DNA of 42,919 nt from Polyangiaceae bacterium (GTDB taxonomy: Bacteria > Myxococcota_A > Polyangia > Polyangiales > Polyangiaceae). The DNA is taken from assembly GCA_029261965.1 (NCBI GenBank), contig JAJDAH010000373.1, positions 1-42,919 of the forward strand, read 5' to 3'. This document shows, one piece after another, positions 1 to 42,919 of the stretch (position 1 is the first letter of the stretch; the number at the start of each line of letters is the position of its first letter). The notes under the pieces are model-generated. The model searched no databases. It worked only from the letters and a program-made list of their open reading frames with translations, and had not been told where the DNA came from. The position numbers and the translations under genes were made by a program.

Positions 1-30
1 CGCTCGAGTCGACGTCGTATGCTTCGCTTC

Positions 31-97
31 ATCTGAAAAGCCCTTCATGGTGTTTTTGGTTGGTGTTGGAACCCCAAGAACACCGGGCTTTTCAGAT
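31..97. repeat. Large interrupted hairpin at left edge
   Basis: Arms ATCTGAAAAGCCC (31-43) and GGGCTTTTCAGAT (85-97) pair perfectly over 13 bp. After a 5-nt bulge (44-48) the inner arms GGTGTT (49-54) and AACACC (79-84) continue the stem, with a few more pairs towards the loop. It lies outside any gene I can support, before the terminator of the kinase gene. It could be a bidirectional terminator of a gene beyond the left edge or a dispersed palindromic repeat; one copy cannot decide. Confidence 0.6.
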
Positions 98-138
98 AAA
101 TTCCCCCCGCGCATCACGCACTCGCTTGATTAGGGCCT

Positions 139-216
139 AGATCTGTGATTGCTTGCAAAACTCGGCGGCGCCTCCGAGGCGAGGCCGCCGAGTTTTGACG
201 GCAAAGGCACAGATCT
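139..216. terminator. Nested hairpin terminator downstream of kinase gene
   Basis: The core is AAAACTCGGCGGC (157-169) against GCCGCCGAGTTTT (184-196), a 13-bp GC-rich stem flanked by an A-run and a T-run, so it can stop transcription from both sides. An outer pair AGATCTGTG (139-147) and CACAGATCT (208-216) encloses it. It sits 52 nt beyond the stop of the leftward kinase gene, so it probably ends the minus-strand kinase operon. Confidence 0.75.
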
Positions 217-267
217 GATCCGTGTCCCGGTTCTTTCCAGAGTGTGGCGGACTCCTGGTCCAGCACA

Positions 268-1860
268 CTACTTGCGGTAGGGATTGGTCTTGGAGATGCC
301 GTCGGAAGGCGACGTCGTGGCGGGGGCGGGGGCCACGGCGGGCGGCGATTCGCCGCCGGCTCTGGGTTTGGCAGGCGAGTCTGGGGGCGTGTCCGGGGCG
401 CTCTTTTCGGGGGAGGGCGACGGAGTTTTCTTGCTCGTGGGGCGCGAGGTTTTTCGGGTTTTTGCGGTCACGTGGCGCGGCGTCGCCGCCGGTCCGGTGG
501 TGACGTCGCCATTGTGGGGGCCGGCTTCGGTTCGAGCGAACCCTGCGTCGTTCGGCGCCGCCGAAGGCGAACTCGGGGCGGCGGGGGGCGACGACGACGC
601 CGCGGCTGGTTCCTCGATGGGCTCTGGACCGGTTCGACCGAGCCACACGATCGTGCCGGCCACGGCAGTGCCTACCGCGACCAGGCCGATCGCCGCGGTG
701 GCGACCGGGCTTCGTCTGTTCATGGGCAGCTCGACGGCGGCTGCCGTCGTGTCGCGACCGCTCGCGGCGGCGCTCGCGCGTGGTGCGGACGCCGCTTCGA
801 GGGCCGTGTAGGTCGGTCGATCGTCGTCCTGACCTCCCAGGAGCGCGGCGACCCGCTCGCGCCGTCGACCGAGATCCACGCCGATGAGCTCGTCCAGGTA
901 GCTTGCGACCTCCGCGTGGCTCGCGATCCAACCCGTGTTCCGACCGACCGCCTCGATGGCGTCCGCCATTTCGCGGGCGGTCTGAAAACGGTTCGCAGGA
1001 TCGAGCGCGCAGGCTCGTTCGACGACGGCGGAGACCTGCGGCGCGATCTGCACGCCCTGACTCGTCAATGGCGGCACACCCTGGAACGCATGGGTGATCA
1101 GCTGCGCTTCGGTAGCGTCTGGCCACGGATCAGTGCCCGCCAGCGCGATCCACATCGTCATCCCGAGCGCGTAGACATCGAGCGTTGGCCCGACGGGTTC
1201 GCGCTTGAGGTACTCCGGCGGAAGATACAGGAGCTTTCCGACGATGTACTTCTGATCCGTCGATACGGATCCCACCGCGCTCTTGGCGATGCCGAAATCG
1301 GCGATCCGGGCCACTCCGTCTCGCCCGACCAGCACGTTTTGCAGACTGACGTCGCGGTGCAGAATGTCGAGGCGTCGGCCGGTCGTGTCATGCGCCTCGT
1401 GGACCGCGTGAAGCCCGCTCAAGGCATCGAGTGCGATGCGCAGCACGAGCTCGGGAGCGAGCGTGCGGCCCTTGAGCGCCGATCGATCCACCAGGTCGTC
1501 GAGCGAGCCCCCTTCGACGTAGTCGAGGACGAGGAAAAACCCCTCGTCGTCTCGGCCAACCTGGTGGATGCCGACCACGTTGGCGTGGTGGATCGAAGCG
1601 GCGAGCTTCGCTTCGTCCATGAAACGACGGACCGCGCTCTTTTCCTCGAGCAAGTGTGCGTGGAGCCGTTTGACGACGACGAGGCGCTCGAACCCGCCGG
1701 CACCGACCGCTTTGGCCAGATGCACCGCTCCCATGCCGCCGCGGCCGAGCTCGAGCAGCGGCTCGTAGGCTCCGACCGGGTTTCCGCCTTCTGCGACCGT
1801 ACGAAAGTCCGGCACACGCTCCCCGTCAAAACCTGCCGACAGCGGAGACGAACGCCCCAC
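268..1860 (-). CDS. Membrane-anchored Hanks-type serine/threonine protein kinase
   Basis: A 530-aa eukaryotic-type protein kinase. The kinase domain spans about residues 32-305: glycine loop GRGGMG at 39-44, ATP-binding Lys64 (VVKRL), HRD at 168-170 with Asn175, and DFG at 188-190. The usual APE is PPE. All catalytic residues are present, so it should phosphorylate Ser/Thr. A single membrane segment follows at about 386-407, then a Pro/Ser/Ala-rich tail of about 120 residues, presumably outside the inner membrane. The first 35 bases overlap the end of the upstream TPR/PEGA-like gene, so the two are probably co-transcribed and coupled. A GTG at 1815 would remove the overlap and is an alternative start. 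The substrate is unknown; the overlapping gene is the natural candidate partner. Confidence 0.93.
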   Translation of the reverse strand: MGRSSPLSAGFDGERVPDFRTVAEGGNPVGAYEPLLELGRGGMGAVHLAKAVGAGGFERLVVVKRLHAHLLEEKSAVRRFMDEAKLAASIHHANVVGIHQVGRDDEGFFLVLDYVEGGSLDDLVDRSALKGRTLAPELVLRIALDALSGLHAVHEAHDTTGRRLDILHRDVSLQNVLVGRDGVARIADFGIAKSAVGSVSTDQKYIVGKLLYLPPEYLKREPVGPTLDVYALGMTMWIALAGTDPWPDATEAQLITHAFQGVPPLTSQGVQIAPQVSAVVERACALDPANRFQTAREMADAIEAVGRNTGWIASHAEVASYLDELIGVDLGRRRERVAALLGGQDDDRPTYTALEAASAPRASAAASGRDTTAAAVELPMNRRSPVATAAIGLVAVGTAVAGTIVWLGRTGPEPIEEPAAASSSPPAAPSSPSAAPNDAGFARTEAGPHNGDVTTGPAATPRHVTAKTRKTSRPTSKKTPSPSPEKSAPDTPPDSPAKPRAGGESPPAVAPAPATTSPSDGISKTNPYRK

Positions 1861-2818
1861 CGCGGGTGGGCGTCACCGCCGCCGCCCGTTTGCCACCGCT
1901 CCAGTCGACGAGCGCAAAAGCAGCGTAGCCCGTCACGATCCCCACCACCGCGGTGGCGCCCAAGAGAATGTCGGTGCGTCTCGCCTTGTCGAGCGCGTCA
2001 CGGCGATCGGCTCTCGGTGCCGGGTCGGGAAGGTCGTCGCTTGCGCTCAACGCATCGAGGCCGGACCAAGTCGCGGCGCCGCCGAGCCCAGCGGTGAGAC
2101 CCACACCGACCCAAAAGACTACCGGCGAGAGCGGTTTGCCCTTCGCGTCGGCGCTGGGACCGTCGCCACCACGAGAAGGCGGAGTCTTGGCGCGGGATAC
2201 CTTGGCGGACTTGCGCGTCTCGCCCTTTTTTACCGCCTGCAAGACGACTCGGTAGGTGGCGCCCGCTTCCAAGTCGAGTCGTTCGGTGGTCACGTGGCCA
2301 TCGGACGCGGTGGTGCTCAGCTGCCTTTTGCCGGGCAGCACGTAGCGCGCACCGGGGGTGACCGACTCCGAGTCGAGGGTGAGTGTGCAGGGTTTCGGCG
2401 CGCAGTCGAGCTCGACGCGGGCGAGCTTCGGAGCCACCTCGGCCAGAGCCCGACGCGCTTGCGTCGCTAGTTCTTCGTCGTCGCGGGTCGCCGCGCGCTC
2501 GGCGGCGCGCGCCACGAGCAGGTGGTCGTTCGCTTTGCGCGCTGCCACGATGGCGTTCCGGAGCGCTTCGCCGTTCGGAACCAAGGCGTCCGCTTCCAAG
2601 AACACTTGCGCCGCCTTCTGAAAATCCGCTCGTTCGAACAGGTGCACCCCCTCGTCGAACGCTGCCGCGGCGCGATCCGTAGCTGGCGTCTCGTCTCCCC
2701 ACGCCGGCGCGGCCGACAGGATCAACCCGAGCGCAACCGCTGCGTAGAGCGCGCGACCGCCCGGGTGTCGCCCACCCGTAAGCAGCGACGTCGTGGAGCT
2801 CGAGTTCCGCCTTCGCAC
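1826..2818 (-). CDS. Exported TPR/PEGA-like protein, kinase partner
   Basis: A 330-aa protein with an N-terminal signal sequence (hydrophobic stretch around residues 22-42 ending AAPAWG). A helical TPR-like region follows (AFDEGVHLFERADFQKAAQVF), then a PEGA-like beta domain (PGARYVLPGKRQL). Two hydrophobic segments near residues 230-250 and 280-300 lead to a short tail ending SAVGRF. This layout is common beside Ser/Thr kinases in myxobacteria. The gene overlaps the kinase gene by 35 bases on the same strand. A protein of the same design lies beside the second kinase at the right edge. A structural or signal-relay role with the kinase is inferred; no enzyme motif is visible. Confidence 0.8.
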   Translation of the reverse strand: MRRRNSSSTTSLLTGGRHPGGRALYAAVALGLILSAAPAWGDETPATDRAAAAFDEGVHLFERADFQKAAQVFLEADALVPNGEALRNAIVAARKANDHLLVARAAERAATRDDEELATQARRALAEVAPKLARVELDCAPKPCTLTLDSESVTPGARYVLPGKRQLSTTASDGHVTTERLDLEAGATYRVVLQAVKKGETRKSAKVSRAKTPPSRGGDGPSADAKGKPLSPVVFWVGVGLTAGLGGAATWSGLDALSASDDLPDPAPRADRRDALDKARRTDILLGATAVVGIVTGYAAFALVDWSGGKRAAAVTPTRGGAFVSAVGRF

Positions 2819-2913
2819 GAGGTTCGATTGACGATGACTCTATCGCGAGCCCCGGTCAATCCGGGGCCTCCCCGCGGTAGCCATTCGTCCGTGTGACGCG
2901 TAGGATTGGGGTA

Positions 2914-3507
2914 ATGCGATTCGAGTCACCCCTCGTGCTCGTGCTTGCGATTTCGAGTGTTGCTGGCTGCACCCTCGTGATCGACGTTCCGCCGGCGGCC
3001 GAGTCGGACGCTGGCGCGGGCAACCGAGGCGGGAGCGGCGGGTCGGTGGGCACCGGAGGAGCATCGACCGGAGGAGCATCGACCGGAGGCGCATCGACCG
3101 GAGGAGCATCGACCGGAGGAGCATCGACCGGAGGAGCCGGCGGCTTGCCGCCGGGTTGCAGCGCCGATTGCGATTGCGATGGCGACGGTGTGCAAGCCGA
3201 GACGTGCGGGGGCGGCGACTGCGACGACGACGATCCCAACGTGTTCGCCGGACAGGACACCTACTTCCCGACGCCGTCGCTACGGCGCCAGTTCGACTAC
3301 GACTGCAACGGCACGAGTGATCCCGACCCAGCCCTCGACCGGCGAGTCGACTGCACTCTCGGGCTCGTCAACTGCGACGAGGCACAGCAAGGCTACTTCG
3401 CCAACGCTCCTGCTTGTGGGGTGGCCGCCCCGTGGGGACGCTGCAAGCGTGGGACGCTGCTTTGTGAGCAGAACGTTCTCGATAACCGCGTGATGCAATG
3501 CAAGTAG
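2914..3507 (+). CDS. Lipoprotein with GGAST repeats and MopE-type metal-binding motif
   Basis: Probably 197 aa. The ATG at 2914 follows a GGATTGGGG ribosome-binding sequence and gives a clean lipoprotein signal with lipobox VAGC (Cys19); a GTG at 2893 would add seven residues. A Gly/Ser/Thr linker made of five perfect or near-perfect 15-bp units follows. The C-terminal half has the acidic, Cys-rich series DCDCDGDG, GGGDCDDDDPNVFAG and FDYDCNG, as in MopE-like putative metal-binding proteins of Myxococcota and methanotrophs. It is probably a surface or periplasmic lipoprotein binding calcium or copper through the Asp clusters. It is divergent from the TPR/PEGA-like gene. Confidence 0.85.
   Translation: MRFESPLVLVLAISSVAGCTLVIDVPPAAESDAGAGNRGGSGGSVGTGGASTGGASTGGASTGGASTGGASTGGAGGLPPGCSADCDCDGDGVQAETCGGGDCDDDDPNVFAGQDTYFPTPSLRRQFDYDCNGTSDPDPALDRRVDCTLGLVNCDEAQQGYFANAPACGVAAPWGRCKRGTLLCEQNVLDNRVMQCK
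3055..3129 (+). repeat. 15-bp tandem repeat (5 units) in lipoprotein gene
   Basis: Five head-to-tail copies of GGAGGAGCATCGACC (3055-3069, 3070-3084, 3085-3099, 3100-3114, 3115-3129) plus a partial sixth. The third copy differs by one base (GGAGGC). Each unit encodes Gly-Gly-Ala-Ser-Thr in frame, so changes in copy number would alter linker length without a frameshift. Confidence 0.95.
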
Positions 3508-3778
3508 CCCGTCGGGCGTTGGCCACCGCCTCTGGCTAGCGATAGCTACGGTAGAAGGCCGAAGCGAAGCTTCAAATCGCACGAGGCGAACGCCAGCTGA
3601 CCGCGAGCCGTCGTCGATCGACGACGGCAACCGATGCTTCGTCGCGTCGGCTCTGACCTGACGGGGGTCTCGGCCCCCTGCGCGTCGCCGGATTTCACCT
3701 CGTCTTCGTTCGAGCTCTTTCGCGTGGATTTCGGAACGGACCTTGCAATGCAGAAAGCGAACACACGAAGGACACGTT
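3508..3778. other. Intergenic region with perfect palindrome and GC hairpin
   Basis: No convincing gene. It holds a 22-bp perfect palindrome at 3607-3628 (half site GCCGTCGTCGA) and a short hairpin GGGGG (3663-3667) / CCCCC (3674-3678) without a T-run. The palindrome has no loop, so as DNA it looks more like a dimeric protein site than a terminator. The ribosome-binding sequence GAAGGA of the next gene is at 3767-3772. Confidence 0.5.
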
Positions 3779-4459
3779 TTGATCTTCTCTCGAAAAATCG
3801 TCGTGGCCCTGACGCCGGTAGCGGCGATGGGCCTCTCCAGTTGTGCCGATCCCGCTGGGGCTTTCGACGACTTTACGGCCAGATCCTCGGTGGACTCGGG
3901 CTCGACCGGTGCTGGCGGAAGCGGAGCGTCGCCTGGTGACGCCGGCGGCTGTTTGCTTCCCGATCCCACCGAGCTCGAAGGCGAGCTGTTGTTTTCGATT
4001 TCGGCGGTCATCAGTCCCGAGACTCCGGTGCTACTCGTCATGTCCACGACGGCGGTGGCGAACGACGATGGCATCGTCGTTACCTTCGTGATGCAGGCCA
4101 TAAGCGCCACCGATCGGATGACTCCGGTCGGTCCCGCGCTCCCGCCAGAAACACTCACCGTCGCCGCGGACGGGACGTTCAGTGCCAACGTTCAGGAGGT
4201 TACGATCGACGGGCGCGCCAATCCGATCACCGGAACGGAAATCTTCGGCACGATCGCCTTTGGCGGCCGGTTTTGCTCGTCGCGCCCGCCGGACGAAAAC
4301 CTCGTCGAATTCGCGTGCGGTGACGTGACTGGCATGCTCGAACGGCCGCTCGCGATTCCACTCGAGGGTTCGACCTTCGCGCTTCAGCGAGTTCCGCCCG
4401 GCGGCCAGTTGCCGTCGCCGGTCATCAATTGTGCCATGGACCCGGCGGCAACGCTGTGA
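3779..4459 (+). CDS. Predicted lipoprotein of unknown function
   Basis: About 226 aa from a TTG start at 3779. I chose this start because GAAGGA lies 6 nt upstream and because it begins directly before the basic, hydrophobic signal (IFSRKIVVALTPVAAMG) with lipobox LSSC (Cys22). A TTG at 3743 is possible but adds 12 residues without a better binding site. After a Gly/Ser linker the body is a beta-rich domain with cysteines near both ends (GGCLLP, RFCSS, EFACGD, INCAMD). I do not recognise the family. It touches the following porin gene and may be co-transcribed with it, which suggests an envelope role. Confidence 0.75.
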   Translation: MIFSRKIVVALTPVAAMGLSSCADPAGAFDDFTARSSVDSGSTGAGGSGASPGDAGGCLLPDPTELEGELLFSISAVISPETPVLLVMSTTAVANDDGIVVTFVMQAISATDRMTPVGPALPPETLTVAADGTFSANVQEVTIDGRANPITGTEIFGTIAFGGRFCSSRPPDENLVEFACGDVTGMLERPLAIPLEGSTFALQRVPPGGQLPSPVINCAMDPAATL

Positions 4460-4470
4460 GGCGTTCGGTC

Positions 4471-5853
4471 ATGATTCGTAGCGCCCGTCGAGCGCGCGTC
4501 TTCGGATGCACGGCTGGAGCGGCCGTGATTCTCCTTGCCGGTACGGCGAGCGCTGCCGGGTTCGCCACCGCGCGGTTCGGTGGTGAGCACGGCCACCCGA
4601 CGACCACCAACCCGACCGCCATCTACTACAACCCCGCTGGGCTTGGTTTCAGCGAGGGGGTGCACTTGTTCCTCGACGGGAGCTTGGCCCTGCGTAAAGC
4701 GAGCTTCGAGCGGCCCGGAGCCGCCTCCGACACGCCCGAGCCCGCCGGCGCGACCGGAGCGAACACCGGCGCGGCGAACCTCTTCAACGTGCTGGTGGCC
4801 CCGATGGCGGGCGCGTCGATTCGCCTGGGCAACCTGGCGCTCGGTGCGGGGTTTTACGTGCCCTTTGGGGGGAGCAGCGTTTGGGACGGCAATTCGGATT
4901 TCCAAGACAACGCGGCGTTCCCTGGCGCACAAGACGGCGTCGCGCGCTGGTACAACATCGAAGGTTCGCTTCGGTTCCTCTACGGAACCCTCGGAGCGGC
5001 GTACTACATTCCGGTCGCGCGACTCAGCATCGGGGCGTCGGTGAGCCTCGTCCGAGCGGAGATCGAAACGGTGCGGGCTCGCACACCACTCGGGGGAAAC
5101 AGCGTGAGCAACGAGGGGCGCTCGTTGTTTCAAGTCGATGGGGTGAAACCGGCTTTTGGCGTGGGCGTCATGCTCGAGCCGATCCCAGACACGCTTTGGC
5201 TTGGAGCTTCATACCAGTCGGCGCCAACCGTCGTCGGCGAGATGACGCTCGAGGGTACCCTGACGAACAACTTCGCTCGCAGCGTTTCCGAGACCGACAT
5301 CGACTTCGAGCTCGGCATGCCGGACATCGTGCGAGTTGGCGGCCGCGTGCGTCCGGTGGAGAAAATCGAGCTCCGACTGTTCGGCGACTACACGCGATGG
5401 AGTCGCCTCGAGCGCATGTGTTTGTCGCCCCGCGGCGCCAACTGCGACATTGCCCCCGATGGCTCGCCAGCCGCCGGTAGCCAGGCCATCCAAAACCTTC
5501 CTCGGGAGTGGGACGATTCGTTTGCGGTTCGAGTGGGAGTGAGCTTTTTCTCGAGTGAGGCGGTCGAGCTGTTCGGCGGCGTAGGTTACGACTCGAACGC
5601 CGTGCCGGATGGCACTCTCGAGCCGGCCCTTCTGGATGCCCACGACGTGTCGTTGACTGCCGGCACACGCCTCCGAATCATCGACAGTCTTCACCTCGCG
5701 CTTTCCTACACCCACATTCACTATTTCGAACGAAACACCGTGGGAGAGAGCCGACTCGCCGACTTTGCCCAACCGTCGCGCGGACCGGATGCCGGCGGCA
5801 CCTACAAGCAGTGGATCGGCGTGCTCAACGCCAATCTGGAAGTTTCGTTCTGA
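4471..5853 (+). CDS. FadL/OmpP1/TodX-family outer-membrane transport protein
   Basis: About 460 aa. A signal peptide (hydrophobic 15-25, cleavage near ASA-AG at 26-30) precedes the FadL hallmark NPTAIYYNPAGLGF at about 47-60, and the rest is a long series of amphipathic beta strands ending in aromatic LEVSF. The family forms 14-stranded barrels that import long-chain fatty acids and other hydrophobic molecules. The ATG at 4471 is preceded by TGAGG; a GTG at 4456 overlaps the stop of the preceding lipoprotein (GTGA) and would couple the two. It is convergent with nhaA. Confidence 0.9.
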   Translation: MIRSARRARVFGCTAGAAVILLAGTASAAGFATARFGGEHGHPTTTNPTAIYYNPAGLGFSEGVHLFLDGSLALRKASFERPGAASDTPEPAGATGANTGAANLFNVLVAPMAGASIRLGNLALGAGFYVPFGGSSVWDGNSDFQDNAAFPGAQDGVARWYNIEGSLRFLYGTLGAAYYIPVARLSIGASVSLVRAEIETVRARTPLGGNSVSNEGRSLFQVDGVKPAFGVGVMLEPIPDTLWLGASYQSAPTVVGEMTLEGTLTNNFARSVSETDIDFELGMPDIVRVGGRVRPVEKIELRLFGDYTRWSRLERMCLSPRGANCDIAPDGSPAAGSQAIQNLPREWDDSFAVRVGVSFFSSEAVELFGGVGYDSNAVPDGTLEPALLDAHDVSLTAGTRLRIIDSLHLALSYTHIHYFERNTVGESRLADFAQPSRGPDAGGTYKQWIGVLNANLEVSF

Positions 5854-5886
5854 GCTGCTCCCGCCGCGTGATCGAAGAGCGGGCTC

Positions 5887-7296
5887 TCAAGCGGCAGTTG
5901 AGCGTTCGGCCTCCGCCGCGGTGAGCGCTGCGCCCTCGACGGGTTGTTTCGACAGCCCAAGCCCCATCGCCAGCCCCAACACGAGCGCGCCGGCGGAACC
6001 GCAGAGGATGGCGGCTTTTGCCGCACCGAGCAAGACCGGGTCTTGGAAGGCGAGCCCGCCGATGAACAGCGACATCGTGAACCCGATTCCGCCGACGAAA
6101 CCGACCGTCAAGACGCCACGGTTCGTCACACCGCTCGGCAAGGTGCACCAACCGAGACGGACGCCGAGCGCCGTGAAAGCAAAGATACCCAGCGGTTTGC
6201 CGACCATGAGGCCCACGACGATGCCCACGGCGAGCGACATGCCTCCACTCGAAGACAGATCCAACCCGTCGATGCGCACGCCAGCGTTTGCCAGCGCGAA
6301 TATCGGCATGATCAGAAACGCCACCCACGGGTGCAACAGCGAGTGCAGCCGGAGCGCCGGCGAAACGGCTTCGCGCTGCGCCTGATTGAGCTCCTGAACC
6401 TGCTCGAGGAGCTCCTCCTCGTCATCCGGGCCGTCGGGCTCACGGATCTGTTCGAGCGCGCGTTCGGTACTGTCGACGAAGCCGCCTTGGCCGAGCCAGG
6501 CTCGCGCCGGGGTCAGGAGCCCCATGAGCACACCCGCCAGTGTTGGATGAACACCAGCATGTAGAGCTCCGTACCAGGCAAGCAGCCCCGACGGGACGTA
6601 GCCGAGCGGGTGACGGACACCGACGCGCTGCAAGACGAGCACCGAGCCGACCGCGCCTGCCATGATGACGAGGCCATCGACCGAAACGCCGGAAGAGTAA
6701 AAAATGGCGATGACGAGAATCGCGCCGATGTCGTCGATGACGGCAACCGCGAGGAGCAGCACCCTCAGCGCTGGGGGAACCCGGGAGCCGAGCAGCGCGA
6801 GCGCGCCGACGGCGAACGCGATGTCCGTCGCCATCGGGATCCCCCAGCCGTCTTGGCCAGCCTCACCGCGGTTGAGCACCAAGAAGGCGACCGCAGGCAC
6901 GAGCATCCCGCCGAGGGCCCCGAGAAACGGCAACAGCGCCCGATCCCACCGGCTCAGCTCGCCCTGCACCATCTCGCGGCGCATCTCGAGGCCGACCACG
7001 AAGAAGAACAAGACCATGAGGCCATCGTTCACCCAGAAGTGAAGGTCGTGCTCGATGGTCGTTTCGCCCAAGCGCAGCCCCACGGGCATGTGCCAAAGCG
7101 CCTGGTAGGACGCGTGCCACGAGGAATTCGCCCACACGAGCGCGATGGCGGCTGCCGCGGCGAGCACGATGCCGCTCGACGCTTCGACGTGCAGAAACCG
7201 CTCGATGGGGTCGAGAACCCGTCGAGCGGCCTTTCTGGCGGGAGGCCAGACTTCTTCCGGCGAGGAGTCCGGAGTCGTTGGTTTCGACAGCGACAT
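5887..7296 (-). CDS. nhaA: Na+/H+ antiporter NhaA
   Basis: A 469-aa polytopic membrane protein with clear NhaA features: the ASSGIVL stretch of the first helix, FFFVVGLEM[R]RE, ATDIAFAVGAL with the Asp of helix IV, and AVIDDIGAIL with the paired Asp residues that bind Na+ or H+ in helix V. It expels Na+ (or Li+) in exchange for protons and sets pH and sodium tolerance. It is longer than the E. coli protein because of an acidic, Gln/Glu-rich cytoplasmic loop (PDDEEELLEQVQELNQ) in the middle. The start lies 13 nt after the stop of the mscS gene, so it is probably the second gene of a mechanosensitive channel-antiporter operon. Confidence 0.96.
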   Translation of the reverse strand: MSLSKPTTPDSSPEEVWPPARKAARRVLDPIERFLHVEASSGIVLAAAAAIALVWANSSWHASYQALWHMPVGLRLGETTIEHDLHFWVNDGLMVLFFFVVGLEMRREMVQGELSRWDRALLPFLGALGGMLVPAVAFLVLNRGEAGQDGWGIPMATDIAFAVGALALLGSRVPPALRVLLLAVAVIDDIGAILVIAIFYSSGVSVDGLVIMAGAVGSVLVLQRVGVRHPLGYVPSGLLAWYGALHAGVHPTLAGVLMGLLTPARAWLGQGGFVDSTERALEQIREPDGPDDEEELLEQVQELNQAQREAVSPALRLHSLLHPWVAFLIMPIFALANAGVRIDGLDLSSSGGMSLAVGIVVGLMVGKPLGIFAFTALGVRLGWCTLPSGVTNRGVLTVGFVGGIGFTMSLFIGGLAFQDPVLLGAAKAAILCGSAGALVLGLAMGLGLSKQPVEGAALTAAEAERSTAA

Positions 7297-7309
7297 CGCC
7301 TCTCCGAAG

Positions 7310-8245
7310 TCAGTTGCTCGTGCTCAGCCCCGTCGCCTTTCGGCTGGTGCTGCCGTTTTGCGCGGCCTGGGGAAGGACCTCTTCGAGGCCCTTGCCGCCC
7401 ACGATGCCGAAGTCGAGCGTGCGAATCGGGAACGGAATCGTGATGCCCGCTTCATCGAAGCTCTTCTTGACCCGCATGACGGCGTCCGAACGCGCAGCGA
7501 GGTACTCGGCCTGCGAGTCCTCGTTGATCCAGAAGCGACCCACCATGTCGACCGAGCTTCCGCCGAACCCGGTGAAGAACACTTCGGTTGGTCGCTCGTC
7601 GGTGCGAGCGTCTACCCCTTCGAGAGCTTGGCACATGGTCTTCTGCGCTTTTTCGAGGTCGTCGCCGTAGGAAACGCCCACTTCGACGTCGACCCGGCGG
7701 CCCTGACACTCGAAAAAATTCTCGATCGGGTTTTGCAGCACCTGCTTGTTCGGGATGATGACGAGCTCGCCGGTCAAACGCCGGAGTGCCGTCGCGCGAA
7801 GGTCGATTCTCTCGATCGTGCCGAAAAAATCGTTCGTACGAATGAGGTCGCCGACGCCGAAAGGGCGCCGAATCGCCATGATGATTCCCGACATGAAGTT
7901 CGCAGCGATGTCTTGGAACGCGAAGCCCAGAGCGAGTCCGATGACGCCGACGCCCGCGAGAAGCGAGGTGACCGTCTTGTCGAGGTTGAGAACGCCGAGG
8001 GCGACAAAGAGGCCAGCGACGACGATCGCGACGCGCAGCGTCTTGGAAAGCACCTGCACGATCGGTTTGTTGTCCGACACACGAGAGAGGCCTTTGCCAA
8101 ACAGGCTGCTGATTCCCCGCGCGCCGAGCACGAAGAGCGCGATGACGATGACCGCAACCACGATGTTGGGGAGCAACGTGACGAAGTGCTCTACCCAGGT
8201 ATCCAGCTTGCCGACGAGCTTGGACGTGAGGTCTTGATAGTCCAT
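7310..8245 (-). CDS. MscS-family mechanosensitive ion channel
   Basis: About 311 aa from ATG 8245 (MDYQDL). Two or three N-terminal membrane helices precede the pore helix and the MscS middle domain: LLAGVGVIGLALGFAFQDIAANFMSG is typical of the pore-lining TM3 region, followed by RPFGVGDLI and ELVIIPN. A C-terminal alpha/beta domain completes the channel. It releases solutes on hypo-osmotic shock. It is followed after 13 nt by nhaA. A sigma-54-like promoter lies directly before the ATG, with the predicted transcript start only 2 nt upstream. A longer upstream reading frame is open but would overlap that promoter. Confidence 0.94.
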   Translation of the reverse strand: MDYQDLTSKLVGKLDTWVEHFVTLLPNIVVAVIVIALFVLGARGISSLFGKGLSRVSDNKPIVQVLSKTLRVAIVVAGLFVALGVLNLDKTVTSLLAGVGVIGLALGFAFQDIAANFMSGIIMAIRRPFGVGDLIRTNDFFGTIERIDLRATALRRLTGELVIIPNKQVLQNPIENFFECQGRRVDVEVGVSYGDDLEKAQKTMCQALEGVDARTDERPTEVFFTGFGGSSVDMVGRFWINEDSQAEYLAARSDAVMRVKKSFDEAGITIPFPIRTLDFGIVGGKGLEEVLPQAAQNGSTSRKATGLSTSN

Positions 8246-8257
8246 GCATCCACCCGA

Positions 8258-8273
8258 TGCACGCGCCGTGCCG
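8258..8273 (-). promoter_or_regulatory. Sigma-54-like promoter of mscS-nhaA
   Basis: On the minus strand this reads CGGCACGGCGCGTGCA: GG (8272-8271), ten bases, GC (8260-8259). The -24 element GGCACG is perfect and the -12 element is GTGCA. The predicted start is about 8247, two bases before the mscS ATG. A dyad of the shared family lies about 65 bp upstream. Confidence 0.6.
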
Positions 8274-8329
8274 CAGGAGAACCGCTCTTCGAGGCGCTTG
8301 CCGCCGGGGCAATTTGTCACATGGCGCTA

Positions 8330-8344
8330 CTGGCGCTTCGCCAC
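8330..8344 (-). promoter_or_regulatory. Putative activator site upstream of mscS
   Basis: GTGGCGAAGCGCCAG on the minus strand: arms GTGGCG and CGCCAG around three bases, one mismatch from a perfect 15-bp dyad and close to GTGGCA-N3-TGCCAC elsewhere in the window. Its centre is about 65 bp upstream of the -24 element. A separate palindrome CGCCACGTGGCG lies at 8357-8368. Confidence 0.45.
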
Positions 8345-8388
8345 ACCGAGACAAAACGCCACGTGGCGACCCCCCCCCGGGCGCCTGA

Positions 8389-9768
8389 TTAGTCGTTGGA
8401 CTCTTGCCGCTCGTAGCGCTCGTAGCGCTCGAGCTTGCGGTACAAAGTTCGTCTATCGACGTCGAGGATCCTCGCAGCCTCGGTTTTGTTTCCGTCGACC
8501 GCGGCGAGCACTCGCATGATGTAGCGCTGCTCCACCTCTTCGAGCGGGAGTAGCTCGTCAGGATTGGCTCCCGCGACCACGACGTGCGTGCTCTGATGGT
8601 CACGAATCTTCTCGGGTAGATCGTCGGCCGTGATCTCTTCGAACCGCGCGAGCGCCATGCCGCGCTCGATGGTGTTCTCGAGCTCACGCACGTTGCCCGG
8701 CCAGTCGTAGTTCACGAGCATTTGCGCTGCCGGCGCCGCGATGCCGCGGACATTCTTCCCGCTCCGCGCGGCGATTCGATCGATGAAGTGTTGCGCGAGT
8801 AGCAAGACGTCGTTCCCGCGCGCTCGGAGCGGCGGCACCCTCAGACGGACCACGTTGATTCGGTAGTAGAGATCTTCTCGGAAGCGCCCCTCTTCCACGT
8901 CGGATTCGATGTCACGATTCGTCGCCGCGACGATACGGGTATCGAAAGCAATCTCCTCGGTACCGCCTACCGGGCGCACCTTTCGCTCCTGAAGGGCGCG
9001 GAGCAGCTTCACCTGCATCTCCGGGGCGGTCTCGGCAATCTCGTCGAGGAACAGAGTGCCGCCGCCCGCGCGGCGGAAGAGCCCATCCTTCGCGGTGCGC
9101 GCGTCGGTGAACGCGCCTTTCACATGGCCGAAGAGCTCGCTCTCGAGGAGGTTCTCCGGGAGGGCGGCGCAGTTGACCGGAACGAACGCGCCGTCCTTTC
9201 TCGTCGAGCGGTCGTGAAGTGCGCGCGCCACCAGCTCCTTTCCGGTGCCGCTCTGGCCGGTGATCAGCACGGAGGCGTCGCTGTCGCCGATTCGGTCGAT
9301 GAGATCGGCGAGCTTTTTCATGGCCGAGCTCTTACCGATGATGCCGGCGGGCATTCCCGCTCGGGCCACGGTGGCGCGCAGCCGCTCGACCTCCGCCGTC
9401 AGACGGCGCCTTTGAATCGCGCGCTCGACGATGTGGTCGAGTAGCTCGAGATCGACCGGTTTGGTGACGAAGTCGTCGGCCCCGGCGCGAATCGCGCCGA
9501 CGGCCGTTTCCATGCTTCCGAACGCCGTGATCACGATGACGGGCGTGCCCGGTCGATTCGTCGATACCCATTCGCTGATGGCGAGACCGCTATCGGTACC
9601 GATTTGTAGATCGGTAATGACCAAGTCGAAGTCTTGCCTCCGTAGGCATTCGAGCGCCGCGTCCACCGTCGATTCGGTCGTCACCGCATGCTCGCGCTTC
9701 TTCAGACGTGCCTCGACGAGATCGAGGATGCTTGGGTCGTCGTCGACGACGAGGATGGAGCTTTTCAT
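8389..9768 (-). CDS. NtrC-family sigma-54-dependent response regulator
   Basis: A 459-aa activator with three intact parts. The receiver domain (1-120) has the acidic pocket DDD at 9-11, phospho-acceptor Asp53 and Lys103. The AAA+ domain (about 144-372) has Walker A GQSGTGKE at 171-178, the sigma-54 contact loop as GAFTDA at 218-223 and Walker B GGTLFLDE around 237-243. A Fis-type helix-turn-helix lies at about 414-447 (NKTEAARILDVDRRTLYRKL). It should hydrolyse ATP to open sigma-54 promoters when phosphorylated. It is upstream of and parallel to mscS-nhaA and divergent from a histidine kinase 286 bp away. It is the best local candidate for the regulator of the sigma-54-like promoters listed here (inference). 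Confidence 0.95.
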   Translation of the reverse strand: MKSSILVVDDDPSILDLVEARLKKREHAVTTESTVDAALECLRRQDFDLVITDLQIGTDSGLAISEWVSTNRPGTPVIVITAFGSMETAVGAIRAGADDFVTKPVDLELLDHIVERAIQRRRLTAEVERLRATVARAGMPAGIIGKSSAMKKLADLIDRIGDSDASVLITGQSGTGKELVARALHDRSTRKDGAFVPVNCAALPENLLESELFGHVKGAFTDARTAKDGLFRRAGGGTLFLDEIAETAPEMQVKLLRALQERKVRPVGGTEEIAFDTRIVAATNRDIESDVEEGRFREDLYYRINVVRLRVPPLRARGNDVLLLAQHFIDRIAARSGKNVRGIAAPAAQMLVNYDWPGNVRELENTIERGMALARFEEITADDLPEKIRDHQSTHVVVAGANPDELLPLEEVEQRYIMRVLAAVDGNKTEAARILDVDRRTLYRKLERYERYERQESND

Positions 9769-9892
9769 ACGTGTGTTGACTCACCTCGCGAGGCGGCGCG
9801 TGTTCGCGGTCTTCTGCTTGCGATGGTAGACGACTTGCGGGGGAAATGGGATCGCCCGCATCCAGACCGGTCGCATCACGGATGTTCTCGAC

Positions 9893-9908
9893 CGGCACGT
9901 CTCGTGCT
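9893..9908 (+). promoter_or_regulatory. Possible sigma-54 promoter of histidine kinase gene
   Basis: CGGCACGTCTCGTGCT has GG (9894-9895), ten bases and GC (9906-9907), with a perfect GGCACG. It lies in the 286-bp divergent region between the activator and the histidine kinase. It is less certain than the others because it also forms a GCACG/CGTGC palindrome and because the nearest dyad lies downstream of it. Confidence 0.4.
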
Positions 9909-10019
9909 TCGTCAGGACCCTGAAAGAAGGGAGGCTCGGCCTTGATCGATCGCCTGAGGAAAGGAGCGCCGTTTTCATCGATCCGAGACAACTCGGATAC
10001 CGAGGCGTTTTGTCACGGC

Positions 10020-10034
10020 GTGGCAAGATGCCAC
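10020..10034 (+). promoter_or_regulatory. Perfect 15-bp dyad before histidine kinase gene
   Basis: GTGGCAAGATGCCAC is a perfect inverted repeat with a 3-bp centre, extended by one C/G pair to 17 bp. Almost the same sequence occurs at 23246-23260. It lies 20 bp before the kinase ATG, a position that suits autoregulation or activation of the divergent pair. Confidence 0.6.
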
Positions 10035-10054
10035 GGTCGGTACCCAGGCGACTC

Positions 10055-10810
10055 ATGACGCACCCCAAGGACGGAGAGCGACAGACCGCGCAAGATCTTT
10101 CCGAGGTCTTGCACCTCGAGCGGTCGACTATGCTCAGGATTGTGGCGTCGAGTTTTGCTCACGCCGTGGGCACGCCAATACAGGTAATCAGCGGCCGCGC
10201 TACGATGGCGAACGACGCGGCGAGCCCGGAAGAGTTGCGGCAGCAGACCGACATCATCCGCCGCAAGTGCGACGAGCTGGCTCGAACGGTCCAATCGCTC
10301 GTCGGGTACGCGCGCGAGCAGGTGCCGACTGCCGAGCCGAGCGAGCTCGGGGACGTGCTGCTCGGCGTCGTCCGGGACATCGAACCCACCGCAGACGCGG
10401 CGTCCGTCGAAATCCGTCTCGGCGACCCGCCCCCAGTCCCTGCCGAAATCGTGAAGGCGTCGTTTGCGCAAGCCGTGCGCTGTCTGGTGCTCGGGGGCAT
10501 CGACATGTGTCGCGAAGTGGTCGGCGTCGCGCTCACTGAAGAGCAATGCTCGCCGCCCCCCACCGCTGCCGGGTTGGCGCAGCCAGGTCGTTTTGCCCAC
10601 GTCGAGATCGTTTGGCGCGGCGTCGGTCTCGAAGCCAAGACGCACGCGGAGCTCCGCGAGCCCTGGCTGCACGAGCCGTTCGCTTCCCGCTCCGCGGCGC
10701 TCTCGTTGGCTGTGGCGAGTGGACTCGTTCGGGAGAATGGCGGTTGGTTGAGCGCGGCGCCGAGCGCGGGCGGGGCCACCTTCGACATGTTCTGGCCACT
10801 CACCCGCTAG
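10055..10810 (+). CDS. Histidine-kinase-like protein with degraded ATP-binding domain
   Basis: A 251-aa soluble protein from ATG 10055, with no membrane segment or sensor domain. The dimerisation and phospho-acceptor helix is recognisable: FAHAVGTPIQVISGRA with His36, like the H-x-x-GTP boxes of myxobacterial kinases. In the catalytic half the usual signatures are eroded: the N-box region (about 135-150) has no asparagine, the G1 box reads RGVG at 188-191 instead of DxGxG, and the G2 region reads ALSLAV. ATP binding is therefore doubtful. It may be a phosphatase or a phosphotransfer protein rather than a kinase. It is divergent from the sigma-54 activator and next to two receiver proteins, so a phosphorelay role is plausible. 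Confidence 0.8.
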   Translation: MTHPKDGERQTAQDLSEVLHLERSTMLRIVASSFAHAVGTPIQVISGRATMANDAASPEELRQQTDIIRRKCDELARTVQSLVGYAREQVPTAEPSELGDVLLGVVRDIEPTADAASVEIRLGDPPPVPAEIVKASFAQAVRCLVLGGIDMCREVVGVALTEEQCSPPPTAAGLAQPGRFAHVEIVWRGVGLEAKTHAELREPWLHEPFASRSAALSLAVASGLVRENGGWLSAAPSAGGATFDMFWPLTR

Positions 10811-10946
10811 CCGGCTGGGCGCTGACTCAGGGCGAGACCCTCGACGCGGTCGTCGACGCTGCGGTCAACACGATTCAACTGGTCGTGGAGTGGGGAGCGA
10901 GTGCGGTGCGCTCGAGAGCGACAACGCCCTCCGCTCGAGGCGATTT

Positions 10947-10961
10947 GGGGCATTTTGCACC
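10947..10961 (+). promoter_or_regulatory. Putative activator site upstream of receiver-cotransporter operon
   Basis: GGGGCATTTTGCACC differs by one base from GTGGCATTTTGCACC at 14777-14791, in a gene-free stretch. It is centred about 73 bp upstream of the -24 element at 11027, a usual enhancer distance for sigma-54 activators. Confidence 0.45.
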
Positions 10962-11025
10962 GCTCACGCAAGAACGCCTCACCCCGATCGCCCGATTCGC
11001 GGGGCAAACCCGGCGCGTCGATTTC

Positions 11026-11041
11026 GGGCATGGCACTTGCA
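11026..11041 (+). promoter_or_regulatory. Sigma-54-like promoter of receiver-cotransporter operon
   Basis: GGGCATGGCACTTGCA: GG (11027-11028), ten bases, GC (11039-11040). The -12 element TTGCA is perfect and the -24 element is GGCAT. Predicted start about 11052. It overlaps an in-frame ATG at 11030, which therefore could not be used from this promoter. Confidence 0.5.
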
Positions 11042-11086
11042 AATCCAGGGCGCGACCCGTTGACCCCGAACCGACCCGAGAGCTTC

Positions 11087-11551
11087 GTGACTCTGACCCC
11101 AACGCCGTTCGAAAGCTGCGCTGATCCTCGGCAGCGTTTGGCGTTGCTGGCTGAAGACGACGATGACCTTCGGAGCATGCTCGCCGCGGTCTTGCGGGCT
11201 GCGGCGTTCGAGGTCCTGGAGGCGCGCAACGGGCGTGACCTCCTGGTCCGATTTCGCCAAGCGATGCAAGGTAAGACGCGACCGGCGATCATCGTCACCG
11301 ACATCGACATGCCGGGCATGGATGGCGTCTCGGCGCTCAGGGCGATCCACCATTCGACGGTGCGCACGCCAGCCATCGTCATTTCCGCATTGGCTGGCTA
11401 CGAGCCGCTCCGGCGTGCCGCCATCACGGCCGGAGCCACCCGAGTGCTCGAAAAGCCTTTCGACATCATTTCCTTTCGCAGGGCCGTCGAAGAGGTCGCG
11501 TCGGCGGACCCCAAGTTGCCTGACTCGTTGCGTATTCGCTCTGACCGCTAG
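11087..11551 (+). CDS. Receiver-only response regulator
   Basis: About 154 aa from GTG 11087. It is a single CheY-like receiver domain with acidic pocket AEDDDD, phospho-acceptor Asp in VTDIDMPGMDG, a Ser in the switch position (ISALAG) and the conserved Lys in EKPFDI. There is no output domain, so it probably signals by protein contact or passes phosphate on. An in-frame ATG at 11030 is possible but overlaps the sigma-54-like promoter; TTG 11060 is another alternative. The cotransporter gene begins 5 nt after its stop, so the two are almost certainly co-transcribed. Confidence 0.87.
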   Translation: MTLTPTPFESCADPRQRLALLAEDDDDLRSMLAAVLRAAAFEVLEARNGRDLLVRFRQAMQGKTRPAIIVTDIDMPGMDGVSALRAIHHSTVRTPAIVISALAGYEPLRRAAITAGATRVLEKPFDIISFRRAVEEVASADPKLPDSLRIRSDR

Positions 11552-11556
11552 GCACC

Positions 11557-13821
11557 ATGGGCGAACATTCCGAAACACCCGAGGAGGGCGACGCGGCTGC
11601 GTCCCGAGGGCACGGATTCGGAACGGCGCCGGTCTTTCTGGCCGGTATCAGCACCATCCTCGGCGCGGTCATGTTCTTGCGTTTCGGTTACGCCGTCGGT
11701 CACGCCGGACCCCTCGGTGCCGTGGCGATCATCGTCATCGGACACCTCGTGACCATCCCGACCGCGCTGGCGCTGAGCGAGATAGCGACCAATCGCCGCG
11801 TCGAGGGCGGCGGCGAGTACTTCATCATCTCGCGCTCCTTTGGCCTCCGCATCGGCGGAGCGATCGGAGTCGCGCTCTATCTTTCTCAGGCGATCAGCGT
11901 CGCGTTCTACTGCATCGCGTTTGCGGAAGCGGTGCGACCGCTTGCCCCCTACTTGTTGGCGGCGACGGGTGTCGCTTTCGACGCGCGCATGGTTTCGGTG
12001 CCCCTGGCGGTCGGGCTCGTGGCGTTGATGCTCACCAAGGGGGCGGCAATGGGCGTGCGCGCCTTGTACGTCGTTTTTGCCATCCTCGCTCTGTCCGTGG
12101 TGCTCTTCTTTGCCGGGTCACCCATGGAGAGAGCCGATGGGGAGCTCGACTGGTTCGCGCGTGTGCAGAGCCCGGATGGATTTTTTCTGACTTTCGCGAT
12201 CGTGTTTCCAGCGTTCACCGGGATGACTCAGGGAGTGGGTCTCTCCGGAGACCTCGCCAAGCCGCGAGTGTCGATTCCACTCGGCACGATCGCGGCGACG
12301 GTCATCGGCATGCTCGTCTACCTCGCCCTCGTGTGGAAGTTCGCCACCTCGGCACCGGTGGAGGTGCTCGCCAACGACCAACTCGTGATGAGCCGCATCG
12401 CCGTCTGGGGCCCCATCATTCCGATTGGCCTGGCGTGCGCCACGCTCTCTTCGGCCATCGGCTCGCTGCTCGTCGCTCCGCGAACCCTGCAAGCGCTGGC
12501 CCGCGATAGGCTCTTTTATCCCGGTGCGGCGAATCGCGCGCTTGGCACCGGCGTCGGCGAGGAAGACGAGCCGCGGGTCGCGACAGTCGCCACGGCGGTC
12601 GTGGTCATCGCAGTCGTCGGCCTCGGCGACGTCGATTTCGTGGCTCGGATCATCTCGATGTTTTTCATGGTGACCTATGGGGCCCTGTGCACCATCAGTT
12701 TCCTCGAGCACTTCGGTGGCAACCCGAGCTATCGCCCGACGTTCCGCACGAAGTGGTGGCTGAGCGCCATCGGCGCCGGCATGTGTCTGTTCCTGATGTT
12801 TCAGATGGACCCCGTGTACGCCATCGCGTCGCTCTGCGCGATGGGGGCGTTCTACTGGCTCACTCGTTTCACGCCGGGCGGGGATACCGATCAGAACCTG
12901 ATTTCGCTGTTCCGCGCGGTGATGGCCCAGCTCACTCGACGACTTCACATTCAACTGCAGCGCGGCCAAGCGCAGAACCGCGAGCCGTCGGATTGGCGCC
13001 CTAGCATCGTCACGTTGCGCCCAGACACGTTCACCGGCAGCCACGATCCGATTCGGTTGATGGGTTGGCTGTGCTCGAGACACGGTTTCGGAACGTACCT
13101 GCACTACATCGAGGGCCGGCTGGACGCCGAAACCCATCAGCAGAGCGCCAAGATCCGCCCGCGGCTCGTCGAGCTTTGCGGGCAGGAGTCGCCTGGAGTT
13201 TTCGTCGAGACCATGGTCAGCCCGTCACGTCGCACCGCGATGGCGCAGGCGATGCAGGTCCCCGGGGTCACCGGGACGGATACGAACACCGTGCTCTTCG
13301 ACTTCGCTCGCGACGCGGATGATGCCACCATCGTGGCCACGCTCTCCGAAGTGGAGTTCGCGATGGTGACCGGCAAGAGCGTGCTCGTCCTCCGGCACAC
13401 CGACCGTGGTTTCGCCGAACGGGAGAGCATTCACGTGTGGGTGACGGATCACGCGGGCCCGAACGTGGCTCTCATGATGCTGATCGCTTTCATTCTCGTC
13501 GGACACAGAGACTGGCGTCACGCTGATGTCGTGCTCTTCGTGACCGTGCGCCCCGATTCGACTCCCGAAGCGAACGCCGAAATCGTCGACGAGCTCACGG
13601 AGGGGCGCATGCCCGTACGCCGGCAGAACATCCGCTTCATCGGGGTCGAAGAGGGCGCCCTCGAGGCCCGCGTCGAAGCCAAGTCGGCGTCCGCCGATCT
13701 CGTCATCCTGGCGATGTCGCCGGGTGCGCTCGAGGACGCCGAACCGAGCGCTTTACGCAGTCATCCGGGTCTAGGCAACGTGCTCTTCGTTCAGGCAACT
13801 CAACGGATCGACCTCGCGTGA
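11557..13821 (+). CDS. Bacterial cation-chloride cotransporter (SLC12/APC family)
   Basis: A 754-aa membrane protein. The N-terminal two-thirds is an APC-fold transporter of about 12 helices. The first helix region FLAGISTILGAVMFLRFGYAVG closely follows the SLC12 signature GVMFLR, and EGGGEYFIISRSFG and FPAFTGMTQGVGLSGDL match conserved SLC12 loops. The last 300 residues form a soluble domain with alternating beta strands and helices, as in the cytoplasmic domain of Na-K-Cl and K-Cl cotransporters. It probably moves Na+, K+ and/or Cl- together to control cell volume. Being encoded between two receiver-only proteins is unusual and suggests phosphorelay control. Confidence 0.9.
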   Translation: MGEHSETPEEGDAAASRGHGFGTAPVFLAGISTILGAVMFLRFGYAVGHAGPLGAVAIIVIGHLVTIPTALALSEIATNRRVEGGGEYFIISRSFGLRIGGAIGVALYLSQAISVAFYCIAFAEAVRPLAPYLLAATGVAFDARMVSVPLAVGLVALMLTKGAAMGVRALYVVFAILALSVVLFFAGSPMERADGELDWFARVQSPDGFFLTFAIVFPAFTGMTQGVGLSGDLAKPRVSIPLGTIAATVIGMLVYLALVWKFATSAPVEVLANDQLVMSRIAVWGPIIPIGLACATLSSAIGSLLVAPRTLQALARDRLFYPGAANRALGTGVGEEDEPRVATVATAVVVIAVVGLGDVDFVARIISMFFMVTYGALCTISFLEHFGGNPSYRPTFRTKWWLSAIGAGMCLFLMFQMDPVYAIASLCAMGAFYWLTRFTPGGDTDQNLISLFRAVMAQLTRRLHIQLQRGQAQNREPSDWRPSIVTLRPDTFTGSHDPIRLMGWLCSRHGFGTYLHYIEGRLDAETHQQSAKIRPRLVELCGQESPGVFVETMVSPSRRTAMAQAMQVPGVTGTDTNTVLFDFARDADDATIVATLSEVEFAMVTGKSVLVLRHTDRGFAERESIHVWVTDHAGPNVALMMLIAFILVGHRDWRHADVVLFVTVRPDSTPEANAEIVDELTEGRMPVRRQNIRFIGVEEGALEARVEAKSASADLVILAMSPGALEDAEPSALRSHPGLGNVLFVQATQRIDLA

Positions 13822-14276
13822 GCGGCGCTCGAGCCGAAGTGAGGTTGCGTGCGGTAGCCGAAGTGGGGTTGCGTGCGGTCACCTCGGGACTTACTACTTC
13901 TCGGCGCATGGGACGCCTACTCATCGTCGACGACGACCAAGACACTCGTGCCCTCGTGGCCATGGCCCTCGGGCAACACGGCGTCGCTGGCACCGGTGGG
14001 TTCGATGTCGTGGAAGCTGGCACCCTCGCCGACGGCTTCGCCGCGGCGCTCGGGGTGAACGTGCTCGTCGTCGACGCGCACTTGCCGGATGGTAGCGGGC
14101 TGAGCTTGGCCGAGCACCTTCGCGGTGTGTCACCCGATGCGAGGATTGTAGTGCTGTCGGGTGCAGTCGACGTGGCCGAGGCGGCGAAAAAGATCGGCGC
14201 GGACGAGTTCTTGCTCAAACCGGTGTCGATTGGTCGACTGAAGAGTGCCGTCGGTTCGTCGACTCCGGCCGGATAG
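13818..14276 (+). CDS. Receiver-only response regulator, second copy
   Basis: 152 aa if it starts at the GTG that overlaps the cotransporter stop codon (GTGA); ATG 13908 would give just the receiver domain (MGRLLIVDDDQDTR). The domain has the DDD pocket, phospho-acceptor Asp in VVDAHLPDGSG, the Ser switch in VLSGAV and Lys in LLKPVS. The N-terminal extension is encoded by a 24-bp tandem repeat giving AEVRLRAV-AEVGLRAV and has no similarity I recognise. The overlap points to translational coupling with the cotransporter. It has no output domain. Confidence 0.82.
   Translation: MSGARAEVRLRAVAEVGLRAVTSGLTTSRRMGRLLIVDDDQDTRALVAMALGQHGVAGTGGFDVVEAGTLADGFAAALGVNVLVVDAHLPDGSGLSLAEHLRGVSPDARIVVLSGAVDVAEAAKKIGADEFLLKPVSIGRLKSAVGSSTPAG
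13833..13880 (+). repeat. 24-bp direct tandem repeat at start of receiver gene
   Basis: Two adjacent 24-bp units (13833-13856 and 13857-13880) share the core GTTGCGTGCGGT and differ at two positions. They are in frame with the GTG start at 13818. If the true start is ATG 13908 they lie in the leader and could be a regulatory direct repeat instead. Confidence 0.85.
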
Positions 14277-14438
14277 CCTTTTCTTTCTGGGCGCTCTCGC
14301 CGGCGGGCGCTTGCGATCGGGAGAAGGATCGCCGAGCGGCGTGTCCCGTCTGCCAGGGGCCTCGCGGTCGGGCACCTTTCGCGGCACGCTGACGGGCACC
14401 TCCCGTTTCGAAGGTGCCCGCCGCTTTGCCGCTGGCAT
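14130..14438 (-). CDS. Possible small basic protein after csbD
   Basis: An open frame of 102 codons whose ATG (14438) overlaps the csbD stop codon (TGATG), which would couple translation. The product is very rich in Arg, Lys and Pro (KRRAPSKREVP, RKRPPARAPRKKR), as in nucleic-acid-binding tails. Against it, the last 147 bases overlap the receiver gene on the other strand and no family is recognisable. It may only be chance open frame in GC-rich DNA. Confidence 0.3.
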   Translation of the reverse strand: MPAAKRRAPSKREVPVSVPRKVPDREAPGRRDTPLGDPSPDRKRPPARAPRKKRLSGRSRRTDGTLQSTNRHRFEQELVRADLFRRLGHVDCTRQHYNPRIG

Positions 14439-14656
14439 CACGACCCCTTGATCGCGTCTTTGAGGGAGTCGGCCCACTTCTCGACACGGTTTTTCGCGTC
14501 GTCCTTCTCGATGCCGTAGCGACGTTGCACGGCGCCGACGATCTCGTCGCGCTTGCCACTCAGTCGCTGAAAGTCGTCGTCCGTGAGTTTGCCGAAGTCC
14601 GACTTCAACTTGCCTCGAAATTCCTTCCAGCCGCCTTCGATTTGATCCCAGTTCAT
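14438..14656 (-). CDS. CsbD-family stress response protein
   Basis: 72 aa, the usual size of the family. It begins MNWDQIEGGWKEFRGKLK and contains GKLTDDDFQRLSGKRDEIVG, the classic CsbD pattern. It is a small, soluble, charged helical protein induced by general stress in many bacteria; its biochemical role is unknown. The ATG at 14656 is preceded by AAAGGAA. A sigma-54-like promoter lies 38-53 bp upstream with a dyad site about 77 bp further. A basic open frame may follow in the same message. Confidence 0.93.
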   Translation of the reverse strand: MNWDQIEGGWKEFRGKLKSDFGKLTDDDFQRLSGKRDEIVGAVQRRYGIEKDDAKNRVEKWADSLKDAIKGS

Positions 14657-14693
14657 GGGTGTTCCTTTCTGTTGTGGATTCGCCACCCGTAAG

Positions 14694-14709
14694 AGCAGCA
14701 TCCGTGCCA
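14694..14709 (-). promoter_or_regulatory. Sigma-54-like promoter of csbD
   Basis: On the minus strand TGGCACGGATGCTGCT: perfect -24 element TGGCACG, ten bases between GG (14708-14707) and GC (14696-14695), -12 element CTGCT. Predicted start about 14683, giving a 27-nt leader that contains the AAAGGAA ribosome-binding site. Confidence 0.68.
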
Positions 14710-14776
14710 GAACCTCGGGCAGCCTTCACCGCTGAGATTTTCGCTGTTTCAAGCGTCGCTAGCAGACGACACGAGC

Positions 14777-14793
14777 GTGGCATTTTGCACCAC
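14777..14793. promoter_or_regulatory. Putative shared activator site between csbD and tamA
   Basis: GTGGCATTTTGCACCAC: a GTGG.../...CCAC dyad of the shared family. It is about 77 bp from the csbD -24 element and about 69 bp from the tamA -24 element on the other side, so one site could serve both divergent promoters. Confidence 0.5.
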
Positions 14794-14851
14794 TGATGCA
14801 GATCGCCTCGGCCGCACGCGGGACATCGAGTCTCTCTTCGGGCTCGAGCTT

Positions 14852-14867
14852 CGGCACGGGCTTTGCG
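14852..14867 (+). promoter_or_regulatory. Sigma-54-like promoter towards tamA
   Basis: CGGCACGGGCTTTGCG: GGCACG perfect, GG (14853-14854), ten bases, GC (14865-14866) with TTGC. Predicted start about 14878, leaving a leader of about 157 nt before tamA that contains a 38-codon open frame. A second, weaker GG-N10-GC match (GGGCACCAACAACGCA) lies at 14875-14890. Confidence 0.55.
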
Positions 14868-14914
14868 TTGTCTTGGGCACCAACAACGCACGAAACGAGA
14901 CAATTTCGAAGCCG

Positions 14915-15031
14915 ATGACGAAATTTTTCCCTGTAGCTTGCGTGAGTGTCGCGGGGCTCGCGGCCAGCGATCCTACCGAGCCCACGCAGACTGGTGGACA
15001 CCACCCACTCTTCCCCCGCATGACACGGTGA
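14915..15031 (+). CDS. Possible 38-aa peptide in tamA leader
   Basis: An ATG at 14915 opens 38 codons ending 3 nt before the tamA ATG. The first half (MTKFFPVACVSVAGLAAS) resembles a signal or membrane segment. The ribosome-binding site is weak. It could be a leader peptide coupling translation into tamA, or chance. Confidence 0.25.
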   Translation: MTKFFPVACVSVAGLAASDPTEPTQTGGHHPLFPRMTR

Positions 15032-15034
15032 CGA

Positions 15035-17155
15035 ATGCGCGACCTCGGCCTCGACGCGGGCGGGCAAGCTCGGGAGGCCGGGCGCTTGGCGACGTGTTTC
15101 GTCCTCGCTCTTGCGGTTGTCGTCGTGTCCTGCGCCTCCACGGAGCCGGGTCGCTACGGCGTTCAGTCGCTCGAGATCCGTGGAGCAGAAGAGATGGATG
15201 AGGAGTCGCTGTCGACGTGCCTCGTCACGAGAGAGCGAGCGCGAGCGTCTGTTCGGTTAGGCGTTTCTTCCCCCGAGTGTGGCGAGCCCCCATTTGATCG
15301 CTCCTCTCCGGAAATTCGACTCTGGCGGTGGCCCTGGACGGAATGGCCGGCGTTCAACCAAGCCGTGTTCGACCAGGATCTCGAGCGCGTGCTCAGGTGG
15401 TACCGCGCACGGGGGTTTTACGACGCGAAGATCTCGAAGGTAGAGCTCGACCCCGCGGAGGCGGCCGAGCCGGGTGCCGTCGGTGACTGCGATCCCGAAA
15501 CGGAAAAGTGCAAAGTAGCGATAGTCGTCACCGTCGAAGAGGGCCTGCCAGTTTTGGTCACTCGTGTCGAGATGTTGGGGCTCGACGCGCTGCCCGAACC
15601 GGTTAGAAGATCCGCCGCACGGAGCACGGTTCTCGAGTCGAAGCGTCGCTTCGACGAGGCGGAGTACGACCGCGGGAAGCGCCGCATCGAGGACGCTCTC
15701 CGGGACGCTGGATACGCCGCCGCGAAGGTCGACGGAGTCGTGGAGATCGATACGACGGCCCGCACGGCCACGGTCGAGTATCGTGTGACTCCAGGCCCGA
15801 CGTACCGCTTCGGCCGGCTCACGGTCGAGGGTGCCGACGGCCTGCCGCTCGAGAAGATCGCGCGCGCCGCGGCGCTACCGACGGGCCGTGATTTCGACCC
15901 CGAGGTGCTTCGAGAGATCCAGGCGGAGGTGTTCGCCCTCGGGGCATTCTCGGCGGTAGAAGTAGTCGAGAAGCTCGACGAGGCGTCTCACGAGGTGGAC
16001 GTCGTCGTCAAGGTGACGCCGCTCGCGCCCCAGCAGCTACGCGTCGGTCTCGGAGTGCTCAGCGGCGCGAGTCGGCGCACCGATACCGGCGAGCTCGAGA
16101 GCATTCCTCAGTGGGATCTCCATTTGTTCGGGACCTACGAGCGGCGCCATCTCGCCGGCTCGCTCGCGAGGCTGCGCGTCGAAGAACGCCCTCGCATGAT
16201 TTTCAATCGCCAGTTCCCGAGTGCGTCGCCGCCCCAGTTCGGCAACGTGCTCAGCGCGAACCTTCACTTGCCAGCGCTCGTCGAGCCGCGCACGAACAAC
16301 TTCACCAGCACCCAGTGGGACTTCGGTCCCGACGCATTTCTCGGATTTCGGCGTTCGGACGTGCTGTTCCGTGTGGGCGCGCGTCGCGGTTTCTGGCGGC
16401 GGCGAGTCGTCGCCACGCTGGCTTTGCAACAAGATCTCTTCGTCGTTCCCACCGCGAGGAATTCGACGTCGGACGGAAGTCCGTTGCCGGTTTCGTACCG
16501 CTACGCGTTCGTCGAACAGGACGTACGCCTCGATCTGCGTGACGACCGGGTGCGGGCGTCCAAGGGTGCGTACTTCGCGGTCAACGCCACCCAGGGCGGG
16601 CGCTGGCAGGCGTCGGACTTCACGGCCTTTCGCGTCGGGCCGGAGGCCCGGGCCTACATCCCATTGCCGTTCGACATGGTGATCGCTTCTCGGTTCGCTG
16701 TGGCCGCGTTTTTCGTGACGGACGCGTCCGCGCGCATCGACGCCCTCTCCCAACAGTTGGGTCCGTCGAGCTATCGCCTCCGCGGCGGCGGGGCGAACGG
16801 AAATCGCGGTTTTTTCCCGGGTGAGCTCGGTGCTGGTCCGCAGGGCGGGGTGCGGCGTTGGCTCTCCACGCTCGAGCTCCGGGTGCCGTTCGGGTCGAGT
16901 CTCGCCATGGTCGGTTTCCTCGACGCCGGCGACGTCAACGACGCCCGCCGCTTTCGATTCAATCACCTCAATACGAGCGTCGGATTTGGGTTCTGGTACT
17001 ACACCATCGTCGGCGCCATCCGCCTGGATGCTGGATTTCGTATTCCCGCTTGGCAACGTGCCGACGGATCCGACGGTATCGACCCCGATGCTTCGACCTT
17101 TCCATTCACCGAAGCGCCGGGTGCGCTCCACTTGACGATCGGCGAGTCGTTTTGA
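15035..17155 (+). CDS. tamA: TamA/BamA-like Omp85-family outer-membrane protein
   Basis: A 706-aa Omp85 protein. The N-terminus has a lipoprotein-type signal (VVVVSCAS) instead of the plain signal peptide usual for TamA. POTRA-type beta-alpha domains follow (RWYRARGFYDAKISKVEL; RIEDALRDAGYAAAKV; PGPTYRFGRLTVEG), then the C-terminal 16-strand surface-antigen barrel from about residue 330. Near the end are the FLDAGDV strand and the GIGFWYYT-like strand typical of the family. With TamB it forms the TAM system that links both membranes and has been tied to outer-membrane protein insertion and phospholipid movement. The TamB gene overlaps its stop codon, so the pair is one operon. A sigma-54-like promoter points at it. 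Confidence 0.88.
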   Translation: MRDLGLDAGGQAREAGRLATCFVLALAVVVVSCASTEPGRYGVQSLEIRGAEEMDEESLSTCLVTRERARASVRLGVSSPECGEPPFDRSSPEIRLWRWPWTEWPAFNQAVFDQDLERVLRWYRARGFYDAKISKVELDPAEAAEPGAVGDCDPETEKCKVAIVVTVEEGLPVLVTRVEMLGLDALPEPVRRSAARSTVLESKRRFDEAEYDRGKRRIEDALRDAGYAAAKVDGVVEIDTTARTATVEYRVTPGPTYRFGRLTVEGADGLPLEKIARAAALPTGRDFDPEVLREIQAEVFALGAFSAVEVVEKLDEASHEVDVVVKVTPLAPQQLRVGLGVLSGASRRTDTGELESIPQWDLHLFGTYERRHLAGSLARLRVEERPRMIFNRQFPSASPPQFGNVLSANLHLPALVEPRTNNFTSTQWDFGPDAFLGFRRSDVLFRVGARRGFWRRRVVATLALQQDLFVVPTARNSTSDGSPLPVSYRYAFVEQDVRLDLRDDRVRASKGAYFAVNATQGGRWQASDFTAFRVGPEARAYIPLPFDMVIASRFAVAAFFVTDASARIDALSQQLGPSSYRLRGGGANGNRGFFPGELGAGPQGGVRRWLSTLELRVPFGSSLAMVGFLDAGDVNDARRFRFNHLNTSVGFGFWYYTIVGAIRLDAGFRIPAWQRADGSDGIDPDASTFPFTEAPGALHLTIGESF

Positions 17156-20100
17156 CCCGTCGATCGCGCGGCCGGATCTACCTCGCTCGCGCCGGAAAAA
17201 TCGCCGCCGGTTTCGCGGCGTTCGTGGTGCTCCTCATCGCGTTCGGTCTCTTCACCAACACGGGACGAAGCTGGATTCTCGAAACGGCGCTCGAGCAAAT
17301 CAACGCGCAAATCCCCGGGACCCTTTCGGCGCAGAGACTCGTGGAGATACAGCCCTGGGCGGTCGAGCTCGGCGGCGTCGAAGCGCGTGATCCCACTGGT
17401 GAAAAAGTCCTCGAGGTGCGTCGCGTCCGTCTCGAGCTGAACGCTCGCGCGCTCTTGTCGGGTCGCTTCGTCGGGCACAGGTTGGTGCTCGCGGGCGGCT
17501 CCGTGGACCTTCGAAAAGTCGACGCCAGCCGGGAGGGTTTGCTTTCCGCGTTCGTCGACCCCGACGCTCCGGAGGAAGTCTCCGCCGCCGAGGCGCCCAC
17601 GCCGTACGTGCGCGTCTCGGTGATCGAGCTCGATGCCATCGAGGTTCTCCTTCCGCCGACGCCCCTCGGGGAGCTCGTGGCCAAGGTCGGCCGGGCGCGC
17701 GGCAGCTTCGAGCTCGACGGCGAGCCGAGCGCCCGCCTGGACGAGTTCGCCCTCGAGGTCGTTCGAGAGGACACCATCCTGGCTGAGCTCGACGTCGCTG
17801 CGCTCATGGCTCCGGGCAAGTCGCCATCACGGATCGAGCTCACGCTGCTCGCCGGCGAGGCTCGCGTAGTCTCCACGGCTTCGGCCGTCCTGCCCTGGCA
17901 AGAGGGGTGGCGTGCCGAGCCGGCGGCGCTCGACTTGCGCGTCGAAGGGCTGCGAGCCGAGGGTCTCGCGCGAGTGCTTCGTGACGACGCGATGGCCGAC
18001 GCGTTCGTGGGTCCCATCACCGCCCGAGTTTCAGCCAGCGGCACGCCTGACGATCTGGATGTTACTTTCGATTTCGAAACGCCCGGCGGCCCGGTGAAGA
18101 TGCAGGTGCGACTGCAAGATCTCGAACACGCCACATGGCGGGCTCACGCCGAGGATCTCGCGCTGGCACGGGTTCATCGCGCGGCGCCGAAGTACGTGGT
18201 GGGCGCAACCGTGACCGGCGAGGCCCGCTTCGCCGATCTCACGTCGATCGGGGTCGTCGCCCGACTCGACGACGCCACGATCGACGGCACGCCGCTGCCC
18301 CTCGTCGAGATCGAGGGCACCCTCGGAGAAAACGGGATCGACGCGTTGCTCGTTCGAGCTCGCGATGCGAGAAGTCGCCTCGATCTGAGCGGCGACGTCA
18401 CGTTCGACGGTTCGGGCCGGGTGAAGCTGGATGCCAAGCTCGATGCGGCTCTGCTCCGCAAGATCCAGAAAATCACCGGCGCAGAAGTCCCGAAGGGCAG
18501 GGGGAGGCTGGACGCGCGGCTCGAAATCGAGACTCGCCGATTCGAGCGCATCGAGGTCGACGGGCAGCTCAGCGCTCGGGCGGTCGCCGTCGGTGACGTT
18601 TCGGTCGACGCCATCGATGCGACCGTTCACGTCGAAGGCGACTGGCCCCGGCTCATGGGCGCGGTGCGCGCCGAGGCTCGTGGCCTGAATGTCGGTGAAA
18701 CTCGCCTCCGCCGAGGAACCGTCCGCATCGCCGGGGGGCCACAGAGCTACGACGTTCTCGTGCGCGCGGACTCGAACCGCGGACGAGGCCGACTCGCCGC
18801 GAAGGTGGCGGTCTCGGACGAGTTCGTGGTCGTGCGAGCGACCGGCAGCGGCTCTGCGGCGGGTGCGCCGGTGTCACTCGTGCTCGAGCCGACGCGCATC
18901 GACCGCCGAGGCCGCGTCGTCACCGAAGGGGTGAAGGTGCGCGTCGCCGAGCAAGAAGTGTTCGCCGAGGGCCGGCTCGCGCCCGACGCCCTGAGCTTCG
19001 AGTTTCGCTCGGAGCGGGTGGATCTCCTGAAGATCTCCCGGCTGCTCGAGCTCGAACCGCCCGTGCGCGGCGTGCTCACCTTGGATGGGCGTCTACGCGG
19101 ATCTGGGGCTCGCCCGATAGCGAGCTTGAGCTTTCGGGGGCGGGATATTGGCCTCGGAAAACGCCCGGGCGTCGATGCGGAGGGCCAAGTCGACCTCGAC
19201 GCGCAGGTGGGCGAGCTGCGCGTCCGTCTCGACGCCACGTCGCCGAAGGCAATCGACGGTAAATCCGCGCTCGACGTCGGGGTCATCGCTTCGAGTGACT
19301 TCACCCCCGGCCCGAACCTCACCCAATCGTTGGCGGAGAGCCCGTTCACGATCGATCTCGTGCTCACCCGGCTTCACAGCGATTTCCTGCGCGAGTGGAT
19401 CGGCGTGGAATCGCTGCCGGTGTCGGGTGCCGTCGCGGGCAAAGCCAAGCTCCAAGGGCCGCTCAGCTCGCCTTCGCTGAAGCTCAGCTCGACGTCGGAG
19501 CTGTTGGCTTTCGGTCGTTCCGAGCTCGTGCTCGACGTCGGCGGCGAGTACACGCGCGGCAAGCTCGAGACATCCGCCAGTCTGCGCGACGAGTTGGGTG
19601 GTTGGGTGACCATGACGGCATCAGGCAGCTTTGCCGACGCGCCGACGGATCTCGACTTCGACGCGCTCCTCGCCCGGCTTCCGACGGCGGCGGACCAGGC
19701 CAAGTGGTCCGTCGACGTCGCGGCGGCGGAACGGGAGGTCGCCAAGTTGCCGCTCCCGGCAGATCTGGGCTCGATGCCTCCGGCCCGTGTAGCGGTGTCG
19801 GCGAACGTGACCCACGAGCCAAGCGCGGAGCCCGAGGGAGCCTTGCGGATCGCGCTTCGACAAAGCGGAGCCTACGGACCGCTCGGCGATTGCCGGAGCG
19901 AAGGCTTCAAAATCGATGCCCGCGCGAAGCTCAGGGGAGGGAAGCTCCACGCGACGCTGGCGGGCCGCGGCCCAAAGCAAGAGCTCCTGAGCGGCAAGGC
20001 GGACGCCGTCGCGAAGCTTGCCCCTTGGCTGCGGGGCGAAGCCCCGGAGCTTCGCGCTCTCGACGCGGAGCTCGAGACTCGCGTGCTGCGACTTTCGTCG

Positions 20101-21765
20101 TTGCCGTTTCTCTGTCAACAGCTCCGAGGCACCCTGACCGCCAAGTTGGCGGGTACCGATCTTCTCGGTGGCTCGAGGCGCGCCGAGGGCAAGATACGTG
20201 CTGCGTCGCTCAGCTTCGGCTCGTCGGAGCGCGTCGATGTCGAGCTCGATCTATCCGCCACCAACACCGTGGCCAAGGTGGACGGATCGGTCGTGTCGCG
20301 CGACCGAACGTCTCGGATCCACGCGCGGCTTCCGATCCAAGTCAAAGAAGGCGAGCCCATCGTGCCACCGCGCACTCGGGTTTTCGCCGACGTCGAGCTC
20401 GACCGTCTCCACATCGCGCCGTTTCTCGATCCCAAGGGCAGTATTTCCTACGCGTCTGGCTCGGTGAGCGGCGCCCTTCGGCTCCGTGGCACCGTCGCCG
20501 AGCCGAAGCCGTCGGGCCACGTCGATCTGAACGACGTGGCGTTCACCGCGACCGAGTTCGCCCAGCCAGTTCGTCGTGTTGCCGGACGCATTCGCTTGCA
20601 GGATCAGAAGGTCCACCTCGAAAACATCAGCGCGAAGGACCGAGACGGGACGCTTCGCCTCGATGGCGAGGTCGGTTTGAGCGATCTACCTAACGTCGAG
20701 GCGAAGCTCGACCTGAGCGCGAGGGATTTCCCCGTCCGACAACAAGGGCAGGTCGTGGCGACTCTGAAGCTCGACGCCGCTGTGCGCGCGCGCTCGACGC
20801 CGACCGAAACCGTCGTGCACCTCGACTTGACGAACGTGGACACCTGGCTCGAAGGCGGCGACCTACGGCGAGGACTCTCCTTGAAGGACCATCCCGACAT
20901 CGTCGTAGACGGCGAGTCAGCTCTTCCCGGCGCTCGAGCGAAAAACGAGCCCGCGAAGGCCAAGGCGGCGGGCCAGAATAAGGAAAGCCCGGAGTCCGCC
21001 GCACCGACCACCACGCGCCTCGTAGTCGACGCGAGCGAATCGTTCTGGGTGAAGCGCTCCGACTTCGCGGTCAAGCTCCGGACGAAGCTCGTAGCCGAGA
21101 TCGACCGGGACGCCGCCCGTGTGACCGGCAAAGTCGACCTCGAACGCGGTTATCTGCAGCTGATGGGCAAGGTGTTCGACATCGATCGATCCAGCGAGCT
21201 TCGGTTCATCGGCTCGGACACGCCGGATCCGGTGCTGGACATCGTCGCCAAGCACGACAACCGACGAACCGGCGACGACGTCACCGTGCGCATCTCCGGC
21301 CGAGGTTCGAAGCCCGAGCTCGAGTTCCTGGTCAATTCCCAATCGACGACGGCTGGCGAGGCGTTCCTCGCCATCTACGGCTCGCAACAATCCAACGAGC
21401 GGCCCGAGGAGGCCGAGGGTCAAGCTCAGCAGTTCGTGGGCGGGCTCACCGCCGGACTACTCGCCACGACCGCGCGCCGCGAGCTCGGCGCCGCCGCACC
21501 GATCCTGATGGTCGAACCCGGAGAAAAGGCGGGCGCAGGGCGAGTGCGCGCCGGGTTCGAGCTCGACTCGCTCATCCCCCCGTTTTTGCGTCGCGCCATC
21601 ACTGGGCTCTACGTCGAAGGAATCGTTGCCAACGAAGAGCAACAGGACGCCAACGTTCAAGGAGGCGCCCTGCTCGAGCTCTACTTTCCGCGGAGCATCT
21701 TCACGACTGGTCAATACGGTCCCGGCTCCACCTGGTCGGTGGATGTCGGAATTCAAGTCTGGTGA
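17152..21765 (+). CDS. tamB: TamB-type translocation/assembly module protein (DUF490)
   Basis: About 1537 aa. The start is TTG 17152 within the tamA stop (TTGA), the classic coupled layout; upstream frame is only tamA in another phase. One N-terminal membrane helix (AAGFAAFVVLLIAFGLF) anchors it in the inner membrane. A very long beta-rich periplasmic body follows, with repeated GxLxLDGxV and AxLDLSA patterns, as in AsmA-like lipid-bridging proteins. The last 350 residues are the conserved TamB domain, with ERGYLQLMGKVFDIDRSSELRF, DPVLDIVA and TTAGEAFLAIYG. It probably forms a hydrophobic groove carrying phospholipids between membranes. The Ala/Lys-rich stretch near residues 1255-1285 is a likely flexible insert. 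It is convergent with, and overlaps by 13 bp, the next gene. Confidence 0.9.
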   Translation: MTRRSRGRIYLARAGKIAAGFAAFVVLLIAFGLFTNTGRSWILETALEQINAQIPGTLSAQRLVEIQPWAVELGGVEARDPTGEKVLEVRRVRLELNARALLSGRFVGHRLVLAGGSVDLRKVDASREGLLSAFVDPDAPEEVSAAEAPTPYVRVSVIELDAIEVLLPPTPLGELVAKVGRARGSFELDGEPSARLDEFALEVVREDTILAELDVAALMAPGKSPSRIELTLLAGEARVVSTASAVLPWQEGWRAEPAALDLRVEGLRAEGLARVLRDDAMADAFVGPITARVSASGTPDDLDVTFDFETPGGPVKMQVRLQDLEHATWRAHAEDLALARVHRAAPKYVVGATVTGEARFADLTSIGVVARLDDATIDGTPLPLVEIEGTLGENGIDALLVRARDARSRLDLSGDVTFDGSGRVKLDAKLDAALLRKIQKITGAEVPKGRGRLDARLEIETRRFERIEVDGQLSARAVAVGDVSVDAIDATVHVEGDWPRLMGAVRAEARGLNVGETRLRRGTVRIAGGPQSYDVLVRADSNRGRGRLAAKVAVSDEFVVVRATGSGSAAGAPVSLVLEPTRIDRRGRVVTEGVKVRVAEQEVFAEGRLAPDALSFEFRSERVDLLKISRLLELEPPVRGVLTLDGRLRGSGARPIASLSFRGRDIGLGKRPGVDAEGQVDLDAQVGELRVRLDATSPKAIDGKSALDVGVIASSDFTPGPNLTQSLAESPFTIDLVLTRLHSDFLREWIGVESLPVSGAVAGKAKLQGPLSSPSLKLSSTSELLAFGRSELVLDVGGEYTRGKLETSASLRDELGGWVTMTASGSFADAPTDLDFDALLARLPTAADQAKWSVDVAAAEREVAKLPLPADLGSMPPARVAVSANVTHEPSAEPEGALRIALRQSGAYGPLGDCRSEGFKIDARAKLRGGKLHATLAGRGPKQELLSGKADAVAKLAPWLRGEAPELRALDAELETRVLRLSSLPFLCQQLRGTLTAKLAGTDLLGGSRRAEGKIRAASLSFGSSERVDVELDLSATNTVAKVDGSVVSRDRTSRIHARLPIQVKEGEPIVPPRTRVFADVELDRLHIAPFLDPKGSISYASGSVSGALRLRGTVAEPKPSGHVDLNDVAFTATEFAQPVRRVAGRIRLQDQKVHLENISAKDRDGTLRLDGEVGLSDLPNVEAKLDLSARDFPVRQQGQVVATLKLDAAVRARSTPTETVVHLDLTNVDTWLEGGDLRRGLSLKDHPDIVVDGESALPGARAKNEPAKAKAAGQNKESPESAAPTTTRLVVDASESFWVKRSDFAVKLRTKLVAEIDRDAARVTGKVDLERGYLQLMGKVFDIDRSSELRFIGSDTPDPVLDIVAKHDNRRTGDDVTVRISGRGSKPELEFLVNSQSTTAGEAFLAIYGSQQSNERPEEAEGQAQQFVGGLTAGLLATTARRELGAAAPILMVEPGEKAGAGRVRAGFELDSLIPPFLRRAITGLYVEGIVANEEQQDANVQGGALLELYFPRSIFTTGQYGPGSTWSVDVGIQVW

Positions 21766-22040
21766 GCTCGTCGCGGCCGCGATCCGTCAGTAGCGAACTG
21801 GCGCGGCGTCGGTGCGACGTCCACGTGCCAACTCTCGTCCGCGTAGGAAACGTAGCCACCGGCTTCGAGTTGATCGACGAGCTTCACGGCTTCTTCGGGG
21901 CTGCACTCGAAGCGCTCGGCCAAGAGCTTCGAGATGGCTTCTCGGCCAGCTTCGTAGTCTCCGAGGTCGCTCTTCAACATGCGAAACCTGACCATTTCGG
22001 CGAGCGCCGCCATGTGAACGCTCCGGCGGGGAGTCTGCAT
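21753..22040 (-). CDS. Small helical protein of unknown function
   Basis: About 95 aa from ATG 22040, preceded by AAAGGA. The middle is helical (AALAEMVRFRMLKSDLGDYEAGREAISKLL followed by SPEEAVKLVDQLEAGGYVSY), resembling a small winged-helix or helical domain. The ending is basic and disordered (DGSRPRRAHQT). No family recognised. It lies 28 nt downstream of the SH3-like gene on the same strand and probably shares its message. Its last 13 bp overlap the end of tamB. Confidence 0.7.
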   Translation of the reverse strand: MQTPRRSVHMAALAEMVRFRMLKSDLGDYEAGREAISKLLAERFECSPEEAVKLVDQLEAGGYVSYADESWHVDVAPTPRQFATDGSRPRRAHQT

Positions 22041-22068
22041 TTCTAAAAATGTCCTTTCGGGTTCGAGA

Positions 22069-23163
22069 TCATTGGGTGGTCCGGCCGGTGGCACGGGCGA
22101 GCTTCTTGGTGGATACCCAGAAACCCTTGCCGATCGGTGGGGCGACGTGCGTGTCTGCGGGCAGAACGCGAGTCCAGCCCTTCACCTTCGACACGACGAC
22201 CGTCTTGGTGTTCACCTCGATGCGCCCGATCACCGGCGAGCGAGTGCTCGGCGCGTTGCGGAGCGGTACCTCCTTTTTGACCATGACCGACGGCAGGCCC
22301 GGCTTTTCGACGATGCGGGTTCTAGGTTCGGTTCGCGCCTTGCTCAGGCCGGTCTGGTCGAAGATCTCGCCGCGGGGCAATGCTTGCAGATCCGTTCGTC
22401 GCACCCACCCTTCGACGATGACGTCGCTCACGTGCTGGACCTTCACGAAGTCGGTGCGCTTCTCTTGGCTCCAAAAGAGGATGCCCAGGCCCCCGCGCTT
22501 CAATTGGATGACGGGTTTCTGGCCCGCTCCGGCTCGAGCAAAAACGTCCACCTGTTTCCCTTTGGCCACGTAGCCGAGGGCGTTGGGGACGACGTGGGGT
22601 AGCTTGCTCGGTTTGCCACTCAGCGCCAAAGCATCGCAAGGAGCTGTCGTGGTGAAGGTCTGGTCGATCGGCGCGGTCGTGCGCTTCTGGATCCGCAACC
22701 CGAGGCCGCCGCGGCCGAGAACTCGCACGCGGCGATCTTGGTTGATCCAAACGTGGCGGGACACGACTGTAGTCGCTTCGTCGACGAAGACCGGGAGCGC
22801 GTCCACGTCGATGTAGCCGGCGATGCGGAAGCTTCCCTTGCCGCGACCGGTGCGAACGCTTGCTCGCGCGTCGGCGTCTTTGGGGAAACTGAACGCCGCA
22901 ACAGCGCTCTTCGCGCCGGTGAAACGAGCGACGGATTTGCCGTCTTTCCTCGCGCTGTAGATCGGCGTGCCGGCGGTCATCGTCGCGATGCCGCGGAGCA
23001 CGCAGGGGGCGTGTGCCCCGGCGAGTTGCTTCTTCCCGGCCGTTTGTGCGTGTGCTGTCGGGGTGGCGGCGATCAACGTCGCGAGAGCGGCGCCCGCCGA
23101 GACGAGGCCGAGCGTCGCTCGTCTCGTGATGGTTCGGGGGGAGGGCGTGTGGGAATGGTTCAT
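22069..23163 (-). CDS. Exported SH3-like domain protein with twin-arginine-type signal
   Basis: About 364 aa from ATG 23163. The N-terminus RTITRRATLGLVSAGAALAT with ATPTAHAQ after it looks like a Tat signal (pair of Arg before a moderately hydrophobic stretch). The mature protein is beta-rich, with segments resembling bacterial SH3 modules, most clearly near the C-terminus (VPLRNAPSTRSPVIGRIEVNTKTVVV ... GWTRVL), usually involved in binding cell-wall or surface ligands. It is rich in Lys, Gly and Val. A sigma-54-like promoter sits directly upstream and places the start 2 nt before the ATG; AGAGGTGGGG just before the ATG could be the ribosome-binding site of a longer transcript. Confidence 0.82.
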   Translation of the reverse strand: MNHSHTPSPRTITRRATLGLVSAGAALATLIAATPTAHAQTAGKKQLAGAHAPCVLRGIATMTAGTPIYSARKDGKSVARFTGAKSAVAAFSFPKDADARASVRTGRGKGSFRIAGYIDVDALPVFVDEATTVVSRHVWINQDRRVRVLGRGGLGLRIQKRTTAPIDQTFTTTAPCDALALSGKPSKLPHVVPNALGYVAKGKQVDVFARAGAGQKPVIQLKRGGLGILFWSQEKRTDFVKVQHVSDVIVEGWVRRTDLQALPRGEIFDQTGLSKARTEPRTRIVEKPGLPSVMVKKEVPLRNAPSTRSPVIGRIEVNTKTVVVSKVKGWTRVLPADTHVAPPIGKGFWVSTKKLARATGRTTQ

Positions 23164-23175
23164 CCCCACCTCTTT

Positions 23176-23191
23176 TGCATTCGTCGTGCCC
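23176..23191 (-). promoter_or_regulatory. Sigma-54-like promoter of SH3-like protein gene
   Basis: On the minus strand GGGCACGACGAATGCA: GG (23190-23189), ten bases, GC (23178-23177), with GGCACG perfect and ATGCA at -12. Predicted start about 23165, two bases before the ATG at 23163. Confidence 0.65.
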
Positions 23192-23245
23192 GAGTCGTTT
23201 CGTCGAACCAGCAGCAGAACGGCGCCAAATCGCCCCAGCCGTGGC

Positions 23246-23260
23246 GTGGCAAGTTGCCAC
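23246..23260. promoter_or_regulatory. Perfect 15-bp dyad upstream of SH3-like gene
   Basis: GTGGCAAGTTGCCAC, 17 bp with its C/G extension, one base different from the site at 10020-10034. A third half site GTGGCA follows at 23263-23268. The centre is about 63 bp upstream of the -24 element of the leftward promoter. On the plus strand TGGCAAAAATGTCGCC (23264-23279) has GG-N10-GC spacing but a poor -12, so a rightward promoter for the next lipoprotein gene is only a weak possibility. Confidence 0.6.
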
Positions 23261-23323
23261 GCGTGGCAAAAATGTCGCCCCGAAGCTGGTCAGCGCGTGA
23301 CGTGTCGTCGGATACTCCTGACC

Positions 23324-24193
23324 ATGTACGGATGCGTCCAAAAACAGCTCGCGTGGAAGCTGGCCACACCTGCATTCGCGGCCGCTTTCGGGTGTGCGGC
23401 CCCCCCTACAGCTAGCGGTCCGGTCGCCCCGGAGGCGCCCGTTTCTGAGGGGACCGCCGCCCCTGCCAGCCCGCCTTCCGCAGAAGCGGCGACGTCGCCG
23501 GCCAGCGAGGATCCGGAGGAGGATACGTCGGACGGCGATCCTCTGGTGGGGTTCGACGGCCTCGCCATCGACGATGCGGTGAGCCCCCTTCAACCGCAGA
23601 AGCTCGAAGGACCGTTCGAAAGCATCGACGTGTTCATCGCGGGGCGCGATCCCGACGTGGACGAGGGGTGTACGGCGCCGACTGGCAAGCCGAGCGTGGC
23701 TGCCAAGACGTTGTCGGCAAAAGATGGCGCCTTCGAGGTGAGACTGTTTCGACTGAAGACGGGGGATTCCTGCGAGCCGACCGAACATTGCTTCATTTCG
23801 CTGCGAAACGATGCTGGTTGGTGGGTCGGGGAGCGACTCTGCGCAGGCCGCCTCGACGCCGAGCGGCAGCTTTCTACCTCGGACACCGCGCTCCGGTGGG
23901 TGAAGCTCCGGGGCAGTGACGCAGCCGCGGTCGAGTACACGGTGTCCCTGCGGACGGCGAAGCCGGCCACGAAACTCGAGCTCCGGTGGCTCCGGCTCTG
24001 CGGCGTGGGCTCCGCGGGCGCCAGCTGCACCCGCCCGACGCTTTTGGCCTGCCTGGACGAGGACGGAACGAAGGAGTCGGCCAACGCGGACTTCAAGAAC
24101 GGTCAGCTGGTCTTGACGAGCTCCGCACCAAAAGACGCCTGCGATGACAACGAAGCGTTTCTCGTCGGAACCTTCGACGTCAGCTTCCCGTGA
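23324..24193 (+). CDS. Predicted lipoprotein of unknown function
   Basis: 289 aa from ATG 23324. It has a lipoprotein-type signal with lipobox AAFGC near residue 24, a long Pro/Ala/Ser/Glu linker, then a beta-rich domain with several Cys pairs (EGCTAP, DSCEPTEHCF, RLCAGR, LRLCGVG, ASCTRP, LACLDE, DACDDN), presumably disulfide-bonded in the periplasm or on the surface. No family recognised. It is divergent from the SH3-like gene and shares the 160-bp region containing the perfect dyad. Confidence 0.78.
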   Translation: MYGCVQKQLAWKLATPAFAAAFGCAAPPTASGPVAPEAPVSEGTAAPASPPSAEAATSPASEDPEEDTSDGDPLVGFDGLAIDDAVSPLQPQKLEGPFESIDVFIAGRDPDVDEGCTAPTGKPSVAAKTLSAKDGAFEVRLFRLKTGDSCEPTEHCFISLRNDAGWWVGERLCAGRLDAERQLSTSDTALRWVKLRGSDAAAVEYTVSLRTAKPATKLELRWLRLCGVGSAGASCTRPTLLACLDEDGTKESANADFKNGQLVLTSSAPKDACDDNEAFLVGTFDVSFP

Positions 24194-24363
24194 GCGAGAG
24201 GCTCTTGCTCTTGCTCTTGCCCGAGCTTGGCCGATCCAGACAATCCCGTGGCGCTTCCGGCGGAGTTGGGGCAGGCAGGGGCAGCGCAGCCGAAAACCAC
24301 GAGGGCCCCGAGCGTGGAGGCAAACGAGTGGGTCGTGAGATAGCGCATATTTTTCCGATTCAT
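24103..24363 (-). CDS. Possible small lipoprotein
   Basis: An 86-codon frame. From ATG 24363 (or 24348, MRYLTTHSF) the start looks like a lipoprotein signal with lipobox VVFGC followed by AAPACPNSAG, similar to the FGCAAP signal of the neighbouring lipoprotein. The rest is short and low in complexity (GQEQEQEP). It lies 47 nt downstream of the USP gene on the same strand, but its last 91 bases overlap the opposite-strand lipoprotein gene, which lowers confidence. Confidence 0.35.
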   Translation of the reverse strand: MNRKNMRYLTTHSFASTLGALVVFGCAAPACPNSAGSATGLSGSAKLGQEQEQEPLAHGKLTSKVPTRNASLSSQASFGAELVKTS

Positions 24364-24386
24364 CACGATTGAAGATTCATCACGAT
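24357..24386. repeat. 13-bp direct repeat pair
   Basis: GATTCATCACGAT occurs at 24357-24369 and again at 24374-24386, separated by four bases (17-bp period), in the gap after the USP gene. It could be a duplicated site or slippage product. Confidence 0.7.
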
Positions 24387-24410
24387 GGAAGAGAGGGTGA
24401 GTCGTTCTGT

Positions 24411-24959
24411 TCAAGCCTGCGCCTGAGTCGTGGTGACCCAACCCGATTCGAAGTTGTCTTCGCCGCTCCACAGTAGCGGACGACGCTCTTCATGCGGGAT
24501 CGGAACGACCAGTACGGGAACGGTCGAGCGCCGCACGACTCGCTCCGTACACGAGCCGATGAGCACGTCGGCCAAGCCGCTCCGCCCGTGGCTCGCCATC
24601 ACGATGAGGTCGTAGTCACCACTGGCGGTGAGGTCGAGGATCACTCGGGACGGAAGTCCCGCTTCGATTCGCCCGCGCACCGGTTCGACGTCGTGCGCCT
24701 CGACCTGGGCAATCGTGGCCACGAGCTTCGGGCCGCCGCGAGTTTTCATGAACTCGGCCATGAGCTTTTCTCGCATGTGCTCGGTTTCCTTCGCCGCCAC
24801 CGTGGCGATGATCGAGTCGAGCTCGAGCGGTGGCGACCAGACGTGGATCACGTCGACAGCGCTCTCGAAGCGGGCGGCAATGCTCGCGGCGTGGTCCGCG
24901 GCCATGTCGGAGCCGTTCGAAAAGTCGGTGGGAAACAAGATTCGGTCGATTCGAGTCAT
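24411..24959 (-). CDS. Universal stress protein (UspA family)
   Basis: 182 aa. The UspA fold is clear: RILFPTDFSNGSDMAADHA at the N-terminus and VMASHGRSGLADVLIGSCTERVVRRSTVPVLVVP at the end. The ATP-binding signature G-2x-G-9x-GS is present except that its first Gly is Ala (ASHG), so nucleotide binding may be altered. ATG 24959 is chosen as the MTRIDRIL start of the fold; the frame remains open upstream but has no similarity. A sigma-54-like promoter lies just upstream with a predicted 10-nt leader, and a strong palindrome about 42 bp further upstream. It is divergent from the OmpA-like gene. It is one of three USP genes in the window. Confidence 0.93.
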   Translation of the reverse strand: MTRIDRILFPTDFSNGSDMAADHAASIAARFESAVDVIHVWSPPLELDSIIATVAAKETEHMREKLMAEFMKTRGGPKLVATIAQVEAHDVEPVRGRIEAGLPSRVILDLTASGDYDLIVMASHGRSGLADVLIGSCTERVVRRSTVPVLVVPIPHEERRPLLWSGEDNFESGWVTTTQAQA

Positions 24960-24979
24960 GGATATCGGGGTCTGGCGAG

Positions 24980-24995
24980 TGCACGCGGTGTGCCA
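24980..24995 (-). promoter_or_regulatory. Sigma-54-like promoter of universal stress protein gene
   Basis: On the minus strand TGGCACACCGCGTGCA: TGGCAC perfect, GG (24994-24993), ten bases, GC (24982-24981), -12 element GTGCA. Predicted start about 24969, ten bases before the ATG. Confidence 0.65.
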
Positions 24996-25024
24996 GGGCC
25001 GCGTTGCCCGCGCGATCCCATGGC

Positions 25025-25045
25025 GGTGTGCACCGCTTGCACACC
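25025..25045. promoter_or_regulatory. Strong palindrome in divergent USP/OmpA region
   Basis: Arms GGTGTGCA (25025-25032) and TGCACACC (25038-25045) around five bases. The inner part GTGCA-N5-TGCAC matches the activator-site family seen at 32189-32203. It is about 42 bp upstream of the USP -24 element. A looser dyad TCGTGC/GCACGA lies at 25057-25077. Confidence 0.6.
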
Positions 25046-25070
25046 ACGACCCCCGCTCGTGCGCATGGCT

Positions 25071-25098
25071 TGCACGAACAGACGGCCTGTGTAATCTC
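25071..25098 (+). promoter_or_regulatory. Possible sigma-70 promoter of OmpA-like gene
   Basis: TTGCAC (25071-25076, with the preceding base pattern cTTGCAC) and TAATCT about 16 bases downstream, preceded by TGTG. Only partial agreement with the consensus; offered because no sigma-54 pattern points this way and a gene begins 30 bases on. Confidence 0.3.
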
Positions 25099-25100
25099 GG

Positions 25101-25116
25101 CCTCCTCACTAGGAGG
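25101..25116 (+). promoter_or_regulatory. Hairpin covering ribosome-binding site of OmpA-like gene
   Basis: CCTCCT (25101-25106) and AGGAGG (25111-25116) with loop CACT form a perfect 6-bp stem that would hide the Shine-Dalgarno sequence AGGAGGAGG (25111-25119) ten bases before the ATG. It could dampen or condition translation. A short stem like this would open readily with heat or ribosome binding. Confidence 0.5.
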
Positions 25117-25128
25117 AGGATCCCAAAA

Positions 25129-25656
25129 ATGAAGACTGGTTTTGCATATTTGTTGGCTGGTGTCGTGTTGATCGGCTGCTCGAAAAAGAACGCGCCGGTG
25201 CCCACCGCGCCCTCCGGGGGAGCCGATTCACCCGCGGCGACCGCCGAGGCGGCGGAGTTCCCGAACAAGGATCCAAAAAAGGCGAGCATTCGTATCTCGG
25301 ACCGCATCAAAGAAGCCTGCGGCTTGACCGACACTGACGCCTACTTCGAGTTCGACTCGGCGAAGATTTCCCCGGCGGCCGACGCGGTCCTGACCAAGCT
25401 CGCCGAGTGTTTCACCACCGGCCCCTTGAAGGAAGAAAACATGAAGCTGGTTGGCCACGCCGATCCGCGCGGCAGCGAAGAGTACAACCTCGCGCTCGGC
25501 GGTGACCGAGCAGAGAATGTGAAGTCCGTGCTGGGATCGAAGGGTCTCGCCGGCGACCGTGCAACGACGACGTCGCGCGGCGAGCTCGAGGCGACCGGCA
25601 CCGACGAAGCGACCTGGGCTCAAGACCGCCGCGTCGACGTCAAGATCGACGAGTAA
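25129..25656 (+). CDS. OmpA-like (Pal-type) peptidoglycan-binding lipoprotein
   Basis: 175 aa. The signal MKTGFAYLLAGVVLIGCSKK has lipobox LIGC. A Pro/Ala linker leads to an OmpA-C domain: YFEFDSAKISPAA, VGHADPRGSEEYNLALGGDRAENV with the Asp and Arg that hold diaminopimelate, and TSRGE near the end. It anchors the outer membrane to the cell wall. The start ATG follows an unusually strong AGGAGGAGG, partly hidden in a hairpin. The YihY gene begins 8 nt after its stop, so they may be co-transcribed. Confidence 0.92.
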   Translation: MKTGFAYLLAGVVLIGCSKKNAPVPTAPSGGADSPAATAEAAEFPNKDPKKASIRISDRIKEACGLTDTDAYFEFDSAKISPAADAVLTKLAECFTTGPLKEENMKLVGHADPRGSEEYNLALGGDRAENVKSVLGSKGLAGDRATTTSRGELEATGTDEATWAQDRRVDVKIDE

Positions 25657-25664
25657 CGCCCCGC

Positions 25665-26693
25665 TTGAGCGAACCTAGCGGAAGCGACGACATCGAGACC
25701 GCGCGGCAGCAGCAAGCCGGGCGCGGTCGCGAAGCCGACGAGCCGCATCAGATCCCACTTCGCGGGTGGGGGGACGTGCTGTGGCGCGTGGGCCATGAGC
25801 TCATGGACCATCACGCGCCGCTCATGTCCGCGGGCATCGCTTTCTACGCGCTGCTCACCGTGGTCCCGACCCTCGTCGTCGTGGTGTCGGTCTACGGATT
25901 GCTCGCGGATCCTTCGGACGTCGCCAAGCTGATCGGGTCCCTGTCGCCGATCCTTCCGAGGTCGGCGCGCCCCATCGTTTCCGAACAGCTCCGGATGATC
26001 GTGGACGCGGCGCCGTCCCAGCTCAGCGCGGGCCTCGTCGTCAGCTTTCTCCTTTCGATGTTCAGCGCGTCGAGCGGCGCCCACGCTCTGCTCGATGGCA
26101 TCAACCTCGCCTACAACGAAAAGGACCCTCCGTATCTGCGCGTCCGGGCGAGAGCATTTCTCTACACGCTCTCCCTGGTGGTTGCGGTGCCGCTCGGGCT
26201 CGCGGCCATCGCCGGTTTCGACGCAGCGCTACGACTCTTGAATGTCGACCCGAACACCCGCGAGTTTTGGGTGACTCTGCGCTGGCTCAGTCTCGCGGCG
26301 TTTGGCGTTCTCGGCATGACGGTGCTCTACGGCAGGGCGCCGACCCGGCGCCGCTCCCGACTGACATGGCGGATCTGGGGCGCGGTGGCGGCGACGGCGC
26401 TGTGGCTGGGGGTTTCGGTCGTGTTCTCGGCGCTGGTCGAGAGCGTGGGCACGTTCAACCGCACCTATGGAACGCTCGCCGGCGTCATCGTGCTGATGCT
26501 CTGGTTCTACTTCACGACTTTTTCCGTGTTGTTCGGGGCTGAGCTGAACTCGGAGCTCGAGCAACAAACGACTCGCGACACGACCGTGGGTCCCCCGCTC
26601 CCGCTCGGGGAACGCGGCGCCTACTCTGCCGATCACGTGGGACCATCCTGGACCGAGGGCTGGCATACTCACGGCGACGAAGAGCGAAGGTGA
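25665..26693 (+). CDS. YihY/BrkB-family inner-membrane protein
   Basis: 342 aa from TTG 25665, 8 nt after the previous stop. About six membrane helices, with family hallmarks SAGIAFYALLTVVPTLVVVV, a GINLAYN loop and FNRTYGTLAGVIVLMLWFYFTTFSVLFGAELNSELE. The N- and C-terminal extensions are hydrophilic. The family was once taken for RNase BN; its true role is unsettled, with links to envelope integrity and lipid transport. The next gene overlaps its stop codon. Confidence 0.92.
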   Translation: MSEPSGSDDIETARQQQAGRGREADEPHQIPLRGWGDVLWRVGHELMDHHAPLMSAGIAFYALLTVVPTLVVVVSVYGLLADPSDVAKLIGSLSPILPRSARPIVSEQLRMIVDAAPSQLSAGLVVSFLLSMFSASSGAHALLDGINLAYNEKDPPYLRVRARAFLYTLSLVVAVPLGLAAIAGFDAALRLLNVDPNTREFWVTLRWLSLAAFGVLGMTVLYGRAPTRRRSRLTWRIWGAVAATALWLGVSVVFSALVESVGTFNRTYGTLAGVIVLMLWFYFTTFSVLFGAELNSELEQQTTRDTTVGPPLPLGERGAYSADHVGPSWTEGWHTHGDEERR

Positions 26694-27844
26694 CCGAGCC
26701 ACACTCCGAGGCTGTACCAACACCCAGCGCGCCCGATCCGAGCGCCGCGGCCACCGCGCGGACGCCGGGATTCGACGTCGCGCGCGCCATCGCCATCCTC
26801 GGCATGGTCCTCGTCAACTACCGGCTCAAGGCCGAGCCCGCGGACGAATCGTCCTGGCTCAGTTGGAGTGGCGATCAGATCGAAGGCCGCGCCGCGGCCC
26901 TGTTCGTCGTGCTCGCCGGGGTCGGTGTTTCTCTCCGATCTCGGCGCGCCCGCGAAGATCCCGGCGGCCACCTCGCCACCGAACGCCGGGCGCTCCTGTC
27001 GCGTGCGGGGATCTTGTTCGGTATAGGCCTGGCGAACTTGCACATGTGGGAGTGGGACATCCTGCACTTCTATGGCGTCTATTTGGTGGCCGCGGCGCTA
27101 TTTCTTCGCGCGCGCGGTTGGATCTTGTGGGCGGGGGTAGGGGTCTTCATTGCAGCCGCGTCGTTTCTTCAAGCGAGGTACGACTACGCGACCGACATCG
27201 ACGTCTGGTCGCTGAAAGGCTTCTTCGTCGATTTGGTTTTCAGCGGAGTGCACCCGGCGCTTCCGTGGACGGCGTTTTTGCTCGTGGGCATGTGGCTCGG
27301 GCGGTTGGACCTCAAGGACCCCAAGATCCGTCGACGGCTGCTCTTTTGGTCGATCGCGGTCGCTAGCTTGGGCGAGCTGGCCGACACCGTGGGCCAGCAC
27401 GTTCCTTCGCTGGTCGGGCTCGACGACGAGTCGGGGATGTGGCTCTACAGTTTTCCCCGTCCACCTGGGCCGGGGTTCGTCGCTACGGCCACGGCGATTT
27501 CGATCGCGGTCATTTGCATCGCGGTGGGCGCGACGGAGAAACGCCCCTCGGCGCGCTGGGTGCTGGCGCTGACCGTGACCGGCCAGCTGGCGTTCACCCT
27601 GTACATTCTGCACGCCGTCGCCATCTTGATTCCTCTCCAGCACGAGCTCTTGTATGGCGCGTCGCTTAGAATCGTCTACGCGTACGCGTTGGCGTTTTAC
27701 GTAGTCGGCATCGCGCTGTCGATTTGGTGGCGTAATCGATGGGAGTACGGGCCGCTCGAAGGACTCATCCGGCAGGTCGCCGGGCGTTCCGCTCGCACAC
27801 CTTGGGGCGGCGAGCGTTTGGGCAACATCAAGCCGCCGGAGTAG
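26690..27844 (+). CDS. DUF418/YeiB-like polytopic membrane protein
   Basis: 384 aa from GTG 26690 overlapping the YihY stop (GTGA), so translationally coupled. It begins with a disordered tail, then R-TPGFDVARAIAILGMVLVN, typical of the DUF418/DUF1624 group related to membrane acyltransferases, followed by about ten helices. The last part (WRNRWEYGPLEGLIRQVAG) is the DUF418 signature. The substrate is unknown. The gene ends 3 bp before the end of the opposite-strand nitrilase gene. Confidence 0.85.
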   Translation: MTEPHSEAVPTPSAPDPSAAATARTPGFDVARAIAILGMVLVNYRLKAEPADESSWLSWSGDQIEGRAAALFVVLAGVGVSLRSRRAREDPGGHLATERRALLSRAGILFGIGLANLHMWEWDILHFYGVYLVAAALFLRARGWILWAGVGVFIAAASFLQARYDYATDIDVWSLKGFFVDLVFSGVHPALPWTAFLLVGMWLGRLDLKDPKIRRRLLFWSIAVASLGELADTVGQHVPSLVGLDDESGMWLYSFPRPPGPGFVATATAISIAVICIAVGATEKRPSARWVLALTVTGQLAFTLYILHAVAILIPLQHELLYGASLRIVYAYALAFYVVGIALSIWWRNRWEYGPLEGLIRQVAGRSARTPWGGERLGNIKPPE

Positions 27845-27847
27845 AGG

Positions 27848-28687
27848 TCAAGGCCGCGGGGGGATGGACACCACCAGCGAGGTGGGATCGAGCGTGCGGT
27901 CCACGGCGAGCGCGTTGCCAAGGGGATCGAAGATGCCGCTTCCTACGCCTTCACCATCGCTCGCGTTCGACGCGACGACATAGACCCCCCAGTCGCGCGC
28001 AAACGCCGCCTGCCATCGCGTGGCGCCCGCCGCTGTCCAAAACGACGAGACCGCCACGACGCGCGCTCCCTGGGCGAGCTTCTGGTGGAGATCGGTGTCT
28101 CCGTAGAGGTCGGCGCAAATCAACAGGCCCACATCGCCGACCGGCGTGTCGAAGGTCGTCACCGAGCTGCCGGCGGTCAGGGCGTTTTTCTCTCCCTGGA
28201 ACAGCTCGAACTTGTGGTGCTTGCCGACTACGCCACCGTTCGGGCCGAAGGCGACTTGTGTATTGAACTGTTGCTCGCCGTCGGTCGTCTGCAGGTCGAT
28301 GACGAGGTGGATGTCGAGCTCGTCGGCGAGTTTGCCGAAGTGCGTCTGGAGCGGCGCGACTCGGTCGTCGCTCACCGTCGCGCCGACGTCGGGATCCGGC
28401 TCCGAGCCCACCTGGTCGAAGGCGTACTCCGGCGTGACGACGAGCGACGCTCCCTCCGCCCGCGCGCGACGGACGAGCGCCTCGACGGCGCAAGCCGACG
28501 TCGTGCACGAGCTGTCCACGGCCCGCGGCGTGCCCAGGTAATGGATCGCGGCGACTCGAAGATCGGTGGGTTCGAGTGGATCGTTTTCGGTTTTGCTGCA
28601 CGCCCCGAGAACGAGCAAGGCGCAAATCGACGCCCCTGTCCGGTTGGGCGGACGATCAGTTCGTACGGACGCAGCGAAAGCCCACAT
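27848..28687 (-). CDS. Carbon-nitrogen hydrolase (nitrilase superfamily) lipoprotein
   Basis: 279 aa. An N-terminal lipoprotein signal (ICALLVLGAC, Cys30) is followed by a complete nitrilase fold with the catalytic triad Glu87 (TPEYAF), Lys159 (HHKFELF) and Cys191 (LLICADLYGD). The KFELF and ICADLYGD pattern is closer to the vanin/biotinidase branch than to cytoplasmic amidases, suggesting an amide-cleaving enzyme outside the inner membrane. The start overlaps the preceding SUMF1-like gene by 32 bp, and this is the last gene of the HPF-TerC-USP operon. Export of such an enzyme from a stress operon is unusual. Confidence 0.88.
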   Translation of the reverse strand: MWAFAASVRTDRPPNRTGASICALLVLGACSKTENDPLEPTDLRVAAIHYLGTPRAVDSSCTTSACAVEALVRRARAEGASLVVTPEYAFDQVGSEPDPDVGATVSDDRVAPLQTHFGKLADELDIHLVIDLQTTDGEQQFNTQVAFGPNGGVVGKHHKFELFQGEKNALTAGSSVTTFDTPVGDVGLLICADLYGDTDLHQKLAQGARVVAVSSFWTAAGATRWQAAFARDWGVYVVASNASDGEGVGSGIFDPLGNALAVDRTLDPTSLVVSIPPRP

Positions 28688-29498
28688 AGCTCAGTCGTTT
28701 GTTCGGCGGCAGCGGGTTACGCATGGCCGACCGGAGGTGATGGGCATTATGATACCAGGAGCCGCCCCGAGCGACTCGATCCGTGCGCTTCGGTGAGAAC
28801 CAGGTGTCCGTCCACTCGTAGACGTTTCCGGCCATGTCGTGCAGGCCCCAGTCGTTTTTCTCCGTCCTGCCGACGGGATGGCTACGGCCCGCCGAGCTCG
28901 CTTTGTACCAACCTATGCGATCGCCGGTGGCGTCTCGGCCCATGCACGACTCGATTGCGCCGACGTAGGTCGCGCCCTCGGTACCGGCGCGGGCGGCGTA
29001 CTCCCACTCGATTTCGGTCGGAAGCCGGTAGCCCTTGCAGGCCGCCTGCGTCTCCTTCCGAGGCTCGCAGCGGGTCGCTGCTTCGGAGCTGGTGCATTGG
29101 TAGCAGGGTTCGCGCTCGTTCTTACGCGACAAGGCGTTGCAGTACGCGGCCGCCTCGTGGTGGGTCACGCTGTCCACCGGGCAGCGAGCGCAGGCGCGTC
29201 GAAAAGACGGGTTGTAGCCGAGTAGGCTTTCAAAAGAGGCTTGGGTCACCTCGTGCGCCGAGATTTCGAACGCCCGCTCCACGCTGATTTCTGCTTGTTT
29301 CTCGTGGTCGTCCCGACACTTCTCGGTGGCGGGTGACCCCATGCGGAAGCTACCGGGTTCAATCGAGATCCACGTCTCCACGGCCGTGGCCGGATCGGCG
29401 GATCTGGTCGTGCTCGGCGTTGGCCCGCTCGGCTCGTCATCGCAGGCGAGCAGAAGCGTCATGGCCGCGACGGCTGCGCCCCGGGTGGCGACGGGCAT
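28656..29498 (-). CDS. SUMF1/formylglycine-generating-enzyme-like lipoprotein
   Basis: 280 aa. Signal with lipobox LLLAC and a Ser/Thr/Pro linker, then an FGE-sulfatase fold: PGSFRMGSP, VEISAHEVTQASFE-type first strands, GYRLPTEIEWEYAARAG, GLHDMAGNVYEWT and RGGSW...VGFRCVR. Extra cysteine pairs (ACARC, CYQC) suggest disulfides. Family members modify sulfatases or act as binding or scaffold proteins; many myxobacterial copies are not enzymes. ATG 29498 directly follows the USP stop, so it belongs to the same operon. Confidence 0.9.
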   Translation of the reverse strand: MPVATRGAAVAAMTLLLACDDEPSGPTPSTTRSADPATAVETWISIEPGSFRMGSPATEKCRDDHEKQAEISVERAFEISAHEVTQASFESLLGYNPSFRRACARCPVDSVTHHEAAAYCNALSRKNEREPCYQCTSSEAATRCEPRKETQAACKGYRLPTEIEWEYAARAGTEGATYVGAIESCMGRDATGDRIGWYKASSAGRSHPVGRTEKNDWGLHDMAGNVYEWTDTWFSPKRTDRVARGGSWYHNAHHLRSAMRNPLPPNKRLSYVGFRCVRTN

Positions 29499-29963
29499 TC
29501 AGGCTTGCTCGACTTGGGAGCCGCGAACGATGAGCACGGGGATCGGTGCGGCTCGAGCGACCTTTTCCGCCACGCTCCCGAGCAGGAACCGTTGAAATCC
29601 ACTCCGGCCATGCGTGCCGATGACGATGAGGTCGATTCCCTGCTCTGCTCGCTGGGTGAGGTTCTGAACGACCGGACCAGACAGCACCGAGCTCGTCAGC
29701 TCTACTCCCCCGAGGTCCACACGCGCCAAGTACTCCGCCATGCTGCGGAGTGCCTCCTGGTGTACGACCTCCTGCAACGACTGGAGCTTGCCGTCCTTGT
29801 TGGCGATCTGCGCATCGGCGGGCACGTGCGGTTCCGTCTCCCAGACGTGCACCACGTCGAGCGACGCCCCGAGCTGCTTGGCGAGGTTGGCGGCGTAGAT
29901 GAGGGCGGCGGCCGACGCTGGGGAGTAGTCCACCGGCACCATGATTTTCTCGATGACTTTCAT
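29499..29963 (-). CDS. Universal stress protein (UspA family)
   Basis: 154 aa, with the full ATP-type signature GTHGRSGFQRFLLGS near the C-terminus and IMVPVDYSPASAAALIYAANLA at the N-terminus. A single-domain USP. Its ATG overlaps the terC stop (ATGA), giving tight coupling, and the next gene begins right after its stop. Pairing a TerC transporter with a USP suggests a shared stress response, perhaps to metal or membrane stress. Confidence 0.95.
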   Translation of the reverse strand: MKVIEKIMVPVDYSPASAAALIYAANLAKQLGASLDVVHVWETEPHVPADAQIANKDGKLQSLQEVVHQEALRSMAEYLARVDLGGVELTSSVLSGPVVQNLTQRAEQGIDLIVIGTHGRSGFQRFLLGSVAEKVARAAPIPVLIVRGSQVEQA

Positions 29964-30895
29964 GTCGACTCCTTGGGATCCCCCTGCGTTCGCAGGAGCG
30001 AAGCGACGACCGCGATCGTCATGACCGCCGCAATGACCCCGAGAGAGAGGGCGATCGGGATCTTGTACAGGTCGATGAGCAACATCTTGACGCCGACGAA
30101 GGCCAAGACGACGGCCAATCCGGGTTTCAGATACTGGAACCGGTGCATCGCGCCCGCCAGCAAGAAGTACAGCGAACGCAGTCCGAGGATGGCAAAAATG
30201 TTCGAGGTGAACACGATGAAAGGATCTTGAGTCACCGCAAAAATTGCCGGAATCGAGTCGACCGCGAACAACACGTCGCTCAGCTCGACGAGCACGAGCA
30301 CGGCGAGCAGAGGCGTGGCCATTCGGCGTCCGTTTTGCACCACCCAGAACTTGGCCCCGTGGTAGTCGGGCACCGACGGCACGATGCGACGAAACCAGAC
30401 CAGTACGCGGTTCGACTTCGGATCGCTCGGCTCGTCGTCGTGCATCAGTAGCTTGAACGCCGTCCACAACAGCAACACGCCGAAGCCGTACATGAGCCAG
30501 TGAAACCGCTGGAGCAGACTCGCGCCCAGCAGAATGAAGATGCCGCGCAACACGAGCGCTCCGAGCACTCCCCAAAAAAGCACGCGGTGCTGAAACGGTG
30601 GGGGCACCGCAAACGACGCGAAGATCACGACGAAGACGAAGATGTTGTCGACACTCAACGCCTTCTCGAGGATGAAGCCCGCGGCGAACTCCATCGCCTT
30701 CGGCCCACCGAACATGAAGTAGACGCCGACACCAAATACGCCAGCGAGGCTGATCCAGACGATCGTCCACACGAGCGCCTCGCGTAGCGACACCTCGTGG
30801 GGGTTCTTGTGAAAGACCCCCAAGTCGAGGGTCAACATCACGAGAATGAAGGCGACGAACGCCAGCCAGAGTAGGGGGGAGCCGATGGTCGTCAC
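29960..30895 (-). CDS. TerC/Alx-family integral membrane protein
   Basis: 311 aa from GTG 30895. Nine or so helices with the TerC hallmarks LDLGVFHKN, EKALSVDNIFVFVVIF and VELSDVLFAVDSIPAIFAVTQDPFIVFTSNIFAILGLRSLYF, including the acidic residues of the metal-binding helices. Relatives (Alx, MeeY/TerC types) export manganese or support metal loading of exported enzymes. It lies between HPF and USP genes, 69 nt downstream of HPF. Confidence 0.95.
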   Translation of the reverse strand: MTTIGSPLLWLAFVAFILVMLTLDLGVFHKNPHEVSLREALVWTIVWISLAGVFGVGVYFMFGGPKAMEFAAGFILEKALSVDNIFVFVVIFASFAVPPPFQHRVLFWGVLGALVLRGIFILLGASLLQRFHWLMYGFGVLLLWTAFKLLMHDDEPSDPKSNRVLVWFRRIVPSVPDYHGAKFWVVQNGRRMATPLLAVLVLVELSDVLFAVDSIPAIFAVTQDPFIVFTSNIFAILGLRSLYFLLAGAMHRFQYLKPGLAVVLAFVGVKMLLIDLYKIPIALSLGVIAAVMTIAVVASLLRTQGDPKEST

Positions 30896-30964
30896 GATGA
30901 CGTCGGGAACGCGAGGTTCCCGTAGGGTGACACTAGCGTCGGAGAAAGCCGGCGCGGGAGTGAT

Positions 30965-31408
30965 TTATCGAAGAGTGGCGTATCTACCCGATCTCCGGGG
31001 CGTCGCGGCCCTCCCCGGGAGCTCGGTCGGCCCACTCACCATCAGCTCCTTGGCCAGCCGCTGGACGTCTTCCCGTCGCCGCATTTCCCGGCGCAGTGCG
31101 GCGCTCGCACGTTCGGCGGCATTGTCGATGGCGCCGATGGCGCTCGAGTCGGCCCCCTCGACGTCGACGGGGGAACCGCCGTTTGCTCGAACGTGGATAC
31201 TGCACCGCACCGCGTGCGGGTGGCTGCGGGCGGTCTGGCGTTCGACGCGCACGTGCACCGATTGAAGGCCGCGCCACAACCGGCCAAGCGCAAACTGAAT
31301 GCGGCGAGCCGCATGCGCTCTGATCGCCACGTGGTCGTCCAAACCACCACCACGCACATCGACTCGGATCGCGGGGGACGAACCGGTCGGAGGAATCGAG
31401 TCTTCCAT
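30965..31408 (-). CDS. HPF/RaiA-family ribosome-associated protein
   Basis: 147 aa. An S30AE-type beta-alpha-beta-beta-beta-alpha domain is apparent: HAARRIQFALGRLWRGLQSVHVRVER, then CSIHVRANGGSPVDVEGADSSAIGAIDNAAERASAALRRE. It should bind the 30S decoding region and inactivate ribosomes in stress or stationary phase; with no long C-terminal dimerisation domain it is of the short type, with a basic tail instead. ATG 31408 has an ideal AGGAGG 6 nt upstream. It is the first gene of a five-gene operon behind a sigma-54-like promoter. Confidence 0.83.
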   Translation of the reverse strand: MEDSIPPTGSSPAIRVDVRGGGLDDHVAIRAHAARRIQFALGRLWRGLQSVHVRVERQTARSHPHAVRCSIHVRANGGSPVDVEGADSSAIGAIDNAAERASAALRREMRRREDVQRLAKELMVSGPTELPGRAATPRRSGRYATLR

Positions 31409-31449
31409 GATGAGCCTCCTAGCGTGAGCTCAGTGACTCGATCTCGAAA

Positions 31450-31465
31450 AGCAAACGCCGTGCCC
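31450..31465 (-). promoter_or_regulatory. Sigma-54-like promoter of HPF-TerC-USP operon
   Basis: On the minus strand GGGCACGGCGTTTGCT: GGCACG and TTGCT both perfect, GG (31464-31463), ten bases, GC (31452-31451). Predicted start about 31439, leaving a 31-nt leader that contains AGGAGG. It begins a few bases after the terminator of the upstream lipoprotein gene. No clear dyad site is visible at the usual distance. Confidence 0.7.
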
Positions 31466-31470
31466 GAGCG

Positions 31471-31513
31471 ACAAAAAGGCGACAGCCCCCGCCAGGGACG
31501 CGCGGGGGCTGTC
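31471..31513 (-). terminator. Rho-independent terminator of acidic lipoprotein gene
   Basis: Arms GACAGCCCCCGC (31481-31492) and GCGGGGGCTGTC (31502-31513) form a perfect 12-bp stem with a 9-base loop; on the minus strand it is followed by CCTTTTT. It lies 22 bp after the stop of the acidic lipoprotein gene. Confidence 0.9.
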
Positions 31514-31535
31514 TAGCTTCATACCTCGTCGGTGA

Positions 31536-31817
31536 CTATTCGAATTCGGCCTCGAGCTCGGGATCGTCGGCTTGCTCGTCGGGCTCGTCGGCTTCGTCGT
31601 CCGCCTCTTCCGCCTCTTCCGCCTCTTCCGGCTCATCGGCACCGGACTTGTCGTCGGGAGTCGCGGGGGCGGCGGGTTTTGCCGCGGGCTCCGCGGGCAT
31701 CGATGGTTTGTTTTCGGCAGAGGCCGGGGCGTCGCTGCTGACGTTTTGTTTGCTGCAAGCCGTCAGGAGCAGAAAGGAGCCGGCCAGGATGCTCGTGGCC
31801 CAGAGCTTGTATGACAT
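31536..31817 (-). CDS. Small acidic lipoprotein
   Basis: 93 aa from ATG 31817. Signal MSYKLWATSILAGSFLLLTAC with lipobox LTAC, then an Ala/Pro-rich linker and a tail made almost only of Glu, Asp and Ala (EEAEEAEEADDEADEPDE). The tail would be extended and strongly negative, perhaps binding cations at the envelope. No family. ATG 31838 is possible, but 31817 starts the signal directly. It has its own sigma-54-like promoter (31886-31901) and a strong terminator, so it is a single-gene unit. Confidence 0.82.
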   Translation of the reverse strand: MSYKLWATSILAGSFLLLTACSKQNVSSDAPASAENKPSMPAEPAAKPAAPATPDDKSGADEPEEAEEAEEADDEADEPDEQADDPELEAEFE

Positions 31818-31885
31818 TTGTCGATTCCTCCGAGGCATCGTGCCTCATCTACCGGAGCGAATGCCCGGTTCGGTATTCAGTCCAA

Positions 31886-31901
31886 AGCATGGGTCGTGCC
31901 A
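31886..31901 (-). promoter_or_regulatory. Sigma-54-like promoter of acidic lipoprotein gene
   Basis: On the minus strand TGGCACGACCCATGCT: TGGCACG perfect, GG (31900-31899), ten bases, GC (31888-31887), -12 ATGCT. Predicted start about 31875 with a 58-nt leader. It lies just beyond the 67-aa gene. Confidence 0.7.
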
Positions 31902-31915
31902 TGGGCTCGCCGGAC

Positions 31916-32119
31916 TCAGATGTCGTCGTCGGTGACCGCTTCTAGGACTCCGTCGAGCAACAAGAAGTGCTTCTCGAGTCCAAGCCGCAGGCGCCGGACG
32001 TCGGAGGCGGTTCGTGGCTCGAGCGGACCGGACCTTTCGTCGAGCTGTCGCGCGATCTCCATGAGGCGGCGACCATCGGCCCGGAGCTTGCTCGTCACGA
32101 CTTGGGAAACCTCGACCAT
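31916..32119 (-). CDS. 67-aa helical protein
   Basis: 67 aa, almost entirely helical by sequence (KLRADGRRLMEIARQLDERSG ... DVRRLRLGLEKHFLLLDGVLEAV) with an acidic end TDDDI. No family recognised. The best sigma-54 match in the window is directly upstream, and its predicted start falls one base before the ATG, so a leaderless message is likely; GTG 32098, with GAGG upstream, is an alternative start. It is divergent from the DUF4240-like gene and shares its enhancer region. Confidence 0.65.
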   Translation of the reverse strand: MVEVSQVVTSKLRADGRRLMEIARQLDERSGPLEPRTASDVRRLRLGLEKHFLLLDGVLEAVTDDDI

Positions 32120-32130
32120 GAACCGTCATC

Positions 32131-32146
32131 AGCAAGCGCGGTGCCA
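32131..32146 (-). promoter_or_regulatory. Consensus sigma-54 promoter of 67-aa protein gene
   Basis: On the minus strand TGGCACCGCGCTTGCT, an exact match to TGGCAC-N5-TTGCW with GG at 32145-32144 and GC at 32133-32132. Predicted start about 32120, one base before the ATG at 32119. Confidence 0.78.
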
Positions 32147-32187
32147 AACGCGGACAGCGGCAGGGAGCCATGCTCTGGGTCGGCGAA

Positions 32188-32225
32188 CGTGCAGCTTCTG
32201 CACGGCGAGCGTGCAGCCCCTGCAC
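32188..32225. promoter_or_regulatory. Tandem palindromic activator sites
   Basis: Two palindromes: CGTGCAGCTTCTGCACG (32188-32204) and GTGCAGCCCCTGCAC (32211-32225). Both have the form GTGCAG-N3-CTGCAC, and their centres are 22 bp apart, two helical turns, so bound dimers would lie on the same face. They sit between two outward-facing sigma-54-like promoters, 50-85 bp from each, which is textbook enhancer geometry. Confidence 0.75.
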
Positions 32226-32278
32226 AATGCGAGGTCGAGCTGGGCTCTACGCCACACCGCCGGCGTTTCGCCCGCGGT

Positions 32279-32294
32279 TGGCACGGCTTGTGCT
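32279..32294 (+). promoter_or_regulatory. Sigma-54-like promoter of DUF4240-USP operon
   Basis: TGGCACGGCTTGTGCT: TGGCACG perfect, GG (32280-32281), ten bases, GC (32292-32293), -12 GTGCT. Predicted start about 32305, one base before ATG 32306. Confidence 0.72.
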
Positions 32295-32305
32295 CTCGCC
32301 GGGGC

Positions 32306-32869
32306 ATGTACATCCAGGAAATCGCCAAGGGTAGGCGGGGCGTGACTCGGCGGGCTCGCCGAGACTCGAAGGACATTCGGCTCGGCCTCAAGCGAATTCG
32401 CGGTGCCGTGGACAGCGCGGACGTGACGGACCTCTTCGAGCCATGGGTGCGACAGTTGGACAGGGCCGGCGTCGAGAAGGTGCGCGAGCAGCTCGAGCAG
32501 GTACTCGACGACGCGTGCCAACCCGACCTCTGGGGAGCGCTTCAGGTGCTCTGTCCCGATGAGCCGCAAACGCAGTTCAATGGATTTCGGATCTGGCTCG
32601 CGGCCCAGGGCCGGATGACCTTCGACTCCGTGCTCGGCGAGCCAGAGCTCTTGTCGGAGGTGCTCGACGATTCGGACGTCCCGGACTTCCAGGCGTTCGA
32701 CGAGGTCTTGACGATTCTCGACGAGGCGTTCGAGGAGAAAACCGGAAGCGCCCCGCCACCCTTCTATTTTTCGACCATCGAGGATTTCAGCGACGAAACG
32801 GGCTGGGAGACGATGGACGACGAAGAAGCTCAGGAGAAATTTCCGTCGTTGTGGGAGAGTCGACGCTAG
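32306..32869 (+). CDS. DUF4240-like protein
   Basis: 187 aa from ATG 32306. A basic N-terminus (RRGVTRRARRDSKDIRLGLKRIRG) is followed by a helical domain with DLWGALQVL and FNGFRIWLAAQGRMTFDSVLGEP, which resembles the DUF4240 pattern (a Trp-Ala segment then FRxWLxxqGxxxFxxxLxxPd). The end is very acidic. The function of DUF4240 is unknown; it often occurs in regulatory or stress settings. GTG 32342, with AGG upstream, is an alternative start if the message is not leaderless. The USP gene follows after 48 bp. Confidence 0.72.
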   Translation: MYIQEIAKGRRGVTRRARRDSKDIRLGLKRIRGAVDSADVTDLFEPWVRQLDRAGVEKVREQLEQVLDDACQPDLWGALQVLCPDEPQTQFNGFRIWLAAQGRMTFDSVLGEPELLSEVLDDSDVPDFQAFDEVLTILDEAFEEKTGSAPPPFYFSTIEDFSDETGWETMDDEEAQEKFPSLWESRR

Positions 32870-32917
32870 GGGCGCGCGACCACCGCGCCCGATGGCTCGC
32901 TCGAAAGGCGGCGACCG

Positions 32918-33562
32918 ATGACCACCAAACCCAGCATCATCGTCCTCGGAATCGACTACTCGGACTCGAGCGGCCTGGCGTTCGAGGAAGCGCTTTCTCT
33001 CGCTACGGCTCGGACGAGCCTTCACGCGGTGCACGTGTTCGACCACGCCGATCCGATGGGGCTCACCCAGGTCGCGTGGCAAATAGACCCTGCCAAGCAC
33101 GAGGAGGAAACCAAGAAACTCCGCGAGCACGTGCTCGACCTAGCTCGATTGCACGCGCGCAAGGTCGGCGCGATCCCGAATCTCGACAGCATCTACGCCC
33201 ACGTGCGAATCGGCAACGCCGACGAGCACATCGTTCAGCTCGCCAACGATCTCGGCGCCACGATGATCATCATCGGCAGCCACGGCCGCCGCGGGCTCAG
33301 GCGCTTGCTCGTCGGATCCATCGCCGAGCGCGTCGTTCGCCTCGCGCTTTGCCCCGTTCTGGTCGTGAAAACCCGCGAGGTGCAGGGCCGAGCACCGGTG
33401 CCTCGGCTCGAGACGCCTTGCGACGACTGCAGCAAGATCCGAGAAAGCTCCGCCGGCGAGCAATTGTTCTGTGCGGAGCACACGGCGCGGACGGACCGAG
33501 CTCACCTATCCATCGCCGTCGGCGATCTCGAAGAGCCAGGGTCGACAGACCGCAGCGGATGA
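32918..33562 (+). CDS. Universal stress protein with Cys/His C-terminal extension
   Basis: 214 aa. The first 150 residues are a canonical UspA domain, with IIVLGIDYSDSSGLAFEEAL and the complete ATP signature GSHGRRGLRRLLVGS at 120-134. The extra 60 residues contain Cys168-x2-Cys171 and Cys185-x2-His188, spaced like a small zinc-binding knuckle. This extension is not part of ordinary USPs and could sense metal or redox state. The gene is between the DUF4240-like and sulfatase-fold genes (48 and 13 bp gaps), probably one operon. Confidence 0.94.
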   Translation: MTTKPSIIVLGIDYSDSSGLAFEEALSLATARTSLHAVHVFDHADPMGLTQVAWQIDPAKHEEETKKLREHVLDLARLHARKVGAIPNLDSIYAHVRIGNADEHIVQLANDLGATMIIIGSHGRRGLRRLLVGSIAERVVRLALCPVLVVKTREVQGRAPVPRLETPCDDCSKIRESSAGEQLFCAEHTARTDRAHLSIAVGDLEEPGSTDRSG

Positions 33563-33575
33563 TCCGAAGCCGCCC

Positions 33576-35612
33576 GTGTCAGCCCCCCAACAATCCCCAG
33601 GCGCTCTAGGCGCCTTCTCGCAGGCCTCACTCGCTCACGAGTCTCGGCAGACACCGGCGGGCGCTTGGTCCGTCGGAGCTTTCGCCAGCGAGGCGCGGCC
33701 GCTCCCCGTCTGGATGGCGGCGTTCATCTGGGCAAGCTGTCTCGGAGCAATCAGCGCGGGGGCGACGATGCTGCCGACGGCCGACGCCGGTCGACCCGTT
33801 GGCGCGCTGCACTATCTCTATGACGGTGGCTACCACCTAGCGCTCGGCGTGGCGTGCGCTGGCCTCGCCTGGGGGTGGCGTCGGACCCTCGGATCTCGAA
33901 AGTGGTCGGCCTACGTCGGCATCGCCGCCGTCGTTGCTCTCGCGGCCCCGTTCACTCTGAGCTTCGAGCTGTCGAGCACGGCGTTTCGCCTCGCGCCCCA
34001 GGCCGCCGAGCTCGTGCTCGGGTTGCTCGTTGGGGCCGTCGCGGTGGTTTTCGCGGCGTCGGCGTGGGTCTCCGTCGTCTTCGCGCGCCGCGGGCTTCGG
34101 GCCGTTCCTTTTCTGGGCGCTCTCGGGGTGGCTGCGGCCAACCACTACGTGCTCGCCAACGACTACCCCGCGGTGCACCTGTACCTCGGCGCGGCGTCTC
34201 TCGTCGTCGGCACCGCCGCGCTCGGCGGGATCCGCGTCCGCTTCGAACCGAGCAAGAAGCTGCTCCTCGCCGTTGCCGCCGCCGGGGCGCTGGCCGTGGC
34301 CATCCCGCCGAGCAACGCGACACTGCTCGGTTTACTTCGGGTGCAGGGGGCGTTCGTGACGCCATACGTTGCGCGCGTTTCGTTTCCGGGCGGCGCTGAG
34401 AACGCGACGATTCCGCCCTCGTCGATGCCTTGGTTCGCCGATCGCAAAAACGCCCCGGCGGTCGCCGCGTCGCTCCCCGGCCTGCTGCCGACCGACGGCG
34501 TCGTCGTCGTCTTCGTGACGGTGGATTCGCTTCGCGCCGACGTGCTCCACGGTCGCGAGTACGACACGGTCCTGCCGAATCTCGCGCGCCTTCGCGACGA
34601 ATCCGTCACGTTCACGAACGCCAGAACCCCGGGCTCTCAGACCGTGGTCACCCTCGCGGAGGTGTTTGCCGGTCGCTACTACTCGCAGCTCCGGTGGGCA
34701 TCCCATCCCGACATGCCGCCCCACGATTTCTGGCCGCACCGCGACCCGAGCCCGCGCTTCCCCGAGCTTCTGCGCGACCGGGGAGTTCGCACTACCGCCC
34801 ACGTCGGCGCCACCTGGCTGCTCTCGGCGCAAGGCATCACCCGCGGCTTCGATGAAGAAACCTTCCCGAAGCCCGAGCGCCGTCGCTACGCCACCACCGC
34901 GGAGCTGTTTTCCTCGATGGAGAAAAGCCTCGACCGAGGCGGTCCCGCATTTCTTTTTGCGCACCTGCTAGATGCCCACGCCACCGTCCGGCTCCGTTCG
35001 AAAGACGCCGGTCATCACGAGCGCTACATCGACAACCTCGCCGTCGTCGACGAGCAGCTCGGCGCGCTCCGAAAAAAGGTCGAGTCGCTCGGGCTCGCCC
35101 AAAAATGCGTGTGGATCATCAGCTCCGACCATGGCGAAGCGTTCGGCGAGCACAAAGCTTTTGGCCACGGCGTGACTCTGTACGACGAGCTCTTGCGAGT
35201 GCCGCTCCTCCTCCACGTTCCCGGCCGAGCTCCCCGTGTCGTCCACGAGCCCGTCTCCATCATCGACGTCGGTCCGACGGTGCTCGACCTCTTCGGTCTC
35301 CCGACGCCGGGCACCATGATGGGCCAAAGCCTCACCGATTTCGCCCGCGGCCGAACCCCAGAGCTAACGAGACCCATCGTCGCCGAAGGCCGATTAAAAA
35401 AAGCCATGGTCTTCCCCGACGGCCACAAGGTCATCGTCGACGACCGCCACCACGTCGCGGAGGTCTACGACCTCGACACCGATCCCGGTGAGCTCCACAA
35501 CCTGCTCGACTCCGAAGACGCGGAGGCGTGGAAGTACGTCGGCCTCTTGAGAAAGTTCTTCGGGGCGCACACTCTGTGGCGCATCGGCTACCGCGCGCCG
35601 TATCGGCGATAG
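33576..35612 (+). CDS. Sulfatase/alkaline-phosphatase-fold membrane protein
   Basis: About 678 aa from GTG 33576, 13 bp after the USP stop. Six or more membrane helices occupy about residues 45-265. The soluble part is of the sulfatase superfamily: VVFVTVDSLRADVLHG, NLARLRDESVTFTNARTPGSQT, ISSDHGEAFGEHKAFGHG and PLLLHVPG. The CxPxR/SxPxR motif needed for formylglycine is absent; a Ser or Thr in TPGSQTVVT is the likely nucleophile. This resembles membrane phosphoglycerol or phosphoethanolamine transferases more than sulfatases. It probably modifies an envelope glycan or lipid, but the substrate is unknown. Confidence 0.85.
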   Translation: MSAPQQSPGALGAFSQASLAHESRQTPAGAWSVGAFASEARPLPVWMAAFIWASCLGAISAGATMLPTADAGRPVGALHYLYDGGYHLALGVACAGLAWGWRRTLGSRKWSAYVGIAAVVALAAPFTLSFELSSTAFRLAPQAAELVLGLLVGAVAVVFAASAWVSVVFARRGLRAVPFLGALGVAAANHYVLANDYPAVHLYLGAASLVVGTAALGGIRVRFEPSKKLLLAVAAAGALAVAIPPSNATLLGLLRVQGAFVTPYVARVSFPGGAENATIPPSSMPWFADRKNAPAVAASLPGLLPTDGVVVVFVTVDSLRADVLHGREYDTVLPNLARLRDESVTFTNARTPGSQTVVTLAEVFAGRYYSQLRWASHPDMPPHDFWPHRDPSPRFPELLRDRGVRTTAHVGATWLLSAQGITRGFDEETFPKPERRRYATTAELFSSMEKSLDRGGPAFLFAHLLDAHATVRLRSKDAGHHERYIDNLAVVDEQLGALRKKVESLGLAQKCVWIISSDHGEAFGEHKAFGHGVTLYDELLRVPLLLHVPGRAPRVVHEPVSIIDVGPTVLDLFGLPTPGTMMGQSLTDFARGRTPELTRPIVAEGRLKKAMVFPDGHKVIVDDRHHVAEVYDLDTDPGELHNLLDSEDAEAWKYVGLLRKFFGAHTLWRIGYRAPYRR

Positions 35613-35618
35613 TGACTC

Positions 35619-35662
35619 GGTTGCGCGGAGAGGATTTGAACCCCTGACCTTCGGGTCATGAG
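35619..35662 (-). pseudogene. 3' half of an initiator-type tRNA-Met gene (att-like remnant)
   Basis: On the minus strand the segment starts exactly at a CTCATGA anticodon loop (anticodon CAT), then CCCGA (3' anticodon stem), AGGTC, the T arm AGGGG-TTCAAAT-CCTCT (all five pairs formed) and the acceptor strand CCGCGCA followed by ACC. The A at the 1-72 position and the CCCGA stem are initiator-tRNA features. The 5' half is missing: upstream bases (GCCTC) do not pair with the stem. The break at the anticodon loop is where tyrosine recombinases of integrative elements often cross over. Confidence 0.75.
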
Positions 35663-35787
35663 GAGGCGCGGCATGGTCCGGTGTGCGGATCTGCGAACTA
35701 GCGCCCGCCCAGGATGTCCGACCCATCAGTCGAGACATCCTCGTACTCGCCGACAGGCTGCGCCGTGGTAGCGTTACTCCGCGTTCC

Positions 35788-36615
35788 GTGAAGCAGCAAC
35801 CGACAGAGCCGATTCGAGTTTTCGTCGTCGGCCCCCCTCGCTGCGGAACATCGATCGTCGGCTTGGCGCTGGGACGAGTGCTCGATGCGAGCGCCTACGC
35901 CGAGGGGCACATGATGCCGTACTTCGCCCAGGTGCACGCGCAGATGCTCTCGGCTTTCGAAAGGCTCCCCGCCAGAGAGTTTCCTGAAATGCTCGCTGCG
36001 GTGACCAACAAGGACCAGCTCGACGCAGAATTTCGAAGTCTGGTTCAGAGGTTCTACGATCGCGCGTACCGAGGCGGCAATGTCGTGGACAAGACCCCGA
36101 GCCTCGATGCCGTTCGGGCGGTACCCTTCATTCACCAGACGTTTCCGAACGCGCGATTCGTCTTCTGCTACCGCCGTGCCCTCGAGAACGTCGAGTCGAG
36201 GCTGAGAAAGTGGCCGGCGGTCGCCTTCGAGACCCACTGCAGCGAGTGGGGCGAGATCATGAGCACGTGGCGCAGGGTTCGAGCCGAGCTCGAGCCCCAC
36301 CAGTTCTGGGAGGTCGAGATTCACCGGTTGTTTCTCGATCCCACAGGCGAAGCGATCCGGCTCCGGAACCTCGTCGGTGGCGTGGAGGATGACGTGGCGG
36401 TGATTCGCGACACGTTGACGGAGGAGAAGCCCTCGATGATCGCCGGATCCGAAGTCGGCCGCGTCCTCGACCTCGACTCGATGAGCTGGTCCAGCCACCA
36501 ACGAACCACGTTCCTCAAGTTCTGCCAGACCGAGCTCGACTGGTGGGGCTACACCCTAGACCACCGATACTTCGCGGATCAGGCGAGCCCGGGGCCGTCC
36601 ATCCCTGCCGACTGA
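35788..36615 (+). CDS. Sulfotransferase family protein
   Basis: About 275 aa from GTG 35788 (MKQQPTEPIRV). The PAPS-binding 5'-phosphosulfate loop is VFVVGPPRCGTSIVGLAL, followed by NVVDKTPSLDAVRAVPFIHQTFPNARFVFCYRR, where the Arg and a following Ser-rich helix would bind the 3'-phosphate. It should transfer sulfate from PAPS to a sugar or other acceptor. A GTG at 35683 would add 35 residues without similarity. It is convergent with a glycosyltransferase gene 4 bp away, so it fits a surface-polysaccharide locus. Confidence 0.88.
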   Translation: MKQQPTEPIRVFVVGPPRCGTSIVGLALGRVLDASAYAEGHMMPYFAQVHAQMLSAFERLPAREFPEMLAAVTNKDQLDAEFRSLVQRFYDRAYRGGNVVDKTPSLDAVRAVPFIHQTFPNARFVFCYRRALENVESRLRKWPAVAFETHCSEWGEIMSTWRRVRAELEPHQFWEVEIHRLFLDPTGEAIRLRNLVGGVEDDVAVIRDTLTEEKPSMIAGSEVGRVLDLDSMSWSSHQRTTFLKFCQTELDWWGYTLDHRYFADQASPGPSIPAD

Positions 36616-36619
36616 GGCA

Positions 36620-37996
36620 TCACTCGGCGCCGGCGGCGGCGGGAGCGGAGGCCTCGGGCGGGGACGCTTGGCCCTTGGCGAGTCGGACGCCGCGCTCCTG
36701 GGTGAGTCGCTGGAGAAAGGCCTTGCGTCGCGCGTCGACGATCTCGTCGTAGAGGTCCAGCTGGCCGTCCACCCATTCCTCGACGCCGAGGGGACTGGGA
36801 ACGGCAGCTTGCAAACGCTCGTATCGCTTGGTCCCCCTGGCGGCTTTGGCCAGGCAATCCGCGAGCTCGACGGCGTTGCCAGCCTGAAACAGCAAGCCGT
36901 TGACGCCGTGAGTGACCTTCTCGCGCATGCCGCCGATGTCGCTCGCGATCACCGGCCGCCCCAGCTTGAAGGCCTCCTGAATGACGAGGGGCGAGTTCTC
37001 CCACCACATCGACGGAACGACGACCCAATCGATGCCACGTAGTAGCCCGGGCAACTGCTCGCGGCGATAGGCCCCGCCCGCAGTCACGACCTTGCGCGTA
37101 CGCTCCATTGGACCGCGAAGGCTTTCTCGAAACTCGGTCGTCTGGATGTCCAGATTCCACCCGTGCAACGACAGGGAGATGCGTTTCGCCAATTTGCGAT
37201 CGTCACGCTGGATTCTCTCGACAGCCTCGAGCAGCAACCCCACTCCCTTGTAGGGATTGAGCTGTCCCAAGAAAGCGAAGCGGCCCCGGAGCTCGCCGGA
37301 GCGGAGCGATCGCGCCGGGAGGCGGTCTTGACGGTCTTGACCATTCTCCAAATAGACCAGCTTGGCGGTAGGGATGCCCCAGTCGGCGTAGCGGTCGGCC
37401 AAAAACCGGCTCGGGCAAACGAATCGATCCACGACTTCGAACATCGACTTGATGTACGCCTCTCGGAGGAAGAAGTCCTGTGCCGCTCGTTCCGGAAAAC
37501 AGCGAGCGCAGGCAGCGGGCGTCGCACGCTGGCACAGCTGCAGCGTGCCGGTCTTCACCATCTGGCCGTTGTGATGGCAGATCGCGAGGTACTCGTGCAG
37601 CGTGAGTAGGATCGCAACCGACTCGGACCAGTTGCGAATCAGACGCAGCACCTCCACCCCGAAACTCGTGTAGTGGTGGAGATGCACCACGTCGGGGCGG
37701 AACCAGCTGAGCAGGTCGTTCAGGGGACGATGGACGGCAGTCAGATCCGGGTGACGAAAGCGAAAGGGGTCGCAGATCGTGCGAAAGAGAAGCTCTTTCC
37801 CGTCATGCGTATGGTTGCTCAAGGGCGTCGTGTCGTGGGCAGCTCCGCTGCCGTCGTGGGCCGCCAAGAGCACCGTGTCGCAGTCGGGTCTCGAATCCAG
37901 CTGGCGGTACATGAGGTAGGCCACATGTTCGGCCCCTCCCGGGTTCAATTCCGGGTGGCCATGGGCGAGGATGAGAATTCTGCGCTTGCGCGGCAT
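36620..37996 (-). CDS. GT4-type glycosyltransferase
   Basis: About 458 aa from ATG 37996 (MPRKRRILILAHGHPELNPGGAEHVAY). A GT-B enzyme: the Gly-rich N-terminal loop NPGGAEH, the FLGQLNPYKGVGLLLEA segment that opens the C-terminal domain, and the EX7E motif in WENSPLVIQEAFKLGRPVIASDIGG. A cluster of cysteines (CQRATPAACARCFPE) in the N-terminal domain is typical of the subgroup with a Cys-rich insert. It probably transfers a sugar from a nucleotide donor with retention. A poly-Ala/Pro tail closes it. The gene is divergent from the GT2 gene. Confidence 0.92.
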   Translation of the reverse strand: MPRKRRILILAHGHPELNPGGAEHVAYLMYRQLDSRPDCDTVLLAAHDGSGAAHDTTPLSNHTHDGKELLFRTICDPFRFRHPDLTAVHRPLNDLLSWFRPDVVHLHHYTSFGVEVLRLIRNWSESVAILLTLHEYLAICHHNGQMVKTGTLQLCQRATPAACARCFPERAAQDFFLREAYIKSMFEVVDRFVCPSRFLADRYADWGIPTAKLVYLENGQDRQDRLPARSLRSGELRGRFAFLGQLNPYKGVGLLLEAVERIQRDDRKLAKRISLSLHGWNLDIQTTEFRESLRGPMERTRKVVTAGGAYRREQLPGLLRGIDWVVVPSMWWENSPLVIQEAFKLGRPVIASDIGGMREKVTHGVNGLLFQAGNAVELADCLAKAARGTKRYERLQAAVPSPLGVEEWVDGQLDLYDEIVDARRKAFLQRLTQERGVRLAKGQASPPEASAPAAAGAE

Positions 37997-38196
37997 GGTG
38001 ATCTGACGTTCGACACAAGCGAGCCCTCGTCGTGGGCACACTGCCGCCGCCAGCGTACCAGGCCGTTCTCAGGCAGTCGATGGCGGCACGTTGCAGGTTA
38101 TGCACGATCCGCCGAACGTTGACTGAGCCTGCGAGAATTGGGACGCTCTTTTCACGTTGGGCTCGACTCGTCAGCGCTGCGCGTAAACCGGACGCC

Positions 38197-40596
38197 ATGC
38201 GAGGTTTCCATTGCGAGGCGGCCAGGAGGCTCGACGATGACGTCGCGTTGGTCGACGGCTGGGTGATCGACCCCGCAGGCGGCGACGAGCGGCTCATCGT
38301 CGGCACCCGCGGGAACCGGGTGGATCTGACAGAGCACGCCGTCTTCTATTATCGAAGTGACGTCATCGCGGAGTTGAGCCGTTCGGAGACGGCGAACCCC
38401 TTGGCCACGGCGCAGCTGGGCGTACTGTTGCTAGCGCCGGTCGAAGTGGGCGGCCGCAAGCGGGATGACTGGACCCTCTTCGTCCGGGAAGGAGGCGACC
38501 CCGTCGCCGTGCTGGATCCCCTCGACGACGAATCCGCGATTCAGCATTTGCGTTCGAGGGCCCCCTATTCGCTGCACTGCCTCGCTGGATCGGGGTTGTC
38601 GAGTCACCCTGCGGGTGTTCGCCTGGCGCGGGCGCTGGCTCGGTCCACGACTGACGGGATCGAGCCGAAGCATCGGCACCGGCGCTGGGACGAGACAGGC
38701 TCCTTGCTTTTGGCGATGGATCGCAGCTTCGTGTTCACGATCCGCCGGTCGAGCTACCTGGTGGTTTGGGGTCATGTCGGCTGGGCTGGAGGCGAGCGTC
38801 CGAAGCTCGCGTGGACGCTGCGAGGCCGGACGCTGCCCAACACCGATGGCTGGTCGTTCGAGGTCGCGGCTCCCAGCGCAACGGGGATTCTCGAGAGTTC
38901 CCGCTGCGAGCGCGTCGTTCAGGCGGTCGGGCTGCTACCCCTCTCTGCCGACGACCTCGGAGCCGGTGTCGTGACGCTCACCGCGTCCGCTGTCGACTCG
39001 AGCGTTTCGGCGGCGTTGCCCCTGACGAAACCGGTGCCCCTGGGTCAACTCGCGCAACTCATCGAGGCGCCGGTGGTGGGGACGGCGTTGATCGAGTTGG
39101 CGGCGCGACACGGCGAGCGCCCGGAATTACGCGAGGCACTGACCCAAGAAATGACTCGAAGCCGCCGATGCATCGACGTGGGCTCGCTGCAAGCTACCGC
39201 CATGCCCATCGGCGCAGGGCGAACCGTGAGCGCGGCGGTCGATGCCGTCTACTGCCCGACCGACGAGGACGTGCTGGCGATCGGATGGGCCGTGGGACGC
39301 GGCGAGGGCGCCTTCGAGCTGAGCTGCCACACGGAGTATGGTCAGTTCTGCGCCACTCGGAAGGTAGCGCGAAGGATCCCCCGGCGCGATGTCTACGAGG
39401 CCTGTCGTGAGGCGGGCATGCGGGGCGTGGGGACAGCTTCGGGATTCTGCGCGTGGTTTCGAAACGCCAGCGCGAGCTCCCTGCGACCCGACAACCTCTA
39501 CTTCTCCATCGAGGGCGACGACGGCACGCGCGCTCGGTGTCGGCCCTCGAGCGTCAAGTCGTTCTCCGACTGGGGAAAGATGTTGGAGAGCCTCCTGACC
39601 GAGGTTGCTCCAACCCACCGCGAAGACTGGCTCGATGAGTTGGCACCGCTCTTGAGTCACGCCTGGAAGAAGCGCAACCAGGAGGAACCGGTCATCGAAG
39701 ACCGATCCTACGGAGCCAGCCCCGCGGAGCCGACGGTGAGTATCATCGTGCCTCTATACGCTCGCGCGGACCTGATGGAGCACCAGCTCGCGTCGTTCGC
39801 GAACGACCCGACCTTGCGCGACGCCGAGCTTCTGTATTTCGTAGACGACCCCCGTATCGCAGACGAAGCCGTGATTTTGGCGGATCGCTGTGACCGATTG
39901 ATGAGAGTGCCGTTCCGCCTGCTCTCGAGCAACCAGAATCTGGGCTTCGCCGGAGCGAACAATCGCGCGGCTTCCTTCGCACGCTCGGACACGCTGCTTC
40001 TGCTGAACTCCGACGTCATACCGCGCAAGCCGAACTGGCTGCCATCGATGCTGGCCACGTTTCGCGCCTTGTCGCCCGGAGGTGTCCTCGGGGCGAAGCT
40101 CTTGTACGAAGACGGATCGATTCAGCACGCTGGGATCCGATTCGAACGGATGCGTCTCCGTCACAGCCACCTCTGGCTGAACGAGCACTGCCACAAAGGG
40201 CTTCCCGCGGACCGACTCGACTTGACGGGAGTAGCCGAGGTGCCGGCGGTGACGGCAGCGTGCCTCATGATCGACCGGCAGACCTACGAGTCCGTCGGGG
40301 GGCTCACCGAGGACTACGTGTTCGGAGACTTCGAGGATTCCGATCTCTGCTTGAAGATCCGCGAGCGTGGGCTGCGCAGCTACATCGACTACGACGTGGA
40401 ACTCTACCATCTCGAGCGGCAGTCCTTCTCGCAACTCGGGGACCCGGCCTGGAGGGACTGGCTCGTCATGGTCAATGCGTGGCTGCACACGCAGCGGTGG
40501 GAGGGCGCCATCACCGAGATCGCCCAAGGTGCGGCCGAAGGGCCGCCCGAGGGCGCGGGGCCTGTCGCCGCCGAGAGAAAGCCACGAGTCGGCTGA
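38197..40596 (+). CDS. Large GT2-family glycosyltransferase with N-terminal beta region
   Basis: About 799 aa from ATG 38197; GTG 38032 would add 55 residues. The last 300 residues are a GT-A domain: TVSIIVPLYARADLMEHQL, SSNQNLGFAGANNRAASFARSDTLLLLNSDVIP (the NSD metal site), and GGLTEDYVFGDFEDSDLCLKIRERG with the catalytic ED. The first 500 residues are beta-rich and unlike a known domain, with repeats of a WAVGRGEGAFELSC-like type, perhaps carbohydrate-binding. It resembles large myxobacterial rhamnosyl- or polysaccharide transferases. The short divergent region towards the GT4 gene is 200 bp. Confidence 0.88.
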   Translation: MRGFHCEAARRLDDDVALVDGWVIDPAGGDERLIVGTRGNRVDLTEHAVFYYRSDVIAELSRSETANPLATAQLGVLLLAPVEVGGRKRDDWTLFVREGGDPVAVLDPLDDESAIQHLRSRAPYSLHCLAGSGLSSHPAGVRLARALARSTTDGIEPKHRHRRWDETGSLLLAMDRSFVFTIRRSSYLVVWGHVGWAGGERPKLAWTLRGRTLPNTDGWSFEVAAPSATGILESSRCERVVQAVGLLPLSADDLGAGVVTLTASAVDSSVSAALPLTKPVPLGQLAQLIEAPVVGTALIELAARHGERPELREALTQEMTRSRRCIDVGSLQATAMPIGAGRTVSAAVDAVYCPTDEDVLAIGWAVGRGEGAFELSCHTEYGQFCATRKVARRIPRRDVYEACREAGMRGVGTASGFCAWFRNASASSLRPDNLYFSIEGDDGTRARCRPSSVKSFSDWGKMLESLLTEVAPTHREDWLDELAPLLSHAWKKRNQEEPVIEDRSYGASPAEPTVSIIVPLYARADLMEHQLASFANDPTLRDAELLYFVDDPRIADEAVILADRCDRLMRVPFRLLSSNQNLGFAGANNRAASFARSDTLLLLNSDVIPRKPNWLPSMLATFRALSPGGVLGAKLLYEDGSIQHAGIRFERMRLRHSHLWLNEHCHKGLPADRLDLTGVAEVPAVTAACLMIDRQTYESVGGLTEDYVFGDFEDSDLCLKIRERGLRSYIDYDVELYHLERQSFSQLGDPAWRDWLVMVNAWLHTQRWEGAITEIAQGAAEGPPEGAGPVAAERKPRVG

Positions 40597-40654
40597 TCGA
40601 GAGGCTAATCGGCGGCTGTTGTGCGTTCCCCGCGCATTTGGTCATACTCCGGTG

Positions 40655-42013
40655 GTGTCGGGCTACGAGGCAGGATCCATCCTCGCCGACCGCTATCGGC
40701 TGGAGTCGCTCCTGGGCCAAGGGGGTATGGGCTCCGTTTGGCGGGCGCTCCATCTCACCCTGAACTCGCCCGTCGCGATCAAGCTAATCGATCCGTCCAT
40801 CGCAGCCAGCGAGAACGCGTTGGCGCGATTCCTGCGAGAGGCGCAGGCGGCGGCCGCACTTCGCAGTCCGCACGTGGTGCAGACGCTCGACTATGGCGTG
40901 CACGACGGGATCCCGTTCATCGCCATGGAGCTGATGGAAGGCGAGAGCCTCGCGGATCGACTGAAGCGGGTCGGTCGATTGTCTCCCGCCGAGACCGCCA
41001 AGTTTCTGATGCACGTCGCGCGCGCCGTCGGTAAGGCGCACGACGCCGGCATCGTTCATCGTGATCTCAAGCCCGACAACATTTTCCTCGTGCACAACGA
41101 TGACGACGAGGTCGCGAAGGTCCTCGACTTCGGAATTGCGAAGCAGATTCAAGGCCTCGAGGCGATGGACTCGCAAACCCAGACGGGGGCGGTGATGGGC
41201 ACCCCCTTCTACATGAGCCCGGAGCAGGCGGAGGGGACCAAGGCGCTAGACCATCGAACGGATCTCTGGGCGATTGGTGTCATCGCCTACGAGTGCTTGC
41301 TCGGACAGCTTCCGTTTCAAGGGACGACCATTGGCGAGCTGATCATCAAGATCTGCACCAAACCACTCCCGGTACCGTCGCAGGCGGCCCAGGTGCCGGT
41401 GGGGTTCGATGACTGGTTTGCTCGGGCCTGCGCGCGCGAGCCCGTCGATCGATTCGAGAACGCCAGACAACAGATCGAAGCATTTCGCATGCTCGTCACC
41501 CAAGCCGCCGGAGTGGCTCCATTTTCGGACCCCAGTCAGCTCACTGGCGACAGCGGTGCCCACGTCGCGGCCACCACGGGTCCACGCCCCATCACGGCTC
41601 CAGGGACCGAGGCCCCCGTTGTCATCCCCACCAACCCGACCTCTTGGGTCGCGATCGCCGCTGTGCTCGTCGGTGTCTTGGCCATCGGCGCCGTGGGCGC
41701 GGTCGCCCTGCTTGGTCGGAAGGCTCCCGACGAAATCGTCGAGCCCGCCGACCCGGCCTCGGCCCCGTCGGCCGAGGCACCCGCGGAAGCGGTGCCGGCA
41801 GAGCCGAACCGCCAACCGCGCGAGGAGGACGCAGGTCCGGCGACGTCGGAGAAGGGACCGCCTGCGGTAGCGCCTGCCGCAAGCGCGTCCCCCACACTGC
41901 CGCCCGAGCCGCGCACATCGGTGCGGCACCGGCCTCCGCCGAAACCGACCGCGCCGAAGCCCGAGCCGCCGCCAAAGCCGACGGGAACGACGAAGACCGA
42001 TTTCGGCTTCTGA
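40655..42013 (+). CDS. Membrane-anchored Hanks-type serine/threonine protein kinase
   Basis: About 452 aa from GTG 40655 (another GTG is next to it at 40652). The kinase domain covers about residues 14-280: GQGGMG loop at 21-26, Lys43, HRDLKPDN at 135-142, DFG at 158-160 and GTPFYMSPEQ. All catalytic residues are present. One membrane helix (VAIAAVLVGVLAIGAVGAVALL) at about 330-352 is followed by a Pro/Ala/Glu-rich external tail ending in a Lys/Pro stretch. It is tail to tail with the TPR/PEGA gene, 6 bp apart. It is a second, independent copy of the kinase and TPR/PEGA arrangement at 268-2818. Confidence 0.94.
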   Translation: MSGYEAGSILADRYRLESLLGQGGMGSVWRALHLTLNSPVAIKLIDPSIAASENALARFLREAQAAAALRSPHVVQTLDYGVHDGIPFIAMELMEGESLADRLKRVGRLSPAETAKFLMHVARAVGKAHDAGIVHRDLKPDNIFLVHNDDDEVAKVLDFGIAKQIQGLEAMDSQTQTGAVMGTPFYMSPEQAEGTKALDHRTDLWAIGVIAYECLLGQLPFQGTTIGELIIKICTKPLPVPSQAAQVPVGFDDWFARACAREPVDRFENARQQIEAFRMLVTQAAGVAPFSDPSQLTGDSGAHVAATTGPRPITAPGTEAPVVIPTNPTSWVAIAAVLVGVLAIGAVGAVALLGRKAPDEIVEPADPASAPSAEAPAEAVPAEPNRQPREEDAGPATSEKGPPAVAPAASASPTLPPEPRTSVRHRPPPKPTAPKPEPPPKPTGTTKTDFGF

Positions 42014-42019
42014 GCCCGA

Positions 42020-42919
42020 TCAGAACCGACCAACGACGCCGCCGCTGGTCCCCATGAAGTAGGGTCGAACGGTGCGGCCGGAGGAGGAACTGTCGCGATT
42101 GCTGAGCAGCAGCAGCGTGACTCCAGCCGCGATCCCAGCTGCCCCGATACCGTAGCTCACCACTGCCAGCGTCTTTTTGGAGGCAGCATCCTCGTCCAAG
42201 GAACCGATTTCCTGCTGCTGCACGAGGGTGCAGTCGGGGTCGCATTCGGAGAACCTCTTGTCGGCGCTATCTTGATCCGAAAGGCCTTGGAACAAGAAGA
42301 CGGTTCCGAGCCCGACCCCCAGCGCACCGAAACCGAAGCTCGAATACGCGCCAATTCGCATCCCGCGACCCTCATCGCCGCCCACGCCGGGATCGGTGCC
42401 CGCAGGCGCGGGGTCCCCCGAAAAGGGCGTCCCGCCGTTAGTCTGCGGCGGCGCTGTGGTTGCGGCGCCGTCCGAGCTCGGCTCGAGCTTCAGGCTGACA
42501 CTTCCCGACTCGCCTTGCTTCAACGCGACCTCCCGAGAGGCCGGTGCAAAACCGGGCGCGCTCACTTCGACGCGATGTGTGCCGGGATCGACCGGTAACG
42601 GAACGCCGATAATTTGCGTTGGAACGGGTTTGCCGTCGACACTGACTTGAACGGCGTTGGGAGGGGGCCCGACGATTGAAATGGTGAGCCGGGCGATTAG
42701 CTTCTCGACGCTTGGCAACTCGGCCTTGGCGGCCCGTTGAGCGTCGTGGAAAGCCGTCGGTGCGCGGGCGTCGAGAGCCTCCCGGGTGACCTTGATGTAA
42801 GCCTCCCGAGCTTCGACGTACCGACCGATCTTCACGTAGGAGCGCGCCAGGTGCAGTAGGAGCGTCGGCGCGTGCATGATCCCCTCGGCGCGCGCGAAGT
42901 AGTCGGCGGCCTCCTCATA
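42020..42919 (-). CDS. TPR/PEGA-domain membrane protein (N-terminus beyond window)
   Basis: The frame stays open through the right edge with coding-like sequence (EEAADYFARAEGI before MHAP), so the start is outside the window. Visible are TPR-type helices (LLLHLARSYVKIGRYVEAREAYIKV), a PEGA domain (VQVSVDGKPVPTQIIGVPLPVDPGTHRVEVSAPGFA), a Gly/Pro linker, and two hydrophobic segments either side of a Cys-containing loop (SECDPDCT). It ends GTSGGVVGRF, very like the VSAVGRF end of the first TPR/PEGA-like protein. It probably pairs with the adjacent kinase. Confidence 0.85.
   Translation of the reverse strand, partial: YEEAADYFARAEGIMHAPTLLLHLARSYVKIGRYVEAREAYIKVTREALDARAPTAFHDAQRAAKAELPSVEKLIARLTISIVGPPPNAVQVSVDGKPVPTQIIGVPLPVDPGTHRVEVSAPGFAPASREVALKQGESGSVSLKLEPSSDGAATTAPPQTNGGTPFSGDPAPAGTDPGVGGDEGRGMRIGAYSSFGFGALGVGLGTVFLFQGLSDQDSADKRFSECDPDCTLVQQQEIGSLDEDAASKKTLAVVSYGIGAAGIAAGVTLLLLSNRDSSSSGRTVRPYFMGTSGGVVGRF

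Follow-up and report, generated by a model that had tools for sequence, protein, structure and literature searches.

The question raised by this locus is whether one short intergenic region holds a single enhancer that serves sigma-54 promoters facing both ways and, if so, which activator would occupy it. The window, that is, the whole 42,919-nucleotide stretch of Polyangiaceae DNA analysed here, contains a 186-bp gap (32120-32305) between two divergent genes. A preliminary description had placed in this gap an exact outward sigma-54 promoter on the left, a near-consensus one on the right and two palindromes 22 bp apart between them. These elements are all recovered, as are the flanking genes that it named:

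32132-32146, minus strand: sigma-54 promoter TGGCACCGCGCTTGC, exact consensus with 0 mismatches
32279-32293, plus strand: sigma-54 promoter TGGCACGGCTTGTGC, 1 mismatch
32189-32203, no strand assigned: enhancer site 1 GTGCAGCTTCTGCAC, of the form GYGCA-N5-TGCRC; a perfect palindrome with the core of the published NmpR site
32211-32225, no strand assigned: enhancer site 2 GTGCAGCCCCTGCAC, a perfect palindrome
31916-32119, minus strand: 67-aa gene, predicted target of the leftward promoter; predicted two-helix hairpin; ATG at +1/+2, probably leaderless
32306-32869, plus strand: DUF4240 gene, predicted target of the rightward promoter; Pfam DUF4240, E 6.8e-12; probably leaderless

The 67-aa ORF had no match in a Pfam search, and the protein folded alone is predicted to form a helical hairpin (pLDDT 81). 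A literature search for DUF4240 found no paper.

The geometry of the gap is that of a divergent sigma-54 unit: the activator sites lie between two outward -24/-12 promoters. Both palindromes are perfect GTGCAG-N3-CTGCAC dyads, spaced 22 bp start to start, and they also form a 22-bp direct repeat. The leftward promoter is 42 bp from the nearer palindrome and the rightward promoter 53 bp from its own nearer palindrome (site 2), a difference of 11 bp, or one helical turn; both promoters are intergenic and lie within the ~100 bp of the sites that an NmpR-type enhancer would call for. The centre of site 1 stands at about -76 from the left start and -109 from the right; for site 2 the values are about -98 and -87.

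This layout recurs elsewhere. The 67-aa protein has one paralog in the genome (G000:C336:13652-13840, minus strand; 38-39% identical), and upstream of it stand an exact sigma-54 promoter, TGGCACTCGATTTGC, and two relaxed-form GYGCA-N5-TGCRC sites exactly 22 bp apart, with a promoter gap of 41 bp. TTGGCAC-N5-TTGCTGATGACG is kept between this promoter and the leftward promoter of the window; across the alignment, the -24, the -12 with 8 following bases and the site cores are largely kept, and the bases between them mostly differ. Sigma-54 promoters with a tandem enhancer, as the preliminary description proposed, are thus strongly supported: the layout is found at C336 and in other genomes with gaps of 41-42 bp, and the site core is that of NmpR. 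No rightward promoter can be recognised at the C336 locus, so that two-way control may be a feature of the window locus alone. As for loss of the palindromes while the genes stay, which had been named as the observation that would count against the unit, both sites are retained at the 67-aa paralog; a search of 59 relatives found no close homologs of the 67-aa and DUF4240 genes of the window, and the homologs present there are too scarce or too divergent to allow footprinting.

A further shared feature is the position of the start codon. In both window genes and in the C336 paralog, the ATG lies exactly 12 nt after the C of the -12 element. At a sigma-54 promoter, an ATG at this distance would fall at about +1 to +2, and both window mRNAs are probably leaderless. 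Among family promoters, an ATG at offset 12-14 occurs in 12 of 30, versus 1.5 expected (P ~7e-9). Because control sites that lack the palindrome show it too (9/43 with an ATG at 13-14), the leaderless trait may be general to the sigma-54 promoters of the family. It is not shared by every member of the presumed regulon: predicted leaders of ~10 to 70 nt follow the Usp, OmpA-type, lipoprotein and HPF-like promoters. Among the titles and abstracts returned by literature searches on leaderless transcripts with sigma-54 or Myxococcus, none dealt with such transcripts from sigma-54 promoters in myxobacteria.

How readily could such an arrangement arise by chance? With GG and GC required to be intact and at most 1 mismatch allowed, the window holds 7 sigma-54 matches, versus ~2 in Markov sequences; four of the seven fall inside 850 bp (31451-32293), a clustering reached in 0/180 simulations. 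One palindrome by itself is no rarity in the genome (6 exact copies vs 5 in the control), and the degenerate tandem alone, at 3 mismatches, is not enriched in the genome (20 vs 21 in the reversed control). Across 108 family genomes, the tandem-22 pattern alone likewise shows no excess over the reversed control, and the informative matches are only those with a promoter at ~41 bp. The coupling of site to sigma-54 promoter, however, is not chance: in pattern searches of this draft genome of 480 contigs, the 9.6 Mb hold 5 cases of a promoter with a perfect GYGCA-N5-TGCRC site 18-62 bp away, with 3 of these in the window and 4/5 on either the window contig or C336.

Other elements of the same kind lie in the window:

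31887-31901, minus strand: sigma-54 promoter TGGCACGACCCATGC, 1 mismatch, upstream of the acidic lipoprotein gene
31536-31818, minus strand: small acidic lipoprotein gene, recognised from its sequence
31451-31465, minus strand: sigma-54-like promoter GGGCACGGCGTTTGC of the S30AE/HPF-like gene, 1 mismatch
24981-24995, minus strand: sigma-54 promoter TGGCACACCGCGTGC of the Usp gene (ATG at 24959)
25028-25042, no strand assigned: enhancer site GTGCACCGCTTGCAC; distance to the Usp promoter 32 bp
25061-25075, no strand assigned: a further enhancer site GCGCATGGCTTGCAC; 33 bp from the preceding one and 65 bp from the Usp promoter, upstream of the OmpA-type gene

The lipoprotein promoter has no enhancer site of its own and is ~290 bp from the tandem sites; the sites at 32189 and 32211 possibly serve it too, and the lipoprotein gene is a possible regulon member. 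A similar lipoprotein gene in another genome (G035, locus L038; likeness judged by eye) has its own tandem-22 enhancer. The promoter of the short S30AE (HPF/sigma-54 modulation) gene at 30965-31408 lies 42 nt ahead of it, and the gene has a clear AGGAGG. At 24414-25653, the Usp gene (minus strand) and the OmpA-type lipoprotein gene (25129, plus strand) diverge around two NmpR-type sites. This OmpA-type gene is 60% identical to one on C336, where the promoter has sites at 19, 41 and 62 bp. In the family relatives of the OmpA-type lipoprotein whose upstream DNA was read, there was no tandem enhancer, so that among the OmpA-type genes covered such sites are seen only at the paralogs in this genome. 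Formylglycine-generating-enzyme-like, sulfatase and sulfotransferase genes (28656-29498, 33471-35612 and 35683-36615) flank the stress genes.

The motif GYGCA-N5-TGCRC was derived from the sequence before the NmpR literature was known to match. NmpR is a low-oxygen NtrC-like activator of Myxococcus xanthus with the site GCGCA-N5-TGCGC; gel shifts and reporters show that it drives the sigma-54 promoters of low-oxygen genes, and its targets include its own operon, a Usp, CBS, oxidase and hemerythrin genes and another EBP gene, pilR (PMC11841059). At 5/7 bound promoters the sites are separated by 14-15 nt, and at the others by 5 and 24 nt (PMC11841059). Both window sites carry the GCA-N5-TGC core. 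Neither has the full consensus: they read GTGCA-N5-TGCAC, with one deviation per half-site, and the separations are 7 nt in the gap and 18 nt at 25028/25061 rather than 14-15 nt. In the 108 family genomes, promoter plus site occurs ~3-fold over the reversed control, and the promoter-to-site gaps show a period of 10.5-11 bp. Twenty downstream family ORFs were scanned and include 2 hemerythrins, 2 CBS proteins, 1 cytochrome oxidase subunit (COX1), 2 flavodoxin-like proteins, 1 pyruvate:ferredoxin oxidoreductase (POR) and 1 ferredoxin-domain protein (Fer4). Taken together, the NmpR core, the 3-fold coupling, the gap period and the low-oxygen-type genes suggest that the motif probably marks an NmpR-like low-oxygen regulon in the family Polyangiaceae too.

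Like the NmpR enhancers of M. xanthus (McAllister et al. 2025, PMC11841059), the unit has paired inverted GCA-N5-TGC sites upstream of -24/-12 promoters, a Usp among the candidate targets and an NtrC-type activator that would control its own operon. Unlike them, it has half-sites that are mostly GTGCA, not GCGCA, inter-site distances of 7 or 18 nt versus mostly 14-15 (also 5 and 24), a probable activator that is a paralog with a degenerate receiver, and one enhancer between two promoters (PMC11841059). At zraP/zraSR, the NtrC-type activator ZraR likewise controls a pair of divergent sigma-54 promoters that share an intergenic region (PMC4987338, PMC3844500); neither gene flanking the gap (67-aa ORF, DUF4240) encodes the activator, however, and the flanking genes differ in this comparison of layout and gene content. 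The back-to-back sigma-54 promoters of hyc/hyp under FhlA in E. coli and Salmonella (PMC3844500), again served by one activator, compare at the level of layout but differ in activator class and physiology. Enterobacterial NtrC sites, TGCACC(A/T)4TGGTGCA (PMC4987338), are likewise dyads with TGCA elements, but these elements stand wider apart than in the window sites and the dyad geometry differs.

The genome encodes ~50 sigma-54 activators. Of the 30 with loci read (a few helix-turn-helix (HTH) segments being unreadable), 2 have an NmpR-type HTH; a third activator is the only one found in the window:

G000:C336:10412-11947: EBP-B, NmpR paralog with a degenerate receiver
C142:23863-25236: EBP with an NmpR-type HTH
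8392-9768: EBP-A, NtrC-like with an intact receiver, divergent from a HisKA-domain gene (10010-10807)

An NmpR gene would be expected to have a globin-coupled sensor kinase encoded close by; the C142 protein lies near the only protoglobin gene of the genome (domain C142:20653-21108) and is provisionally taken as the NmpR ortholog. EBP-B has the features of an NtrC-type activator: an AAA+ domain with GAFTGA, a Fis-type HTH and an ancestry in common with NmpR orthologs. In the tree, a single clade holds EBP-B with its orthologs, and the NmpR orthologs join it with 100/98 support. Throughout this EBP-B clade the receiver has lost the phosphorylation residues; that of EBP-B falls below the Pfam cut-off and, by inspection, lacks the acidic pair, the phospho-acceptor Asp and the conserved Lys. 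Only 2 proteins in the genome match EBP-B at E <1e-120, itself included.

On C336, the 67-aa paralog, a gamma-glutamyltranspeptidase gene and EBP-B follow one another on the same strand, such that EBP-B apparently stands in an operon behind the paralogous sigma-54 promoter. The apparent operon (C336 5894-13622, locus L053) contains genes for the gamma-glutamyltranspeptidase, EBP-B, a D-ala-D-ala-ligase-like ATP-grasp protein, a second gamma-glutamyltranspeptidase and an N-formylglutamate amidohydrolase. In G035, the EBP-B ortholog and a small acidic lipoprotein gene diverge, and the DNA separating them holds two sites 22 bp apart with a promoter 41 bp away. The EBP-B orthologs in G073, G074, G120, G121, G005 and G118, some of them on short contigs, show no tandem-22 enhancer with promoter in the available DNA. 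A search of genome contigs for EBP-B gave one clear relative, in the Sandaracinaceae MAG MED-G138 (56%), which has no tandem sites.

The spacing of paired sites mostly differs between the neighbourhoods of the two NmpR-type activators. In NmpR neighbourhoods, spacings of 19-20 bp occur 13 times, 29-31 bp 13 times, 21 bp once and 22-23 bp not at all, while in EBP-B neighbourhoods 19-20 bp is absent, 21-23 bp occurs 7 times, 29-30 bp twice and 33 bp twice; these counts are not independent, since single genomes or groups of related genomes contribute more than one of them. Thirty promoters picked regardless of spacing gave 19 bp in 10 cases, 20 bp in 1, 30-31 bp in 6 and 22 bp in none. The nmpR promoter region of this genome has a 19-bp spacing, and the published M. 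xanthus gaps of 14-15 nt and 5 nt correspond to spacings of 29-30 and 20 bp. In genomes whose best match is NmpR only (L048, L050, L051), a few pairs spaced 22 bp stand 40-41 bp from a promoter. EBP-B is favoured over NmpR mainly because spacings of 22/33 bp track EBP-B genes and 19-20/29-31 bp track NmpR.

On this evidence, the gap is probably a functional and probably bidirectional NmpR-type sigma-54 unit. That it is a two-way unit with tandem sites, run most likely by EBP-B and with a role under low oxygen or energy limitation, is the reading we consider rather likely from the sequence comparisons. Two activator dimers bound to the tandem GYGCA-N5-TGCRC sites would build one AAA+ ring. Via short DNA looping, this ring would open RNA polymerase-sigma54 at the leftward promoter, for the 67-aa gene, and the same ring would open the rightward promoter, for the DUF4240 gene, one helical turn further off; both mRNAs would begin at or beside the ATG. 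That one enhancer serves both directions had been part of the preliminary description: the geometry and the ATG offset of 12 fit it, and from these we infer the two-way action itself. Because the EBP-B gene apparently belongs to an operon that the paralogous promoter precedes, EBP-B probably activates its own synthesis. The Usp, HPF-like, lipoprotein and OmpA-type genes nearby suggest that the unit may form part of a low-oxygen or energy-limitation response.

Two alternatives concern the architecture. Only the leftward promoter might be real, with the rightward match incidental and DUF4240 driven by another promoter; the C336 paralog keeps the leftward half only, and the rightward promoter has 1 mismatch and a 53-bp gap. 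Against this, ~2 matches are expected per 43 kb, so that one in the correct place and orientation is improbable by chance; the rightward gap is exactly 42 + 11 bp; and the rightward ATG is at offset 12, as it is leftward and in the family. This alternative appears distinctly unlikely. Still more remote, and the least probable reading of all, is that the palindromes are operators of an unrelated regulator at sigma-70 promoters, or RNA hairpins, with the sigma-54 matches due to chance. Perfect dyads can presumably be operators, and high G+C would raise the number of chance GGCAC/TTGC matches, yet none of the results obtained speaks for this reading: the spacing and promoter gap recur at C336 and G035, the motif is that of a proven sigma-54 activator site (NmpR), and no T-tract follows the dyads.

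The other two alternatives keep the bidirectional unit and change its activator. The putative NmpR ortholog on C142 could bind the enhancer, EBP-B being merely another target or irrelevant: the core motif is that of NmpR, the genome has both a protoglobin gene and this NmpR-type EBP, and in M. xanthus activation of another EBP gene by NmpR has a precedent in pilR (PMC11841059). Sites of the NmpR type, however, read GCGCA-N5-TGCGC with a spacing of 19-20 or 29-31 bp, and the nmpR promoter of this genome is no exception. Among the sites described here, which cluster near EBP-B genes, GTGCA at a spacing of 22 or 33 bp predominates; we regard this assignment as unlikely. Within the window, EBP-A alone was recognised as a sigma-54 activator, and it has an intact receiver, but its HTH, DRRTLYRKLERY, is unlike the NmpR/EBP-B type, it lies far off in the tree, outside their clade, and its gene is not flanked by tandem sites with a promoter, which makes it a very improbable activator. 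The EBP-A gene adjoins an ORF similar to the MscS gene of C336.

With EBP-B retained as the most likely activator and the putative NmpR ortholog of C142 as the alternative, a more specific proposal can be made tentatively, at somewhat less than even confidence: NmpR and EBP-B are kept apart by pair spacing (19/30 vs 22/33 bp, a uniform 3-bp shift), and EBP-B is a phosphorylation-free, autoregulated activator of a small, partly leaderless regulon that acts in two directions here. If true, a duplicated enhancer-binding protein would have gained a separate regulon via the spacing of its sites rather than mainly via their sequence. The frequent start codon 12-14 nt past the -12 element predicts sigma-54-driven leaderless mRNAs across the family. 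If the reading of the unit is right, NmpR low-oxygen control would reach beyond Myxococcus into a further large family related to it.
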